From: Candidatus Tumulicola sp.
GTDB taxonomy: Bacteria; Vulcanimicrobiota; Vulcanimicrobiia; Eremiobacterales; Eremiobacteraceae
Direction of reading: 5' to 3'
NCBI GenBank assembly: GCA_035601835.1
Contig: DATNNM010000016.1
Span: 1 to 64,000, forward strand
DNA: 64,000 nucleotides
Shown here: positions 1-64,000 of the stretch, in pieces
Layout of the letters: each line of letters begins with the position of its first letter
How positions within the stretch are numbered: the stretch's first letter is position 1
Translations under genes and position numbers: made by a program
Notes under the pieces: generated by a model
The model's input: only the letters and a program-made list of their open reading frames with translations
Database searches by the model: none
What the model was told of the DNA's origin: nothing

Positions 1-2
1 TG

Positions 3-161
3 CAGGTGGTGATGAGCCTGTTGCTGGGATGGCTGGCGCAGCATTCCAGCCTGCAAATCGCTTTCCTGATGCTGGGCTTGCTGTACGCCGCGGCGATCGT
101 GGCGGCGATGCGAGCGCGGGATTTATCTACCGCGCCGGCGACGCAAGTTCCGGCGGTTTGA
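3..161 (+). CDS. C-terminal end of a multi-pass membrane transporter (MFS-like), cut by the window edge
   Basis: An open frame enters from the left edge and ends at TGA 159-161, giving 52 residues. It reads as two hydrophobic stretches (VVMSLLLGWLAQ and LQIAFLMLGLLYAAAIVAAM) followed by a short basic and polar tail. That is how major facilitator superfamily proteins and similar permeases commonly end. The frame is supported by the two-way terminator that begins 16 bases after the stop. The substrate cannot be told from this fragment. MFS is an inference from hydrophobicity and tail shape; another polytopic family is possible. Confidence 0.5.
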   Translation, partial: QVVMSLLLGWLAQHSSLQIAFLMLGLLYAAAIVAAMRARDLSTAPATQVPAV

Positions 162-176
162 TTTTTCTTTCGGTTC

Positions 177-211
177 AAAAAAATCCGCCGGCGGGAGCCG
201 GCGGTTTTTTT
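177..211. terminator. Bidirectional intrinsic terminator
   Basis: An 8-base-pair GC stem (185-192 pairing with 197-204) closes a GGGA loop. Seven A lie on its left (177-183) and seven T on its right (205-211), so it can act in both directions. It separates the plus-strand transporter tail from the minus-strand rpoD, which ends at 251. Confidence 0.85.
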
Positions 212-250
212 ACTTCGCTGATTCAAACGGACGAGATCAGCAGCTACGGT

Positions 251-1510
251 CTAAAGGTATTCGCGCGAGGAGCCCTCGAGAAAGGCGCGGAGCTTGCGCG
301 AGCGTGACGGGTGGCGCAGCTTGCGCAGCGCCTTGGCTTCGATTTGCCGGATGCGCTCGCGGGTGACCCCGAACTCCTGCCCGACTTCCTCGAGCGTGCG
401 CTGATGGCCGTCTTCGAGGCCGAAGCGCAGCACGAGCACTTTGCGCTCGCGGTCCGTCAAATTCTGTAAAACGTCGCCCATCTTCTGCTTGAGCATGGTG
501 ACCGACGCGGCTTCTGCCGGCGCCACGGCATCGGGATCCTCGATGAAATCGCCCAGATGGCTGTCTTCTTCTTCACCGATCGGGGTCTCGAGCGAGATCG
601 GCTCTTGTGCGATCTTCATGACCTCGCGCACCTTGTCAGGCGTGAGCGTCATCTCTTTGGCGATCTCCTCCACCGACGGGTCGCGGCCCAGCTCTTGCAG
701 CAGTTGGCGCGAGATCTTCACCAAGCGATTGATCGTCTCGACCATGTGCACGGGAATGCGGATGGTGCGTGCCTGATCGGCGAGCGCGCGGGTGATGGCC
801 TGCCGGATCCACCACGTGGCGTAGGTCGAGAACTTGTAGCCCTTCTTGTAGTCGAATTTTTCGACCGCGCGGATGAGGCCGAGGTTGCCTTCTTGGATCA
901 GGTCCAAGAACAGCATGCCGCGGCCGACATATTTTTTGGCGATGCTCACGACCAGCCGCAGGTTCGCCTCGGTGAGATCGCGTTTGGCGAGATCGCCGGC
1001 ATCTAGAATCACTTGACTCGGCAGGCGGCTTGCGGTCTTGGCGGCATCCCGCTCCAGCTCGGCGCGCTCGATCGCCTTAGCCAGTTCCTGCTCCTGCGCC
1101 ATGCCGAGCAGCGGTACCCGGCCGATCTCTTTGAGATACATCCGCACCGGGTCATCAAGCGCGATGCCCGCCGGTACCGGGATCTCTACTACGGGCTCTT
1201 CGACCGCGGCTTCTGGGTCTTCGGCTTTTTCGTCCTCGGCGCCGACATCGGGGATCTCGGTGACCTCGATGCCCTGGCCCATGATGTCCTCGACGAGCTC
1301 GTTGCCCTTCTCCGGGTCGTCCTCGTCGTAGGCGGCGGTGACGGCCGCCACTTCATCGTAGGTGAGGAAGCCTTGTTTCTTGCCGCGTTCGATGAGCGCT
1401 TTGACCGCCGCTTCGCGAGACAATAGCACGCCCGGGGGCTGGCCGTTGGTGCTGGCCGCTCCTGGGATCTGGCTTTTTGTGCCTGTCTTGGGTTTCTTTG
1501 CCGCGCTCAC
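251..1510 (-). CDS. rpoD: RNA polymerase primary sigma factor (RpoD/SigA)
   Basis: This is the housekeeping sigma-70 factor that directs RNA polymerase to -35/-10 promoters. The 419 residues show a region 1.1-like segment at about 28-80, an acidic linker at about 85-112, region 1.2 from about 118, and region 2 at about 181-260. Region 2 carries the strongly conserved core-binding and -10 motifs ([44 protein letters not shown]). Region 3 follows, and region 4 at the C-terminus has the helix-turn-helix [20 protein letters not shown]. The length suits a compact primary sigma. Its ATG overlaps the dnaG stop by four bases, so the pair is probably co-translated, as in many bacteria where dnaG and rpoD are neighbours. 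Confidence 0.97.
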
Positions 1511-3294
1511 GGCGTGGATGTTCCTTCTTTGGTTTCCGCGGCGGGGCCGTGCAGCGAGGTCGCCAGCGTGTTGTATTCTTCGCGTAGCGGCTCCGGTACG
1601 ATTGTACCCGCTTTGAGGAGCCGATTCATTTCTGCATCGACGCTCGAAAGCCTCCGCTCCAGCTTCCTGCGGTCGAAGCGCAGCACAATCAACGCAAGCC
1701 GCCGACTGTCGTCTTCGTGCGAGAGCGGCGGTGAGGCGAGCGAGAGTAGCGTCAACTCCCCACCGATCGAATCTTCGGAGAACAGGGATAACGGATTGAG
1801 GCCGCGCGCAAGATCGAGCGCGTGCGACGCAAGCGTGTGATACACCGCGCGCAATTCATCATCTTCGACGTCGTTGGGTTTGATCTGCGCCACGGCTTGG
1901 TCGAGCAGCTCCGGGCGCGCCAACACGAGTTGCAGCAGGTCGCGCTCGAATGAAGTCGGTTGCGTGGGCTGCGCTGCGCGGCGTACGATCGCGTGCGCGC
2001 TGTCTCGCGGCTGCGACGAGCGGTCGGCGGAATGTCGCGTCTGGCGCAATGCTGTTTCGCTGACGTCGAGGCGCCTGGCCATCACTTTCACGTATTGATC
2101 GCGCTCGATCGGATCGCGGACCTGGGCGATGACGGCCAGCGCCTCGCGCGCGGCGTCGCTCTTGCTGCCGAACGCCGTCGCGATGCGCCGGCACGCTTGT
2201 TCGATCTTGAAATCTACCCACGGGAGCGAGCTGTCGATCAGCGCGCGGAAGGCCGCGGGGCCTTCGGCGAGGATGAGTTCATCGGGGTCCTTGCCGGCGG
2301 GGAGCTGCACGATGCGGATCTTCAGGCCTTCTTCCACGAGCATGTCGATGCTGCGCGCAGTGGCGGCTTGCCCGGCGGCGTCGCCGTCGAAACAGAGGTA
2401 GAGGTTATGCGCGACGCGCCGCAGCTCGCGGGCTTGTTCGGGGGTGAAGGCGGTGCCGAGACTCGCGACAGCGTTGCCGAATCCCGCTTGGTGCAGCGAG
2501 ATCGCGTCGAGGTAACCTTCGACGACGATGATCGCGTCGTCGGCCGACGCCGTTCGGCGGGCTATGTGCAGCGCGTAGACGTGCTCACCCTTGGTGTAGG
2601 CCGCGGTATTGCGGGTGTTGAGGTACTTGCGCGGATCGTCGCCAAGCGCCCGGCCGCCGAACGCCATCACTTCGCCGGTGAGGTTGTAGATCGGAAACAT
2701 CAAGCGGTTCCGGAAAAAATCCACATAGCCGTCGCCTTGCTGGCGTCGGTTGATCAGCCCGGCCTGTTCAGCCATGCCGGCGTCGATGCTCGAGCGCGCC
2801 AACGCATTGGTCAAACCATCCCACGAATCGGGCGCGTAGCCCATCCCGAAGCGCTCGGCGGTCTCAGGCTCGATGCCGCGGCGCTTGACGTATGCCAGGG
2901 TTTCGGCGCTCTTGAGCAGCCCCGCCGCGAAAAAGCGCTGCGCCGCCGCGTTGGCCTCATAGATCGCCTCGCGCTCGCTGCGCCGGCGCTGCATGCCCGG
3001 CGTTTCTTGCAAGACCACGCCTGCGCGCGCTGCCAGCATGCGCAATGCGGCCGGAAAGTCGACGTTTTCGTAGCGCTGCACGAACTTGATGAGGTCGCCC
3101 CCGGCGTCGCAGCCGTGACAGTGCCATACCTGTTTCTCGGGATTGAGATTGAACGACGGCGTCTTCTCGGCGTGAAACGGGCACAGCCCGACGTATTCGC
3201 GGCCGCGCCGCTTCAGCGTGACGTATTGGCTGACGTACGCGAGCAGATCGACCTTGGCTTGGATTTCGGCGACGACGCCGGCGTCAAACGGCAT
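1507..3294 (-). CDS. dnaG: DNA primase
   Basis: DnaG makes the RNA primers for chromosomal replication. The 595 residues begin with a CHC2 zinc finger (C38, H41, C59, C62 in the context [15 protein letters not shown]). The catalytic TOPRIM domain follows, with E259 in [10 protein letters not shown] and the metal-binding pair D303/D305 in [11 protein letters not shown] helicase-interacting region makes up the C-terminus. Length and domain order are normal. The start was chosen because the usual primase N-terminus (an [19 protein letters not shown]-type stretch) begins right after it. The gene overlaps the small upstream membrane gene by 11 bases and rpoD by four. Confidence 0.97.
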
Positions 3295-3544
3295 GGCGCA
3301 ATGCCCGCGTTACGACTTCGAAGACTATTGCGAACCCAAAAACCGACGACACCAGGCCAAAACCAATAAGCCCCCAGAAGAACCAATCAGATGCAAACCA
3401 CCACTCATAAAAGGCATCCATCCGAGATTTTTCGGGTCGCGTTATGCCAACCGTGAATCGCTGGACGACTCGCGGGAAAAGCAGAGCGAATATTCCCGCC
3501 GTCATGATTGCCAAGCCGCCAAGTCCCTCGACAAAGATCGGCAT
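3284..3544 (-). CDS. Small two-helix membrane protein of unknown function
   Basis: This 86-residue protein has two clear hydrophobic segments, about residues 9-25 and 52-78 (WFFWGLIGFGLVSSVFGFAIVFEV). A short aromatic and charged loop joins them (RPEKSRMDAFYEWWFASD). I do not recognise the family. It is probably real because it sits between dGTPase and dnaG on the same strand. Its stop overlaps the dnaG start by 11 bases and only 33 bases separate it from the dGTPase stop, so it would be co-transcribed. The ribosome-binding site is weak. Confidence 0.6.
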   Translation of the reverse strand: MPIFVEGLGGLAIMTAGIFALLFPRVVQRFTVGITRPEKSRMDAFYEWWFASDWFFWGLIGFGLVSSVFGFAIVFEVVTRALRHAV

Positions 3545-3577
3545 TTCACAAATCCAGCTTTTTGAGGACCACCGACA

Positions 3578-4657
3578 TTAGACGTCCCACTCTTTAGGCA
3601 CGAGCGCTTCATCTTGAGGGAAAAGCTCCCGGAACCTTTTCACCGCGAAACGGTCGGTGAAGCCGGCGATGTAGTCGCACACCCGGCGCGGCAGCGTGTC
3701 GGCGGCGAGCGGCTGTTCGCGGAACATCGGCGGCAGATCGTCCGGATGTTCGTGATAGTGGCGGAACAGCCGCTTCACGATCTCTTTCGCCTTCGGCTCC
3801 TCGCGCTTGGCCTCGTCGTTGAAGTAGACGCGCGCGAACATGAACTGCTTGATGGTTTCGACCGCCTCGAGCACGGGTTCCGACAGCCGGATCTCGTTGG
3901 CGTCGCGGCACTGCTCGATCATGTCGCGCACCAGCGTGCCGATGCGGATGGTGCCCCGCGCGCCCAGCTTCTCGATGGCGGCCTTGGGCAGATCGGCGTC
4001 GTCGATGATGCCGGCGCGCACGGCGTCGTCGATATCGTGGTTGATGTAGGCGAGGCGATCCGCGTAGCGCACGATCTGGCCCTCGAGCGTGAAGGGGATG
4101 TCCGTGTATCCCGCCAGCGCTCCCTTGTGCTTGCTGTGTTTGGCGATGCCGTCGAGCACCTCTTCGGTGAGGTTCAAGCCGACTTTGTCGCCGCGGCGTT
4201 CCAACAGCATCACCACGCGCAGGCTTTGCGCGGAATGGATGAAGCGCGCGCCCGGCTCGTACTCGGCCCATACGTCCGTGAGCGCATCCTCGCCGGCGTG
4301 CCCGAAGGGTGAATGGCCTACGTCGTGGCCCAGCGCGATGGCCTCGACGAGATCCTCGTTCAACGCCAGGCCGCGCGCGATGGTGCGCGCGATCTGCATG
4401 ACCTCGAGCGTGTGTGTCAGGCGGGTGCGGTAGTGGTCGCCGAGCGGCGACAGGAAGACCTGCGTCTTGTGCATCAGCCGCCGGAACGCTTTGCTGTGGA
4501 TGATGCGGTCGCGGTCGCGCTGGAAGCAGGTGCGCACCGGGTCCTCGGGTTCGGGATCGCGCCGGCCGCGCGACCTGCTTGCCAGCGCGGCGTGCCGTGA
4601 TAGCGTGACGGCCTCGCGCGCCTCGAGCTCTTCCCGAATCGAAAGTGTTGTGCTCAT
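3578..4657 (-). CDS. dgt: Deoxyguanosinetriphosphate triphosphohydrolase-like protein (HD domain)
   Basis: Enzymes of this family cleave dNTPs to deoxynucleoside and triphosphate and help balance the nucleotide pool. The 359 residues contain the family N-terminal motif with RTRLTHTLEVMQIARTIAR and the HD metal site: H82, then H111-D112 in ALGHDVGHSPFGHAGE, with a later Asp in YADRLAYINHDIDDA. Length and motifs match the short dGTPase-like clade (type 2) rather than the longer E. coli Dgt. It lies 39 bases after ppdK and in the same run as dnaG and rpoD, which fits a role in nucleotide supply. Substrate preference cannot be read from sequence. Confidence 0.9.
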   Translation of the reverse strand: MSTTLSIREELEAREAVTLSRHAALASRSRGRRDPEPEDPVRTCFQRDRDRIIHSKAFRRLMHKTQVFLSPLGDHYRTRLTHTLEVMQIARTIARGLALNEDLVEAIALGHDVGHSPFGHAGEDALTDVWAEYEPGARFIHSAQSLRVVMLLERRGDKVGLNLTEEVLDGIAKHSKHKGALAGYTDIPFTLEGQIVRYADRLAYINHDIDDAVRAGIIDDADLPKAAIEKLGARGTIRIGTLVRDMIEQCRDANEIRLSEPVLEAVETIKQFMFARVYFNDEAKREEPKAKEIVKRLFRHYHEHPDDLPPMFREQPLAADTLPRRVCDYIAGFTDRFAVKRFRELFPQDEALVPKEWDV

Positions 4658-4696
4658 GCCGGCTCAGTCACGCCGTCGAGGCGCGCTGACAAGGCC

Positions 4697-7600
4697 TTAG
4701 TCTTGATCGACCTTCTTGGACGCTGCTGCTTCGGCGTCTCGCTCCTTCAGAACGGATTGCGCTGCCGCCAAGCGCGCCACCGGCACGCGGAACGGCGAGC
4801 ATGAGACGTAGTCCAAACCGATCTTGTGGCAGTACTCGACCGACGTCGGCTCGCCGCCGTGCTCGCCGCAGATGCCCATTTTCATATCGGGCTTGGTCAT
4901 GCGGCCGCGCTCCATCGCCATGCGCATCATCTCGCCTACGCCGTCCTGGTCGATGATCTGGAACGGGTCCTCGCGCAAGATCTTCTTCTCCAGATATACT
5001 GGAATGAACGACGCTTCCGCGTCGTCGCGCGAGTATCCGAACACCGTTTGCGTCAGGTCGTTGGTCCCGAACGAGAAGAACTCTGCGTACTCGGCGATGC
5101 GATGCGCCACGATGCACGCGCGCGGCAGCTCGATCATCGTGCCGACCTGATAGTGCACCTTCGTGCCGGCCGCTTTGATGATGCGGTCGGCTTCGGTCGT
5201 GACCATGTCGCGCAGCGCCTTCATCTCGGTCACGGTGCCCACGCCGGGGATCATGATCAGCGGCCTCACGTCGACGCGCTCTTTGCGCAGCTCGGTGGCC
5301 GCCTCCATGATGGCGCGCACCTGCATCTGATAGATCTCCGGAAAGACGATGCCCAGGCGGCACACGCGCAGACCGAGCATCGGGTTGCTCTCGTGCAGCG
5401 CGCGCACGCGCCGCAGGATGCGCTCTTTCGCCGATAGCTCCGCTGCATCGCCTTTGCCCACGCGCAGCTCGGTGACCTCGACCAGCAGGTCCTCGAGGTT
5501 CGGCAAGAACTCGTGCAGCGGCGGGTCGAGCAGCCGGATCGTCACCGGCAAACCCTTCATGGCTTTGAAGATGCCGCGAAAGTCTTCGCGCTGCATGGGT
5601 AGGAGCTGCTCGAGGCACTTGCGCCGCGAATCGGGCGTCTCGGCCATGATCATCTCCTGCACCACGGGCAGGCGCTCGATCTGCATGAACATGTGCTCGG
5701 TGCGGCACAGCCCGATGCCCTCGGCACCGAAATCGCGCGCCTTCTTGGCATCTTCGGGCGTGTCCGCATTGGCATATACGCCGAGCCGCCGGTACTCGTC
5801 CGCCCATTTGAGGATGTGGTCGAACTGGGGCGTCATCTTGGCCGCGGCCATCGGCAGCTCGCCTTCGTAGACGTAGCCGGTCGTGCCGTCAATCGTGATT
5901 AAGTCGCCTTCCTTGATGGTCTTGTTCTTCACCGTGAACTGGCGATTGCGCAGGTCGATGAGCATCTGCTCGACACCGACCACCGCCGGCTTGCCCATGC
6001 CGCGAGCGACGACCGCGGCGTGCGACGTGGCGCCGCCTTGCGACGTCAGAATGCCTTCCGCTGCGATCATGCCGTGCACGTCGTCCGGCGTGGTCATCGG
6101 GCGGACCAAGATGCACTTCTTGTCGCGACGTTTCAACTCAACCGCATCGTCGGGATCAAAGCACACGACGCCGGTCGCTGCGCCTGGCGAGGCGTTCAAG
6201 CCCTTGACCAGCGGCGTGCCCTTCGCTTTTTCGTCGATCTGCGCGTGCAGCAGCGCGCCGATGGACGCGGGCTCGATGCGGCGCAGCGCTTCCTCGCGGC
6301 TGATGTGACGTTCTTTCACCATGTCGGCCGCGATCTGCACGGCCGCAGCCGCGCTGCGCTTGCCGGAGCGCGTCTGCAGGATATACAATTTGCCGCGCTC
6401 GACCGTGAATTCGATGTCCTGCATATCGCGGTAGTGCTTCTCGAGTTTGTCGGCGATGTCCAGGAACTGGCGATAGATCTTGGGCTGCTGTTTCTCCAGC
6501 TCCGAGATCTTGACCGGCGTGCGGCTGCCGGAAACGACGTCCTCGCCTTGCGCGTTGAGCAAATACTCTCCGTAGAGTTTCTTCGCGCCGGTCGACGGGT
6601 CGCGCGTGAAGGCTACGCCGGTGCCCGAGTCCGGGCCCATGTTGCCGAACACCATCGTGACCACGTTGACCGCGGTGCCCCACCAGTCCGGATAGTGCAT
6701 GTGGCGGCGATATTCGATCGCGCGCTTGCTGTTCCATGAATTGAAGACCGCTTCGACCGCCATGCGCAGCTGGATGAACACGTCTTCGGGAAAATCTTTT
6801 TTGGTATGATGGCGCACGAGCGCCTTATACTCGCTCGTCATGTTGCGGAAGGCCAGCGCGGTGAGTTCGGATTCCGATTGCACGCGCGCCTTGGAGACGT
6901 AGCGCTTGAGCACTTCCTCGAAGGGCTCTTTCTTCATGCCCAGTACGACGGTCGCGAACATCTGGACGAAGCGCCGATACGCATCCCACGCGAACTTGTC
7001 GTTCTTGGTGAGGATGACGAGCGCGTTGCAGGTCCGGTTGTTCAAGCCGAGGTTGAGCACGGTGTCCATCATGCCCGGCATGCTGACCCGCGAGCCGGAG
7101 CGCACCGACACGAGCAGCGGTTGGTTCTCGCCGCCGAACTCCTTGCCGGTCTTGCGTTCGAGCTCGACCATTCGCCGGTGCAGCTCTTCATCGAGGCCGT
7201 TCGGGAATTGCTTGCCCAATTCGAAGTAGCGCCGGCAGACTTCGGTCGTGACGGTGAAGCCCGGAGGCACGGGCAAGCCGATGCGCGTCATCTCGGCAAG
7301 GCCGGCACCCTTGCCGCCGAGGAGGTCGCGCATGTCGGCGCCGCCCTCCTCGAACGTGTACGTCATCTTGCCAAGGTGGAGTTTGGTCGGCGGTTCGAGC
7401 TTGCGGCTTTGGGCTTTGCGCGGCGGCGGCAGCGGCGGCATCGGCCGGACGGGGTCGTTGGGGCCGATCTCCGCGAGCACGAGCCCCGCGAAACCGTCCT
7501 GCTTGCCTTTGGGGGCGCCTTTTTTGACCTTGCCGTCCGTTTTGACGGCTACGCCCTTGCCGTTGGATCTCGACGGCTTTGCGGACGCGCTCTTGGACGG

Positions 7601-7699
7601 CTTTTTGGTCTTGACGGCTGCCTTGCTCGATTTCACTACTGGTGTGTCCCCCGCGCGTTCACCCACCGGTACAAGAACCGGCAGAACGGACGCAATCAT
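4697..7699 (-). CDS. ppdK: Pyruvate, phosphate dikinase with an unusually long Lys-rich N-terminal extension
   Basis: PPDK interconverts pyruvate, ATP and Pi with PEP, AMP and PPi. The catalytic body starts at about residue 111 (KMTYTFEEGGADMRDLLGGKGAGLAEM), where the ATP-grasp nucleotide domain begins. The swivelling phosphohistidine domain has H560 in GGATSHAAVVARG. The C-terminal PEP/pyruvate TIM barrel contains GICGEHGGEP and SVEYCHKIGLDYVSCSPFRVP. Ordinary PPDKs are about 875-900 residues; this reads 1000 because about 110 extra residues, rich in Lys, Ser, Pro and Ala, precede the core. An ATG close to the core (KMTYTF) could be a later start, but the open frame and low-complexity tail look coding. 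It heads the ppdK-dgt-dnaG-rpoD run. Confidence 0.95.
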   Translation of the reverse strand: MIASVLPVLVPVGERAGDTPVVKSSKAAVKTKKPSKSASAKPSRSNGKGVAVKTDGKVKKGAPKGKQDGFAGLVLAEIGPNDPVRPMPPLPPPRKAQSRKLEPPTKLHLGKMTYTFEEGGADMRDLLGGKGAGLAEMTRIGLPVPPGFTVTTEVCRRYFELGKQFPNGLDEELHRRMVELERKTGKEFGGENQPLLVSVRSGSRVSMPGMMDTVLNLGLNNRTCNALVILTKNDKFAWDAYRRFVQMFATVVLGMKKEPFEEVLKRYVSKARVQSESELTALAFRNMTSEYKALVRHHTKKDFPEDVFIQLRMAVEAVFNSWNSKRAIEYRRHMHYPDWWGTAVNVVTMVFGNMGPDSGTGVAFTRDPSTGAKKLYGEYLLNAQGEDVVSGSRTPVKISELEKQQPKIYRQFLDIADKLEKHYRDMQDIEFTVERGKLYILQTRSGKRSAAAAVQIAADMVKERHISREEALRRIEPASIGALLHAQIDEKAKGTPLVKGLNASPGAATGVVCFDPDDAVELKRRDKKCILVRPMTTPDDVHGMIAAEGILTSQGGATSHAAVVARGMGKPAVVGVEQMLIDLRNRQFTVKNKTIKEGDLITIDGTTGYVYEGELPMAAAKMTPQFDHILKWADEYRRLGVYANADTPEDAKKARDFGAEGIGLCRTEHMFMQIERLPVVQEMIMAETPDSRRKCLEQLLPMQREDFRGIFKAMKGLPVTIRLLDPPLHEFLPNLEDLLVEVTELRVGKGDAAELSAKERILRRVRALHESNPMLGLRVCRLGIVFPEIYQMQVRAIMEAATELRKERVDVRPLIMIPGVGTVTEMKALRDMVTTEADRIIKAAGTKVHYQVGTMIELPRACIVAHRIAEYAEFFSFGTNDLTQTVFGYSRDDAEASFIPVYLEKKILREDPFQIIDQDGVGEMMRMAMERGRMTKPDMKMGICGEHGGEPTSVEYCHKIGLDYVSCSPFRVPVARLAAAQSVLKERDAEAAASKKVDQD

Positions 7700-7715
7700 G
7701 CTTCTTGTGTTCTTT

Positions 7716-7742
7716 GACGCGGGACAGAGAGAATCCCGTTGC
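7716..7742. repeat. Diverged copy of palindromic repeat family C
   Basis: The arms GCGGGA and TCCCGT flank a nine-base loop just upstream of ppdK. The arms and the GAATCCCG side match the copies at 54636-54667 and 56273-56304. As it lies in the ppdK leader on the minus strand, it could form a hairpin in that transcript. Confidence 0.5.
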
Positions 7743-7778
7743 CGTCGGCGAATTTAGGGGACGCAGGAGGACGACATC

Positions 7779-8219
7779 GTGATCGTTCGCTCGGTTCTCT
7801 TCCAGCGTTTGGCCATCGCCGCCGGCTGCGCCGCCGTGCTCCTCGTGGCCGGCGGTTTCAGTTCATGCAATAGCGTTTTTGGGACCGGCCTCGGGCCCGT
7901 CGTCGTGAATCCGCAGACGATAAGCATCGCGTGCCCGACCACCGAGCACACGTTCACGGTGACGCAGCAGAATTTCTCCGGCACGTTCACGGCGGTGAGC
8001 GCCGACACGACACGGGTCACGGTCGCGCCGACGATCGTGCCGGCCGAATTCGTCGTTCGGGATGGCACCAACGCCGACGGCACGTTGACGATCGTGACGG
8101 TGACGGGCGGCGGAGGGATGACGGGCACCACGTCCGTCACGGCGCTCGGCTGTACGTGCGTGCGGCATCACGACATGTGGGATGCGTGCCCATTGAAGTC
8201 GGAGGTCAAGCACAGATGA
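7779..8219 (+). CDS. Secreted Ig-like protein with C-terminal CxCVRHHDMW signature, copy 1
   Basis: I do not recognise the family. The GTG start has a good ribosome-binding site (GGAGG at 7767-7771). The 146 residues open with a basic start and a hydrophobic stretch (LAIAAGCAAVLLVAGG) ending at FSSC, which is close to a lipobox, so the protein is probably exported and possibly lipid-anchored. The body is rich in Thr, Val and Gly with a beta-sandwich look (TFTVTQQNFSGTFTAVSADTTRVTVAPT). The end carries CTCVRHHDMW followed by a short basic tail. The next gene is a paralogue with the same signature and overlaps by four bases. Both the body repeat and the ending are conserved between the two, which argues for a folded domain with a functional, perhaps metal-binding, tail. 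Confidence 0.75.
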   Translation: MIVRSVLFQRLAIAAGCAAVLLVAGGFSSCNSVFGTGLGPVVVNPQTISIACPTTEHTFTVTQQNFSGTFTAVSADTTRVTVAPTIVPAEFVVRDGTNADGTLTIVTVTGGGGMTGTTSVTALGCTCVRHHDMWDACPLKSEVKHR

Positions 8220-8638
8220 GAAGCAGCTCGATCGTTTGGAAACAAGTCGCGATCGGCGCAGTCTTGGTCGGCATCGCCGTGGCCGCGAGCGGCTTCGGCT
8301 CTTGCAGCGGCTACTCGCCTCCTGGCCCCATCTTCGGAGCGGTGGTCGCAACGCCCAATCCTTTGACCGTGAACTGTCAGGCAACGTTTTCCGTGTCGCA
8401 AGTAGGCTACGGGGGGCCATTCGGAGCGACTAGCAACAACGCGAATGTGACGGTTGCGGCGACGTCGCCGCCGAACACGTTCTTGGTCATGGAGCCTAGC
8501 GGCACTTTTACCGGCGCCGCCACCATCACGGTTACCGGCTACGCCGGCGGCCAGACGACTGAGAACCTGAACGTCACGTCACCCTGCCTCTGCGTTCGCC
8601 ATCACGACATGTGGGGGACTCGGAAGCACGCGCGCTGA
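8216..8638 (+). CDS. Secreted Ig-like protein with C-terminal CxCVRHHDMW signature, copy 2
   Basis: This paralogue of the preceding gene has 140 residues. The ATG overlaps the previous stop (ATGA) and a strong GGAGG lies at 8201-8205, which fixes the start. It has a hydrophobic leader (VAIGAVLVGIAVAASGFGSC) again ending in a Cys. A beta-rich body shares the pattern N-P-x-T, Cys, F-x-V-x-Q, G-x-F, VTVA, GTxxG, TITVTG with copy 1. The ending CLCVRHHDMW is followed by GTRKHAR. Sharing is strongest at the last ten signature residues. The function is unknown. The pair ends two bases before the converging lipoprotein gene. Confidence 0.75.
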   Translation: MRSSSIVWKQVAIGAVLVGIAVAASGFGSCSGYSPPGPIFGAVVATPNPLTVNCQATFSVSQVGYGGPFGATSNNANVTVAATSPPNTFLVMEPSGTFTGAATITVTGYAGGQTTENLNVTSPCLCVRHHDMWGTRKHAR

Positions 8639-8639
8639 T

Positions 8640-9356
8640 CTACGGCGTCATCTGCATGGGGTGAGCGTTCTGATGCCGGCGCTTCGCCGGCGTGACGCCG
8701 GGATTAGTATCGGCGAACGCTCCCTTCGGATTTGGGATCACCCAGAAACTGGTGATCCATATCTCGGGCAGCAAGAACACATGGCGCACGTCGCCTGCGC
8801 GTTTCGCGATGCCGGCGCGCACGAGCGGTTGCGCCGCAGGATGCGCGGGATTACCGCCGTTTTTTTCAAACACGGCGTTGAACAGCGACCCATATCGCTC
8901 TTGACCATCCGCTCCGCGCACGACGTAGTGGACGTGCTCTATGAAATGCACCCAGCGATCAGGTTGTAGGCCCCAAACGGCCGGGCGTTTCGCGCGGTCC
9001 CACACCGGCATGGTGAAGTCCGCGCCTATCAGGCGTCCCTTCGCGTCGTACCAGAGCTGCGTCGGATGTTTTGGGTCGTCCGAGAACCAACGCAGGTTCG
9101 TGTAGGTAATGATGCCCGCGTCGTCTTCGGCGGTGTATCGGAAGTAGCCGGCGTCGATCGCAGTCTTTGGGCTTGGGAAGCGTTTGCGGAGATCGGCCGA
9201 CACAAGTGTGACGAACTTCGCCTCGCTTGGGTTGGGAAACGGCGAGAGCGTCGGCGCGAGCAGCGGGGTCGGCGCGACCGGCGCTGTGGTGCGAGCGCAC
9301 CCAGCCGCGAAGACCGCGAACACGATCAGCGAGAACGACGCTGCGAGTCTACCCAC
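8640..9356 (-). CDS. Putative lipoprotein of unknown function
   Basis: This 238-residue protein has a typical export leader ending FAVFAAGC with the acceptor Cys at position 20, then a Pro/Thr-rich linker, as in membrane-anchored lipoproteins. The remainder is mixed alpha/beta with many aromatic residues (YFRYTAEDDAGIITYTNLRWFSDD, RWVHFIEHVHYVVRGADGQ, VFLLPEIWITSFWVIPNPKGAFADTNP, read as separate segments). I do not recognise it. It lies three bases after the next small envelope gene and closes the long minus-strand run that starts with the glycosyltransferase. It converges with the Ig-like pair with almost no spacer and no clear terminator. Confidence 0.7.
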   Translation of the reverse strand: MGRLAASFSLIVFAVFAAGCARTTAPVAPTPLLAPTLSPFPNPSEAKFVTLVSADLRKRFPSPKTAIDAGYFRYTAEDDAGIITYTNLRWFSDDPKHPTQLWYDAKGRLIGADFTMPVWDRAKRPAVWGLQPDRWVHFIEHVHYVVRGADGQERYGSLFNAVFEKNGGNPAHPAAQPLVRAGIAKRAGDVRHVFLLPEIWITSFWVIPNPKGAFADTNPGVTPAKRRHQNAHPMQMTP

Positions 9357-9359
9357 GCG

Positions 9360-9695
9360 TCAGGGCATTTCGTTTGAGGCCTTTTGCGCCTCCAGCTGGT
9401 CCGCGGCCGCGCTGGTGTTCTGGTCCGTCCCCGAGTTGCCGGCCTGCCCCGATTGCGCCGTGCCCTCCAACTTCCTTTGCGCGGCGAGCGCGCGCGCGCA
9501 GTCCCCGACTCTTTGCTCTTCCGGGTGTCTGGAGCAGTACGCGACCATTGTCGTGCGGTCGTCGCCGTGCGCCATCCAGTATTCGATCGCCGATCTATCG
9601 TTGGGATCGTGCGACACCGGATGGTACGATGAACTGGCATAGTACCACACCCCTGCCGCCACGAGAGCCAGGACGACGTAGCCCAAAATCCTCAT
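9360..9695 (-). CDS. Small membrane-anchored protein with an EexN-like two-cysteine motif
   Basis: The protein has 111 residues: an N-terminal hydrophobic anchor (YVVLALVAAGVWYYA), then a short polar domain, then a low-complexity Gln/Ser/Ala tail. The middle reads IEYWMAHGDDRTTMVAYCSRHPEE and then GDCARALAAQ. This spacing (aromatic, His, Arg, Cys-x-x-x-Pro, Cys-x-x-Ala) resembles EexN-type entry-exclusion lipoproteins and some chromosomal relatives. The likeness is short and may be coincidental, and no conjugation genes are nearby. It is two bases downstream of glyS and probably co-transcribed. Confidence 0.6.
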   Translation of the reverse strand: MRILGYVVLALVAAGVWYYASSSYHPVSHDPNDRSAIEYWMAHGDDRTTMVAYCSRHPEEQRVGDCARALAAQRKLEGTAQSGQAGNSGTDQNTSAAADQLEAQKASNEMP

Positions 9696-9697
9696 GC

Positions 9698-11014
9698 CTA
9701 AGGTATCGTCAATATTCTCCCCTGGAGATACCCCGGCAGCTTGTCGATAGCCACCCGTACCTGCGCTTTGGAGTCGCGGTCCCGCACGGTGACGTCCTGC
9801 TTCTCGAGGCTTTCGTAGTCAACCGTCACGCACAGCGGTGTGCCGATCTCATCCTGGCGATAGTAGCGCTTGCCGACGTTGCCCGAGTCATCGAAGATGG
9901 TGCGCATGTGCGGCCGCAGGTCGCGTTCGATGCGCGCGGCCAGCTCGACGATGTCCGGCTTGTTGCGCACGAGCGGGAACACCGCGACCTTGTAGGGTGC
10001 GAGGCTTGGGTGCAAGCGCAGCACCGTGCGGTCTTCTTCCTTTTCATACGCATCGATCAAGAACACGAGCAAGGCGCGATCGGATCCGAGCGCCGGCTCT
10101 ACCACGGCGGGCAGGAATTTCGTCTTGCTCTCTTCGTCGAAGAACGAAAGGTCTTTGCCGCTCGCTTTGACGTGCTGGTCCAAGTCGAACGTGCCGCGGT
10201 GCGCAATGCCCTCCAGTTCGCCCCAACCGAACGGGTAGTCGTACTCGATGTCGGTCGTCGCGCGGCTGTAATGCGCGAGGTCGGCGCCCGAATATTCGTG
10301 TTTGCGCAAGCGCTCGGCTTGCACGCCGAGCGACAGCCACCATTGGTAGCGTCGCTCCACCCAGTAGCGGTACCACTTCATGCCTTCGTCTTCGGGCTGC
10401 GGCGGCACGAAGAACTCCATCTCCATCAGTTCGAATTCGCGCGAGCGGAAGATGAAGTTGCCCGGCGTGATCTCGTTGCGAAAAGCCTTGCCGATCTGCG
10501 CGATGCCGAAGGGCGGCCTCTTGCGCGCCGCTTGATAGGCGAGCTTGAAGTCGACGAACATGCCCTGCGCGGTCTCGGGGCGCAGGTACGCCTCGGACGA
10601 GGCGTCTTCCATCGCGCCGATGGAGGTCTTGAACATCAGGTTGAACGCGCGCGGCGCGGTCAGCGTCTTGTTGCCGCAGGCAGGGCACTGGTCGCTTGTG
10701 AGGTGGTCGGCGCGCCAGCGCTTCTTGCAGGTCTTGCAGTCCACCATCATGTCGGTGAAATTGTCCACGTGTCCGGATGCCCGCCAGACCTCCGGATGCA
10801 TGATGACCGATGTCTCGATGCCGACCACGTCGTCGCGCAGCGTCACCATGTCGCGCCACCACGCTTCGCGCAGGTTGCGCTTGAGCTCCGTGCCAACCGG
10901 GCCGTAGTCCCACATGCCGTTCACGCCGCCGTAGATCTCGCTCGATTGAAAGATAAAACCGCGGCGCTTTGCAAGCGCCGTGATCTCGTCCATGGTCGGT
11001 TTTGGTCGCGCCAC
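9698..11014 (-). CDS. glyS: Glycyl-tRNA synthetase, class II dimeric type
   Basis: The enzyme charges tRNA-Gly. The 438 residues start with the class II catalytic domain (RGFIFQSSEIYGGVNGMWDYGPVG, motif 1 onward). They contain a zinc-binding insert with Cys pairs (CKTCKKRW and CPACGNK), motif 2 around FGIAQIGKAFRNE and RSREFELMEMEFF, motif 3 near ALGSDRALLVFL, and an anticodon-binding domain at the C-terminus (LAPYKVAVFPLVRNK). This is the single-polypeptide alpha2 enzyme, not the alpha2beta2 GlyQ/GlyS pair. It lies 18 bases after an ABC permease gene in the same run. Confidence 0.96.
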   Translation of the reverse strand: MARPKPTMDEITALAKRRGFIFQSSEIYGGVNGMWDYGPVGTELKRNLREAWWRDMVTLRDDVVGIETSVIMHPEVWRASGHVDNFTDMMVDCKTCKKRWRADHLTSDQCPACGNKTLTAPRAFNLMFKTSIGAMEDASSEAYLRPETAQGMFVDFKLAYQAARKRPPFGIAQIGKAFRNEITPGNFIFRSREFELMEMEFFVPPQPEDEGMKWYRYWVERRYQWWLSLGVQAERLRKHEYSGADLAHYSRATTDIEYDYPFGWGELEGIAHRGTFDLDQHVKASGKDLSFFDEESKTKFLPAVVEPALGSDRALLVFLIDAYEKEEDRTVLRLHPSLAPYKVAVFPLVRNKPDIVELAARIERDLRPHMRTIFDDSGNVGKRYYRQDEIGTPLCVTVDYESLEKQDVTVRDRDSKAQVRVAIDKLPGYLQGRILTIP

Positions 11015-11032
11015 GTTGCCGATCGCCGATCC

Positions 11033-12315
11033 CTACGAGGGCGCCCGCAGCGCGCGCCAGATCTCCGAAGGATTGGGCGGCTTGCCGTACATCAGCGCGC
11101 CGACGCGATACAGTTTACCGGCCAGCAGCGTGAGTCCCCAGATCGCGAGCAGCGATCCGCCGATGGCCACCCCGATCTGCCACGCGGGCACCGAGCTGAT
11201 GGCGACCCGGGTGAACATCAGCATCGGGCTGATGAGCGGTACCATCGAGGCCCAGACGAACAGCGGTTTTTCGGGATCGTTCAACGCGAAGATCGACAAG
11301 AGGTAGGCCACGACCACCGGCATCACCATAAATGCGTTGGCTTGCTGGATGTCTTCCGCCTTGCTGCACAGCGCGCCCAACCCGGCGAACATCGCGGCAT
11401 ACGAGAAGAATCCCAAGAGGAAGAACAAGACCAAGAACCCCAGCATCGACAGGGGCACGGTGGCGACGCCCAGCCCGGCTTGAGGGGCCACTGACGCGCC
11501 GCTGGCAGCAGCCGGAAGATGCATGCCGTGCACGATGTTCAAACCGACGAGCACCAGCATGCCCCCCGCGGCAAGCACGAAGACCAAGAATTGGGTAAGC
11601 GCCAGGCTGCCGATGCCGAGGATCTTGCCGGCGAGCAATTCGGTCGGACGGACGGCGCCGATCATGACCTCCATGATGCGATTGGATTTCTCTTCGATCA
11701 CGCCTTGCGCGACGTACACGCCGTACAAGAGCACCGACATGTAGAGCAGCAGCAGCAAGAAGTACACCAACGCCTGCGACAGGAACTGTTCGGTTTCATT
11801 CTTGTAGAGCTCGTTCAAATTGACGACTTTGAAAGGGAAGTTCAGCGCGTGCTGGGCGAGGCGCGCGCTCGCCCCTGTGCCTTCAACGGTGAGCACCGCG
11901 CGGACGAGCGACTGCCGTAGGCCCGTTCCTTTTTCGAGGCTGCTCGATTTGCTGGGGAAGAACGCGAAACCGACCTCGCCTTGCGCGTCTTTGTAAGCGA
12001 CGAGCGCTGCGTCATACTTGCCGGCCTTCAGCGCCGTCCGGATCGTCGCCGGCAGCTCAGGCCCGGTGGCGGCCTCCTTTGCGATCGTTATCTTGTAATT
12101 GGAGTGGCCGAGCGCGTCCTTGACGGCGGCCGCCGTCTTTTGATCGGCGGCCACGACGACGAGCGGACTTTGAAACGAAGTGTCGAGCCAGACGAAGAGC
12201 AGCGGGAGGAACGACAACCCGATGATGCCGACCACGCCGAGGATCGTGCCGATGATGAAGCCCGCGCCTTTGATGCGCTGGACGTATTCGCGCTGGAAGA
12301 TGATGCCGACGCTGC

Positions 12316-12319
<4 letters not shown>
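11033..12319 (-). CDS. ABC-2 type exporter permease (NatB-like)
   Basis: This 428-residue permease has one N-terminal transmembrane helix (about 20-46), a large external domain to about residue 180, then five or so helices clustered in the C-terminal half. The stretch EEKSNRIMEVMIGAVRPTELLAGKILGIG is the hallmark of the ABC-2/NatB family. It partners the ATPase gene immediately upstream, with a four-base overlap. Family members export sodium, drugs, antibiotics or lipids; the substrate here is not evident. Confidence 0.9.
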
Positions 12320-13224
<905 letters not shown>

Positions 13225-13233
13225 GTCGTAAGG

Positions 13234-14364
13234 CTAGTTTTTTGGTATGGGTTGCTGGACCTCTTGAGTATGCTCCGCCCGGAGCTGGCCGCACGCGGCC
13301 GCGATGTCGTCGCCCATCGTGTGCCGGATCGTCGAAGGCACGCCTCGCGCGCGCAGAATCTCCTGGAAGCGGCGCATCACTTGCGGCGAAGAGCGTCCGT
13401 ACGACGCCGCGGTGGCGTTGTACGGGATCAGGTTGACGTGGTGGAGCGGGCCGCCGAGCAGGTCCGCGAGCTGGCGCGCGTCGTCAGGGCGGTCGTTGAC
13501 CCCTGAAAGCATCACGTATTCGTAAAAGACCTTGCGCCGGGTCACCGCGACGTACTCGTTGGTGGCGGCCATCAGCTTGGCGATCGGCCACTTCTTGTTG
13601 ATGGGCATCAGTTTGGTGCGCATGTCGTCATCAGGCGCGTGCAGCGAGATCGCGAGGTTCACTTGGATGCCCTGGCGCGTGAAACGCTCGATCCCGGTGA
13701 CCACGCCCGCGGTCGAAACCGTCATGTGGCGCGCCCCCAGGTTGAACCCGTTTTTGTCGTTGAGCATGGCGATCGAGTCCATCACCGCATCGTAGTTGAG
13801 GAACGGTTCGCCCATGCCCATGAACACGAGGTTGGTCAGCGCGCGTTTTTCGGCGCGCGCATGCCGCGCCACGAACAGCGCCTGGTCGAAGATCTCGAGC
13901 GCGCTCAGGTTGCGGAAGAATCCACCTTGGCCGGTCGCGCAAAAATCGCAGCGCAACGCGCAGCCCGCTTGCGAGGAGATGCAGGCAGTCGTGCGCCCTC
14001 CGCGATGGCGCATGAGCACGGCTTCGACTTCTTTGCCGTCGGCGAGCGCGAAGAGCAGTTTGGTCGTCTGTCCGTCTTTTGACGTGGCATCGCGGATGAG
14101 CGACAGGCTGGAGAGTTTTATCGCCTTCGCAAGCCCGGTGCGTAGGGCGGCGGGCAGCACGCTGATCGCCCCGAGGTCCTCCGCCAGCTCTTTGGTCGCG
14201 GCGCGGTAGACTTGTTCGAGGCGGTAGCGCGGCAAAGCGAACGCCTCCGCGAGCGCCGCCGCGCTTGCGTGCCCCGCCTCTTTTGCGCGCCCTTCCCACC
14301 ACGTCGCCTGGGCGTCGCGCGGTCCTGCCGCCGGTTTGGTGGCAGCCTTGATCGCGGTGCTCAT
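13234..14364 (-). CDS. rlmN: Dual-specificity 23S rRNA/tRNA adenine-C2 methyltransferase
   Basis: RlmN is a radical-SAM enzyme that methylates C2 of adenosine in 23S rRNA and some tRNAs, which supports translational accuracy. The 376 residues show the radical-SAM cluster C135, C139, C142 (QAGCALRCDFCATG). The two mechanistic cysteines are present: C128 upstream (TACISS) and C358 in GDDIAAACGQLRA, which closely matches the E. coli ending. The N-terminal accessory domain (RYRLEQVYRAATKELAED) is also present. The start overlaps the UDG stop by four bases. Confidence 0.96.
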   Translation of the reverse strand: MSTAIKAATKPAAGPRDAQATWWEGRAKEAGHASAAALAEAFALPRYRLEQVYRAATKELAEDLGAISVLPAALRTGLAKAIKLSSLSLIRDATSKDGQTTKLLFALADGKEVEAVLMRHRGGRTTACISSQAGCALRCDFCATGQGGFFRNLSALEIFDQALFVARHARAEKRALTNLVFMGMGEPFLNYDAVMDSIAMLNDKNGFNLGARHMTVSTAGVVTGIERFTRQGIQVNLAISLHAPDDDMRTKLMPINKKWPIAKLMAATNEYVAVTRRKVFYEYVMLSGVNDRPDDARQLADLLGGPLHHVNLIPYNATAASYGRSSPQVMRRFQEILRARGVPSTIRHTMGDDIAAACGQLRAEHTQEVQQPIPKN

Positions 14365-15071
14365 AGATCGAACTTCAATTCCAACGCTTGCTCCTCGGAC
14401 GCCGCTTGATCTGGCAGCTCAGGCTCTTGTGGTATGCCGGACTTTAGTCCGGCTTCGGCGGTCTCGTCCTCGCCGGCGAGGCGGCGTTGCACGGCCTGCA
14501 GATCGCTCCACACCAACTTCTTCACCGCGTTGATGTTTCCGCCGGTCAGACGCAAGATATACGCGGGGTGGAAGGTCACGATGAGGTCGCTGCCAAGCGG
14601 CCCCGGGTACCAGACGCCGCGCTGACGCGTGATGGAAAAGCCGGCACCTTGAAACGACTTGGCCGCCGGCGCCCCCAACGCCAGCACCACGCGAGGCTTG
14701 AGCACCGATAGTTCGATGTCGAGATATTCCCGGCAGTTCGCCATTTCTTCTTGCATCGGCGCGCGGTTGAATACGCGCCCGTTCTCCTCGGTGGTCGCGC
14801 GGCACTTGATGGTGTTGGTGATGAAGACATCCTCGCGGCGCAGCCCGATGGCGGCGAGCATTCGTGTGAGCAGCTCGCCGGCGCGGCCGACGAACGGTTC
14901 GCCCTGGCGGTCCTCGTTCTCGCCCGGACCCTCGCCGACGATGACCAGCGGCGAATGCGGATCGCCCACGCCGCACACGACCTTCGTGCGCGTCGAGCCG
15001 ATGGCGCAGCGGCGGCATGCATCAACAGTCTGGTGAAGTCGCTCGAGCGCGGCTGCGCGATCGTCGTTCAT
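14361..15071 (-). CDS. Family 4 uracil-DNA glycosylase (iron-sulfur)
   Basis: The enzyme excises uracil from DNA. The ATG at 15071 was chosen because it overlaps the upstream stop (ATGA) and the domain begins at once; upstream in-frame sequence is antisense-like and Arg-rich. The 236 residues carry the Fe-S ligands C19, C22, C90 and C113, the active-site loop VGEGPGENEDRQGEPFVGRAG (written as consecutive short motifs GEGPGENED and GEPFVGRAG), and the distal HPAYILR motif. All are diagnostic of family 4. The Pro/Gln/Glu-rich C-terminal tail includes nine residues, AGLKSGIPQ, that are the translation of a genomic palindromic repeat (14428-14454). The tail lies beyond the catalytic core, so activity is probably unaffected. 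Confidence 0.92.
   Translation of the reverse strand: MNDDRAAALERLHQTVDACRRCAIGSTRTKVVCGVGDPHSPLVIVGEGPGENEDRQGEPFVGRAGELLTRMLAAIGLRREDVFITNTIKCRATTEENGRVFNRAPMQEEMANCREYLDIELSVLKPRVVLALGAPAAKSFQGAGFSITRQRGVWYPGPLGSDLIVTFHPAYILRLTGGNINAVKKLVWSDLQAVQRRLAGEDETAEAGLKSGIPQEPELPDQAASEEQALELKFDL
14428..14454 (-). repeat. Palindromic repeat family B, copy 1, inside the UDG coding region
   Basis: The perfect 18-base palindrome GCCGGACTTTAGTCCGGC lies at 14436-14453 and is preceded by TGTGGTAT. All 27 bases are identical to 32398-32424. On the minus strand it is translated as part of the UDG C-terminal tail. Confidence 0.9.
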
Positions 15072-15970
15072 GGATGCTTGGCGATCACGGCGCGCGCCGC
15101 GAACAAGACGACGAGCAAGACTCCGGCATAGAGGAAATAGCGGCCGACCAACGCCGCGGATAGCGACCAGTACCACATCTTGCCGTGGTGCTTGATCCAG
15201 TACAGGCGACGGCTGCGCTGGCGCCAGTTGAGCACGCCGAGCGCGCCCCAGCGCTTCTTGCTGCCGCCCTCCTCGCCCCGGTGCGTGACCACGCACTGGG
15301 GAAGAAATACGACGCGATAGCGCTGATCGTGCAAGCGGTGTGCGAAGTCGATCTCTTCATGGTACAAGAAGAACTGCTCGTCGAAGCCGCCGAGGTGGCG
15401 GAACACTTCGGTACGGATGATCATCGCCGCGCCGACCACGATGTCGACGTCGCGCTCGCTCGAGTAATCCCACTGCCTCAGTTCGTAACCGTTGGCCTGC
15501 GCGCGGAACAGCGGCAGGTCGCCCCAGGCAGAACTGCGCAAATACGCCTGCCACCAGGTATCGAACTCGCCGCAGGATTCGGCGAGCGAGCCGTCTTCGT
15601 GCAATTGCTTTGCGCCGGCCATCGCGACATCGGGGTGCGCGGCGAAGTACTTGACGGCATTGGCCAGGACGCCGGCATGCGCCGTCGCATCGGGATTCAA
15701 AAAGAACAACAGCGGCGCGTTCGCCCGGCGCGCGCCGACATTGCACGCCTTGGCAAAGCCGAGGTTCGAACCGTTCTCGATCACCTCCACGCCTGGTAGC
15801 GCCGCCTTGGCTCGGGCGACGCTGTCGTCGGCCGAGCCGTTATCGGAGACGATCACTTGCGCGAGCTGCGGATCGGCCTGCACGTCCGGCAGCGCGGCCA
15901 GCGAGCGGAGACATTGTTCGAGCTCATCCGCGGCATTGTAACTGACGACCACGACGGAGATCTGCGGCAT
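15068..15970 (-). CDS. Family 2 glycosyltransferase (rhamnosyltransferase-like), membrane-associated
   Basis: Family 2 enzymes transfer sugars from nucleotide donors to build surface polysaccharides or glycolipids. The 300 residues begin with the GT-A fold (MPQISVVVVSYNAADEL) and the donor motif VSDNGSADDSV, followed by LLFFLNPDATA, the acidic metal-binding motif region, and DEQFFLYHEEIDFAHRLH, typical of the rhamnosyltransferase-like branch. The C-terminus has a hydrophobic helix (FLYAGVLLVVLFAARAVIA) that would tether it to the membrane. It is the first gene of the long minus-strand run and overlaps the UDG start by four bases. Its leader contains three tandem family A repeats. Confidence 0.88.
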   Translation of the reverse strand: MPQISVVVVSYNAADELEQCLRSLAALPDVQADPQLAQVIVSDNGSADDSVARAKAALPGVEVIENGSNLGFAKACNVGARRANAPLLFFLNPDATAHAGVLANAVKYFAAHPDVAMAGAKQLHEDGSLAESCGEFDTWWQAYLRSSAWGDLPLFRAQANGYELRQWDYSSERDVDIVVGAAMIIRTEVFRHLGGFDEQFFLYHEEIDFAHRLHDQRYRVVFLPQCVVTHRGEEGGSKKRWGALGVLNWRQRSRRLYWIKHHGKMWYWSLSAALVGRYFLYAGVLLVVLFAARAVIAKHP

Positions 15971-15988
15971 CGCGACCTTGTTCTCGGA

Positions 15989-16071
15989 CCGGGGCTAAAG
16001 CCCCGGCACTACAAACCCCGGGGCTAAAGCCCCGGCACTACAGACCCCGGGGCTAAAGCCCCGGCACTACA
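15989..16071 (+). repeat. Three tandem copies of palindromic repeat family A, 29-base period
   Basis: Copies start at 15989, 16018 and 16047. Each is the 18-base palindrome CCGGGGCTAAAGCCCCGG followed by CACTACA, with a four-base joint (AAAC, GAC plus C, TACG). The 25-base units are identical. They lie between the glycosyltransferase start and the terminator of the ATP-grasp gene, and reappear singly at 33619, 39973, 42691 and 52665. Confidence 0.95.
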
Positions 16072-16082
16072 TACGGGCTTCC

Positions 16083-16113
16083 AAAAAAAACGAGCGCCTT
16101 TTTTGACGCTCGT
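16083..16113 (-). terminator. Intrinsic terminator for the ATP-grasp gene
   Basis: Read on the minus strand, a 7-base-pair stem (ACGAGCG with CGCTCGT, 16090-16096 and 16107-16113) is followed by eight T (complement of 16083-16090). It lies about 65 bases after the stop of the minus-strand gene at 16177. Confidence 0.75.
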
Positions 16114-16176
16114 CGAGGTGGTCCCGCCGGAGCTTCATCGCCCGGGCCCAGCGGCGGCCTGATCGGGCGGTGGGAG

Positions 16177-17643
16177 TTACGACGCTCTCTGGGCCGGCTC
16201 CGGTGTCTGCACGGGTGGAAGCGCGTTGAGCGCGTCCATGATCATGCTGAGCGGAATGCCGTAACCCTCGCTAACCTGCTCGATCGTCTCGAACTCCGAG
16301 ATCGCGCAGTTGGAGCATCCTCCGAGGTGAAAGTTGGCGAACACTGCTCTCGCGCCTGGGTGGAGAGCAAATGTTTCGCCGACGGTCAGAGTCTGGTTGA
16401 ATTTAGGACTGTCTGTACTGACGGCGACCACCCCCTTCTCCCGTCGTGCGTCGCCGTTTTCTCTTCGTCTGGCGACAAGCCGCGGGTTATTACGAGGCTT
16501 GTTTTCGACCGCCGTCACGGCTGAACCTTTCGCGCGCACACTCTGCCACAGCCGCTCGGCGAACGCCAGCATGAGCGGCGCATCATCCCACGGCGTATCC
16601 CACGAACGATCGACGAACGGCAGCCAGCTCAAAATCGCCGAGATGTTGCGCTTGGTGAGCGCTTTGTGCAGGTAGTGCGGAAAAAGCTTGAAGGCTCGCG
16701 GCGACATCGGCACCCTGCGCACCTCCGACGGGGCGCACCCAGCCAGCATGCCGGCGATCGCGCTTGAGAAAACATCTCCGGAGCGAAGGCTCAAATGCTG
16801 CCCGCTGGTCACGCGCGGATGGAACTCGATGATCTTGAACGCTTGATCGCGCGCATCGAGGATCCAATCGAACCCGGAGAAGCCGTGGACGCCGGTGAGC
16901 TCGCCCGTCTGCCTGAGGACTTCCTCGACATGCGGCGGATAGAACAGCCGGCGCGTGCACGATGGGCTGAATGGGGTAGGCCAGGTCTCCAGTTTGACCA
17001 TCGACTGAAAACAGAGCAGCCGTCCGTGGTCGAAGAGGGCTTCGACGATTCCGACCGGGCCGTCGAGGAAGCGCTGGAGCGCGAACGGCCTCAAGTCGGT
17101 GCGCTGGTCGTATGCCGTGCGCAGCGCCGACTCGTCCGTAGCTTTCCAAACGTCGCCGCCGCCGAAGCCTTGATCGAGTTTGAGCATCACGGGATAGCCC
17201 AATGTCCGCGCGGCCGAGGCGGTCTCCGTGAACGTGTCGCAGATGGCGAACTCCGGAATGGGCAAGCCGATTTCACCGGCCTTGCGCATGAAGTCGTTCT
17301 TCGAAATCGCGCATTGAAGGACGTCGCTTCGATGATCGAACGGGAACCAGCCGTCCAGCCACGCCTCGCCCGCGTGTTTCGCAAGCGCGATGAGCATCGG
17401 GTCATCGATGACGACCACCCAGGCGTATTCGCGGCTCTGCCTCGCAAGGTGCTCGCGCAGCGCCTCGGCGCACGCGTCGGCGTTCGAGGGCGCGGGCACG
17501 CGCCGGCTGACGTAGCGACTTCGCGCGACGAGGCTTGAAGGATCGCCGAACACCGTGACGGTGCAGCCCGCTTCGTGCAGCAAGCGCGGAATACGAGCCG
17601 GACCAACCCAATTGCTGGCCGTGCAGATCAAGACTTCGGGCAC
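16177..17643 (-). CDS. ATP-grasp protein fused to a DUF1858-type redox-disulfide domain
   Basis: The 488 residues have two parts. Residues 1 to about 375 form an ATP-grasp ligase-like protein: an N-terminal Rossmann-like domain (LICTASNWVGPARIPRLLHEAG, then FGDPSSLVARSRYVSRRVPAP as in COG3919-type enzymes), an ATP-binding core (YPVMLKLDQGFGGGDVWKA), and a metal/nucleotide end (GFSGFDWILD, IIEFHPRVTSGQHLSL). After a basic linker of about 40 residues comes a small domain, about 425-480, with C443-x-x-C446 in FHLGGCSNCAISEFETIEQ and then GYGIPLSMIMDALNAL. That matches the hybrid-cluster-protein-associated disulfide domain (DUF1858). The substrate is unknown. A separate internal start before the small domain is possible (a GTG about 1.2 kb in) but its spacing to a ribosome site is poor. 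Confidence 0.75.
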   Translation of the reverse strand: MPEVLICTASNWVGPARIPRLLHEAGCTVTVFGDPSSLVARSRYVSRRVPAPSNADACAEALREHLARQSREYAWVVVIDDPMLIALAKHAGEAWLDGWFPFDHRSDVLQCAISKNDFMRKAGEIGLPIPEFAICDTFTETASAARTLGYPVMLKLDQGFGGGDVWKATDESALRTAYDQRTDLRPFALQRFLDGPVGIVEALFDHGRLLCFQSMVKLETWPTPFSPSCTRRLFYPPHVEEVLRQTGELTGVHGFSGFDWILDARDQAFKIIEFHPRVTSGQHLSLRSGDVFSSAIAGMLAGCAPSEVRRVPMSPRAFKLFPHYLHKALTKRNISAILSWLPFVDRSWDTPWDDAPLMLAFAERLWQSVRAKGSAVTAVENKPRNNPRLVARRRENGDARREKGVVAVSTDSPKFNQTLTVGETFALHPGARAVFANFHLGGCSNCAISEFETIEQVSEGYGIPLSMIMDALNALPPVQTPEPAQRAS

Positions 17644-17722
17644 GCTTGTCGAACCTTACCTGTGTCGGTCCCCGTTCGCCGTTCCTCCTAGGATGGGATT
17701 ACTCTTGCGCGAAGGGGCGGTC

Positions 17723-18742
17723 ATGGTTCGTCCTCCTGACGGACTCACCTTCGATTGGTGGGTCGCGATCTTGAGCCTGGTCTTCACCGGCGGCCTCTTC
17801 GTCGACGGCTGGGCGCACAATCACCTGGACACCATCGACACATTCTTCACGCCCTGGCATGCGATGTTCTATGGCGGCTTCGGCCTGCTGGTGCTCTTCT
17901 TCGCATGGACGATGGTCGCGAATCACGCGAAAGGATTCAGCTGGACCCAGTCCGTCCCGGCGGGCTATGAGTGGTCGATCATCGGCATCGCGGTCTTCCT
18001 GGTTAGCGGCCTTGGCGACATGCTGTGGCATATGTTCTTCGGCATCGAAGTCAGCACGGAGGCGCTGCTGAGCCCCACGCACGTTGGTCTCGCTACGGGC
18101 GGCGTGTTGATGCTCGCGGGTCCGTTCCGCGCCGCGGTGGCGCGCGGACCCGAACGCATGAGCGGGCCGGCTTCGTACCTGCCGGCGGTGCTTTCGCTGG
18201 CGGCCGTCTTCACGGTCCTGACCTTCATGACGCAATTCGCACCCGCGCTCGGGTTTTATGGCACCGGTCCCAAGCCGCCGCAGGCGATATTCGAACTCAA
18301 AACCGACCGCGGAGTCGTCAGCCAACTCTTCCAAGCCGCCCTCATGGCGTCGATCATCCTGCTCGCCGTGCGGCAGTTCGGCACGCGGCTTCCGGCCGGC
18401 TCGATCACGCTCATCCTGACCATCAATGCGGCGATGATGGCCACCCAAGGCGACACCTACTGGATGCTTCCGGGCGTCTTCGCCACGGGCGTTTTGAGCG
18501 ACGCGCTGCTCTACACGCTGAAGCCCTCAGTCGCCCGTGTGGTCGACTTTCGCACGTTCGCGTTTGCGCTGCCCAGCTTATACGCCGCGTGTCACTATCT
18601 GACGCTTTTCGCGCTCGGCAGGCCAGTATACTATTCTGTGCACTTGTGGGCCGGCTTGATCGTCATTTCCGGCATCATCGGATTGCTGTTGAGCTTTGTC
18701 GCTCTTCCTAACTCCTCCGCTCCTGCAGATATGCGTTCATGA
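17723..18742 (+). CDS. Polytopic membrane protein of unknown function
   Basis: The protein has 339 residues and about nine hydrophobic segments. The ATG at 17723 was chosen for its ribosome-binding site (AAGGGG at 17712-17717); upstream in-frame sequence is not membrane-like. His/Asp-rich motifs near membrane edges stand out: FVDGWAHNHLDTIDTFFTPWHAMFY early on and SGLGDMLWHMFFG then SPTHVGLATGG later (each shorter than 20 in its core). They suggest a metal or quinone site rather than a simple transporter. I do not recognise a named family. It stands alone on the plus strand, and its end runs 35 bases into the 3' end of convergent prfB. Confidence 0.75.
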   Translation: MVRPPDGLTFDWWVAILSLVFTGGLFVDGWAHNHLDTIDTFFTPWHAMFYGGFGLLVLFFAWTMVANHAKGFSWTQSVPAGYEWSIIGIAVFLVSGLGDMLWHMFFGIEVSTEALLSPTHVGLATGGVLMLAGPFRAAVARGPERMSGPASYLPAVLSLAAVFTVLTFMTQFAPALGFYGTGPKPPQAIFELKTDRGVVSQLFQAALMASIILLAVRQFGTRLPAGSITLILTINAAMMATQGDTYWMLPGVFATGVLSDALLYTLKPSVARVVDFRTFAFALPSLYAACHYLTLFALGRPVYYSVHLWAGLIVISGIIGLLLSFVALPNSSAPADMRS

Positions 18743-19803
18743 ACGGGTCGAGATCGCCGTCAAGCACGCCTTGCGCGTTCGCGATCTTGACGTCGGTGCG
18801 ATGGTCGTTGACCATCGTGTACGGCTGCAGCGTGTACGAGCGGATCTGACTGCCCCACTCGATCTTGCTCTTGTGGCCGCCGAGCTGCGCTAGTTTCTCC
18901 GCCTGCTCTTCGCGCCGTCGCTGCAGCAGTTTGGCGGCGAGCATCTTCATGGCGCGGTTCCGGTTGGCCAGCTGCGAGCGCTCGTTCTGCACCGCCACGA
19001 CGATGCCGCTCTGCTTGTGGATGACGCGCACGGCGCTCTCCGTCTTGTTGACGTACTGGCCACCGGCGCCGCCGCTCTTGTACGTCTCGATCTCGATCTC
19101 GTCGGGCCGGATCTCGATCTTCTCGTCGCCTTCCTCGATGTCAGGCGTCACATCGACCGATGCGAACGACGTGTGGCGCCGTTTGGCGGCGTCGAACGGC
19201 GATATGCGGACCAGCCGATGCACGCCGCGCTCGCTCTCGAGATAGCCGTACGCATTACGGCCTTCGATGACCACCGTCGCGCTCTTGATGCCCGCTTCGT
19301 CGCCGTCGAGCGTGTCGACGACCTCGGTGCGGTAACCGTGCCGCTCGGCCCAACGCAGATACATGCGCAGCAGCATGGAAGCCCAATCACAGGCTTCGGT
19401 GCCGCCCGCGCCGGCGTGGATGGTCAGGATCGCCCCGTGGCTGTCGAACTCGCTGTCGAGGACGGCCGTGGTCTCGGCGGCTTCGACCGATGCGCGAAGC
19501 CGCTCTAGTTCAGCTTGGACTTCAGCTTCGAGCCCGGCGTCCGCGTCGCCCAGCGAGAGGTATTCGCCGATCTCGCTCGCCTTGCCGGCGAGTCCCGCCA
19601 AAAGCTCGACCTCGCCGCGCAGATCGGAAAGCCGCTTCATATGTTTTTGCGCGGCTTGCGCGTCGTCCCAAAAAGATTCGCCGTGCGACTGGCGCTCTAG
19701 CGCCTCGATCTCGCGCTGTTTGCCGGCATAGTCAAAGGCGCACCTGCAGCGTTTTGAGGCGGTCGTTGATCTTGTCGAGGTCGGCGCGCAACTGTTCGTT
19801 CAT
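18708..19803 (-). CDS. prfB: Peptide chain release factor 2, made by programmed +1 frameshift
   Basis: RF2 releases proteins at UAA and UGA. The reading frame is split. Codons 1-23 (start at 19803; a second ATG directly before it at 19806 is equally possible) end at an in-frame TGA (19732-19734). Slippage on CTT-TGA-C moves into the frame that runs from 19733 to 18708. The joined product is about 364 residues, the normal RF2 length. The continuation after the slip (DYAGKQREIEALERQSHGESFWDD) is classic RF2. The joined protein has the stop-recognition tripeptide SPF at about 201-203 and GGQ at about 247-249. A ribosome site (AAGGA) precedes the double ATG. This is autoregulation, not a pseudogene. 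Confidence 0.95.
19731..19746 (-). promoter_or_regulatory. Programmed +1 frameshift site of prfB
   Basis: On the minus strand the codons read CAG GTG CGC CTT TGA C. CTT TGA C is the conserved slippery stop context of RF2 genes, and AGGTG three bases before CTT is in place for the Shine-Dalgarno-like stimulator. Low RF2 lengthens the pause at UGA and favours slippage. Confidence 0.93.
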
Positions 19804-19823
19804 CATGTATCCTTAGACGGCGG

Positions 19824-20393
19824 TCAGTTCGGCAAGTGAAGCCATACTCCGCCTGATGTTCCGTGATCTTTCATAAGCCACTTTATGCCGCCAAAACAAC
19901 ATACTCGTCGCTTTCCAGATGCAAGCATGTCGCAAGCTTTCTCGATCCGGCGCCTGCGCGTTTCCGGTTGCTTGGCTGAGCTTATCCAGAGAATCCAGTC
20001 ACGGCGCGCGATTGGTGTGATATCCGCCCACAATGCCTGCGCCAGCGGGGCTGCTGCAAGGGCTTTGCGTAGACCCATTGGCACCCTGGTCTCCGGTTCT
20101 TTTCCCGCCCGCGTGATCTCAACCGTCACCGTGTCTACGGCGTCTGCGCCTGCAGCATCGTGCATGGCTTTGTTGACCCGGAGCCGGTGACTTCCTTTGC
20201 CGTTTGGTTCGAGAGCGGCACGAAAAGGGAAGCCATTGATAGTTCCCTCAACCATCGTCATACCTCGTGATGGAAGCTTCGCGCTCGCGTTCTTGGGCAG
20301 AGTTAGAAGGGTCCGCGATCCAACCTTTTCGGTCGCCTCAGGCCGAAACAACTTGGCACTGAAGCGAATCGTTGACTTGGTTTCTTTTTTCAG
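19824..20393 (-). CDS. DUF1905 / YdeI-OmpD-associated family protein, probable CTG start
   Basis: The protein combines an N-terminal DUF1905 beta-barrel domain (LPKNASAKLPSRGMTMVEGTINGFPFRAALEPNG, read as consecutive motifs) with a C-terminal YdeI/OmpD-associated segment (SAKQPETRRRRIEKACDMLASGKR). The biochemical function of these domains is unsettled. The first usual start codon (TTG at 20351) would cut the beginning of DUF1905. The frame stays open upstream to a TAG at 20406-20408. A CTG at 20393 overlaps the TGA of the upstream gene as CTGA, has GAGGT a few bases before it, and adds KKETKSTIRFSAK, which fits the domain start. I therefore give 189 residues from CTG; the TTG start gives 175. 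Confidence 0.75.
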   Translation of the reverse strand: MKKETKSTIRFSAKLFRPEATEKVGSRTLLTLPKNASAKLPSRGMTMVEGTINGFPFRAALEPNGKGSHRLRVNKAMHDAAGADAVDTVTVEITRAGKEPETRVPMGLRKALAAAPLAQALWADITPIARRDWILWISSAKQPETRRRRIEKACDMLASGKRRVCCFGGIKWLMKDHGTSGGVWLHLPN

Positions 20394-21130
20394 AAAGACC
20401 TCAAACTAGCCACCATCCAGGCGGCCCCCGTAATCAGAAAATTCAGGGCGAATTCGGACCAATTCCCATGCGCGTCCGGGTGAGCGATCAGCAGCGGGAC
20501 CCAAACCAAGACACCAAAGAGCGCTAGCATCAGGGTCATCAGGCCTATCGCCAGTCGCGCCTGACGATTGATGAGAATGGCAACCGCAGCGAGTGCAAAC
20601 GCGATCGTCGTGAGTATCGCCCAGAACATCTGATTTGGCGGAATCCACGTTGGAACCAAATCCGCTGTCACATGAAAATAGAACATCTGAGCCAGCGTGA
20701 ACGAAATCGCGCAGAGTCCGAGCCCAAGGCGCGCCGCTCGGCCGAGCGCTGCCGCCCGCGCTGCATTCGCCTCAGTCGCCGCGTACCCGGCAACCGCGCC
20801 GCACAATAAGCAGAACTGTTCGAAGAAGCTGCCGTATTGAGCGTAGATGGTCGGTGCAGCAATGATACCAGGAATGCAGGCCAGCGAGAAAAGCGCGTAG
20901 ACGACGCCTAAAACGATCGACGCCAAGCGCGCGGTGCGCGGGAATAGCATCCCGATTCCACCGCCGATTTGAACGATCATGAGACACGCGCCGATGATTG
21001 TGCCAAAAGGCAGGCTCCAGATCCTACGCAGAGATTGCCACGTGTCAGCGTCGTGCCACATCAGGCAGATGACGCCGAACAGCACCGCCGACGCGCCAAA
21101 GACGATCCGCCCGTACAACGCTGTTTTCAT
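20390..21130 (-). CDS. DoxX-like polytopic membrane protein
   Basis: This 246-residue protein has about seven hydrophobic segments. The ATG at 21130 was chosen because the membrane domain starts there; upstream in-frame sequence is not hydrophobic. Features such as YGRIVFGASAVLFGVICLMWHDADTW and an IVQIGGGIGMLFPRTARLASIVLG helix pair fit the DoxX/DoxD-like superfamily, whose members often sit with redox enzymes. A Cys pair (EQFCLLCGAVAG) lies in a central helix. The role is unknown. It is co-transcribed with the DUF1905 gene through a CTGA overlap. Confidence 0.7.
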   Translation of the reverse strand: MKTALYGRIVFGASAVLFGVICLMWHDADTWQSLRRIWSLPFGTIIGACLMIVQIGGGIGMLFPRTARLASIVLGVVYALFSLACIPGIIAAPTIYAQYGSFFEQFCLLCGAVAGYAATEANAARAAALGRAARLGLGLCAISFTLAQMFYFHVTADLVPTWIPPNQMFWAILTTIAFALAAVAILINRQARLAIGLMTLMLALFGVLVWVPLLIAHPDAHGNWSEFALNFLITGAAWMVASLRSF

Positions 21131-21210
21131 CCAGAATGCACTCTCCGCACGCGGGGCGGGCATTCTGGGACACTCTGAGCCCGCCCCTGCTAAATCGAAT
21201 TCGACTGTCA

Positions 21211-21240
21211 AACGTCCGGTTACCGATTGAAACGTCCGGT
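21211..21240 (+). repeat. Direct repeat AACGTCCGGT, 20-base spacing
   Basis: AACGTCCGGT occurs at 21211-21220 and again at 21231-21240, two helical turns apart, in the leader of the secreted protein gene at 21323 and upstream of the divergent DoxX-like gene. The placement suits a binding site for a regulator, but none can be named. Confidence 0.5.
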
Positions 21241-21322
21241 GCGATGCGCCAGCCGGAGAGGGGCCCCCGGCGGCAAAGAAAGAACCGGGTCCGCCGAGGA
21301 ACTTCTGATCAGAGGAGGCGTA

Positions 21323-22717
21323 ATGGAAAGCCGTTCCTTCCATCGCTACGGCGTAGTTTGCGCAATCGTGCTGCTCTTGGGTCTGCTGGTTTCCCCCGCA
21401 GAGCCGGCCGGTGATGCTCAATTTGAGCAGGCGTCAGTCGATGCTTCCGCAGACAGCAACTGCATGCTTCAACCCGAAGGGAACCAGGACCCGAACGAGT
21501 CTCTCCACGTCTATGCGGACGAGGATGGCGTCGTCCGCTTTCTCGCGGTGCGTCCGACGCTCCCGAGCAGCGTCGAGCGGCTGACGCTCGATTGCACCGA
21601 TGCCAACCAACGGGCCAAGACCTATTCCGTCGATCTTCGGTCGGAGGTGACGTTCCAACCGCGCCCGTTTGACGGATCGCGCACGACCCTGGCGGTTCGG
21701 CCGGCACTGACCGGCGACCCGCGTCGCTTCACGACGAAAGAACTGCTCGAGGCGGGCTACGGACTGCGCCCAGATCCGATAAAGGATCCAGACGCGTACC
21801 AAGAGTGGCTCGCTGCGGCGAGCGCGGTGACGTACAAGCTCCGTCGTGACCGGACGTTGGTGTGGTTCCCGATCTCGCGCCAAGCGTACCTAGGCCGAAC
21901 TGAGGACCCGCCCGAAAGCGTCCACAAGAGCCCGTCTGTTGGCTGGACCGGGGCCGTGCTTTATGGTTCCTTCCAAAAGAAGGCGACGGCCGCTGAGACG
22001 ATCAGTTACGGGGCGAGTTCGGCGACCATCGTTGTCCCAAGGTTAAAGCGCGGTCCCACCGCCGCGGCGACGATATGGAACGGGCTCGACAATGTTTTCC
22101 AAGCCATCGTCGATGTCAATACAACACCGACGATCGCATACTTTGGGATCCACCACCAAACCTTTGACAAGCACAGCGGACACACCGACACCGCTGGAAC
22201 AAGATTCACTCCTCACACCGGCGACCACATCTCCATGGAGGAGTGGTATTGCGACGCGAAGGGAAACTTGAATCTCAGCGGTGGCTACGAGTGCACGAAC
22301 ATGGTCGACAGCACCCAACACGCACAATGGGAATGCGATAAGGCCACAAGCTCAGACTGCCCATCCTATAAGCTCAATGCCGGGGAGGTGGGCAACGGCA
22401 AGCTCGGCTGGCAGACGGAATTCATCATCGAAGACGACTCCAAGAATGCAGGCGAGTGGCCCAATTTCTCGCCGGTGACGATGCATGGATCCGCCGATGT
22501 GATCGTGGGCGATGGCATCAAGGGAACCGGCAGATTCGTGAGTATGAACTACGGGAGTCTCAGCGACCCGAAGATCAAGCTGTTGACCGACAACAATCAT
22601 AGTAAGCGGCATCTCCGCATCACCCTGCCAACCGGTGCAGTCAAATGGGTTCAGACAACGTGTGGACCAAAAGACACGTGGGATGCCAATAGCGGAAACT
22701 GCGTCGCTAAGAAGTAG
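21323..22717 (+). CDS. Secreted protein of unknown function
   Basis: The start at 21323 has a strong ribosome site (AGAGGAGG). The 464 residues begin with a signal peptide (YGVVCAIVLLLGLLVSPAEPAG). A lysine-poor beta-rich region follows, then a domain with several His and Cys residues (IAYFGIHHQTFDKHSGHTD, MEEWYCDAKG, GGYECTN, WECDKATSSDC). The ending TTCGPKDTWDANSGNCVAKK has a C-x(13)-C spacing like small disulfide-closed modules. A segment GNGKLGWQTEFIIEDDSKNAGEWPNF looks like a jelly-roll or lectin strand pair. I do not recognise a family. It is a single plus-strand gene between divergent and convergent neighbours. Confidence 0.75.
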   Translation: MESRSFHRYGVVCAIVLLLGLLVSPAEPAGDAQFEQASVDASADSNCMLQPEGNQDPNESLHVYADEDGVVRFLAVRPTLPSSVERLTLDCTDANQRAKTYSVDLRSEVTFQPRPFDGSRTTLAVRPALTGDPRRFTTKELLEAGYGLRPDPIKDPDAYQEWLAAASAVTYKLRRDRTLVWFPISRQAYLGRTEDPPESVHKSPSVGWTGAVLYGSFQKKATAAETISYGASSATIVVPRLKRGPTAAATIWNGLDNVFQAIVDVNTTPTIAYFGIHHQTFDKHSGHTDTAGTRFTPHTGDHISMEEWYCDAKGNLNLSGGYECTNMVDSTQHAQWECDKATSSDCPSYKLNAGEVGNGKLGWQTEFIIEDDSKNAGEWPNFSPVTMHGSADVIVGDGIKGTGRFVSMNYGSLSDPKIKLLTDNNHSKRHLRITLPTGAVKWVQTTCGPKDTWDANSGNCVAKK

Positions 22718-22792
22718 CCGCGTTTCGCGGTAGGGAATTGTTTGGAGGCGCGTGGCTGTGCTGTCCCGTAATGGCCGGGCACAACTCTTCTC

Positions 22793-25494
<2,702 letters not shown>

Positions 25495-25495
<1 letters not shown>

Positions 25496-26022
25496 TAGAG
25501 GACCGGCTCGATCAGGCCTAAGTCGCCGGTCTTGCGCCGGTACAGCACGTTGATCTCGTCCGTGTCGGCATTGAGGAAGACGAAGAAGTCGTGGCCGAGC
25601 AGCTCCATCTGAAGGGCGGCCTCGGAAGGCGACATCGACTTCACCCGCATGCGTTTCGTGCGCGCGATGCGGGCCGTTCCGTTTCGGCGCCCCGCCTGCG
25701 TGGCCGCCCCGAGGCTCTTGCCGTTCAGCTTGTGGCGGCGCCCGATCAGGCGCGTCTTGTACTTCTTCAGCTGTTTTTCGAGGCGATCGCGCACGAGGTC
25801 GATGGAAGCATCGATGCTCGCCGAGCGCTCTTCCGCCTTGATGAGATGATGCGGCAAGGAAAGGGTGACGTCCACGATGCGTTGGGCTCGCTCGGCGCGC
25901 AGGGTCACGTGCGCGTCCAGGATGCGGTCGTAATGGCGCTCCAGCCTGCCGACTTGTTCCTCGACGTGCTTGCGCAGCGCCTCGGTGACGCGCAGGTTCC
26001 TTCCTTTAATATAGATGTTCAT
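25495..26022 (-). CDS. hpf: Ribosome hibernation promoting factor, long form
   Basis: HPF dimerises and silences 70S ribosomes in stationary phase. The ATG at 26022 ([17 protein letters not shown]) is preferred over a TTG three codons upstream because it gives the family's usual beginning. The N-terminal S30AE domain (about 1-100) is followed by a basic, poorly conserved linker and a C-terminal dimerisation domain (about 118-175) with [44 protein letters not shown] in consecutive pieces, diagnostic of the long form. It precedes secA with a one-base overlap, a common pairing. Confidence 0.95.
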
Positions 26023-26206
26023 AGCTTGCAAAGGCGAGAGCGGGCGGAGTTTGCGTGTTCCGGACCGCGAAATCGAAGTCCTGCCGCGAGCGTTTCCACA
26101 ACGCCCATGCCAGCGCCAACACGACGATGACGATGATCGCGATGATCACGACGCGCGCGATGACATAGGGGGTGCGCGGCCGCGTTTTGATTATCTGGCG
26201 TTTCAT
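26006..26206 (-). CDS. Small single-helix membrane protein
   Basis: The 66-residue product has a basic N-terminus (MKRQIIKTRPRTP), one long hydrophobic helix (VIARVVIIAIIVIVVLALAWALW) and a short polar tail. Its ATG overlaps the deacetylase stop (ATGA), and its own end overlaps the hpf start, so it is tightly coupled to both. I do not recognise it. The strong helix and exact overlaps make it more likely real than a chance frame. Confidence 0.6.
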   Translation of the reverse strand: MKRQIIKTRPRTPYVIARVVIIAIIVIVVLALAWALWKRSRQDFDFAVRNTQTPPALAFASYEHLY

Positions 26207-27030
26207 ATGGTCACGTTGAGCGGGTCGTTGATGTCGTCCAGCGGCAGCCGCTTCATCAATTCCGAAAGCGTGACGAATTCGTAGCCGGCGGCTCGGTATG
26301 CTGCGACGATGCGCGGCAATGCTTCGATCGTCGGCTCGGTCCCGTCATGCAGCAGGATCACCGCGGGCGACTTAGCGTGCGTCACGACGAAATTCGCGAC
26401 GAACGTCGAGGTCACCGGCCGCCAATCGCCCGGCTCCACGTCCCAGAGCGCAAACGTTTGGCCGGCCGCGTGCGCGGCCTCAAGCGTCGCGGCATCGTAG
26501 TTGCCGTGCGGCGGCCGGAATAGGCGCACCTCGCGCCCGGTGATGCGCCGCAAGGTGCTCGCGCCATCGGCGATCTCTTCGAGCTGCGCGGCGAAGACCA
26601 GCGACGTCATCTGAGGATGCGAAAGCGTGTGGTTGCCGATCTCCATCCCGGCGGCCGCAGCGCGCGCAGCGATGGCGGGTTGTTCGATCGCGTTGCGACC
26701 GATGAAGAAAAAGTCGGCGGGGACTCCCAGCCTGTGCAACTCGGCGAGCAGCGCGGGGGTGGTCACCGGGTACGGGCCGTCGTCGAACGTCAGCACGGCG
26801 TAGCGCCGGCGCGCCGGCGGAACAAGCGCGTCGTGGACATCGCGTCCGAGGCGGCGCAGATACGCCGATACGGTCGGCCGAAGCAGCGAGCCGTCTTCCG
26901 CGCTCACCGGAATCACGACCGGCGCCATCTCGTAGCGCGCGTGGTTCACCCAGCGCCTGCCCCAATAGGCGGCGAGCAGCAGCGCGCACAGCATCAACGC
27001 CAAGCGCACCGCTCGCCACGTGCCGATCAT
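26203..27030 (-). CDS. Polysaccharide deacetylase (NodB fold), membrane-anchored
   Basis: Enzymes of this carbohydrate esterase 4 family remove acetyl groups from peptidoglycan or other amino-sugar polymers. The 275 residues have an N-terminal anchor (LALMLCALLLAAYWG), then motif 1 TFDDGP (D83, D84), motif 2 HTLSH (metal His at 134 and 138) and motif 3 RPPHGNYD, with a later LWDVEPGDWRP. Catalytic Asp and metal ligands are intact. It follows the LCP gene by 34 bases, in a cell-envelope context, which favours a peptidoglycan or wall-polymer substrate. The substrate itself is inference. Confidence 0.92.
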   Translation of the reverse strand: MIGTWRAVRLALMLCALLLAAYWGRRWVNHARYEMAPVVIPVSAEDGSLLRPTVSAYLRRLGRDVHDALVPPARRRYAVLTFDDGPYPVTTPALLAELHRLGVPADFFFIGRNAIEQPAIAARAAAAGMEIGNHTLSHPQMTSLVFAAQLEEIADGASTLRRITGREVRLFRPPHGNYDAATLEAAHAAGQTFALWDVEPGDWRPVTSTFVANFVVTHAKSPAVILLHDGTEPTIEALPRIVAAYRAAGYEFVTLSELMKRLPLDDINDPLNVTI

Positions 27031-27064
27031 CCGAGCTTGGCTCGGAACGCTGTTTCCGGGGGAA

Positions 27065-28366
27065 CTACGGGGCGTTATAGTCGCGGCCTACGACGATTTC
27101 GACGTCGCCGCCATCGACCGGTCCGATCGCGACGGCGACATTGGGCATGGGCAGCCGCTTGGCCACCTCGCCGGCGATCTTCTGGTCCGGGCCCGTGACG
27201 GTCGTCTTTTTCGTGCCGAACGTATCGGCGTTGGCGGTCTCGACGACGTCAAAGCCCATTTCACGCAGGTAATCCGCCATCGACGTGGCCGCTCCGCGCT
27301 GGCCGGAGCCGTTGTGCACTTTCACGTGGACCGTCGAGGGATCGAACGCGCCGGAAAAGCCGACGACCATGTACTTGCGCACGACGGGAGCGGCGGCCAC
27401 GGGATCCATGAACAGCACCGACTCACCTGCGGTCCAACCCTCGACCACGGGAAGTTGCGAGGTGTGCACCATTTGCGGCGTGACGCCGCGCATGCCGAGC
27501 GCGAGATAGAACATCTTGTCGTACGGCATGTTGGTGCGGATGTTGTCGCGCACCAACGCGATCAGCGAAGGCAGCGTGCTCACGATCGATGGATCCTTGA
27601 TGCGCTTCACCAAGTCGCCGATGACTTGGCGCTGCCGGCGCATGCGTCCGAAATCGCCTTCCGGATCGTGCCGGAAGCGGATGTAGCCGACGGCCTGCTC
27701 GCCGTTGAGGTGCTGCAGTCCCTTCTTCAAATGGATGTGCAGCTGCCCCCAATCGTCATCGTAGTCCATGCTTTTCTCGACGTTGACGTCGAGCCCGCCG
27801 ATAGCATCCACGATGTTCTTCGTGGCGTCGATCTTCAGGACGATGTAGTAGTCGAAGTGGGGGAAGGCCAACTCGTCTTCGACGGTTTTTATCGCTCGCC
27901 ACGGACCGGCGTCGGCGATCGCCTCGTTGATCTTGCCGTAGCCTGATTTCGGGATGTGGACCCACGTGTCGCGCGGGATCGAGATGATCGCGATCTGCTT
28001 GCTCGTCAGATCGATGTTCGTGGCGAGCATGGTGTCCGAGCGCGTGGCGCTGGTGTACATCTCATCGCTGGTCGTCCAGTTCTCGTCCAGTCCCATGACG
28101 AGCACGCGCAGCTTCTGCCGCCCGAAGACCTGCGTCAGGTCTGGCGAGAGAATGTCAAGCGACGCCAGCGCATTGCGCACCCCGCCCTTATAGTAGACGT
28201 ACGCCGTTGCCGACGCGCCGACGACGAACAGCACGATCAGAATAGTCGCGAGCAGACCGAAGTGGGAGCGCTTCGGCGCAGGCGCAGGCGCAGGCGCGAC
28301 CGAGCGGCGCGTCAAGCGCGGCTTCGGTTGCGGTTGTTCTGAGGGTTCGTCCGGCAACGTGGTCAC
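27065..28366 (-). CDS. LytR-CpsA-Psr (LCP) family protein with LytR C-terminal domain
   Basis: LCP proteins attach phosphoprenyl-linked glycopolymers to the wall or membrane. The 433 residues start at GTG, overlapping the rimO stop as GTGA. They have a cytoplasmic Pro/Arg-rich tail, one transmembrane helix (LLATILIVLFVVGASATAYVYY), the LCP catalytic domain (RVLVMGLDENWT, RSDTMLATNIDLTSKQIAIISIPRDTWV in pieces, and ALVRDNIRTNMPYDKMFYL), and from about residue 335 a LytR_C domain (VHVKVHNGSGQRGAATSMADYLREMGFDVV in pieces). The acidic and Arg residues that bind the pyrophosphate lipid are present. LCP in a diderm with TolC is less usual, though known in several Terrabacteria phyla. Confidence 0.92.
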   Translation of the reverse strand: MTTLPDEPSEQPQPKPRLTRRSVAPAPAPAPKRSHFGLLATILIVLFVVGASATAYVYYKGGVRNALASLDILSPDLTQVFGRQKLRVLVMGLDENWTTSDEMYTSATRSDTMLATNIDLTSKQIAIISIPRDTWVHIPKSGYGKINEAIADAGPWRAIKTVEDELAFPHFDYYIVLKIDATKNIVDAIGGLDVNVEKSMDYDDDWGQLHIHLKKGLQHLNGEQAVGYIRFRHDPEGDFGRMRRQRQVIGDLVKRIKDPSIVSTLPSLIALVRDNIRTNMPYDKMFYLALGMRGVTPQMVHTSQLPVVEGWTAGESVLFMDPVAAAPVVRKYMVVGFSGAFDPSTVHVKVHNGSGQRGAATSMADYLREMGFDVVETANADTFGTKKTTVTGPDQKIAGEVAKRLPMPNVAVAIGPVDGGDVEIVVGRDYNAP

Positions 28367-29763
28367 GTTCCTTCTGTTAAGTTTGTACCCAGCGGGTGCG
28401 CGTATCGATCAAAATCCGTGTGCCCGGCCAGCTCGACGTCCACGAATTGACCGATTTCGTGCTCGCCGGCGACGTACACGAGCCCGTCAACCTCCGGCGC
28501 TTCCCGCATCGAACGGCCGACCGATGCGACGCGGCTGTTCAGGGCTTGCCTGATCAAAGCGGACGGCGCGAGGAGCCGCTTGCCTTCGATCAACACACTC
28601 GAATGCTCGCCGCGGCGGGCTGTGTTGACCGCATTTGATATCGAGCGCTGTACTTCGCGGGCGACCGCTTGGCGCGCCTTCTTGACCTTTTCGGGCGCTT
28701 GGGCGCTCGCAGCGTACGCAGCCGTGCCTTCTTCGCGTGAATAGGTGAAGAATCCGACGCGATCGAGCCGTGCGCGCTCGAGGAAGGTTAGAAGATAGTG
28801 AAAATGCTCGGTCGTTTCCCCGGGAAATCCCAGGATGAAAGTGCTGCGCAGCGTGGCGCCCGGCAGTGCCTCGCGCAGTTTGGCGAAAAGTTCGAGATAG
28901 CGCTCCGGTTGCGGCGGCCTGTGCATCGCCCGCAGCACGGCCGGGTGCGCGTGCTGCAGCGGCATGTCCACGTATGGGAGCACTTTGTCCGAGGCGCGCA
29001 TCGCTTCGATGAGCGCGTCGCTGATCGACGTCGGATACAGGTACAGGATGCGCACCCAACGCAGCCCCTCGATCGCCTCGAGCGCCTCGATGAGCCGCGC
29101 GAGGCCGTCGCGCAGACCGATGTCACGCCCGTAATCGGATGTGTCTTGCGCGATGAGGATGAGCTCTTTCGTCCCCTGCTCGACGAGCGCGCGCGCCTCT
29201 TCGACGAGCGACGGAATCGTGCGGCTTTTGCCCAGCCCGCGCAGCGTTGGGATGATGCAAAACGCGCAGGCATGGTTGCAGCCTTCTGAGATCTTGAGGT
29301 ACGCGGTCGCGCGGGGCGTCGTGACGACGCGCGGCAGGAAACCCAATCGGTCGGTGTACGCGTCTCGATCCTCGAGGTGGAACGGCCGCTCGCCGGCGTC
29401 GACTTCACGCATGATCTCAGGCAGCTTGGGGAATGCGCCGGTGCCGACGATCGCGTCGATCTCGGGCACGAGTTCGCGAAGCTGCGCGCCGTAACGCTGT
29501 GCGAGGCAACCTGCCACCACGAGCTTTTGCCCGGGCTGTTTGGCGGCCGCGTATTCCAGGATGGTATCGGTGGATTCGGCCTTCGCCGGGTCGATGAAGG
29601 CGCACGTGTTCACGACGATCGCATCGGCGCTTCGCGAGTCGGTCGTGATCGCCCAGCCTTCGCTGCTCAATCGGCCGAGCATGATCTCGCTATCGATCAA
29701 GTTCTTGGCGCAGCCGAGGCTGGCCAGGAAGACCTGGCGGGGCTTCGCCGGGGCGGTCGGCAT
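28363..29763 (-). CDS. rimO: Ribosomal protein S12 methylthiotransferase
   Basis: RimO adds a methylthio group to an aspartate of ribosomal protein S12. The 466 residues have the MTTase N-terminal cluster (C18, C54, C86; SLGCAKNLIDSE is the RimO hallmark versus MiaB), the radical-SAM cluster C162, C166, C169 (EGCNHACAFC) and a C-terminal TRAM domain (FVDVELAGHTDFDRYAHPLG). Both iron-sulfur sites are complete. It overlaps yajQ upstream (TGATG) and the LCP gene downstream. Confidence 0.94.
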   Translation of the reverse strand: MPTAPAKPRQVFLASLGCAKNLIDSEIMLGRLSSEGWAITTDSRSADAIVVNTCAFIDPAKAESTDTILEYAAAKQPGQKLVVAGCLAQRYGAQLRELVPEIDAIVGTGAFPKLPEIMREVDAGERPFHLEDRDAYTDRLGFLPRVVTTPRATAYLKISEGCNHACAFCIIPTLRGLGKSRTIPSLVEEARALVEQGTKELILIAQDTSDYGRDIGLRDGLARLIEALEAIEGLRWVRILYLYPTSISDALIEAMRASDKVLPYVDMPLQHAHPAVLRAMHRPPQPERYLELFAKLREALPGATLRSTFILGFPGETTEHFHYLLTFLERARLDRVGFFTYSREEGTAAYAASAQAPEKVKKARQAVAREVQRSISNAVNTARRGEHSSVLIEGKRLLAPSALIRQALNSRVASVGRSMREAPEVDGLVYVAGEHEIGQFVDVELAGHTDFDRYAHPLGTNLTEGT

Positions 29764-30251
29764 CAGCGGTAGTTCACGAATTGGACCGGAAAATCCAGGT
29801 CCAGCTTCCTGACCAGGTCTATCGCCTTCTGCAGTTCGTCCTTGGACTTGGCCGTCACCCTGAGCTGTTCGTCCTGGATGCGCGTGGTGACCTTGAGTTT
29901 GGCCTCTTTGATGGCCTCAGTGAGGCGCTTTGCCCGTTCTTGGGCTATGCCTTGCTGCGTCGTGATGACCTGCCGGATCGTCCCTTGTGCCGCCGCCTCC
30001 GGTTTGCCATAGCTCAGGGCTTTCAGCGACACCCCGCGCTTCACGCACTTGCTCTGCAGCATGTCGATGACGTTCTTGAGCTTGAGCTCGTCGTCGGCGA
30101 CGATCGTGATCTGCATGTCGCCGAGGTCGATCGACGACTTTGAGTTCTTGAAATCGAAACGCGTGGCGATCTCGCGCCGCACCTGGTCGACCGCGTCGGC
30201 GAGATTCTGTTTTTCTACGCGCGAGACGATGTCGAAGGAGAACTCACTCAC
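29763..30251 (-). CDS. yajQ: YajQ family nucleotide-binding protein
   Basis: The 162 residues match the compact YajQ fold throughout: MSEFSFDIVSRVEKQNLADAVDQ, FDFKNSKSSI, ILQ-like middle with LKNVIDMLQSKCVKRGVSL, and an ending KSKDELQKAIDLVRKLDLDFPVQFVNYR (read in pieces). Some homologues bind cyclic di-GMP and act with a LysR regulator; others bind nucleotides or tRNA. Which applies here is unknown. It overlaps rodZ by eight bases and rimO by one. Confidence 0.95.
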   Translation of the reverse strand: MSEFSFDIVSRVEKQNLADAVDQVRREIATRFDFKNSKSSIDLGDMQITIVADDELKLKNVIDMLQSKCVKRGVSLKALSYGKPEAAAQGTIRQVITTQQGIAQERAKRLTEAIKEAKLKVTTRIQDEQLRVTAKSKDELQKAIDLVRKLDLDFPVQFVNYR

Positions 30252-31083
30252 GCGGCCCGGTTCCGCTCGGCGCCGCAGGTTTGACCGCGAAAACGCGCTC
30301 CTCGACCTGACCCTTTTGGCCGAGCGTACCGAGTTGTTGACCGTCGACGGTCGCGATGACGCCGCCCGCGTTGCCGGCGCGCAGTGAGATCGCGCGGTTA
30401 GCGTGGAAATCGCGCACGGTCCCGGCCGGGAGCGTCTCGTAGAGCACCTGCTTGCCGTCGACGGTCACGGCCAGCCAGCTATCTTGGGTCAGCTGCAGAC
30501 GCAGAACGACGCCTTTTTTGTTCGGCGCAGGGGCGACGCTTTGTTCGCTGCCCGCAGCATTGCTGAAGATCTGACTCGAACCGGATTGTGTGGCCGCTCC
30601 CGCAACCGTCTTATCAGCCGCCGTCTGCGTCTTGTCCACCGCTGCGGTCTGCGCTTGACCGCTGGACGGACCGGGTCCGATGAACGTGTAGTACAGCACT
30701 GCGAAGACGAGCACCGCGGCCATCGCGGTCATCGAGCCTAACAGCCAAGTATGTCTGGTCGCGTTCGCTTGTGCGATCCGCTCGACGATCGCGCGCTCTT
30801 CGTGCAGTGGAAGCGGTGTCTGCGTATGTTCGACGGGCGCGACCGGCTGCGGCTGCGCCGACGCGTCGAATTCAAAAAGCGCGGATACGAGGTCAGCCCC
30901 CACCAGGCGGGCGTAGTTCTTCAAAAAACCGCGCGCGTAGACGGGCTCGCCGACGGCGGCCCAGTCCTCGCGCTCCATCGCTGCGATGAAACTCGAGCGG
31001 ATGTTCAAGCGGCGGGCAGCGTCGACGACCGTCATGCCGCGCTTTTCGCGCGCCGCGGCCAGTTGCTCACCTATCCCAGACAC
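30244..31083 (-). CDS. rodZ: Cytoskeleton protein RodZ
   Basis: RodZ links the MreB cytoskeleton to the cell-wall machinery and sets rod shape. The 279 residues have an N-terminal helix-turn-helix (GEQLAAAREKRGMTVVDAARRLNIRSSFIAAMERED in pieces), the motif EPVYARGFLKNYARLVGAD, one transmembrane helix (LGSMTAMAAVLVFAVLYYTFI), a low-complexity linker, and a C-terminal DUF4115 periplasmic domain (LRLQLTQDSWLAVTVDGKQ, GTVRDFHANRAISLRAGNAGGV). It leads the minus-strand run toward secA. A perfect palindrome lies 12 bases before its start. Confidence 0.9.
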   Translation of the reverse strand: MSGIGEQLAAAREKRGMTVVDAARRLNIRSSFIAAMEREDWAAVGEPVYARGFLKNYARLVGADLVSALFEFDASAQPQPVAPVEHTQTPLPLHEERAIVERIAQANATRHTWLLGSMTAMAAVLVFAVLYYTFIGPGPSSGQAQTAAVDKTQTAADKTVAGAATQSGSSQIFSNAAGSEQSVAPAPNKKGVVLRLQLTQDSWLAVTVDGKQVLYETLPAGTVRDFHANRAISLRAGNAGGVIATVDGQQLGTLGQKGQVEERVFAVKPAAPSGTGPRE

Positions 31084-31094
31084 GTCGCACCCTT

Positions 31095-31112
31095 CCGACG
31101 ATCGATCGTCGG
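31095..31112. promoter_or_regulatory. Perfect 18-base palindrome between rodZ and mnmA, candidate operator
   Basis: CCGACGATCGATCGTCGG is fully self-complementary. It lies 12 bases upstream of the rodZ start, in the divergent gap with mnmA. The symmetry without a loop fits a dimer-binding operator better than an RNA hairpin, although a stem is also possible. Confidence 0.5.
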
Positions 31113-31262
31113 GCTTTCTTTTAGGGAAAATGCGGATGGCTCACCCGCCCGGCAAGCGAACTAGCAGGGAGACCGGGTCGTTGGATGGAGGCCGTACCGG
31201 TTGAAGGAATTGGAGGAGCGTTTGGACACTCCCTCTGCTCGGGACATTTTGTGACGCAGAAC

Positions 31263-32375
31263 ATGACGGAAATCACTTCAGCTTTGGCCCAAGGCGAGCT
31301 TGCGCTCGCCGCCATGAGCGGCGGCGTGGATAGCGCCGTCGCGACGGCGCTTGCGGTCGGCGCTGGGGAGCGGGCGGTGGGGCTGACCATGCGGCTGTGG
31401 AGCCCCGGCGAGGGCGAGCTTTCGGAAAAGGTCCGGCAGTGCTGCGGACCGACGGCGTTTGAGGATGCTCGCCGGGCGGCGGCCCTACTCGGGATCCCCC
31501 ACTACGTGGTCAACTTCGAGGCCGGCTTCGCCCGGGCGGTCGTCGATTATTTCTGCAACGAATACCTGGCCGGACGGACCCCAAACCCGTGCGTGGCCTG
31601 CAACAACTTGGTGAAGTTCGGCGCCCTGCTCGAGTTCGCGCGGGCGCTCGGCGCGCGAAGGTTCATCACCGGGCACTACGCGCGCATCGAGCAGCGTGAG
31701 GATGGACCTCACCTCTTGCGCGCTGCCGACCGGTCAAAGGATCAATCCTACATGCTCGCCGGCTTGCGCCGCGAGCAGCTCGCGGGCGTGATCGCGCCGC
31801 TCGGCGCGTATACAAAGGAAGCGACGCGCGCAGCAGCGCGGCGTTTTGACATCGACATCGCGGAAAAGCCTGATTCGATGGACTTGTGTTTCGTCGACGG
31901 AGACTACCGCGGTTTCATCGCTCGACGTTTTCCTGAAGGCCTGGCGCCCGGCCCGATCGTGACGCTCGACGGCGACGTGGTCGGCCGCCACGACGGGTTG
32001 CTGAACTACACCGTGGGGCAGCGCAAAGGTTTGTCGCTGTCCGGTGAGGGCGACGGCCCGTGGTATGTCGTGCGCACCGAGCGTTCGCGCAACGCCGTGA
32101 TCGTCGGCCGGCGCGATGACTTATGCCGCGACCTCATCGAATGCTCCGCCGCCAACCTGCTGCAGCCGGCCGCGTTTGTGCGCGGCGAGGCGGCTGGTGT
32201 GGCGATGTGCCGTTATCGGAGCAAGCCGATTCCGGCGAGCGCATCCATCGTCGGCGATGGGCGCCTGGTCGTGCGGCTGTCGGAACCGGCGAGCATCGTG
32301 TCTCCCGGCCAACTGCTCGTGCTGTACGACGTCTCGGGCGAAGAAGTGCTCGCGTCGGGCATCATCGAGCCATGA
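31263..32375 (+). CDS. mnmA: tRNA-specific 2-thiouridylase
   Basis: MnmA thiolates U34 of Lys, Glu and Gln tRNAs. The ATG at 31263 is preferred because it lies 16 residues before the ATP-pyrophosphatase loop AMSGGVDS. The frame stays open to an ATG at 31185, so a 396-residue form cannot be excluded. The 370 residues have SGGVDS at 19-24 and the catalytic pair C110 (NPCVACNN) and C209 ([10 protein letters not shown]). [19 protein letters not shown] and the C-terminal beta-barrel also fit the family. A lipoprotein gene starts within its stop. Confidence 0.94.
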
Positions 32376-33034
32376 AAGCTGTGGCAAGCCGGACTGATGT
32401 GGTATGCCGGACTTTAGTCCGGCTCTCCGCCGTGACATGCGCAACCTTGGTCGCGCTTTGCGGTTGCGCCCAAAAGGCGGTCATCCAGGACGGCTATCGC
32501 GCGGGAGTGGTGCCCGGGATCAGCCGCCAAAAAGTGGAGGTGCTCCTCGCCAAGCCGAGCAGCGCTCAAAACTTCTCCGTGCCTGGGATCAGCGCGTTGG
32601 TCCTTTCCTATCCGTTCGGCGAAGTGCTGCTGCAGCACGACCGCGTCGTCGTCGTGTCGGTGGTGACCGACCCGAATTTCGTGGGTCCCTTGGGCATCAA
32701 GGTCGGCACACCCGAAGAGGATCTGCGCAAGGCTCTTCTTTCTGCAAAAGCTCCGCACTCCTCGTACCGGATGTCGTATCAAGTGATGGCGGGCGACATC
32801 GTGACGCGCACGCGCGATGTCTACGACGATACTGACCACGTCATGTTCGAGCTGGCGGCGTCCAACCCGAACGATCCGGAAGCGCCGTTCTCAGTCGTCA
32901 GCATCAGCATGACCAACACCGGCGGCTCGGCGTTGCTTTCATCCATCACCCAGGCCAAGGTCAATGGGATCTATCCCGGCCAGAGCATCGTCAACTACGT
33001 CTCGGAGCCCTGGCCATCTCAGAAGGGACACTAA
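32372..33034 (+). CDS. Putative lipoprotein whose signal peptide contains a genomic repeat
   Basis: The ATG overlaps the mnmA stop (ATGA), which fixes the start; in-frame sequence before it is antisense to nothing and Arg-rich. The 220 residues open with an export leader and lipobox LCGC (acceptor C32). Codons 9-18 ([10 protein letters not shown]) are the translation of the family B repeat at 32398-32424. The mature part has no motif I recognise. It begins [23 protein letters not shown], which resembles the SmpA/OmlA (BamE) start where a short helix follows a beta strand (GxxxxxVxxxLGxP pattern), then reads mixed alpha/beta. A BamE-like fold is a weak possibility. Confidence 0.75.
32398..32424 (+). 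repeat. Palindromic repeat family B, copy 2, inside a signal peptide
   Basis: The same 27 bases as 14428-14454, with palindrome GCCGGACTTTAGTCCGGC at 32406-32423. It is read in frame in the leader of the lipoprotein gene, with orientation opposite to the UDG copy relative to coding direction. A half-copy (GCCGGACT) lies just upstream near 32385-32393. Confidence 0.9.
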
Positions 33035-33039
33035 GTACG

Positions 33040-33603
33040 ATGTCCGGACCTGAGTTCGAGGTGGTGCTGCCGCCGAACGCGCGCATCGCGGGCTTGCGCT
33101 TCGAGGACGCAGCGCGCACGCTTCACGTCGCGTTTGAGGACGGCGGCGTGGATCGAACGCTGGACGGGGACGGCGTGCGCGCACTGCACGGCGCGCGCAT
33201 CCGCCACGAGACGATCACGACGCTTCCGCAGCGGAGCATCGGCGGCGAAGCGATGACGGCTGTAGCGCTCGCGGCCCAAACGCGCAAGCCGCCGCGCCAG
33301 CGGCTGTTCGAAGTGCGAGAGGGCTTCCAGCATTCCGAGGATCTGCACTTCGCGCTGGCGATCCGCGCCGCCGGCATCGGGCAACTCATGTACTTGCTGG
33401 CGTCATCCTTCAATTTCAGAAAGACGCTCGGCGCCGACGCCACCTACACGACCGAAACCAACGTGCGCGCGCTGGTCCGCAAGCTCGCCGGGTTCGCGCC
33501 GCAGGCCGTTCAGGACAGTTTTTTCGCGGCCGTGCTCAAAGGCATGGCGCTTCCGCCGCCGGTCGAAAGCCTGGTCGAGTTCTTCCGCACCGCGTCTCGT
33601 TAA
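33040..33603 (+). CDS. Hypothetical cytoplasmic protein
   Basis: The product has 187 residues, no signal and no membrane helix. The first half is beta-rich with charged loops (FEVVLPPNARIAGLRFEDAARTLHVAFEDGG in pieces). The second half is helical (EDLHFALAIRAAGIGQLMYLLASSFNFRKTLG and VRKLAGFAPQAVQDSFFAAVLKG). I do not recognise it. It lies five bases after the lipoprotein gene on the same strand, so it belongs to the mnmA group. A family A repeat follows 16 bases after its stop. Confidence 0.65.
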   Translation: MSGPEFEVVLPPNARIAGLRFEDAARTLHVAFEDGGVDRTLDGDGVRALHGARIRHETITTLPQRSIGGEAMTAVALAAQTRKPPRQRLFEVREGFQHSEDLHFALAIRAAGIGQLMYLLASSFNFRKTLGADATYTTETNVRALVRKLAGFAPQAVQDSFFAAVLKGMALPPPVESLVEFFRTASR

Positions 33604-33618
33604 GTAAAAAATCCTTGG

Positions 33619-33643
33619 TGTAGTGCCGGGGCTTTAGCCCCGG
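33619..33643 (-). repeat. Palindromic repeat family A, single copy
   Basis: The palindrome CCGGGGCTTTAGCCCCGG at 33626-33643, preceded by TGTAGTG, is the reverse complement of the unit at 15989. It lies in the convergent gap between the hypothetical gene and mqnC, where a strong hairpin could help end both transcripts. Confidence 0.92.
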
Positions 33644-33645
33644 TC

Positions 33646-34731
33646 TTAAGCGGTTGTGGCGAGCGGGTAGTCGCGCTTGTTGAAATACGTGTCGCGGACG
33701 ACTGGGATGTAGCCGGCCTGACGGATCGTCCGCTCGATGTCGGCCCGGCTTGCGGTGTTGGTGCTGCCGGCAAGCGTCACCACTTTTTCTTCCAAGATCG
33801 TGCCGCCCATGTCGTCGCATCCGAACATCAAACCGAGTTGTCCGAGTTTCATCCCCGGCGTCAACCACGACGACTGCAAGTGCGGGAAATTGTCGAGATA
33901 GAGCCGGCTGATGCCGAGCACGCGCAAGTAGTCGATGCCGGTGGCTTCCTTGCCTTTCAGCGGCGTCTTGTACGGAACGTAATACCATGGGATGAATGCG
34001 GTGAAGCCGTTGGTCTCGTCTTGCAGCCGGCGTATCAAGTCGAGGTGCTGGATGCGCTCCTCGAGCGTCTCGACCGACCCGAACATCATCGTTGCGGTCG
34101 TCGGCATGCCGAGGCCTTGGGCGATGCGCATGACCTCGATCCAACGGTCGTCGTCGATCTTGCGGGCTGAGATGCGCTTGCGCACGCGTTCCACCAAGAT
34201 CTCGGCGCCCGCCCCAGGCAGCGACTTCAGGCCGGCGGCGCGCAGCGTCTTCAGCACGTCCTCGACGCTCATCTGCTCGCGCTTGGCGATACCGCAGATC
34301 TCGCTGGTGGACAGCGAGTGGATGTCGACGTCGGGGAACTGCGAGCGCACTTTTTGGAATAGCTCGACGTAATACGAGATCGGCAGCTCGGGGTTGACCC
34401 CGCCTTGGATCATGATCTGGGTCGCGCCTTGATCCGCAGCGTACTTGACGCGGGCGAGCACTTGCTCGTGCGTCATCGTATACCCCTCGGCGTGGCCTTC
34501 GGGCCGGAAAAACGCGCAAAAGCTGCAGTGCACGTCGCAGATGTTGGTGTAGTTGATGGTCGTGTCGATGACGTAGGAGACTTCGGGGCCGGGATACAGC
34601 AGCGTCCGCCTGCGGTGAGCCGCGGCTCCAAGCTCATGCAGCGATGCGTCGCGATACACGGCGATCCCCTCGTCGAGGGAGAGCCGCTCACCGGCGGCGG
34701 CGCGGGCGAGCAGCGCCCTGACGTCAGGCAT
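33646..34731 (-). CDS. mqnC: Cyclic dehypoxanthinyl futalosine synthase (menaquinone, futalosine route)
   Basis: MqnC is a radical-SAM enzyme that closes the ring of dehypoxanthine futalosine. The 361 residues carry the cluster C65, C69, C72 (NICDVHCSFC) in the CofH/Mqn branch, then GATQIMIQGGVNPELPISYY in pieces, HSLSTSEICGIAK and TTATMMFGSVETLEERIQH. GHAEGYTMTHEQVL after the cluster supports MqnC over MqnE. It overlaps mqnA by eight bases and completes the mqnE-mqnA-mqnC set. MqnB and MqnD are not in the window. Confidence 0.93.
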   Translation of the reverse strand: MPDVRALLARAAAGERLSLDEGIAVYRDASLHELGAAAHRRRTLLYPGPEVSYVIDTTINYTNICDVHCSFCAFFRPEGHAEGYTMTHEQVLARVKYAADQGATQIMIQGGVNPELPISYYVELFQKVRSQFPDVDIHSLSTSEICGIAKREQMSVEDVLKTLRAAGLKSLPGAGAEILVERVRKRISARKIDDDRWIEVMRIAQGLGMPTTATMMFGSVETLEERIQHLDLIRRLQDETNGFTAFIPWYYVPYKTPLKGKEATGIDYLRVLGISRLYLDNFPHLQSSWLTPGMKLGQLGLMFGCDDMGGTILEEKVVTLAGSTNTASRADIERTIRQAGYIPVVRDTYFNKRDYPLATTA

Positions 34732-35581
34732 ACCGGATCACCTTGCGCGCGGGCTGCGGTTCACCGAGCTGCGATTTGACGTCGAGCACCCCGCGGGTCG
34801 CGGCGAGCGCGAAAAAGCGCATCATGCCCTTGCGCGCTTCGTCGTCGAAATCGTAGTTGAGCGCGCGATAGTACGCGTCGTAGAATCCGGCCGGGCGCGG
34901 CCTCACGCGCTCCGCTAACCCTATCACCTGCTGGCGATGCGACTCGCTCCAGCGCACGGAGTCCCGAAGCGCGGTCATCACTTGAGCGACGTCGCCGGGC
35001 CGCTTGTCCGCGAACTTGTTGCGCGCCGCCCACACCGCATAGACCATGCCTGCGCCCGTCAGCTCGTACCACAAGCGGCCCACGTCGTGCGCGTGCTCGG
35101 GCGGAACCGCCAGCGCTGCGTCGATCGCCATGTCTCCGATGACCAAGCATGGATCGCCTTTGCGTCGATACGATTCGAAGGGGTCCGTGGACTCGTAGTA
35201 TTTCGCCTCGAAACCATACGCTTCGCGGCAGATGGTATCGAAGAGCGCCCGCCCGGTGGACGAGTCGCGGGTCACCGCGATGCGCACCCCCTCAAGCTCG
35301 CGCGGCGCAACCGCGCTGATGCAGTAGATGCTCCTCACCTCGCGGCGCGATCCGATGCAGACGAACGGCAGCAGGGTGAGCTGCGCGCGGTGCTGAGCAT
35401 AGTAAAAGGAAGAGACCGGACTCATATCGAGCTCGCCGTCGAGCAGCGCGCGGTTGAGCTGCGTCGGGACGCCTTCGCGCAGCGTCCCCGGAAACGCAAG
35501 CGCCTCTAAGTCGAAGGCCGCGTAGACCGGCAGGTCGTTGGTGAAGCTGATGCGCCCGCAGCGCACTTTTTGCGCGCTCAT
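34724..35581 (-). CDS. mqnA: Chorismate dehydratase (menaquinone, futalosine route)
   Basis: MqnA dehydrates chorismate to 3-enolpyruvylbenzoate, the first step of the futalosine pathway. The ATG at 35581 was chosen because the periplasmic-binding-protein-like fold begins at once (VRCGRISFTNDLPVYAAF). The 285 residues contain VPTQLNRALLDGELDMSPVSSF in pieces, IAVTRDSSTGRALF and LVIGDMAIDAALA, all characteristic of the family. It starts four bases after the mqnE stop. Confidence 0.93.
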   Translation of the reverse strand: MSAQKVRCGRISFTNDLPVYAAFDLEALAFPGTLREGVPTQLNRALLDGELDMSPVSSFYYAQHRAQLTLLPFVCIGSRREVRSIYCISAVAPRELEGVRIAVTRDSSTGRALFDTICREAYGFEAKYYESTDPFESYRRKGDPCLVIGDMAIDAALAVPPEHAHDVGRLWYELTGAGMVYAVWAARNKFADKRPGDVAQVMTALRDSVRWSESHRQQVIGLAERVRPRPAGFYDAYYRALNYDFDDEARKGMMRFFALAATRGVLDVKSQLGEPQPARKVIRYA

Positions 35582-35585
35582 CGTG

Positions 35586-36677
35586 CTAGACCGCTTCGAG
35601 CACGCCGTAGAGCAAGTTGCGGCGCGTCGGCACGAAGCCCGCTTCTTCGATCGCCCGGCGCAGTTCGGATAGCGGCGTGTTCTGATCGGTCTTGCTGCCG
35701 GCATCGCGGTAGATGCGCTGCTCGTTGTTCACCGGGCCGTCGATGTCGTCGGCGCCGAAATTCAGTCCCAGCTGAGCGAGTTTGATCCCATACGAGATCC
35801 AGTACGCCTTGATGTGGTCGATATTGTCGAGCATCAGGCGCGAAATGGCGATCGTCCGCAGATCGTCGATAGAACCCGTCCAACCGTATGCTTCGAGCTC
35901 GTTGTCTTCCGGGTGGAACGCCAGGGGCACGAAACACTTGAACCCGCCGCTTGAGGCTTGCAGTTCGCGCAGCAGCGCGAGATGCTCGACGCGTTCCTCG
36001 ATCGTCTCCACGTGACCGTAGAGCATCGTGCAATTGGTCCGCATGCCGATCCGGTGAGCGACGCGATGGACCTCCAGCCACTCCTCGGTCGAGGCTTTCA
36101 TGGGGCACACGAGGTCGCGCACGCGCTTGACCAATATCTCGGCGCCGCCGCCGTTGAGCGAGGTCACGCCCGCGTCGCGCAGCCGGGTGAGGCCTTCTTC
36201 GTAGGAGCAGCGGGCGCGCTTGCACATGTAGTCGATCTCGGCGGCCGTGAAGAGCGCCAACTGCACGTGCGGGATCCGTCGGTGCATCTGTTCGATGACC
36301 GGCAGCCAAAACTCCAGGCTGGTCTGCTTCGGGTCGTGCCCGCCGACGATATGCAGCTCGTCGTAGTCGTTCGGCTCGGCGCAGGCCTTCTCAAGGATCT
36401 CTTCGGCTGACCACCGGTACGAGCGCGGGTCCTTCTCGTACGCGGCGAACGAGCAGAATTTGCAGTCCGCGTAGCAGACGTTGGTGGTGTTCAGGTAACG
36501 CTTGAAGACGTAATAGGCGCGATCGCCGTTCTTCTCGGTCCGCAATTCGTGAGCGAGTTGCCCAAGTTCGTGGAACGGCGCTTCCTTATAGAGATACGTC
36601 CCGTCCGCACGAGTCAACGGTTCGTGCGCGCGGACTTTTTCGGCGATGGCGGCAAAGCGAGACCCATTGTGCGGCAT
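35586..36677 (-). CDS. mqnE: Aminofutalosine synthase (menaquinone, futalosine route)
   Basis: MqnE is a radical-SAM enzyme that adds an adenosyl radical to 3-enolpyruvylbenzoate. The 363 residues carry C68, C72, C75 (NVCYADCKFCSFAAYEKD). ELHIVGGHDPKQTSLEFW, the His and Gly motif of MqnE, and MLYGHVETIEERVEHL follow. Presence of MqnE rather than a bare MqnB route implies the 6-amino-6-deoxyfutalosine branch. It leads the three-gene set. Confidence 0.93.
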   Translation of the reverse strand: MPHNGSRFAAIAEKVRAHEPLTRADGTYLYKEAPFHELGQLAHELRTEKNGDRAYYVFKRYLNTTNVCYADCKFCSFAAYEKDPRSYRWSAEEILEKACAEPNDYDELHIVGGHDPKQTSLEFWLPVIEQMHRRIPHVQLALFTAAEIDYMCKRARCSYEEGLTRLRDAGVTSLNGGGAEILVKRVRDLVCPMKASTEEWLEVHRVAHRIGMRTNCTMLYGHVETIEERVEHLALLRELQASSGGFKCFVPLAFHPEDNELEAYGWTGSIDDLRTIAISRLMLDNIDHIKAYWISYGIKLAQLGLNFGADDIDGPVNNEQRIYRDAGSKTDQNTPLSELRRAIEEAGFVPTRRNLLYGVLEAV

Positions 36678-36734
36678 CGTCCGGCGCTTTTCGGCGCGGT
36701 GCCGAATCCGGCCTGTTATCGCCTCTAGAGCGTG

Positions 36735-38933
36735 CTATAAGAGCGTTTGTTCGCCGTTGCGCGGTGCGAGAATAGTCGCAAGTTGGTCGAGGTCGGCTTC
36801 ACCGACGAGAATCTTGCGCGGCTTCGTCCCTTCGGCAGGGCCGACGACGCGGAACTGCTCGAGGATCTTCATCAGGCGCACGGCGCGGGGATGCCCTACC
36901 TTGAGTTCGGCTTGCAGCAGCGCGACCGATGCCATCTGCCGCTCGATGATGATCCGCGCGGCGTCATAGGCGAAATCGTCGTCGGGTCCAGCGTCTTCAT
37001 CCTCGAGTTCCGACGGCTCGATGGCCAAGCGATTGTCGGGATCGCCCTGCTCGCGCCAGAATTCGCAAAGGCGCTCGATCTCGGCACCGGTCACCATCGC
37101 GCCCTGCACGCGCAGCGGCTTGGCCGCGTCGATCGGCAAGAACAGCATGTCGCCGCGCCCGAGCAGCCGTTCCGCACCCGCCATGTCGAGGATCGTGCGC
37201 GAGTCCACTTGCGACGACACGGCGAACGCGATGCGTGACGGGATGTTGGCTTTGATGAGGCCGGTGATGACGTCCACCGAGGGGCGCTGCGTCGCGATCA
37301 CCAGGTGGATGCCGGTGGCGCGCGCGAGTTGCGCGATGCGGCATATGCTCGTCTCGACGCGCGTCGGCGCGACGAGCATCAAGTCGGCGAGCTCGTCGAT
37401 GGCGACCACGATGTAGGGCAGCCGCTCGTTCGGGTGCAGTTCGTTGAACTCTTCGATCTTGCGCACCCCGGCGCGCGCGAAGCGCTCGTACCGGGCGTCC
37501 ATCTCTTTCGTGAGTTCGTACAGCGCGCCAGCGGCGATCTTCGGATCTGTGATGCAGTCGCTGATGAGATGCGGCACGCCGTTGTACGCGTTAAGCTCGA
37601 CGCGCTTTGGATCGACCAGCAGCATCTGAACGTGGTCCGGCGTGCAGGTGGTGAGCAGCGAGGCGATGATGACGTTCAGGCAGACGCTCTTGCCGGCGCC
37701 GGTCGCGCCGGCGACGAGCAAGTGCGGCATGCGCGTGAGATCGGCGACGATCGGGCGGCCCGTGATGTCTTTCCCCAAGCCGATCGAGAGCTTGGCTTCG
37801 CCCTTGGGCAGGTGATCGAGGATCTCGCGGATCGCGACGATGGACACCGCGCTGTTGGGGACCTCGATGCCGACCGCGGATTTGCCCGGTATCGGCGCCT
37901 CGATACGAACGGTCTGTGCCGCCAGGGCGAGCTGGATGTTGTCGGAGAGGTTCTTGATCGCGCTCACCTTGACGCCTTTGGCGGGCGTCAATTCGTAGCG
38001 CGTGATGCTGGGACCGCGCTCGAGGTGCGTGACTTTGGCGCTCACGCCGAACGACGCGAGCGTCTCTTCCAGCGTGATGGCGGCGCTGGTTTCGCTGTGC
38101 TGGCGCTTTTCCGGGGGATTGAACAGCGCGAAGTCCGGCAGCCGATAGCCGCCGCGCGATTGCTGCTTCTGGCGCGCGGCTTCCGTGGCGCGCGGCTGCT
38201 CTTCATTGAGCTTGCGTGCCGGGCGCGGCAGCTCCACGAGCGCTGATGCTGCGGCGGGCGCGGAGACGGCCGGCGTCATGACGGCGGGTTCCTCACGAGC
38301 GTCATCGATCTGCGGCTCCGGCGCTTCGACCTGCGGCGCGCGCACGAAGGGAAGCGTTTGCAGCGGCAGCTCATCGCTGCGAGCGGTGGACCCGTTACGG
38401 CTGGTTGCGGCGGCGGCGCGTGCATTGTTCGCGAGCTTGCCCGACTCGCGCGCGATGCCCGCGAACAAGGCCTTCACCGAGATCCCTGTGGGCGCCACGA
38501 CAAAAGCGAACACGAGAAAGATCAGCACGACGTCGGCGCCGGTCACGCCGAACAGCGCGCGAAGACCATGCGCCGCCGCGTCGCCTACCAAGCCGCCGCG
38601 TGCCGAAGTACCGAGCAATCCGTCGAGCGCGAAGAACAGTCCGACCGCGCAACCGCTCATCGCGGCCATCATCGGCAGCACGTGCACCTCGAGGAAGATG
38701 ATGATGGCGACGGCCACAAGCGCGAACACCGCGATCCATGCGCCGGCGCCGAACCACGAGTGCAGCGAGGCGTTGGCGAGCACGCCGAAGGCCCCGGATC
38801 GGGTCGGCAGCAGCAACGCGAGCGCCAGCAGGATCGCGATGGTAAGCAGCGCGATGCCGACGATCTCCAGGTTGAGGGTGAGACCGGGAAGCGGGTCCAC
38901 CCGGCGCGAGCGCGCCATCTTGGTACGCTTCAT
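36735..38933 (-). CDS. ftsK: DNA translocase FtsK/SpoIIIE
   Basis: FtsK pumps DNA and coordinates chromosome segregation with division. The 732 residues have four N-terminal membrane helices (up to about 148), a Pro/Ala linker, the alpha and beta motor domains with Walker A at 409-416 (GATGAGKS) and Walker B in the VLMLLVDPKRVE region (QMLLVDPKRVELNAYNGVPHL in pieces), and a C-terminal gamma winged helix (ARIIIERQMASVALLQAELKVGHPRAVRLMKILEQFRVVGPAEGTKPRKILV in pieces). No Shine-Dalgarno site is visible. A perfect hairpin ends one base before the ATG, so the start may be a later ATG (codon 6). Confidence 0.95.
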   Translation of the reverse strand: MKRTKMARSRRVDPLPGLTLNLEIVGIALLTIAILLALALLLPTRSGAFGVLANASLHSWFGAGAWIAVFALVAVAIIIFLEVHVLPMMAAMSGCAVGLFFALDGLLGTSARGGLVGDAAAHGLRALFGVTGADVVLIFLVFAFVVAPTGISVKALFAGIARESGKLANNARAAAATSRNGSTARSDELPLQTLPFVRAPQVEAPEPQIDDAREEPAVMTPAVSAPAAASALVELPRPARKLNEEQPRATEAARQKQQSRGGYRLPDFALFNPPEKRQHSETSAAITLEETLASFGVSAKVTHLERGPSITRYELTPAKGVKVSAIKNLSDNIQLALAAQTVRIEAPIPGKSAVGIEVPNSAVSIVAIREILDHLPKGEAKLSIGLGKDITGRPIVADLTRMPHLLVAGATGAGKSVCLNVIIASLLTTCTPDHVQMLLVDPKRVELNAYNGVPHLISDCITDPKIAAGALYELTKEMDARYERFARAGVRKIEEFNELHPNERLPYIVVAIDELADLMLVAPTRVETSICRIAQLARATGIHLVIATQRPSVDVITGLIKANIPSRIAFAVSSQVDSRTILDMAGAERLLGRGDMLFLPIDAAKPLRVQGAMVTGAEIERLCEFWREQGDPDNRLAIEPSELEDEDAGPDDDFAYDAARIIIERQMASVALLQAELKVGHPRAVRLMKILEQFRVVGPAEGTKPRKILVGEADLDQLATILAPRNGEQTLL

Positions 38934-38934
38934 A

Positions 38935-38953
38935 GCGGTGGTTCAGCCACCGC
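38935..38953. repeat. Palindrome directly before the ftsK start
   Basis: GCGGTGGTTCAGCCACCGC has 7-base-pair arms and a five-base loop. On the minus strand it ends one base before the first ftsK ATG. Arm length and layout resemble families A and B but the sequence differs. It could hinder ribosome access or be a further repeat type. Confidence 0.6.
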
Positions 38954-39021
38954 ACATGCGTTCGAGGGCTGCTTTGCACGCTCCCCCTCGCGTACTTCTC
39001 GACGACCATGAACCAGGTGGG

Positions 39022-39050
39022 TTGCGCTATCGCACAGATTAGTCTATAAT
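39022..39050 (+). promoter_or_regulatory. Sigma-70 promoter for the membrane-protein/regulator pair
   Basis: TTGCGC (39022-39027) and a perfect TATAAT (39045-39050) are separated by 17 bases. A ribosome site (AAGGAGAG) follows ahead of the gene at 39118. The -10 is embedded between two ACAGATT copies. Confidence 0.8.
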
Positions 39051-39117
39051 ACAGATTAAGCCTGAAATACACGATCGTTTCACAAGATTTCTGACAACTT
39101 CGTAAGGAGAGACCGTC

Positions 39118-39699
39118 ATGGATGCACCGCAAGCTGCGGAACACCTCGACGCCGTAGATGACATTCTGCGTCGCGCTGAAGTCGCCGGCTCACCTCCAGC
39201 CCTTCAGTTCATCGTGTGGGGCGCCGTCGGCATTGCCTTCAATACTGTCGGTCAGTTGGTGGGCATGGGCAAAGTCGGCCCCAGTGCTTTCTGGCTCGCC
39301 GGCGCGGTGCTGGCTCTCGCACTTGTAGTTTCGGCATGGGATGGGCGCCGCATGCAACGGACCGCGAGCAGGCAGAGCACGATCGGACGACTCGCCGCAT
39401 TTAGCTTCTGGGTTGCCGCCGGCGTGATGACCGTCCTCACCGTCATGAACGAATTCACCAACCTCTTTCCGCCATTCTCGCCCGGCGTGTTCTATGCGGC
39501 CGGCATGTCGATTGCACTCCTGGCCCTTGGCTTCGGCCTTCGCTCGACAGTGCTCACGCTCGGCGGGCTTGCCCTAGTCGCCTCGATCGCTGTGGCCTTC
39601 CTCGTACCCGTGTGGCTCGGCGCGATCCTTGCCATCGGCAACTTTGCAGGCTTCATCCTGCCCGGCATCTCGTTCGCGATGGCGAAGAGCGATGGATGA
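39118..39699 (+). CDS. Membrane protein paired with a winged-helix regulator
   Basis: The product has 193 residues, with a soluble start (MDAPQAAEHLDAVDDILRRAEVAGSP) then about six hydrophobic segments (for example FIVWGAVGIAFNTVGQLVG, AFWLAGAVLALALVVSAW, FAGFILPGISFAMA). I do not recognise a named family. The next gene, a small DNA-binding protein, starts eight bases before its stop. Gene pairs of this type, a membrane protein plus an HTH_34 regulator, are widespread and may form a membrane-to-DNA sensing unit; the signal is unknown. Confidence 0.75.
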   Translation: MDAPQAAEHLDAVDDILRRAEVAGSPPALQFIVWGAVGIAFNTVGQLVGMGKVGPSAFWLAGAVLALALVVSAWDGRRMQRTASRQSTIGRLAAFSFWVAAGVMTVLTVMNEFTNLFPPFSPGVFYAAGMSIALLALGFGLRSTVLTLGGLALVASIAVAFLVPVWLGAILAIGNFAGFILPGISFAMAKSDG

Positions 39700-39970
39700 G
39701 GTATTGCTGTCGAAGGTGCGGCTCGGCGTCTTGGCGGAGCTGCTGCCTTCCGAGTGGGTTGCATTCAGCGAGCTGCAACGCGCGACGGGTGCGACCAACG
39801 GGAACCTGGGCGCACACCTCGCCAAACTTACGCAAGCCGGTTATGTCACCGAGGAAAAGGCATTCGTCGATCGACGTCCTCAGACACGATACCGGCTCAC
39901 GCGTGCGGGCCGCAATGCGTTTCTGAAGCATGTCGCCGAACTGCAAGCGCTCGTCGCGGCGGCCAAGTAG
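39692..39970 (+). CDS. Winged-helix transcriptional regulator (HTH_34 / MarR-like)
   Basis: The ATG at 39692 overlaps the previous gene by eight bases and gives a clean 92-residue winged-helix protein. SKVRLGVLAELLPSEWVAFSELQRATGATNGNLGAHLAKLTQAGYVTEEKAF (read in pieces) contains the recognition helix, and the wing is RPQTRYRLTRAGRNAF. A short C-terminal helix suits dimerisation. It probably controls its own promoter at 39022-39050. Confidence 0.88.
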   Translation: MDEVLLSKVRLGVLAELLPSEWVAFSELQRATGATNGNLGAHLAKLTQAGYVTEEKAFVDRRPQTRYRLTRAGRNAFLKHVAELQALVAAAK

Positions 39971-39972
39971 AA

Positions 39973-39997
39973 CCGAGGCTAAAGCCCCGGCACTACA
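39973..39997 (+). repeat. Palindromic repeat family A, one mismatch
   Basis: CCGAGGCTAAAGCCCCGG followed by CACTACA, two bases after the regulator stop. One base of the left arm differs from the consensus. It separates the plus-strand pair from the convergent permease gene. Confidence 0.88.
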
Positions 39998-40012
39998 AGC
40001 GTTTTATTTTGT

Positions 40013-40912
40013 TTATTTCGATTTTGGGTCGAGCGCGTCGCGCAAACCGTCGCCCAAAAGATTGAAACCGAGAACGGTGATCGAGATCGCCAGTCCTGGG
40101 AAAAGCAGCGCCCAGGGAGCGGAAAGCCAGTAGTCGCGCGCGTCGTTGAGCATCGAGCCCCACTCGGCGGTGGGCGGCTGAATGCCGAGCCCGAGATACG
40201 ACAGGCCCGCAGAATCGAGTTCGGCGGTGCCGACGCCGAGCGTGGCTTGCACGACCAGCGGCACGAGGATGTTCGGCAGCACGTAGCGGGCGAGCAGCAT
40301 CGGAACGCCGTTGCCGATCGCGCGCCCCGCTTCGACGTATTCCATCTCTTTGACTTGCAGCACCGAAGCACGCGCGATCCGCGCATACACCGGAATCCCC
40401 ACCACGCCGACGGCGATGCAGATCTTGACGACGTCGCTGACTCGCTGATCGAGGATGGCCGAGATCGCGATGGCGAGCAGGATGCTTGGGAAGGCCAGCA
40501 TCACGTCCATGAGTCCCATAAGCACAGTGTCGAGGGTCTTGCCCCAGAAGCCCGCCACCACGCCGATGACCGTGCCGATGAACAGGCCGATACCGACCGA
40601 AACGAATCCGATCAAAACCGACAGCTGCGCGCCGAACAGCAGCCGCGTGAAGATGTCGCGCCCGAGCTTGTCCGTGCCCGCGAGGTGCGCGAAGGACGGC
40701 GCCAGCGTGGTCACGACCAAGTTCTGCGCGAGAGGATCGCGATGCCCCGAGAGAAGCGGCGCGCCGATCGCGCAGATCGCGAGCAGGGCGATGACCGCAA
40801 GCCCGATGATCGCGGACGGACTCTTGCGAAAGCGCCGCCAGGTATCGGCCAAGACGGTGGTGTGCGGCGCATCGTCAAAGGCCGCGTCCTGTCTGAGGGC
40901 CTGTTCGGCCAA
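40013..40912 (-). CDS. Orphan DppC/OppC-type ABC transporter permease
   Basis: The 299 residues form a peptide/nickel-type permease: an N-terminal OppC_N segment (RFRKSPSAIIGLAVIALLAICAIGAPLLSGH in pieces), the LGTDKLGRDIFTRLLFGAQLSVLIG-like region (GTDKLGRDIFTRLLFGA), about six helices, and the coupling EAA loop (YVEAGRAIGNGVPMLLARYVLPN in pieces). No DppB partner, ATPase or binding protein lies near. It is one base downstream of the RNase J stop, so probably shares that transcript. Its partners must be encoded elsewhere or the gene is a remnant; no truncation is visible. Confidence 0.92.
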   Translation of the reverse strand: MAEQALRQDAAFDDAPHTTVLADTWRRFRKSPSAIIGLAVIALLAICAIGAPLLSGHRDPLAQNLVVTTLAPSFAHLAGTDKLGRDIFTRLLFGAQLSVLIGFVSVGIGLFIGTVIGVVAGFWGKTLDTVLMGLMDVMLAFPSILLAIAISAILDQRVSDVVKICIAVGVVGIPVYARIARASVLQVKEMEYVEAGRAIGNGVPMLLARYVLPNILVPLVVQATLGVGTAELDSAGLSYLGLGIQPPTAEWGSMLNDARDYWLSAPWALLFPGLAISITVLGFNLLGDGLRDALDPKSK

Positions 40913-40913
40913 T

Positions 40914-42644
40914 CTAGACTTCCATGACGACGGGCACGACCATCGGCCGGCGCTTGGTGCGCTCGTAGATGAACTTGGAGAGGCCTTTGTGGACGTGCTC
41001 GCGGATGGCGGTCCACTCGGTCAGACCCTTGGCTGCGCCGCCCTCCATGATGGAGGCTGCATGACGTCTGAGCTCGTCCATAAGGCCGTCGCCCTCGCCC
41101 GCGCCTCCGAACGTGAAGCCGCGCGTGGTCACATCGGGACCGGCGAGCACCTTGCCGTCGAGGCTGTCCACCGTGACGGTCACGACGATCATGCCGTCGG
41201 CCGATAGGTGTTTGCGATCGCGCAGCACGACTTCGCCGACGTCGCCGACGCCCAACCCGTCGACGTAGACCGGTCCGCCGTAGACGCGCCCCGCGCGCTC
41301 CGCCCCCTGCGCCGTGAATTGCACGACTTCGCCGTTGTCCGTCACGAAGATGCGGCGCGGTTCGATGCCGATCCGCTGCGCGAGCCGGGCGTGCTGCACG
41401 AGCATGCGATATTCGCCGTGCACCGGCATGAAATACTTGGGCTGCGTCAAGTTGAGCATCAACAGCAATTCTTCTTGGCAGCCGTGTCCGGAGACGTGCG
41501 CCATGCGGCGGCGCCCATAGATGACGTCGACCCCGAGCTTGAAGAGGTTGTTGATGGTGCGTCCGACGCTGCGCTCGTTGCCGGGGATGGGCGTGGCGGA
41601 AAGGATCACCGTATCGCCGCGCACCAGCTTCACGCGGCGGTGATCGCGCGCCGCCATGCGCACCAGCGCCGAGGTCGGCTCGCCCTGACTCCCGGTCGTG
41701 CAGATGACGAGTTTGTGCGGCGGATAATCGTCGATCTCGTGCTCGCGGATGAGCTGGCCCTGCGCGATGCTCAGATAGCCGTGCTCGATCGCGATGCCCG
41801 AGACGTTCAGCATGCTGCGCCCCACGAAGCATATCTTCCGGTCGTAGCGCGCGGCGGCGTCGACCGTCTGTTGCAGACGCGGCACGTTCGAAGCGAACAT
41901 CGTGACGATGATGCGCCCCTCGCAATGCGCGAAGATGTCGTTGAACGTCTCCCCGACCACGCGTTCCGAGAGCGTGTGGCCGGGGATCTCGGCGTTGGTC
42001 GAATCCGAAGCCAGCAACAGGACGCCTTCGCGGCCATAGCGGGCGAGCGCCGCGATGTCGGACGGCCGGCCGTCGATCGGCGTCTGATCGAACTTGAAGT
42101 CCCCGGTGTGGATGACGGTCCCCAGCGGCGTGGTGAGCGCGATCGAACACGAACCGGACACGCTGTGCGTGATGGAGATGAACTCCGCGCTGATGCCGCC
42201 GAATCTCAAGCCCTCGCCGGGTTCGATGACGTGCAGATCGGCGCGATCCAAGAGCTTGTGCTCTTTGAGTTTGCCGCGCAGCAGCGCGAGCGTGACGTCG
42301 GTGCCGTAGACCGGCAGCGCGAGCTGCGCCAGGAAGTAAGGGACGCCTCCGATGTGGTCTTCGTGCGCGTGGGTGAGGAGCAGCGCGCGGACTTTTGATT
42401 TTCGTTCGAGCAGATAGCTGATGTCGTTGATGACGAGATCGACGCCCAGCATCTCTTCTTCGGGGAACTGGACGCCGGCGTCGACCACGACGATATCGTC
42501 GTTGGTCTCGTAGACGACCATATTGCGGCCGATCTCGCCGCAGCCGCCGAGGGGGACGACCCGAAGATAAGGCCCGCGCGGAGGATCGGCGAGGACCGCG
42601 TCGTCATCGTGCGGCGTCGCCACAGGGAAAAACTCGTGCTGCAT
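40914..42644 (-). CDS. rnj: Ribonuclease J
   Basis: RNase J is an endo- and 5'-exoribonuclease for mRNA decay and rRNA processing. The 576 residues have the beta-lactamase metal site HxHxDH at H92, H94, D96, H97 (THAHEDHIGG), SGSCSIALTTPLGTVIHTGDFKFDQTP in pieces (with the later His and Asp ligands), the beta-CASP insert, SGHGCQEELLLMLNLTQPKYFMPVHGE in pieces, and a C-terminal domain. All catalytic ligands are present. RNase J without any visible RNase E in the window is consistent with Terrabacteria-type RNA decay. Confidence 0.96.
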   Translation of the reverse strand: MQHEFFPVATPHDDDAVLADPPRGPYLRVVPLGGCGEIGRNMVVYETNDDIVVVDAGVQFPEEEMLGVDLVINDISYLLERKSKVRALLLTHAHEDHIGGVPYFLAQLALPVYGTDVTLALLRGKLKEHKLLDRADLHVIEPGEGLRFGGISAEFISITHSVSGSCSIALTTPLGTVIHTGDFKFDQTPIDGRPSDIAALARYGREGVLLLASDSTNAEIPGHTLSERVVGETFNDIFAHCEGRIIVTMFASNVPRLQQTVDAAARYDRKICFVGRSMLNVSGIAIEHGYLSIAQGQLIREHEIDDYPPHKLVICTTGSQGEPTSALVRMAARDHRRVKLVRGDTVILSATPIPGNERSVGRTINNLFKLGVDVIYGRRRMAHVSGHGCQEELLLMLNLTQPKYFMPVHGEYRMLVQHARLAQRIGIEPRRIFVTDNGEVVQFTAQGAERAGRVYGGPVYVDGLGVGDVGEVVLRDRKHLSADGMIVVTVTVDSLDGKVLAGPDVTTRGFTFGGAGEGDGLMDELRRHAASIMEGGAAKGLTEWTAIREHVHKGLSKFIYERTKRRPMVVPVVMEV

Positions 42645-42690
42645 CCGAGACGCCCTAGTTTCGCGCCGGCGCGCGCTTGGCCTGTGCTAA

Positions 42691-42740
42691 CCGGGGCTAA
42701 AGCCCCGGCACTACACCCGAACTTCGTTCGGGTCGCTACA
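42691..42740 (+). repeat. Family A palindrome directly followed by a second palindromic unit
   Basis: 42691-42715 is a perfect family A unit (CCGGGGCTAAAGCCCCGG then CACTACA). 42716-42740 is a different 25-base unit built the same way: CCCGAACTTCGTTCGGG, then T, then CGCTACA. Both have 7-8 base-pair arms and a CTACA end. They lie between RNase J and the next minus-strand gene. Confidence 0.85.
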
Positions 42741-42741
42741 T

Positions 42742-43278
42742 CTATAGGCGCTGGGCGGACCAGATGGCGCTGGTCGGTGCGATGGCTTGCGGGCTCGTCA
42801 ATTCGACCGGGCGTGTTTGCCCAGGACGCAGAGCCGGCAGCACGGTCGAGGCTCGCGCCGTGCCTCCGTCGGCGGCCCGCAACGTCACCGTGAGCAGCAT
42901 CGTCGCAGTCGCGGCTGACCCGTTCCGCACGCGTGCGCGGACGACGGCGCTGCCGAGAAAATCTATGCTGATCGTCGTCGGACCGACTGCGATGCCGCCG
43001 CCCGCATCCACGACCGCCGGATCTGTGAAGAGCAGCGTCTCCGTGCGCGTCTTGGTGAGAAAGGCTATCAATTGGGCCTCGCGCCGCTCGAAGTAGACGA
43101 TGCGCGCGAGACGCACCGTGCGGCGGCGCAGGGCGCGTTCTTGGATGATTCCGGGATCCTTTGCGGGGCGAGCGCCGTTATACAAACCGGCCGCGTGGTG
43201 CCTTTTTTTGGTGTGGTGATGGCGCGCTGGAGCGTAGGTTATCGCGGCGGCGAGCATCGGAGCGGCCAGAAAGATCAC
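42742..43278 (-). CDS. Secreted or membrane-linked protein of unknown function
   Basis: The GTG start gives 178 residues with a short hydrophobic leader (FLAAPMLAAAITYA) and then a His/Lys-rich patch (ARHHHTKKRHH). The remainder is a beta-sandwich-like domain (TISIDFLGSAVVRARVRNGS, ATMLLTVTLRAADGG, LPALRPGQTRPVEL) typical of secreted adhesion or FxLYD-type domains. I do not recognise a named family. The His-rich patch could bind metal. The gene is divergent from the GntR regulator. Confidence 0.65.
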   Translation of the reverse strand: MIFLAAPMLAAAITYAPARHHHTKKRHHAAGLYNGARPAKDPGIIQERALRRRTVRLARIVYFERREAQLIAFLTKTRTETLLFTDPAVVDAGGGIAVGPTTISIDFLGSAVVRARVRNGSAATATMLLTVTLRAADGGTARASTVLPALRPGQTRPVELTSPQAIAPTSAIWSAQRL

Positions 43279-43317
43279 GGCTGCTCTTCACGTACCGCGG
43301 CGCTCGCGTCTAGGGGA

Positions 43318-43375
43318 TTGACACGAGACGGGCCGATGGCTATTATTGTCCTGGGCAACTAGGACAATAGGACAA
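43318..43375 (+). promoter_or_regulatory. Strong sigma-70 promoter with overlapping operator for the GntR efflux operon
   Basis: A perfect TTGACA (43318-43323), 17-base spacer and TATTAT (43341-43346) precede the regulator gene. The inverted repeat TTGTCCT (43346-43352) and AGGACAA (43361-43367), plus a second AGGACAA (43369-43375), begins at the last base of the -10. This is the right place for self-repression by the GntR protein. Confidence 0.82.
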
Positions 43376-43385
43376 GCAAGCTGAC

Positions 43386-43766
43386 GTGCTATTTCGAGTC
43401 GATGACGCAAGCCCTATGCCGGTGTACCTGCAGATCAAGGAGCAGGTGCTGCACGCGCTATCGCGCGGGCAGATCAAGGCCGGCGATCAGCTGCCCACCG
43501 TGCGCGAAGTAGCCGTCCAATTGACGGTCAACCCGAACACGGTCAACCGCGCGTACGCCGAACTCGAACGCGATGGGCTGCTCACAAGCCGTCGGGGCCG
43601 GGGCACCTTCGTGAGCGAGGGCGGCAAACCGGCGGACGTGTCATCCCAGCAAGTGCGCCTCAAGGACATCGCGCGCCGCGCGTTGGGCGAGTCACGCGCC
43701 TTCGGTTTCAGCGTCGACGAACTGATCGAGACCGTCGAGCGGGTCGCGCGTCAGGACAAGAATTGA
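43386..43766 (+). CDS. GntR-family regulator, YtrA subfamily
   Basis: The 126 residues have a GntR winged helix (PVYLQIKEQVLHALSRGQIKAGDQLPTVREVAVQLTVNPNTVNRAYAELERDGLLTSRRGRGTFV in pieces) and only a short C-terminal helical tail. Absence of a large effector domain defines the YtrA subfamily, which usually controls neighbouring ABC transporters. It heads an operon with an ABC efflux system, and an inverted repeat sits on its own promoter. Start is GTG at 43386. Confidence 0.9.
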   Translation: MLFRVDDASPMPVYLQIKEQVLHALSRGQIKAGDQLPTVREVAVQLTVNPNTVNRAYAELERDGLLTSRRGRGTFVSEGGKPADVSSQQVRLKDIARRALGESRAFGFSVDELIETVERVARQDKN

Positions 43767-43826
43767 AACATACGCTCGCGCCGGCCGTACGTACCGGCAA
43801 CGTCCGCTTGGGGGGTGGACAACGTC

Positions 43827-44531
43827 ATGCCTAAACCAAAAATCGCATTGATCATCGTCGCGTTGCTTTCGGCTGCGCCGGCATACGCGGATGCGGCGGC
43901 TCCGGTGTCACCTGACGGGGTGTACTCGTACACGCTCAAGCAGAACGGCGGTGTGCTGGGCAACAGCACCGTGACCGTTAGGCGGAGCGCCGACGGCGTG
44001 CACTTCCGCGAGTCGCAGACGCTGACCACGCCACTGGGACCAGTGGATGCGCAAGCCGACGAGGCCGTTGACGGCAACAACTACGCACCGCTCACCTGGG
44101 TCGCGACGTATACCGCAAGCGGCGCGAGCCATTCGTTTCGCCTCGGGATCTCCGGCTCCAGGGCGATCCAGAACGTCGACGGCGCATCACGCGTACCGCT
44201 CGTGCAGCAGCCTGGAACGCAAGGCATCACCATTTTGGATCAGGCTCTCGTCAGCGGATTCATGGTCTTGCCCGCGCAAGTCGCAGCCGGGAAGGCCGGC
44301 CTGCTGACCATGCTCGTGCCCAGCGCGAATCTAGCGCTTGCGCTCAGAATCGATGCCGGCGCCGCGCCTGCGAAGCCGGCGAATGCGGCCGCCGGCGACG
44401 TCGCGCTCAGCGTGATGTCACCGCTGCCGCTCACCGTCTGGTACGATCCGAAAACGCTCATCGTCGATGTGATCGACGTGCCGTCGCAATCGCTCGTCAT
44501 CACGTTGACGAAGCGAACCCAAATCTCGTAA
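43827..44531 (+). CDS. Periplasmic protein of unknown function in the efflux operon
   Basis: The ATG at 43827 follows GGGGGGTGG at a good distance and opens a signal peptide (PKPKIALIIVALLSAAPAYA); a GTG four codons earlier is possible. The mature part, about 210 residues, is beta-rich (VYSYTLKQNGGVLGNSTVTVRRSADGVHFRESQTL in pieces) and ends in a strand-like VIDVPSQSLVITLTKRTQIS. I do not recognise a family. Its place between regulator and membrane genes suggests a substrate-sensing or envelope-stress role. Confidence 0.7.
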   Translation: MPKPKIALIIVALLSAAPAYADAAAPVSPDGVYSYTLKQNGGVLGNSTVTVRRSADGVHFRESQTLTTPLGPVDAQADEAVDGNNYAPLTWVATYTASGASHSFRLGISGSRAIQNVDGASRVPLVQQPGTQGITILDQALVSGFMVLPAQVAAGKAGLLTMLVPSANLALALRIDAGAAPAKPANAAAGDVALSVMSPLPLTVWYDPKTLIVDVIDVPSQSLVITLTKRTQIS

Positions 44532-44557
44532 GCGCGAACTTCAGGGAAAGGGGATCC

Positions 44558-45292
44558 ATGAGCACCACGCTTGAGACGACTGCCACGCCGCCCGCCGAAA
44601 AGGCGAATGGACTTGCCACGTACTTCAACGTGATCTTCTCGCCGGCGGAGGCGTTTGCGCTGCTCGGCCGCGTGCCGATGTGGGGCTGGGCCGCCATCGG
44701 CGGCATCGTGCTGACCATGATCGGTCAGGCCATCCTTTGGCAAGCCGTCATGCACATGTCACTTGCTCAGCAAGCGCAGCAGCTCTCGCAGATGCCGGCC
44801 GACCAAGCCGCGGCGGCGCGCGAAGCCATAACGAAGATCCCGCACTGGATCTATCCACTCAGCGCAATCGCTGTCGGGGGTCTGATCGGCCCCTGGGTCG
44901 TGTGGCTGGTCGGGGCGCTCGTGTACCTGATCGCGGCCGCCCTCAGCGGCGGCGAGGCGCGCTTCAAACTGGCGTGGGTGACGGCCGTGAACCTCTACAT
45001 CATCGGGGCGGTCGGCAGCATCATCGCCGGCGTGATCGTCGCGCTGCGCGGCGGAGAAAACGTGAACTCCGCGATCGACCTATTCGCGCTGCCGTCACTC
45101 GCCATGTTCGTGCACGGCTCGCCGAAACTCGCCGGGTTCTTGTACTCCTTCAACATCGTCAACATCTGGTTGTATGTCGTGGCCGTGATCGCGCTGCAAC
45201 ACACCGTGAAGATGGGCCGCGGCGCGGCCATCGCGACCGTTGTGGTGCTCGCCCTCATCGGCGCCGGCATCGCCGCGGCGTTCTCCAAGTAG
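44558..45292 (+). CDS. Yip1-domain membrane protein
   Basis: The 244 residues have a polar start with YFNVIFSPAEAFALLGRVPMWGWAAI (in pieces), the usual beginning of bacterial Yip1/DUF1282 proteins, then five hydrophobic segments. A ribosome site (AAGGGG) lies before the ATG. The function is unknown; homologues are frequently found next to MacA/MacB-like efflux genes, as here. Confidence 0.8.
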   Translation: MSTTLETTATPPAEKANGLATYFNVIFSPAEAFALLGRVPMWGWAAIGGIVLTMIGQAILWQAVMHMSLAQQAQQLSQMPADQAAAAREAITKIPHWIYPLSAIAVGGLIGPWVVWLVGALVYLIAAALSGGEARFKLAWVTAVNLYIIGAVGSIIAGVIVALRGGENVNSAIDLFALPSLAMFVHGSPKLAGFLYSFNIVNIWLYVVAVIALQHTVKMGRGAAIATVVVLALIGAGIAAAFSK

Positions 45293-45296
45293 CGCC

Positions 45297-46661
45297 ATGA
45301 GGAACATCTTCGTTGCGGTGCTCGCCGCGGGCGTGCTCGCGGCCCCGCTCGCGGGCCGGTGCGCGGCGCCGGCGCCCTCGCCGATGAGCTTGCAGCAAGC
45401 GATCGACTACGCGCTGGCGCACAATTCGTCCGTGCTTGCGGCGCAAGCCGCCGCCGATTCGGCCGGCGCGGTGTTCGCGCGCGATCGCGCGCTGACGCTG
45501 CCGACCGTCAACGGGGAGCTGGCTTCGACGCTCAACAAGCAGAGCGGCAATGCCGGCTCGTTCGCCCAGATCGGCCTCACGCCCAGCCAGACATTCTCGC
45601 AGAACACGGCGGCGCTGCGCGGCAATTACAATGCCGTGAACGTCGGCGCGCTGTTGACCGCTCGCCAAGACAAGCACAGCTACGACGCCGCAGCGGACAA
45701 GCTCCACTTGGCGCGCGAGCAGACCACGCTCGACGTCGAAACTTCGTACTACACGCTGATCGAGGATGCGCAGCTCGCGGATATCGCCAAAGGCGATGCG
45801 GCGTACAACAAAGCGCTGCTCGACGCCGCGGCGGTCAACTTCAAGGCGGGCAAGGTCGCCGGCATCGATCAGCTCAAGGCCGAAGTGCAATTCAACACGA
45901 GTCTCGAGCACCTCGCCTCGGCGCAGGCCGACCTCGAAGACGCTCGCGAAAACCTCGCGCAGACCGTGGGCGCGCCGGTCGAGCAGCAGTTCGCGGTCCT
46001 GCCGTCCATACCGGCGCCGCCGGCGCCGAACCTCGACACGACCGCGCTCGACGCGATCGCGCTTGCGAATCGGCCGGAAGTGGCGATCGCGCAGGCCCTG
46101 CTTGATAACGCGAAGCTCGCGCCCGGTCTTGTTGAGGCGCCCAACCTTCCTATCGTGACGCTCGACGGGCAATGGGGCAATCAGGTCTCGCCGACCGCGA
46201 ATGCTACGCTGTTCAACGCGTGCTTGGCGCACGGTCTACCGGCGTCGGCGTGCGGCCCACCCGGTTCGCACTTCTACACGATCGGCATCATCTCGACGTG
46301 GTCGGTGCCGCTCCTTGATTGGGGCGCGCGCAGGGCCGGTCATCGGAGCGCGAACACCGGCATCTCGTCAGAGGCCGGCGCTCTGGATGCCGCCCGGCGT
46401 CAAGCGCTCATCGACGTCGATCAAGCCGCGCGCCGCGTCAAGGTGAATCAGCAAAACCTGCAGCTCGCGCTCAGCAATGTGAAGGTCGCCAAACAGACCG
46501 CAGACATCTCAAGAGTCCAGTATGAGGTCGGCATCATCAGCGAACTCGACGCCACCAACGCCCAACAAACCTACCTGCAGGCCGCCAAAGACCTGCTCGC
46601 CGCGCAAGTGGGTTACGTGCTCTCTCTTGAAAAACTCAAACTCGCCACGGGAACGCTATGA
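45297..46661 (+). CDS. Outer-membrane efflux protein, TolC family
   Basis: The ATG at 45297 begins a signal peptide (FVAVLAAGVLAAPLAGRCAA); the gene starts four bases after the Yip1 stop. The 454 residues show two OEP repeats with helical coiled-coil stretches (MSLQQAIDYALAHNSSVLAAQAAAD, TLDVETSYYTLIEDAQLADIAKGDA in pieces; YEVGIISELDATNAQQTYLQA at the end). TolC-like proteins form the outer-membrane duct for tripartite pumps. Its presence implies an outer membrane. The stop overlaps the adaptor ATG. Confidence 0.93.
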   Translation: MRNIFVAVLAAGVLAAPLAGRCAAPAPSPMSLQQAIDYALAHNSSVLAAQAAADSAGAVFARDRALTLPTVNGELASTLNKQSGNAGSFAQIGLTPSQTFSQNTAALRGNYNAVNVGALLTARQDKHSYDAAADKLHLAREQTTLDVETSYYTLIEDAQLADIAKGDAAYNKALLDAAAVNFKAGKVAGIDQLKAEVQFNTSLEHLASAQADLEDARENLAQTVGAPVEQQFAVLPSIPAPPAPNLDTTALDAIALANRPEVAIAQALLDNAKLAPGLVEAPNLPIVTLDGQWGNQVSPTANATLFNACLAHGLPASACGPPGSHFYTIGIISTWSVPLLDWGARRAGHRSANTGISSEAGALDAARRQALIDVDQAARRVKVNQQNLQLALSNVKVAKQTADISRVQYEVGIISELDATNAQQTYLQAAKDLLAAQVGYVLSLEKLKLATGTL

Positions 46662-48106
46662 AGAAGCTTTGGAAGAACAAGGTCTGGCGCGCCGTCCTCA
46701 TCATCGGCGCCGTGCTGCTCATCATCGGCATAGGCTTCGCCGCGCATCACGGCGCGGATCCGATCGAAGCCAACGTCGTGACGGTCAAACCAAAGACGCT
46801 GACGGTGAAGCTGCCGGAAAACGGCATCTTGTCGCTGCCGCAGACGGCCAGCATCGCGGCGCAAGCGACCGGCAACGTCCTGCGCGTGTACGCGCGCGAG
46901 GGTCAAAGAGTCCAGCGGGGCGAGCTGCTGATGAAGCTCGACGATCGCCTTTTGGTCACCCAAGTGGCGACCGACCAGGCGGCGGTCGCGCAGGCGCAAG
47001 CCGGTCTGACGTCCGCGCAAGCGCGGCTGCAAGCGGACATCAACGCTAAGAAGGAGGGCCAGATCTCGGGCGGCCTCGGCGCGTCGTCGATCGGTCTCTC
47101 CGGCGCCTCGCAATTGGTGCAGGCGGAACAGACGCTGAACAACGCGCGGCGAGCGACGAATACGGCCAAAGAGGTCTACGACGCCGACCAGGCGCTTTAT
47201 AAGATCAACGGCCTGCCGCGCCAGCAGCTGGATCGCGACAAGGCCGCATATGACGAGGCTGTTGCGAATCTGTCGGCGGCGCAGCGCCAGTACGATCTGC
47301 TCAAGCAGCAATTGCACGAGACCGGAGGCCAGTTGGACACGCAGATCGAGGCGGATCGCGCCGCCGTCGCAAGCGCTCAAGCGCAGGTCTTTTCAGCGGC
47401 CACCGGCGAGCAGTACCACGCGCAGCAGCTTGCCGACACCGAGGTGCGCGCACCGTTTGACGGAGTGATCCAAACCGTGGGAACGACGCCGTCGGCCCTG
47501 GCCAGCGGCCCGACCTCCCTGTCGGTCGGCGACTCGATCACGCCCGGGCAAGCGCTGTTCACCATCGCCGGCGCGGGACCGATGGTCGTGAAGGCGCAAG
47601 TGGACGAACAGGACATCATCAACGTCAAGATCGGCCAGCATGTCATCATCAGCGGCGAGGATTTCCCCGGCCGCTCGCTATCGGGAACGGTCGCGCGCAT
47701 CGCAGCGGTCGTCGTGCAGCAGAACACCGCCGGCACCAGCGCGAAAAACGTTGAAACCACGATCTCGTTGGACAAGACCTACCCGTTCCTGCGCGCCGGC
47801 ATGTCGTGCGACGTCGACATCATCACCGGGAAGGCGTCGCACGCGCTGGTCGTGCCGCTTTCGGCGGTGTTCGATGACGCCGGCAAGCATTACGTCTACG
47901 TGGTGAAAGACAAAAAGGCGCACAAGGTCGAGGTCAGCAAGGGACTCGCCAGCGATACCGAGGTCGTCATCACGAGGGGGCTCGCCGAAAAGGACGTCGT
48001 CGCCAGCAGCAACATCAAGCAGCTCAAGGAAGGCGCTCCCATGAAGACCACGGAGGCCACGCCGGCGCCGAACGCCAGCGGGAGCCCATCGGCGAGCGGC
48101 GGATAG
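46658..48106 (+). CDS. Periplasmic adaptor subunit (MacA/HlyD type)
   Basis: The adaptor bridges the inner-membrane ABC complex and TolC. The 482 residues have an N-terminal anchor (VLIIGAVLLIIGIGFAAHH), a lipoyl half-motif (IAAQATGNVLRVYAREGQRVQRGELLMKLDD in pieces), a long Ala/Gln-rich coiled-coil hairpin (about 105-255), a second lipoyl half (VRAPFDGVIQTVG) and beta-barrel regions (YPFLRAGMSCDVDIITG). The tail is low-complexity. It overlaps tolC by four bases. Confidence 0.93.
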   Translation: MKKLWKNKVWRAVLIIGAVLLIIGIGFAAHHGADPIEANVVTVKPKTLTVKLPENGILSLPQTASIAAQATGNVLRVYAREGQRVQRGELLMKLDDRLLVTQVATDQAAVAQAQAGLTSAQARLQADINAKKEGQISGGLGASSIGLSGASQLVQAEQTLNNARRATNTAKEVYDADQALYKINGLPRQQLDRDKAAYDEAVANLSAAQRQYDLLKQQLHETGGQLDTQIEADRAAVASAQAQVFSAATGEQYHAQQLADTEVRAPFDGVIQTVGTTPSALASGPTSLSVGDSITPGQALFTIAGAGPMVVKAQVDEQDIINVKIGQHVIISGEDFPGRSLSGTVARIAAVVVQQNTAGTSAKNVETTISLDKTYPFLRAGMSCDVDIITGKASHALVVPLSAVFDDAGKHYVYVVKDKKAHKVEVSKGLASDTEVVITRGLAEKDVVASSNIKQLKEGAPMKTTEATPAPNASGSPSASGG

Positions 48107-48122
48107 CGTTGAGGCTTTCCGC

Positions 48123-49322
48123 GTGAAGATCTGGGAGTTCTTCGCCTCGGCGCTGGACACGCTGTGGGCCAACAAGATGCGTTCAGCGCTGACCATGATC
48201 GGCATCGTCATCGGCACGGCTGCGGTCATCTCGATCTTCGCGCTCGGTCAGAGCGCCGCCACCTCCATCGCTGCGTCGCTCGGCACGTTTGGGGATCAAG
48301 GCATCTTCTTCTTCCCCGACGCCGGGTCGCGGCGCATCCGCGCGGCGCAGATCCAGTGGCGGGATGTCGCGATCCTTCGCGACGGCTGCTCGCGCTGTTT
48401 CAGAGTTTTCCCGATCTACGATCAGTATTTCTCAGTGCGGCTCGGGCACACCAAAGAAGTCGTCGAACTGGCGTCGGATTCCGACTACGTGGTGGATAAA
48501 CTGCCGATGGCTGAAGGGCAGCGATTCACCGCGGACGACGTCGCCGCCGCCAAGCCTATCTGCAACATCTTGTGGGTGACGAAGAAGAAATTCTTCGGCG
48601 ACGGCCCCGCCCTGGGAAAGTATATCCGGGTCGCGGGTCGGCGCTTCTTGGTGACGGGCGTGTACGCTGACGTCAGCCTGGGTATCTTCAATGGGGTCGC
48701 AGGCGGCGACAACACCGTGTTCATTCCGTACACGACCTTCCACCATCTGCCCACCGCGAACATCTTGGGATTGCAGGTCTTCCGCTCTGCTGACTCCAGC
48801 GCTGCGCAGACCATCGACGAAGTGCAGGCGCAGCTCGCGCGCATCCACGGACCGCGCGCCAAATACGAGGCGCAAGATTTCTCGCAGCAGGCCGGCGTGT
48901 TCCTCAGCGTCATAGCGTACGTGGCGGTCGGTATCTCCGCCATCGGCGGCATCGCGCTGGTCGTCGGCGGCATCGGCGTGATGAACATCATGTTAGTCTC
49001 GGTCATCGAGCGCACGCGCGAGATCGGCATCCGCAAGGCTATCGGCGCGTCGCGCCGCGACATCTTGGCGCAGTTCCTGATGGAGGCCATCGCCATCACG
49101 CTGATAGGAGGCATGATCGGCACGGCTTTGGGTGTGGGCGCGGCTTTGGCGGCAAATTCTTTCATCACGACTGCGGTCGCGGGTCAATCGGCGTCCATCA
49201 ACTGGTTCTCGATCCTCGCCACCGCGGTCGGCTTCTCCGTGGCCATCGGGCTCTTCTTCGGCACCTATCCGGCGGCGCGCGCCGCCGCGCTCTCGCCGAT
49301 CGAATGTCTGCGCCATGAATAA
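48123..49322 (+). CDS. MacB-type ABC transporter permease, first copy
   Basis: The 399 residues form a MacB/FtsX-type permease: one N-terminal helix (RSALTMIGIVIGTAAVISIFALG), a periplasmic MacB_PCD domain, and three C-terminal helices with GGIGVMNIMLVSVIERTREIGIRKAIGASRRDIL in pieces, the family signature. The ATPase is not fused, unlike E. coli MacB. A C89-x-x-C92 pair (RDGCSRCFRV) in the periplasmic domain is absent from the second copy. The start is GTG. Confidence 0.92.
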   Translation: MKIWEFFASALDTLWANKMRSALTMIGIVIGTAAVISIFALGQSAATSIAASLGTFGDQGIFFFPDAGSRRIRAAQIQWRDVAILRDGCSRCFRVFPIYDQYFSVRLGHTKEVVELASDSDYVVDKLPMAEGQRFTADDVAAAKPICNILWVTKKKFFGDGPALGKYIRVAGRRFLVTGVYADVSLGIFNGVAGGDNTVFIPYTTFHHLPTANILGLQVFRSADSSAAQTIDEVQAQLARIHGPRAKYEAQDFSQQAGVFLSVIAYVAVGISAIGGIALVVGGIGVMNIMLVSVIERTREIGIRKAIGASRRDILAQFLMEAIAITLIGGMIGTALGVGAALAANSFITTAVAGQSASINWFSILATAVGFSVAIGLFFGTYPAARAAALSPIECLRHE

Positions 49323-50515
49323 AGTTCTCGAGTTCCTCGCGCAGGCGCTGGAAGTCATCTGGAACAACCGGCTGCGCTCCCTGCTCACGATGTTGGGGCT
49401 CATCATCGGCGTCGGTTCGGTCATCGCCATCTTGGCGGTCGGTGATTCGACGACGAAGTCGGTCCAGCACATCTTGTCGCCGTACTCGCAGTCCTCTGCG
49501 CTCGTGCTGCCCAAGCAGAATCAGCCGGACCCGCAAAACGCCGCCATCCGCTATGACGACGTGAAGCGCGTAGCGCGCCTCGTGCCCGACGCCGTGGCGG
49601 TCCTGCCGGTCATGGCCACCTCTATGGACACGCGTGTGAACCACACCGTCAAGACCATCCGCGTGGTCACGGCGGGCCCGGGCACCGGCTTCGACACCAC
49701 GCCGCTCTCGGAAGGACGGCTGTTCACCAGCCTCGACATCGACGCGCACAGGCGCGTCTGCATCCTGTCTTCGCAAGCACGCAAGGAGCTTTTTCCGGGT
49801 GAGGCGTCTGCGGTGGGCAGAGCCGTGCGGCTCAACGGCAGCGACTACATGGTGGTCGGCGTGCAGGCGGACCCGCTCAACGCCGGCCTGCTCGGCGGCA
49901 ACAACGGTCTGATCACGATCTCAATCCCATACTCGCTGATCCCGGCGCTCGGCTTCACGTACGTGTTCGGCATCTCGGTGGTCGCGTCCGATCCGGCGAA
50001 CGTCGCGCGGGTCGGCAACCTGGCGATAGAGGCGCTGAAGAAGATCCACGGTCAACGCGCGCAGTATCAGGAGCGCGACATCAAGAGCCTCAACGACGGC
50101 ATCCAAAAGGTGTTCGCCATCCTCACCGGCGTGATCGGCGTCGTCGCGGGCATCTCGCTGATCGTCGGCGGTGTCGGCATCATGAACATCATGCTCGTCT
50201 CGGTGACGGAGCGGACGCGCGAGATCGGCATCCGCAAGGCGATCGGGGCCACGCGCAGCGACATCTTGGTGCAGTTCCTCACCGAAGCCGTGCTGATGTG
50301 CTGCATCGGCGGACTGATCGGACTCGTATCGGGGGTCGGCTTGGCCGAACTTGTCATCCACACGCTGATCTCGAAGCTGACGCCGGATATCGTAAACTTC
50401 GCGTGGCCGCCGATCATCGCCGTGTCGCTGATCTTCTCGTTCGGCGTGGCCATCGTGTTCGGCACCTACCCCGCCGTGCGGGCTTCTTACCTCAACCCGA
50501 TCGAGTGTTTGCGCT

Positions 50516-50523
<8 letters not shown>
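49315..50523 (+). CDS. MacB-type ABC transporter permease, second copy
   Basis: The ATG at 49315 overlaps the first permease gene by eight bases. The 402 residues have the same layout and signature (GGVGIMNIMLVSVTERTREIGIRKAIGATRSDIL in pieces), with RSLLTMLGLIIGVGSVIAILAVG at the start. Sequence differs clearly from the first copy outside the signature, so the two probably form a heterodimer. It overlaps the ATPase gene by eight bases. Confidence 0.92.
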
Positions 50524-51247
<724 letters not shown>

Positions 51248-51260
51248 AACGCCCGCGTTC

Positions 51261-51294
51261 TTGACGGTTAGCACTCTCAATGTTATAGTGCTAA
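51261..51294 (+). promoter_or_regulatory. CIRCE element overlapping a sigma-70 promoter
   Basis: TTAGCACTC (51268-51276), nine bases, then TAGTGCTAA (51286-51294) matches the HrcA operator CIRCE with a single deviation from the GAGTGCTAA half. A promoter, TTGACG (51261-51266), 17 bases, TATAGT (51284-51289), overlaps it. HrcA bound here would block transcription of htrA and perhaps the downstream dnaK genes. A leader of about 170 bases follows before the gene; I see nothing else specific in it. Confidence 0.93.
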
Positions 51295-51466
51295 CGAAAG
51301 CTGATCTGCGTTACCGGACCTCGGAACGGGACAATGAGCCCGGTTTCCGGCGGGAACTTCTGCCCCCAAACCAGGGTAGTTTGAAATGGTCCAGGCTCTG
51401 GGGCGGCGCGGACCGCTTAACTCTCTTTTGCGACCGCGGGGCACGGTTTAGGAGTCTGATTTTCCA

Positions 51467-52660
51467 ATGAACACATCCATACGAACGACGCTGGCCATGC
51501 TGCTCGTCGGCATCCTTGGGGTGCTGGTGGGGGCGGCGATCATCGTCAATTGGCAAGGCAGCCACTCGCAGGTGGCGGTCTCGCCCACCGGCGTCACCGC
51601 CGCGTTCGCGAGCTCGATCTCCAGCAACGGAGACGACCTCGAGCAGCGCATCATCGCAGCCGTCAAACGAGCTGAGCCTTCGGTCGTCCTCATCAAGTCG
51701 ACCATCAAAGGTCAACAAGTCAACCCCTTTAACGATTTCTTCGGTCCCGCGGTCCCGGGTCAGGGCGGCGATCAGGCACAGCCGTTCATCGCCAAAGCAT
51801 CCGGTTCAGGCTTCATCGTCAAGCGCGAGGGCGACACGGCATACGTAGCCACCAACGCGCACGTCGTGTACAACGCCGACAAGATCGAAGTATGGCTGTC
51901 GACCGGCAAGAAGGTCGACGCCGAAAAAGTCGGTTCGGATCTGCGCACGGACCTCGCGGTGCTGCGCATCCACGGCGCCAACCTGCCGGCAGCGCTGCCC
52001 GTCGGTGACTCCAACGCGCTGCAGCAAGGTCAATTCGTCCTTGCCATCGGCGAGCCGGAATCGTTCCAGAACTCGGTGAGCTTGGGAATCGTGTCGGCGC
52101 TCCATCGCACGGACATCGTCGCGGGCGACATGAACTACGGCATTCCGCCCATCCGCTATGCGGATCTCATGCAGACCACCGCGCCCATCAACCCGGGCAA
52201 CTCCGGTGGTCCGCTGGTCACCGTGAGCGGTCAAGTCGTGGGCATTGCCGCGGTCGTCGATCCGCGCGCTCAGAACATCGGCTTCGCGATCCCGATCACC
52301 CTCGCGCAGCCCATTCTGGCGCAGCTCGAGACCAACCACTACATCAGTCACCCGTACATCGGCATCGTCATGTCGGCCGTGAACGACCGCATGGCGAACT
52401 ATCTCGGCTACACCAGCAAGCAGGGCGTCGTCATCACCAACGTGGTCAATGGCAGTCCGGCCGACCAGGTGGGCTTGCAGCAAGGCGACGTGATCGTCGA
52501 GCTCAACCACACCAAGGTCAAAGACCCGACGGACATCTCGAACACCGTCTCCAAGCTGAAGATCGGAGACAAGGTGTCATTGCTCGTCTGGCGCAAGGGA
52601 AGCCTGACGCCGTACAACGTAACGCTCGCGCAGATGCCGGAGCAGCTGCCACAGGGATGA
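51467..52660 (+). CDS. htrA: HtrA/DegP-type serine protease with one PDZ domain
   Basis: HtrA proteases degrade misfolded envelope proteins. The 397 residues have an N-terminal membrane anchor (AMLLVGILGVLVGAAIIV), the trypsin-like domain with triad H132 (TNAHVV), D162 (RTDLAVL) and S246 (PGNSGGPL), and one C-terminal PDZ domain (QGVVITNVVNGSPADQVGLQQGDVIVE in pieces). It resembles the membrane-anchored HhoA/HtrA group. A CIRCE operator in front implies HrcA control, coupling envelope and cytosolic proteostasis. Confidence 0.95.
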   Translation: MNTSIRTTLAMLLVGILGVLVGAAIIVNWQGSHSQVAVSPTGVTAAFASSISSNGDDLEQRIIAAVKRAEPSVVLIKSTIKGQQVNPFNDFFGPAVPGQGGDQAQPFIAKASGSGFIVKREGDTAYVATNAHVVYNADKIEVWLSTGKKVDAEKVGSDLRTDLAVLRIHGANLPAALPVGDSNALQQGQFVLAIGEPESFQNSVSLGIVSALHRTDIVAGDMNYGIPPIRYADLMQTTAPINPGNSGGPLVTVSGQVVGIAAVVDPRAQNIGFAIPITLAQPILAQLETNHYISHPYIGIVMSAVNDRMANYLGYTSKQGVVITNVVNGSPADQVGLQQGDVIVELNHTKVKDPTDISNTVSKLKIGDKVSLLVWRKGSLTPYNVTLAQMPEQLPQG

Positions 52661-52664
52661 CGAA

Positions 52665-52689
52665 CCGGGGCTAAAGCCCCGGCACTACA
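52665..52689 (+). repeat. Palindromic repeat family A between htrA and dnaK
   Basis: A perfect CCGGGGCTAAAGCCCCGG then CACTACA, four bases after the htrA stop. The hairpin could lower read-through from htrA into dnaK, or set mRNA 3' stability. Confidence 0.92.
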
Positions 52690-52721
52690 TATTCGGCATT
52701 ACATATTCGGGAAATATTCGG
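52686..52721 (+). repeat. Three ATATTCGG direct repeats before dnaK
   Basis: TACATATTCGG occurs at 52686 and 52700, and ATATTCGG again at 52714, just upstream of the dnaK ribosome site. The first copy starts inside the family A unit. No CIRCE or HAIR-like sequence is visible here, so these may be the control site or simply a local duplication. Confidence 0.55.
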
Positions 52722-52735
52722 AAGGAACCAAGAAC

Positions 52736-54631
52736 ATGGCTAAAGTCGTAGGCATCGACCTCGGCACGACCAATTCGGTCGTGGCCTACATGGAGGGTAC
52801 GACGCCCACGGTCATCACCAACGCGGAAGGCAGTCGCCTGACGCCGTCGGTCGTCAGTTTCACCAAAACCGGCGAGCGGCTGGTCGGTCAATTGGCCAAG
52901 CGCCAGTCGATCACCAATCCGGACCGGACCATCTCGTCCATCAAGCGCAAGATGGGTTCGGATTTCAAAGTGACGATCGACGGCAAGTCGTATACGCCGC
53001 AAGAGATCTCCGCGATGATCTTGCAAAAACTGGTCAACGACGCCAGCACCTACTTGGGTGAGAAGGTGACCAAGGCGGTAATCACCGTGCCGGCTTACTT
53101 CAACGACGCGCAGCGCCAAGCGACCAAAGACGCCGGGCGCATCGCCGGGCTCGAAGTGCTTCGCATCATCAACGAGCCGACGGCTGCTGCGTTGGCGTAC
53201 GGCCTCGACAAGAAGGGCAACGAGACCATCTTGGTATGGGACCTCGGTGGCGGCACATTCGACGTCTCGGTCCTCGAGGTCGGTGACGGCGTGTTCGAAG
53301 TCAAGTCGACGAACGGCGACACGATGCTGGGCGGCGACGACTACGACAAGCGCATCGTCGACTGGCTCGTGGCCGAGTTCAAGAAAGACCAAGGCATCGA
53401 TCTTTCGAGCGATCGGCAAGCGATGCAACGATTGACCGAAGCCGCGGAAAAAGCGAAGGTCGAGCTGTCGTCGCTGGTGGAGACGCAGATATCGCTGCCG
53501 TTCATCACCGCGGACCAGAGCGGTCCGAAGTTCCTCGATTACAAACTGACCCGCGCGAAGTTCGAGCAGTTGACTGCGGATCTCACTGAACGCACGCGCA
53601 AACCCTTCGAGAATGCGATCGCGGATGCGAAGCTGACCGTGGACCAGCTCAACGAAGTGGTGCTGGTCGGCGGCGCGACCCGCATGCCCATCATCCAGGA
53701 ACTCGTCAAGTCGCTCACCCACAAGGATCCGCACCAAGGCGTCAATCCCGACGAAGTGGTCGCCATCGGCGCAGCCATCCAGGCAGGCGTCCTGTCCGGC
53801 GAAGTGCGCGACGTGGTGCTGCTCGACGTCACGCCGTTGTCCATGGGACTCGAGACGCTGGGCGGCGTGATGACGAAGCTCATCGAGCGCAACACGACGA
53901 TCCCGACGCGCAAGTCGCAGACGTTCACGACCGCCGATGACGGCCAAACTTCGGTGGACATCCACGTGCTCCAAGGAGAACGCGAGATGGCCTCCGACAA
54001 CAAGACCCTCGGCCACTTCCGGCTCGAAGGCCTCCCGCCGGCGCCGCGCGGCGTGCCGCAGATCGAAGTCACCTTCGATATCGACGCGAACGGCATCACG
54101 CACGTGAATGCGAAGGACATGGGCACGGGCAAGGAACAGCGCATCACCATCACGGCGTCGAGCAACCTCTCGAAGGAGGAAGTCGACCGCATGGTGAGCG
54201 ACGCGTCGTCGCACGCCGACGAGGACCGCCGTAAGAAGGAAGAGGCGGAGGCGCGCAACCGCGCGGACAGCCTGGCCTATGCCGCTGAGAAAACGCTCAA
54301 GGAGATCGGCGACAAAGTGCCCGACACCGAAAAAGCGGACGTGCAGAAAGCGCTCGACAACGTGCGCTCGCTGCTCAAATCCGGCTCAGCCGACGAGATC
54401 AAGCGCGCGGCGGACGCGCTCCAGGAAGCCTCATACAAACTCGCCCAACTGGTCTATCAGAAGACCGGTCAAGCCGCGGGCGCTGCGACGGGCGATGGCG
54501 CAGCCGGCAACGGCGCAGCGGCGGGCGCCGGAGAAGGCGCTGCTGCGGGCACCGAGGGCGGCACGGGGGCTTCGGCCGGCGCGGGCACCCCGCAGGGGGA
54601 CGTCATCGACGCTGAGTTCAAAGAGCACTGA
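52736..54631 (+). CDS. dnaK: Chaperone DnaK (Hsp70)
   Basis: DnaK binds exposed hydrophobic stretches in an ATP cycle driven by DnaJ and GrpE. The 631 residues have the ATPase domain ([21 protein letters not shown] in pieces, [29 protein letters not shown]), the interdomain linker [17 protein letters not shown], the substrate domain and a Gly/Ala-rich tail ending [10 protein letters not shown]. Length and order are normal. The ribosome site is AAGGAA. Family A and ATATTCGG repeats precede it, and a family C repeat follows its stop. Confidence 0.98.
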
Positions 54632-54635
54632 AGAA

Positions 54636-54667
54636 GGAAGCAGCGGGATCTGACGATTCCGCTCCAC
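54636..54667. repeat. Palindromic repeat family C, copy between dnaK and grpE
   Basis: GGAAGCAGCGGGA, a short loop, then a TTCCGCT arm and CCAC, matching 56273-56304 at most positions. It lies between the dnaK stop and the grpE start and supplies the bases just before the grpE ribosome site. Confidence 0.8.
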
Positions 54668-54673
54668 GAGAAG

Positions 54674-55267
54674 ATGCCTGAACTCAACCCGACCGACGAG
54701 TTCGACTCGTTATCGACGGGACCGCTCCCAGGCGTGGACGCAGAAGCGACGGACGGCCCCGGCCGTCCGTCTGCGTCACTGCGCGACAGCCTCGACCAGG
54801 TCCACGCGCAGCTTGCAGCCGCCAAGGCCGAAGCCGAAGAGCAGCACAACCTGTATTTGCGAGCGCTTGCCGATCTGGACAACTTCCGCAAACGCTCTGA
54901 GCGGCTCACGCGCGAGCGCGCCGACGAGGGCAAGCGCGACGTGCTGCGGCGGCTGCTCCCCGTGCTCGACAACATGCAGCGCGCCGCCGAGTATCGGCGC
55001 AAAGATACGCCCGCGGAGCAACTGGTTGACGGCGTGCTCGCAACCGTGCGGCAGTTCCAATCCGCGCTCGAGGCAGAGAACGTGCGCCCGATCGACACGC
55101 TCGGCAAGCCCTTCGACCCGCTCGTGGCGGAAGCCGTGGCGACGCAGCCGGCTGCTGACGGGACGCCTGAAGGAACGGTGGTAGCAGAGGCGCGCCCGGG
55201 TTACATGCTCGGCGATGAGGTGCTGAGGCCGGCCCAAGTCGTCGTCGCCCGCGAAGAAGCCAAATGA
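54674..55267 (+). CDS. grpE: Nucleotide exchange factor GrpE
   Basis: GrpE opens DnaK to release ADP. The 197 residues have a disordered acidic start, a long coiled coil (SLRDSLDQVHAQLAAAKAEAEEQHNLYLRALADLDNFRKRSERL in pieces), and a C-terminal beta domain (GKPFDPLVAEAVATQPAAD, GTVVAEARPGYMLGDEVLRPAQVVVAREE in pieces). It lies between dnaK and dnaJ as usual. Confidence 0.95.
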   Translation: MPELNPTDEFDSLSTGPLPGVDAEATDGPGRPSASLRDSLDQVHAQLAAAKAEAEEQHNLYLRALADLDNFRKRSERLTRERADEGKRDVLRRLLPVLDNMQRAAEYRRKDTPAEQLVDGVLATVRQFQSALEAENVRPIDTLGKPFDPLVAEAVATQPAADGTPEGTVVAEARPGYMLGDEVLRPAQVVVAREEAK

Positions 55268-55270
55268 TAT

Positions 55271-56290
55271 ATGCCGCTGCAATACAAGGACTACTACAAG
55301 ACCCTAGGCGTGCCGAAGACCGCCACGACCAAAGAGGTCAAATCGGCTTATCGCAAGCTTGCGCGGCAATGGCATCCGGACGTCAATCCCTCGCGCAAAA
55401 AAGAGTCCGAAGAGAAATTCAAGGAGATCTCTGAGGCCAACGAGGTTCTGTCCGACCCGGAGAAGCGCAAGAAGTACGACACGCTCGGGTCTGATTGGCA
55501 GCAGCGCGCGCAGAACCAGGGATCCCGCTACGAGAACTTCGGCGGCGATGGGGTCCAGTTCGATTTCCAAGACCTCGGCGAGAACGGCTTCTCCGACTTT
55601 TTCCAGACTTTTTTCAGCGACCTCGGGCGCTCGGGTCCGGGGCCAGGGCGCGCCTCGCGCTCGCGCCGCGGCATGCGCGGCAGCGATCTGGAATCCGGCA
55701 TCGAGCTGTCGCTGCGCGATGCGTACTCGGGCGGCTCGCGTTCGTTCTCGTTTCAAACACAAGCCCGCTGCCCGCGCTGCGGCGGAACCGGCTCGGACAA
55801 CGGCAAGCTATGCCATGCATGCCGCGGCACCGGCACGATCACGACGCAGAAAACGCTCGAGGTCACGATCCCTGCCGGTGTGCGCGATGGGCAGCGCATC
55901 CGCCTCGCCGGACAGGGCGGTCCGGGCATCGGCGGCGGCGCGAACGGCGATCTGTATCTCGTGGTGAAGCTCGCTCGCGATCCGCTCTTCGAGCGGCGCG
56001 GCGACGATGTGTATATCGAGCAGCCGGTGAGCATCTACACGCTCGTGCTCGGGGGCGAGATCACGGTGCCGACCTTGACCGGACATGTGGACGTCAAAAT
56101 ACCGGCTGGCTCGCAGTCCGGCCGCGTGTTGCGCTTGACCGGTAAGGGTATGCCCAAACTGGGCGCCTCGGAGAAAGGCGATCTCTACGTGAAGCTGGTC
56201 GGCCAAGTCCCGACCAACCTGAGCGAAAAGGAACACGAACTCTTCAAGCAGTTGGCGGAGCTGGCGAAGAAAGGAAGCAGCGGGACTTAA
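55271..56290 (+). CDS. dnaJ: DnaJ/CbpA-type co-chaperone with a reduced zinc centre
   Basis: The J domain (H35-P36-D37) activates DnaK. The 339 residues have a J domain to about 72, a short Gly/Phe segment and the C-terminal substrate domains. Classical DnaJ has four CxxCxG motifs forming two zinc sites. Here only two are present (C167, C170 in CPRCGGTG; C181, C184 in CHACRGTG), so one zinc site at most can form. The protein is therefore between class A and class B J-proteins. The last codons (GSSGT, stop) are part of the family C repeat. Confidence 0.93.
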   Translation: MPLQYKDYYKTLGVPKTATTKEVKSAYRKLARQWHPDVNPSRKKESEEKFKEISEANEVLSDPEKRKKYDTLGSDWQQRAQNQGSRYENFGGDGVQFDFQDLGENGFSDFFQTFFSDLGRSGPGPGRASRSRRGMRGSDLESGIELSLRDAYSGGSRSFSFQTQARCPRCGGTGSDNGKLCHACRGTGTITTQKTLEVTIPAGVRDGQRIRLAGQGGPGIGGGANGDLYLVVKLARDPLFERRGDDVYIEQPVSIYTLVLGGEITVPTLTGHVDVKIPAGSQSGRVLRLTGKGMPKLGASEKGDLYVKLVGQVPTNLSEKEHELFKQLAELAKKGSSGT

Positions 56291-56304
56291 GAATCCCGCT
56301 CCAC
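56273..56304. repeat. Palindromic repeat family C, copy across the dnaJ stop
   Basis: GGAAGCAGCGGGA, loop CTTAAGAA, then TCCCGCTCCAC. The arms AGCGGGA and TCCCGCT are perfect. It encodes the last five residues and stop of dnaJ and ends just before the hspR gene. Confidence 0.88.
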
Positions 56305-56310
56305 AAACGA

Positions 56311-56580
56311 ATGGACACCGACACGCGAGAAGCATTGTACGCGATCACGGCGGTCGCCGCGCAATTCGACGTCGAGCCCGAGACGCTCGTGCGCTACGAG
56401 CGCGCGGGCTTGCTGCGCCCGACGCTCGTCAACGAGGTGCGCTTCTATTCCACAGGCGACATCGAGCGGCTCACGACGATCCGGCGCTTGACGGATATCT
56501 GCGGGATCAATCTCGCCGGCGTCGACGTCGTGTTGCGTTTGCTTGAGGAGATCCGCACGCTGCAAGGACAGCTCGACTAA
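56311..56580 (+). CDS. hspR: HspR-like MerR-family heat-shock regulator
   Basis: The 89 residues form a compact MerR domain: YAITAVAAQFDVEPETLVRYERAGLLRP, RFYSTGDIERLTTIRRL, then GINLAGVDVVLRLLEEIRTLQ (in pieces), which is the HspR pattern. HspR represses the dnaK operon by binding HAIR sites and needs DnaK as co-repressor. The gene's place after dnaJ matches the classical dnaK-grpE-dnaJ-hspR order. No HAIR element is visible ahead of dnaK in this window. CbpM, a small MerR-like J-protein inhibitor, is a less likely reading. Confidence 0.85.
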   Translation: MDTDTREALYAITAVAAQFDVEPETLVRYERAGLLRPTLVNEVRFYSTGDIERLTTIRRLTDICGINLAGVDVVLRLLEEIRTLQGQLD

Positions 56581-56603
56581 CGCTCGCACGAGCATGGCTG
56601 CGG

Positions 56604-57227
56604 GTGCGCTATGCCGAGAGTTGGCCCTGGATCGGGCTCTCGGACAGCGTTCAGGGCTGGCTCCACCTCGATGAAGCGCACCAGCTCTTCCTGCTCGCCA
56701 AGGAAAGCACGCCCGAGCGCGATGCGCGAGTCGTCGAATTAGGCTCTTGGAAAGGCAAGAGCTCGTTGATGCTTGCCGGCGGACTGGCCGGCAAGGCGAA
56801 TCCGCGCTTGTATTGCATCGATCCGTTCGCTCCGGCTCCGACGGATTACCAGGGTCAGATCACCGAGGCGCTCCGCAGTGATGAGACGGGACGACGCTTG
56901 GAGATCTTCGAGCGCAACGTGAAGCAGGCCGGATTGAGCCATATCGTCGAGCCCGTGCAGGGATACTCGTTCGATGTCGCGCCTCGTTGGTCTGCGCCGG
57001 TCGACCTGCTCTTCATCGATGCTCACCACGCGTACGAGGCGGTGCACCGGGACTTCGTGCTCTGGACGCCTTTTGTCAAACCCGGAGGCATCGTCGCGCT
57101 GCACGACGCGAACGACTCGTGGCCCGGCCCTACCAGAGTCGCGCTGGAGGAGCTGACCCCTCCGGAGTACGGCCCGGTTCGGTACGTGAAATCGCTTGCA
57201 TGGGCGGTCCGCAGCCTGTCTCTTTAG
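56604..57227 (+). CDS. Class I SAM-dependent methyltransferase (Methyltransf_24-like)
   Basis: The 207 residues start at GTG and form a Rossmann methyltransferase: motif I VVELGSWKGKSSLMLA, acidic motif LYCIDPFAP, then VDLLFIDAHHAYEAVHRDFVLWTPFVKPGGIVALHDANDSWPGP in pieces. The latter is typical of the Methyltransf_24 group that modifies sugars, catechols or peptides. The substrate is unknown. It follows hspR by 23 bases but has no obvious role in heat shock. Confidence 0.85.
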   Translation: MRYAESWPWIGLSDSVQGWLHLDEAHQLFLLAKESTPERDARVVELGSWKGKSSLMLAGGLAGKANPRLYCIDPFAPAPTDYQGQITEALRSDETGRRLEIFERNVKQAGLSHIVEPVQGYSFDVAPRWSAPVDLLFIDAHHAYEAVHRDFVLWTPFVKPGGIVALHDANDSWPGPTRVALEELTPPEYGPVRYVKSLAWAVRSLSL

Positions 57228-57295
57228 CGCCAGGGCGGGTCTGCCATCGGCCCGAAACATTTGTGACCCAACCAGAACTTGGAGGCTCACCGCAT

Positions 57296-58450
57296 ATGCT
57301 CGCACCGGAACGCACCGCCGAGATGCTCGAAGCCGAGCAGATGATCCTGGATACCGTGCGCAAGCTCGTCCGCGAGAAGGTCGAGCCGCGCGCGATGCAG
57401 ATCGACGCCACCGGCGAGTATCCCAAAGACCTACGCGACCTGTTCGCCAAAAACGATTTGCTCGGCATCCCTTTCCCCGAGGAATACGGCGGGCTCGGCA
57501 GCTTCCTGACCTACGTCAAGGTCGTCGAAGAGATCTCCAAGGCATGCGCGTCGTCGGCGCTGATCGTCGCGGTGCAAGAGCTGGGGGCGCTCCCCATCAT
57601 GATCTCCGGCACCGAGGCGCAGAAGAAAAAGTACCTGCCCAAGCTGGCGACGGGCGAATTGATGACCTCCTACGCGCTGACCGAGCCGACCTCGGGTTCG
57701 GACGCATCCAACATGCGTACCAGCGCGGTGCGCGACGGCGACCACTACGTGCTCAACGGCACCAAGGTGTTCATCACCAACGTGTCGGTGGCCGACATCT
57801 GCATCGTTTTCGCGATGACCGACAAGGAGCAGGGCTCCAAGGGCATTTCTGCATTCATCTGCCACACCGACGACCCGGGCTTCAAGCTCGGCAAGGTCGA
57901 GCACAAGATGGGCATCCGCGGGTCACCGACCAACGAGGTCGTGCTCGAGAATTGCCGCGTCCCCGCCGATCGCTTGTTGGGCGCCGAAGGAGAAGGCTTC
58001 AAAATAGCGATGCGCACCTTGGATAAATCGCGACCCGGCGTTGCGGCCCAAGCGCTCGGCATCGCCCAAGGCGCGCTGGACTTCGCCGCCAAGTACATCA
58101 AGGAGCGCGTGGCGTTCGGCAAGCCTCTTTCCAAACAGCAAGGTCTGCAGTGGATGATCGCCGACATGGATCTGGAGACGCAAGCGGCGCGCTTGTTGCT
58201 GTACGAAGCGGCGCGTAAGTGCGACGAGAGCGCGCCCGACGTCACCTATTGGGGCGCGCTGTGCAAGCTCAAATGCGGCGACGTGGCGATGAGCGTGACC
58301 ACCGATGCGGTGCAACTGGTCGGCGGCTACGGCTATATGACCGAATACCCGGTCGAACGCATGATGCGCGACGCCAAGATCACGCAGATCTATGAAGGCA
58401 CGCAGCAGATCCAGCGCATCGTCATCGGGCGCCACATCCTCGGTAAGTAG
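57296..58450 (+). CDS. Acyl-CoA dehydrogenase (short-chain/butyryl-CoA type)
   Basis: The enzyme oxidises acyl-CoA with FAD in fatty-acid or amino-acid breakdown. The ATG at 57296 follows GGAGG and gives 384 residues. It has the N-terminal helical domain ([23 protein letters not shown] in pieces), [19 protein letters not shown] in the middle beta domain, and the catalytic Glu at 367 ([19 protein letters not shown] in pieces), in the position found in short-chain and butyryl-CoA dehydrogenases. Substrate length cannot be fixed from sequence. Confidence 0.93.
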
Positions 58451-58457
58451 TCGAAAA

Positions 58458-60761
58458 ATGGCGTTAGCACATAGTTTGGGTTTTCCCCGAATTGGGCCCA
58501 AGCGCGAACTCAAACGCGCGCTTGAGGGTTTTTGGTCCGGACAAACCGATGCGGCAGCGCTCGTCGAGACCGGCCGCGCGTTGCGCGCGCAGAACTGGAA
58601 GGTGCAGCGCGACGCCGGCATGGACCTCGTGCCGGTGGGCGATTTTTCTTTTTATGACCACGTGCTCGACACGACGGCCATGCTCGGCGCGGTGCCGGCG
58701 CGCTACGGTTGGCGCGGCGGACCAGTCGACCTCTCGACCTACTTCGCGATGGCGCGCGGCACGTCGAGCCAGCCGGCGATGGAGATGACCAAATGGTTCG
58801 ACACGAACTATCACTACATCGTTCCCGAGTTCACGCCGGAGACGACGTTCGCGTTTTCAAGCTCTAAGATCGTGGACGAAACGCGCGAGGCGCTCGCGCT
58901 CGGCATGCCCGCCAAGCCGGTGCTGCTCGGTCCGTTCACGTACTGGCGCCTCGGCAAATGGCGCGTTCACGACGGCGCCAACCACTCGCATCGCGCACCG
59001 CTGGAATTGATCGAGCGCATGCTCCCGGTGTATGCGCAGGTGCTCGACGACTTGCAACGCCTAGGCGCTTCGTGGGTGCAGATCGACGAGCCGGCGCTGG
59101 CGCTCGACCTGGAACCCGAGTGGATCTTGGCGGTCCAAAGCGCCTATGCGGCTTTGGCACGAGGCGGCCGGCCGAAAATCCTGCTCGCCACGTATTTCGA
59201 TTCGGTGGAGCAGGTGGCGCTGGAACTTGAAGCGCTGCCGGTGGAAGGCGTACATCTCGATATCGTCCGGGCGCCGAAACAGCTCGATGCGTTTCTGAAG
59301 TTGGCGCTGGAAGACGAAGTGCTCTCGCTGGGCATCGTGGATGGCCGCAACATCTGGCGCACCGACCTTGATGCAGCGCTGCACGCGCTCTTGCCGGCTG
59401 CCTCGCAGCTCGGCGATCGCTTGTGGATCGCGCCCTCCTGCAGCCTGCTGCATTCGCCCATCGACTTGGCGTTGGAGACCAAGCTTGATGAAGAGCTGAA
59501 ATCATGGATGGCGTTCTCGGTGCAGAAGCTGCACGAGATCGCGCTGCTCAAAGGCGCGCTGCTCAGCCGCAAAGGCCACGAGCACGAACCGCTCGCGCCC
59601 TCTCGTTCCGCCGGTGCTGCGCGGCGCTCGTCTTCGCGCATCCACAACCCGGCGGTGAAAAAGCGTGTCGCTTCGCTCGACACTGCCGACGCCGTGCGCC
59701 AGAGCCTGTACCCAGAACGACGAGCCGTGCAGCACGACCGGCTCGACCTGCCGATGTTCCCGACCACGACGATCGGCAGCTTCCCGCAGACCGGTGCGAT
59801 CCGCGAGGCGCGGGCGAAGTTCAAAAAGGGCGAGATCGACGCCGCCGCTTATGAAGGCTTTATCAAGGCTGAGATCCAGCACGCGCTGCGCGAGCAAGAA
59901 CGCATCGGCCTCGACGTGCTCGTCCACGGCGAGGCTGAGCGCAACGACATGGTCGAGTATTTCGGCGAGCGTCTGTCGGGCTTCGCGTTCACCCAAAACG
60001 GCTGGGTGCAAAGCTACGGATCGCGCTACGTGAAACCGCCCGTCATCTTCGGCGATGTCTTCCGGCCGGCGCCGATGACGGTGGACTGGATACGCTACGC
60101 GCAATCGCTGACCCCAAAGCCGGTGAAGGGCATGCTCACCGGTCCCGTCACGATCTTGCAGTGGTCGTTCGTGCGCGATGACCAGCCGCACTCGCAAACC
60201 GCGCTTCAGATCGCGCTGGCCATCCGCGATGAAGTAGCCGATCTCGAAAGCGCGGGCATCAAGGCGATCCAAATCGACGAACCGGCCATGCGCGAGGGTC
60301 TGCCTCTCAAGCGCCGGGATTGGAACGCCTATCTGCAGTGGGCCGTGCTGGCATTTCGCGTCGCGTCCTCCGGCGTGGCCGACCATACCCAGATCCACAC
60401 GCATATGTGCTATGCGGAATTCAACGAGATATTGCCGTCGATCGCCGAAATGGACGCCGACGTGATCACGATCGAGTCGTCGCGCTCCGACATGGAGATC
60501 CTGGAGGCGTTCCGGACGTTCAAGTACCCCAACGAAGTCGGCCCCGGCGTGTACGACATCCATTCGCCGCGTATCCCCAGCGCCGACGAGATGGCTGCGC
60601 TGCTTGAAAAAGCCGTGCAGGCGCTCGCGCCGGATCAACTCTGGGTCAATCCTGATTGCGGCTTGAAGACGCGGCGCTGGGAAGAGGTGCTTCCGGCGCT
60701 GACCAATATGGTGGCGGCGGCCAAGCGCCTGCGCGAGCAATACACCAAGACGCCCGCTTGA
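58458..60761 (+). CDS. metE: Cobalamin-independent methionine synthase
   Basis: MetE transfers a methyl group from methyltetrahydrofolate polyglutamate to homocysteine. The ATG at 58458 ([18 protein letters not shown]) is the family start and lies seven bases after the acyl-CoA dehydrogenase stop. The 767 residues have two barrels; the zinc ligands H649, C651, E673 and C734 are all present at the spacing of the E. coli enzyme (HMC, ESS and PDC contexts). No S-adenosylmethionine riboswitch or other leader is visible, as the gap is only seven bases. Confidence 0.96.
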
Positions 60762-60765
60762 CGGC

Positions 60766-61638
60766 ATGAGCGGATCTCGCGAGCGCGCGCTCGCGCTCTG
60801 GGCGATCGCGGCGCTCCTCGCCGCGTTCACGTTCCTGACGAGTTTGCTGCCGCATCTCGTCGCCCCCGGGCCAAATGGCATCATCACGACGATCTTGCTG
60901 GTCGCCTTTGCCCTCGTGCATGGCGCCGCGTACTACGGCGGCAAGGGCATCGCGGTGTTCGTCGTCGTGTGTCTGGTCGTGAGCAATATCGCCGAGAACC
61001 TCAGCATCGTGACGGGCTTTCCGTTCGGTCATTACCACTACACCGGCGTGCTTGGGCCAAAGATCTTCCTCGTGCCGATCACCATCGGCGGCGCCTACTT
61101 CGGCGCCGGTTATTTGTCATGGACGCTCGCGCTGGTGTTGCTTGGCCGGATCGGTCAGCCGATCGACGCGTTTGCGCGCTGGGCCCTGCCGGTCGTCGCG
61201 TCCTTCTTGATGGCGAGCTGGGATTTCATGTTCGACCCGGCGACGTCGACCGCCAATAAGGGATGGATCTGGGAGAACGGCGGCGGCTATTTCGGCGTGC
61301 CGTTTGAGAACTATGCGGGCTGGCTCTTAACGGTCTTCATCTTCTACGCGATTTTCGCGGGTTATCTCGCAGCGAGGCCCGCGAGCGCCGCCGCTTCGCA
61401 AGGCGTGCGGTCAGCAGCGGCTTTTTGGGCGCCCGCGATCGTCATGTACGCGCTGCTCGGCGTGCGCTATGTCGTGACCTATTTCGTGCCGGCAGAGAAC
61501 GCCCGGTTTGTCGACGCCACGGGCCACGTGTGGATGTCGCACGACATCTATCAGACAGCCGCCCTCGCCGCGATCTTCACGATTCTCGCGTTCTCCGCTC
61601 TCGCGGCGCTGCGATTGACCGACGAAGCCAAGCGGTAG
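60766..61638 (+). CDS. CruF-like carotenoid biosynthesis membrane protein (DUF422)
   Basis: The 290 residues have about seven hydrophobic segments and the DUF422 hallmarks FPFGHYHYTGVLGPKIFLVP, then SWDFMFDPATSTANKGWIWENGGGYFGVPFENYAGWLLTVF in pieces. Family members (CruF, bisanhydrobacterioruberin hydratase) hydrate carotenoid ends. No phytoene synthase, desaturase or cyclase gene is in the window, so the pathway step here is inferred from family only. It starts four bases after metE. Confidence 0.85.
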   Translation: MSGSRERALALWAIAALLAAFTFLTSLLPHLVAPGPNGIITTILLVAFALVHGAAYYGGKGIAVFVVVCLVVSNIAENLSIVTGFPFGHYHYTGVLGPKIFLVPITIGGAYFGAGYLSWTLALVLLGRIGQPIDAFARWALPVVASFLMASWDFMFDPATSTANKGWIWENGGGYFGVPFENYAGWLLTVFIFYAIFAGYLAARPASAAASQGVRSAAAFWAPAIVMYALLGVRYVVTYFVPAENARFVDATGHVWMSHDIYQTAALAAIFTILAFSALAALRLTDEAKR

Positions 61639-61662
61639 ATCCGGTCCCCGGCCGCGGACTCC

Positions 61663-62505
61663 CTACGGAAGGATTGCGATCACGCGAGCCGGGAAACCGG
61701 AGCCGCCGGCCGGCTTCGGAAACGTGACGATCGCGATTGCGCCGCTCTCGGGCACTTTATCGAGGTTCGCCAGTAATTCGATCTGATAGTGGTCGTGATG
61801 TAGGATCCAGCTCTCGAGAGAATAGTCTTCCTTCGACGTCGCGATGCCGGGGTCGGTGTCGGTCGTTTCGTGGCCTGAGGCGGTGATGTGCCGCGTCTCG
61901 TAGAGGTACTCGAGCGCGGGTAGGCTCCAGCCCGGGTAGTGCGAGATCCCCTTGGAGTCCTTATTGGCCATGGCGGCGTTGCCGCCCGACCAACGCTTCG
62001 ACCAGTCGGTCCGCATCGCGACGAAAGCGTGCTGCGGGACGGAGCCGTGCCTGGTCTCCCACGCCTTGACGTCGTCGACCGAAAGGACGTAGTCGGGATC
62101 GCGCGCGACCTTCTCGTGTACGTCGAGGACGACGAAAGGCATCACCATTTCCTTCGGGTCAATCTTGTCGACGGTGCGGCCGCCCTCGACGAAGTGCGCG
62201 GGCGGATCGACGTGCGTGCCCCACTGGCCGACGTGACAGAATTGTTGTGCGAAGAATCCGGATCCGCGCGTTCCGGGCTTCGGGTCGTACCAATACAGCG
62301 TCCGAACGGTCTCTTTGTCGAAGCCCTTCCAATGTGGCGTGTCGGGAGAGAAACTGTGCGTGAGATCGACGAACTGCTTGCTCGCGATCGTGGCATACGC
62401 TTCCGCCAGCGACTGGGCTTGCGGTTTCGCTTCGCGCACGCTTGCTACGAATACGAGCGTCGAGATGGCCACGATGGTGGAGATTGCAGCGAGCCTCGTG
62501 ATCAT
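61663..62505 (-). CDS. Secreted cyclase-family hydrolase (kynurenine-formamidase-like)
   Basis: The 280 residues start with a signal peptide (AISTIVAISTLVFVASVREA), then the cyclase fold with the metal site HxDxxxH: H98, D100, H104 in WGTHVDPPAHF, and FVDLTHSFSPDTPHW before it. This is the family of kynurenine formamidase and bacterial metal-dependent hydrolases. Its substrate is unknown; export to the envelope is unusual for a formamidase of tryptophan breakdown. It converges on the CruF-like gene. Confidence 0.85.
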   Translation of the reverse strand: MITRLAAISTIVAISTLVFVASVREAKPQAQSLAEAYATIASKQFVDLTHSFSPDTPHWKGFDKETVRTLYWYDPKPGTRGSGFFAQQFCHVGQWGTHVDPPAHFVEGGRTVDKIDPKEMVMPFVVLDVHEKVARDPDYVLSVDDVKAWETRHGSVPQHAFVAMRTDWSKRWSGGNAAMANKDSKGISHYPGWSLPALEYLYETRHITASGHETTDTDPGIATSKEDYSLESWILHHDHYQIELLANLDKVPESGAIAIVTFPKPAGGSGFPARVIAILP

Positions 62506-62545
62506 GTGTGGTTGCTCCTTATCGACTCAGGGCGGGTTAGCCGGG

Positions 62546-63244
62546 CTAGCCGGAGATCAGGCGCGCCAAACCAAAGGCCGCCGCGGCGGCTAGGCCGCCC
62601 ACGAACAGCGTCTGTAACCCCGAAAGGACCACATTCTGGCCGGTAAAACGACCCTTGAAGAATCCGAAAATGAACAACGCAGCGCCGGTCACGCCGATGG
62701 AGCACAGCAGCGCCGGCGCCAACGAAGGGAAGATGAAATAAGGTAACAGCGGGATGAGACCGCCGGCCACGTACGACAGGCCGATCGTCGTCGAGCTGGA
62801 AAGCGCGCGACCCGCTGCGGGCTTTTCCAATCCGAGTTCAAAACGCATCATGAAGTCGACCCAGGCCTCCGGGTTGGCTTGCATCACGGCGATGATGGGA
62901 GCGGTGTGAGCCTTGCTCAGACCGTACGAGGCGAAGATGCCTTCGGTTTCTTCGACCTCCGCTTGCGTCTTGGTCTTGACTTCCTCTCGCTCGCGCTGCT
63001 GCTCGCTCGCGTAATGATCGACGTCGCTGCGCGCGGCCAGAAACCCGCCGAGACCCATGGCGATCGCGCCCGCGGCGATCTCGGCCAAGCCCGCGATCAC
63101 CACTACGTGCGTCGAGTTCACCGCCCCCGATAGACCTGCGGTGAGCGCGAAGGGAACCGTCAACCCGTCCGACATGCCGATCACGATGTCGCGGATGGTA
63201 TCGCTGGCGGTGAAATGATGTTCGAGATGCGGCGTCTGCGGCAT
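62546..63244 (-). CDS. VIT1/CCC1-family iron or manganese transporter
   Basis: The 232 residues have an N-terminal ITASDTIRDIVIGMSDGLTVPFAL-type start (here FTASDTIRDIVIGMSDGLTVPFALTAGLSG in pieces), five hydrophobic segments and a Glu-rich cytoplasmic loop (DHYASEQQREREEVKTKTQAEVEETEG in pieces). That loop is the metal-binding region of VIT1-like transporters. The direction in bacteria is efflux or sequestration of Fe2+ or Mn2+; the metal is not fixed by sequence. Confidence 0.9.
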   Translation of the reverse strand: MPQTPHLEHHFTASDTIRDIVIGMSDGLTVPFALTAGLSGAVNSTHVVVIAGLAEIAAGAIAMGLGGFLAARSDVDHYASEQQREREEVKTKTQAEVEETEGIFASYGLSKAHTAPIIAVMQANPEAWVDFMMRFELGLEKPAAGRALSSSTTIGLSYVAGGLIPLLPYFIFPSLAPALLCSIGVTGAALFIFGFFKGRFTGQNVVLSGLQTLFVGGLAAAAAFGLARLISG

Positions 63245-63267
63245 GCGCTTCCCCCTTATGCCAGAGC

Positions 63268-64000
63268 CTAGTGCGTGAGTTTCAAGAGTTGCGACGTCGC
63301 CGCGCGCAGCGTCTGCCGGTCGCCGGATTTCGCAGATAGCGCGACGGCGGTCCGGACGTCGCCCACGGCTCCGCTTGAGTCGCCGAGCCGCGACCGGACG
63401 AGTCCCCGAGTGAGAAAGGCGATGGCGTCGTTTGGCGCCATGCTGACCGCCTTGTTGAGGTCCGTCAGCGCGCCGGTGTAATCGCGCATGGCGAAGCGCG
63501 TGATGCCGCGGTGCCGATAGTACTCTTCTACTTTCGGGTTGAGCGCGATGGCTGCCGTGAAGTCGGCAAGGGCGCCCGGCGCGTCGTTCAGTTTCGCCTT
63601 CGCGGCGCCCCGCCCGTCGTGCGCGCGCGAACTATTGGGATAGAGCGCGACCGCAGCGCCATAATCGGTGATCGCTCCGCGGTAGTCGGCGAGGTGAAAG
63701 CGGGCGAGGCCTCGGTTGACCACGGCGAAAAAATCTCGTGGATCAAGCGCGATGGCGGTGTCGAAGTCCGCGGCGGCTCGCTTGTAATCGCCCAGCGCCT
63801 CGAACGCCGACCCTCGCGCGGAGATGGCGGCTTCGTCGCCTGGACTGGCTCGAAGAGTTTTGTCGAGTTCGGTGATTGCCGTTTTGAAGTCGCCCTTGGC
63901 GATGAGCAGCGTCGCGCGGAATCGATGCGCCTCGGCAGATTCGGGATTCGCGCGCAGCGCTGCGTCGATGTCGGCGAGAGCGCCCGGCATGTCGCGCAGC
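63268..64000 (-). CDS. TPR-repeat protein, N-terminus beyond the window
   Basis: The frame is open to the right edge. At least 240 residues are made of about six tetratricopeptide repeats (for example SARGSAFEALGDYKRAAADFDTAIALDPRDF, then RGLARFHLADYRGAITDYGAAVALYP, each in the 34-residue TPR pattern). TPR proteins mediate protein contacts. No catalytic domain is visible in this part, and the N-terminal part may hold one. Confidence 0.85.
   Translation of the reverse strand, partial: LRDMPGALADIDAALRANPESAEAHRFRATLLIAKGDFKTAITELDKTLRASPGDEAAISARGSAFEALGDYKRAAADFDTAIALDPRDFFAVVNRGLARFHLADYRGAITDYGAAVALYPNSSRAHDGRGAAKAKLNDAPGALADFTAAIALNPKVEEYYRHRGITRFAMRDYTGALTDLNKAVSMAPNDAIAFLTRGLVRSRLGDSSGAVGDVRTAVALSAKSGDRQTLRAATSQLLKLTH

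Follow-up and report, generated by a model that had tools for sequence, protein, structure and literature searches.

In-frame REPs in the uracil-DNA glycosylase and other genes of a Candidatus Eremiobacterota bacterium

Two coding copies of one palindromic element

The 27-nt sequence TGTGGTATGCCGGACTTTAGTCCGGCT, which forms part of two protein-coding genes in a soil bacterium of the Candidatus Eremiobacterota, is very probably a REP of the GTAG superfamily that was spread through single-stranded DNA (ssDNA) by a RAYT transposase and was kept as coding sequence where copies fell in frame into tolerant parts of proteins. The host genome (G000) comprises 2.57 Mb in 18 contigs and is 97.9% complete; it was compared with 13 genomes of the same family that belong to other genera. 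The window, a stretch of 64,000 nt, is part of contig C16 of this genome, and its features are listed in Table 1.

Table 1. Genes and REP copies located in the window.
Feature	Position	Strand	Remarks
Uracil-DNA glycosylase (UDG)	14361..15071	-	Pfam UDG PF03167; best PDB match 1ui0
REP family B copy in UDG gene	14428..14454	+	Read on - strand as AGLKSGIPQ, residues 207-215
Three tandem REP family A copies (TGTAGTGCCGGGGCTTTAGCCCCGG)	15989..16071	-	29-nt spacing
Small lipoprotein	32372..33034	+	No Pfam family; ATG overlaps mnmA stop (ATGA)
Truncated half-copy of family B REP (TGTGGCAAGCCGGACT)	32380..32395	+	2 mismatches; part of 43-nt repeat D12
REP family B copy, lipoprotein signal-peptide region	32398..32424	+	Read VVCRTLVR(L)
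REP family A copy	33619..33643	+
REP family A copy	39973..39997	-	1 mismatch
REP family A copy	42691..42715	-
REP family A copy	52665..52689	-

Both exact copies of the 27-mer lie on the forward strand of the window, and the sequence did not occur once in 100 dinucleotide shuffles of the window. The copies are read in opposite orientations because the UDG gene lies on the reverse strand and the lipoprotein gene on the forward strand. The reading in UDG is GCC GGA CTA AAG TCC GGC ATA CCA CAA (AGLKSGIPQ), and that in the lipoprotein, with flanking bases included, is (GA)T GTG GTA TGC CGG ACT TTA GTC CGG CT(C). The preliminary description had reported an identical element in frame in both genes and in opposite relative orientations, and its coordinates and both translations were exact. 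It had also held that stops are lacking in either reading direction, which applies to two of the three frames on each strand; the third frame contains a stop in each direction (WYAGL* forward and PD* reverse), leaving four of the six frames open. With two stop-free frames per strand, a REP copy that lies in frame can become coding sequence. Inside genes, all four open frames of the 26-mer unit are used, and the unit is otherwise mostly intergenic.

The 27-mer belongs to a dispersed family, designated family B. Its 18-nt palindrome, GCCGGACTTTAGTCCGGC, has 26 exact copies genome-wide (0 for the reversed control), and the 26-nt unit with the TGTGG head has 24 exact copies in the whole genome, or about 50 when up to three mismatches are allowed. 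The unit measures 26-28 nt, the hairpin arms are perfect in most copies, and the flanks are close to random beyond ATGTGG...GGCT, which gives the family sharp boundaries. As ssDNA, the unit folds into a hairpin with a computed energy of -8.2 kcal/mol (z -5.2).

REP families and the resident RAYT

Four REP families that share a plan of a head and a perfect palindrome were revealed by a de novo hairpin search of 461 kb: family A, family B, family C (TGTAGCGTTCCGAGCGAAGCTCGGAA) and family D (TGTAGCCACGGACCTTTAGGTCCGTG). The head is GTAG in families A, C and D and GTGG in family B, the latter being a variant of GTAG. Palindromic units of 26-28 nt, within the 20-40 nt typical of REPs, a GTAG-type head and a dispersed, high-copy and mostly extragenic distribution identify these elements as REPs of the GTAG superfamily. 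Family A is represented by more than 200 strand hits in the genome and by seven copies in the window. Family B often (12 of 44) stands directly 3' of a REP of family A or C, forming composite direct tandems (L011, L015, L018, L025, L017, L019, and L024).

The genome contains one copy of a Y1 transposase gene, located outside the window at about 73.8 kb of C16. The gene product matches Pfam Y1_Tnp (PF01797) and the E. coli TnpArep structure 4er8 (phmmer E 1.3e-8), and it carries an HUH motif (HIH, in MPDHIHM) and a downstream Tyr in YTLENPIRAGLV. It thus has the properties of a RAYT/TnpA-REP: an IS200/IS605-like Y1 enzyme with HUH and Tyr, encoded in single copy and not repeated as an IS. Two family A REPs flank the gene on one side and one inverted family A copy on the other, an arrangement that is a textbook REPtron. 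RAYT genes were found in 9 of the 13 relatives, and nearly all of these are enclosed by the relative's own, distinct REPs in inverted arrays. Classic REPtrons are seen across this Candidatus Eremiobacterota family, with a REP sequence particular to each genus (L036:3050-3700, L181-L194). The 97.9% complete G000 assembly yielded no RAYT with family B REPs at its sides, so family B may be an orphan or may have been moved in trans; the resident RAYT, itself flanked by family A, presumably mobilised it.

According to the mechanism that we propose, the REP would be a non-autonomous unit moved through ssDNA by the RAYT, a domesticated HUH/Y1 transposase. Copies would land mostly between genes, and those that break a gene would be lost. 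A copy landing in frame in a signal peptide, an inter-domain linker or a C-terminal tail, either directly or by way of small accompanying indels, would be kept and become coding. The peptides so added are probably translated and may be nearly neutral in effect.

The signal peptide of the lipoprotein

In the lipoprotein gene, the truncated half-copy lies upstream of the full REP copy at 18-nt spacing and shares its reading frame (VASRTD / VVCRTL); with a start at the ATG, the lipoprotein would thus owe the stretch from residue 4 to residue 18 to REPs. For this gene alone, there is an appreciable, if lesser, chance that translation begins within the REP or beyond it (GTG at position 32400), and that the REP serves as a 5' leader or provides the start codon and did not insert into a coding sequence that was already there. 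A start at this GTG gives a signal peptide of normal length that resembles MIKQSLASLAAAAAILGLAAC of G002, and N-terminal REPs are often mis-annotated, as cautioned by Di Nocera et al. (2013; PMC3733652). Against this, the ATG of the G000 gene overlaps the mnmA stop codon, and G007, where the leader is long, likewise shows an ATG in this context (HRAMK...).

Different REPs at the same sites of UDG and Mfd

The fold common to solved UDGs comprises residues 9-200, and the REP peptide lies beyond it, in the tail, 21 residues before the C-terminus. Residues 204-236 have a pLDDT below 50, which places the peptide in a tail that is predicted to be disordered. The comparison of orthologues revealed that the peptide is lineage-specific: AGLKSGIPQ was absent from the UDGs of 11 related genomes, and no family B unit was present in any of the 13 other genomes of the family. 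The C-terminal tails of the related UDGs differ in length and sequence, and the final residues (often ELKLDL-like), adjoining rlmN, are kept. In G003 (genus g4), the UDG tail also contains an in-frame REP, but a different one: GGTCGAGCTGAAGCTCGACCGCTAC, read as GRAEARPLQ. This REP family gave 234 strand hits in G003 and 177 in G010; four genomes from other genera gave 0. A decayed version of the g4 REP is found in the UDG tail of G010, which belongs to the same genus. As the REPs in the G000 and g4 tails are different, each lineage acquired a REP of its own in the UDG tail. A hairpin in the UDG tail of G008 (GTGGCGCC...) was rejected as a REP since it is single copy in the G008 genome.

Two in-frame REPs, each from a different family, are present in the Mfd gene of G000 (C16:153060-156851; L199:9060-12851). 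The linker that follows the UvrB-interaction domain is occupied by family C in G000, by GGGGAGCGGTCGAGAT... REPs in both G003 and G010, and in G002 by GTAGTAGGGCGAGCAACGCTCGCCC, whose family adjoins a RAYT of G009; REPs thus recur at this site in three lineages. At the second site, before the TRCF domain, a family A REP is present in G000 only, and the G000 protein is 6 residues longer there than nearly all relatives. This net gain is smaller than a whole REP, indicating that the insertion was not perfectly clean. Loci used for the Mfd comparison were L286, L289, and L296.

The signal peptide of a polysaccharide deacetylase consists, in G000, of two inverted in-frame REPs and contains, in G004, a REP of G004's own family, a recurrence in two lineages. 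This gene lies 3' of an apparent proS and has, in four genera, an apparent ATT start overlapping the upstream stop (TATTAG/TATTAA), possibly a conserved rare start (L084, L249, L250, and L252).

Same-site recurrence may reflect tolerance, a hotspot or selection, of which tolerance is favoured. It is unlikely that the same-site REPs in UDG and Mfd, instead of being independent insertions, go back to a single ancestral copy that conversion later overwrote with the REP of each lineage. The common orientation of the REPs in the UDG tail (G000, G003, and G010) and in the Mfd linker (G000, G003, G010, and G002) would fit such overwriting, but a single orientation is also expected from strand-specific insertion, and most genera have no REP at all at those sites. 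We know of no case of conversion within elements of 25 nt, which we count against overwriting. It is distinctly improbable that lineage-specific REPs repeatedly enter the linkers of repair enzymes (the UDG tail, Mfd, and also PolA) in several genera through a functional or mechanistic link between RAYT/REP and repair that goes beyond tolerance, whether because the REPs are directed to places of repair synthesis or because altered repair is selected.

In-frame REPs in other genes and census of REP positions

Several genes beyond UDG and the lipoprotein carry in-frame REPs. Among well-supported genes, in-frame copies of family B are present in UDG, the lipoprotein and a membrane protein loop (AGLKSGIPH). 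The C-terminus of FabD ends with ...AGLKSGIPQ followed by the stop codon, a virginiamycin-lyase-like protein has family B in frame in the n-region of its signal peptide (CGMPDFSPA), and the C-terminus of a hydrolase contains an in-frame variant of family B. The deacetylase signal peptide of G000 also counts among these family B cases. Internal in-frame REPs were detected in Mfd (twice), PolA, PheT, thymidine phosphorylase, and a flavoprotein linker. The REP of DNA polymerase I (G000 C11:18507-21236; L315/L316) belongs to family D and follows the 5'-3' exonuclease domain. Orthologues without the REP were found for UDG, the second Mfd site and the membrane protein. The dispersal and sharp boundaries of the element, the lineage-specific peptides and the further in-frame copies support the earlier proposal that it inserts into genes and adds peptide without breaking the frame. 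The ORFs for HMG-CoA lyase and acyl-CoA dehydrogenase contain elements at their 5' ends, but these lie in upstream extensions and were excluded as in-gene copies, and a 5-mismatch match to family A in alanine racemase is likely due to chance.

A census of the four families was made in 861 kb of sampled stretches of the genome, with gene calls from a home-made dicodon model. It detected 138 REPs, 21 fully inside predicted genes and 117 not (~12-15% in-gene). About five of the 21 in-gene REPs are doubtful (N-terminal extensions, weak matches). Approximately 90% of the DNA is predicted to be coding, compared to ~15% of the REPs located in genes.

There is little likelihood that the element is mainly a DNA or RNA signal (a terminator, a gyrase or protein binding site, or an mRNA-stabilising hairpin) and that the in-gene copies are kept for that role. 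Many copies do lie just 3' of stop codons, and passages of PMC8266576 describe such roles for REPs of other bacteria. A signal role leaves unexplained the lineage-specific sequences, the linkage to RAYT, the sharp boundaries and the copies in the middle of proteins; it is, however, compatible with the element being a REP, and the two are not exclusive. Protein-level conservation, in which selection acts on the residues and the palindrome in the DNA is a by-product, has the intact frame in both genes on its side and is refuted by the UDG orthologues that lack AGLKSGIPQ and by an identical 26-mer that is mostly intergenic and is read in four frames within genes.

Comparison with known systems

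Di Nocera et al. (2013; PMC3733652) described intragenic GTAG and CGTC REPs in many species. Genes for replication and repair (UvrABCD, RecBCD, Pol I, and error-prone polymerases) and for tRNA synthetases seemed to be favoured, and recB carried different REPs at nearly one position in two Xanthomonas species. Since intragenic REPs, the repair bias and the same-site case in recB were published in 2013, the phenomenon itself was already known. The elements described here resemble the GTAG REP superfamily of that study in having a palindrome of 20-40 bp, a GTAG-type head, a mostly extragenic location with some in-frame copies, and a RAYT flanked by REPs, which here are of family A. They differ in their occurrence in Candidatus Eremiobacterota, the GTGG head of family B, the in-gene proportion of ~12-15%, and the recurrence of REPs at one site in different genera, as seen for UDG, Mfd, and the deacetylase signal peptide.

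Rickettsia palindromic elements (RPE) are the older case of in-frame palindromic repeats that add peptide to protein genes. An RPE is an in-frame element of about 100-150 bp, classically about 150 bp, whereas the unit here is 26-28 bp with near-random flanks and is accompanied by a RAYT in the genome. The REPINs and BIMEs of Pseudomonas and E. coli (PMC3116915, PMC8266576) also have a GTAG-type head, a cognate HUH transposase, and tandem or inverted arrays, but singlets and direct tandems are common here. The proportion of in-gene copies is about ten times that of P. fluorescens SBW25, where 14 of 1,067 core 16-mers overlap genes (PMC3116915). The Y1 transposase, subterminal hairpins and a presumed ssDNA strand specificity are shared with IS200/IS605, in contrast to which the transposase here is single-copy and lies outside the repeat.

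No earlier report of REPs in Eremiobacterota was found among the papers searched. The present case adds comparative evidence of same-site recurrence between genera. With a RAYT, cognate REPs and orthologues from several genera, it is an independent example of REPs turned coding in a phylum that is distant from both Pseudomonas and Xanthomonas. The recurrence of different REPs at the same sites of UDG and Mfd makes the repair-gene bias suggested in 2013 testable family-wide. For annotation, short repeated peptides such as AGLKSGIPQ or SGAKAPALQ in Eremiobacterota proteins should be treated as repeat-derived and not as motifs.

A repeat pair, AAGGAAGCAGCGGGA...CCGCTCCAC, was also observed in the window at 54634-54667 and 56271-56304; the two copies are 82% identical and possibly represent a further repeat family.
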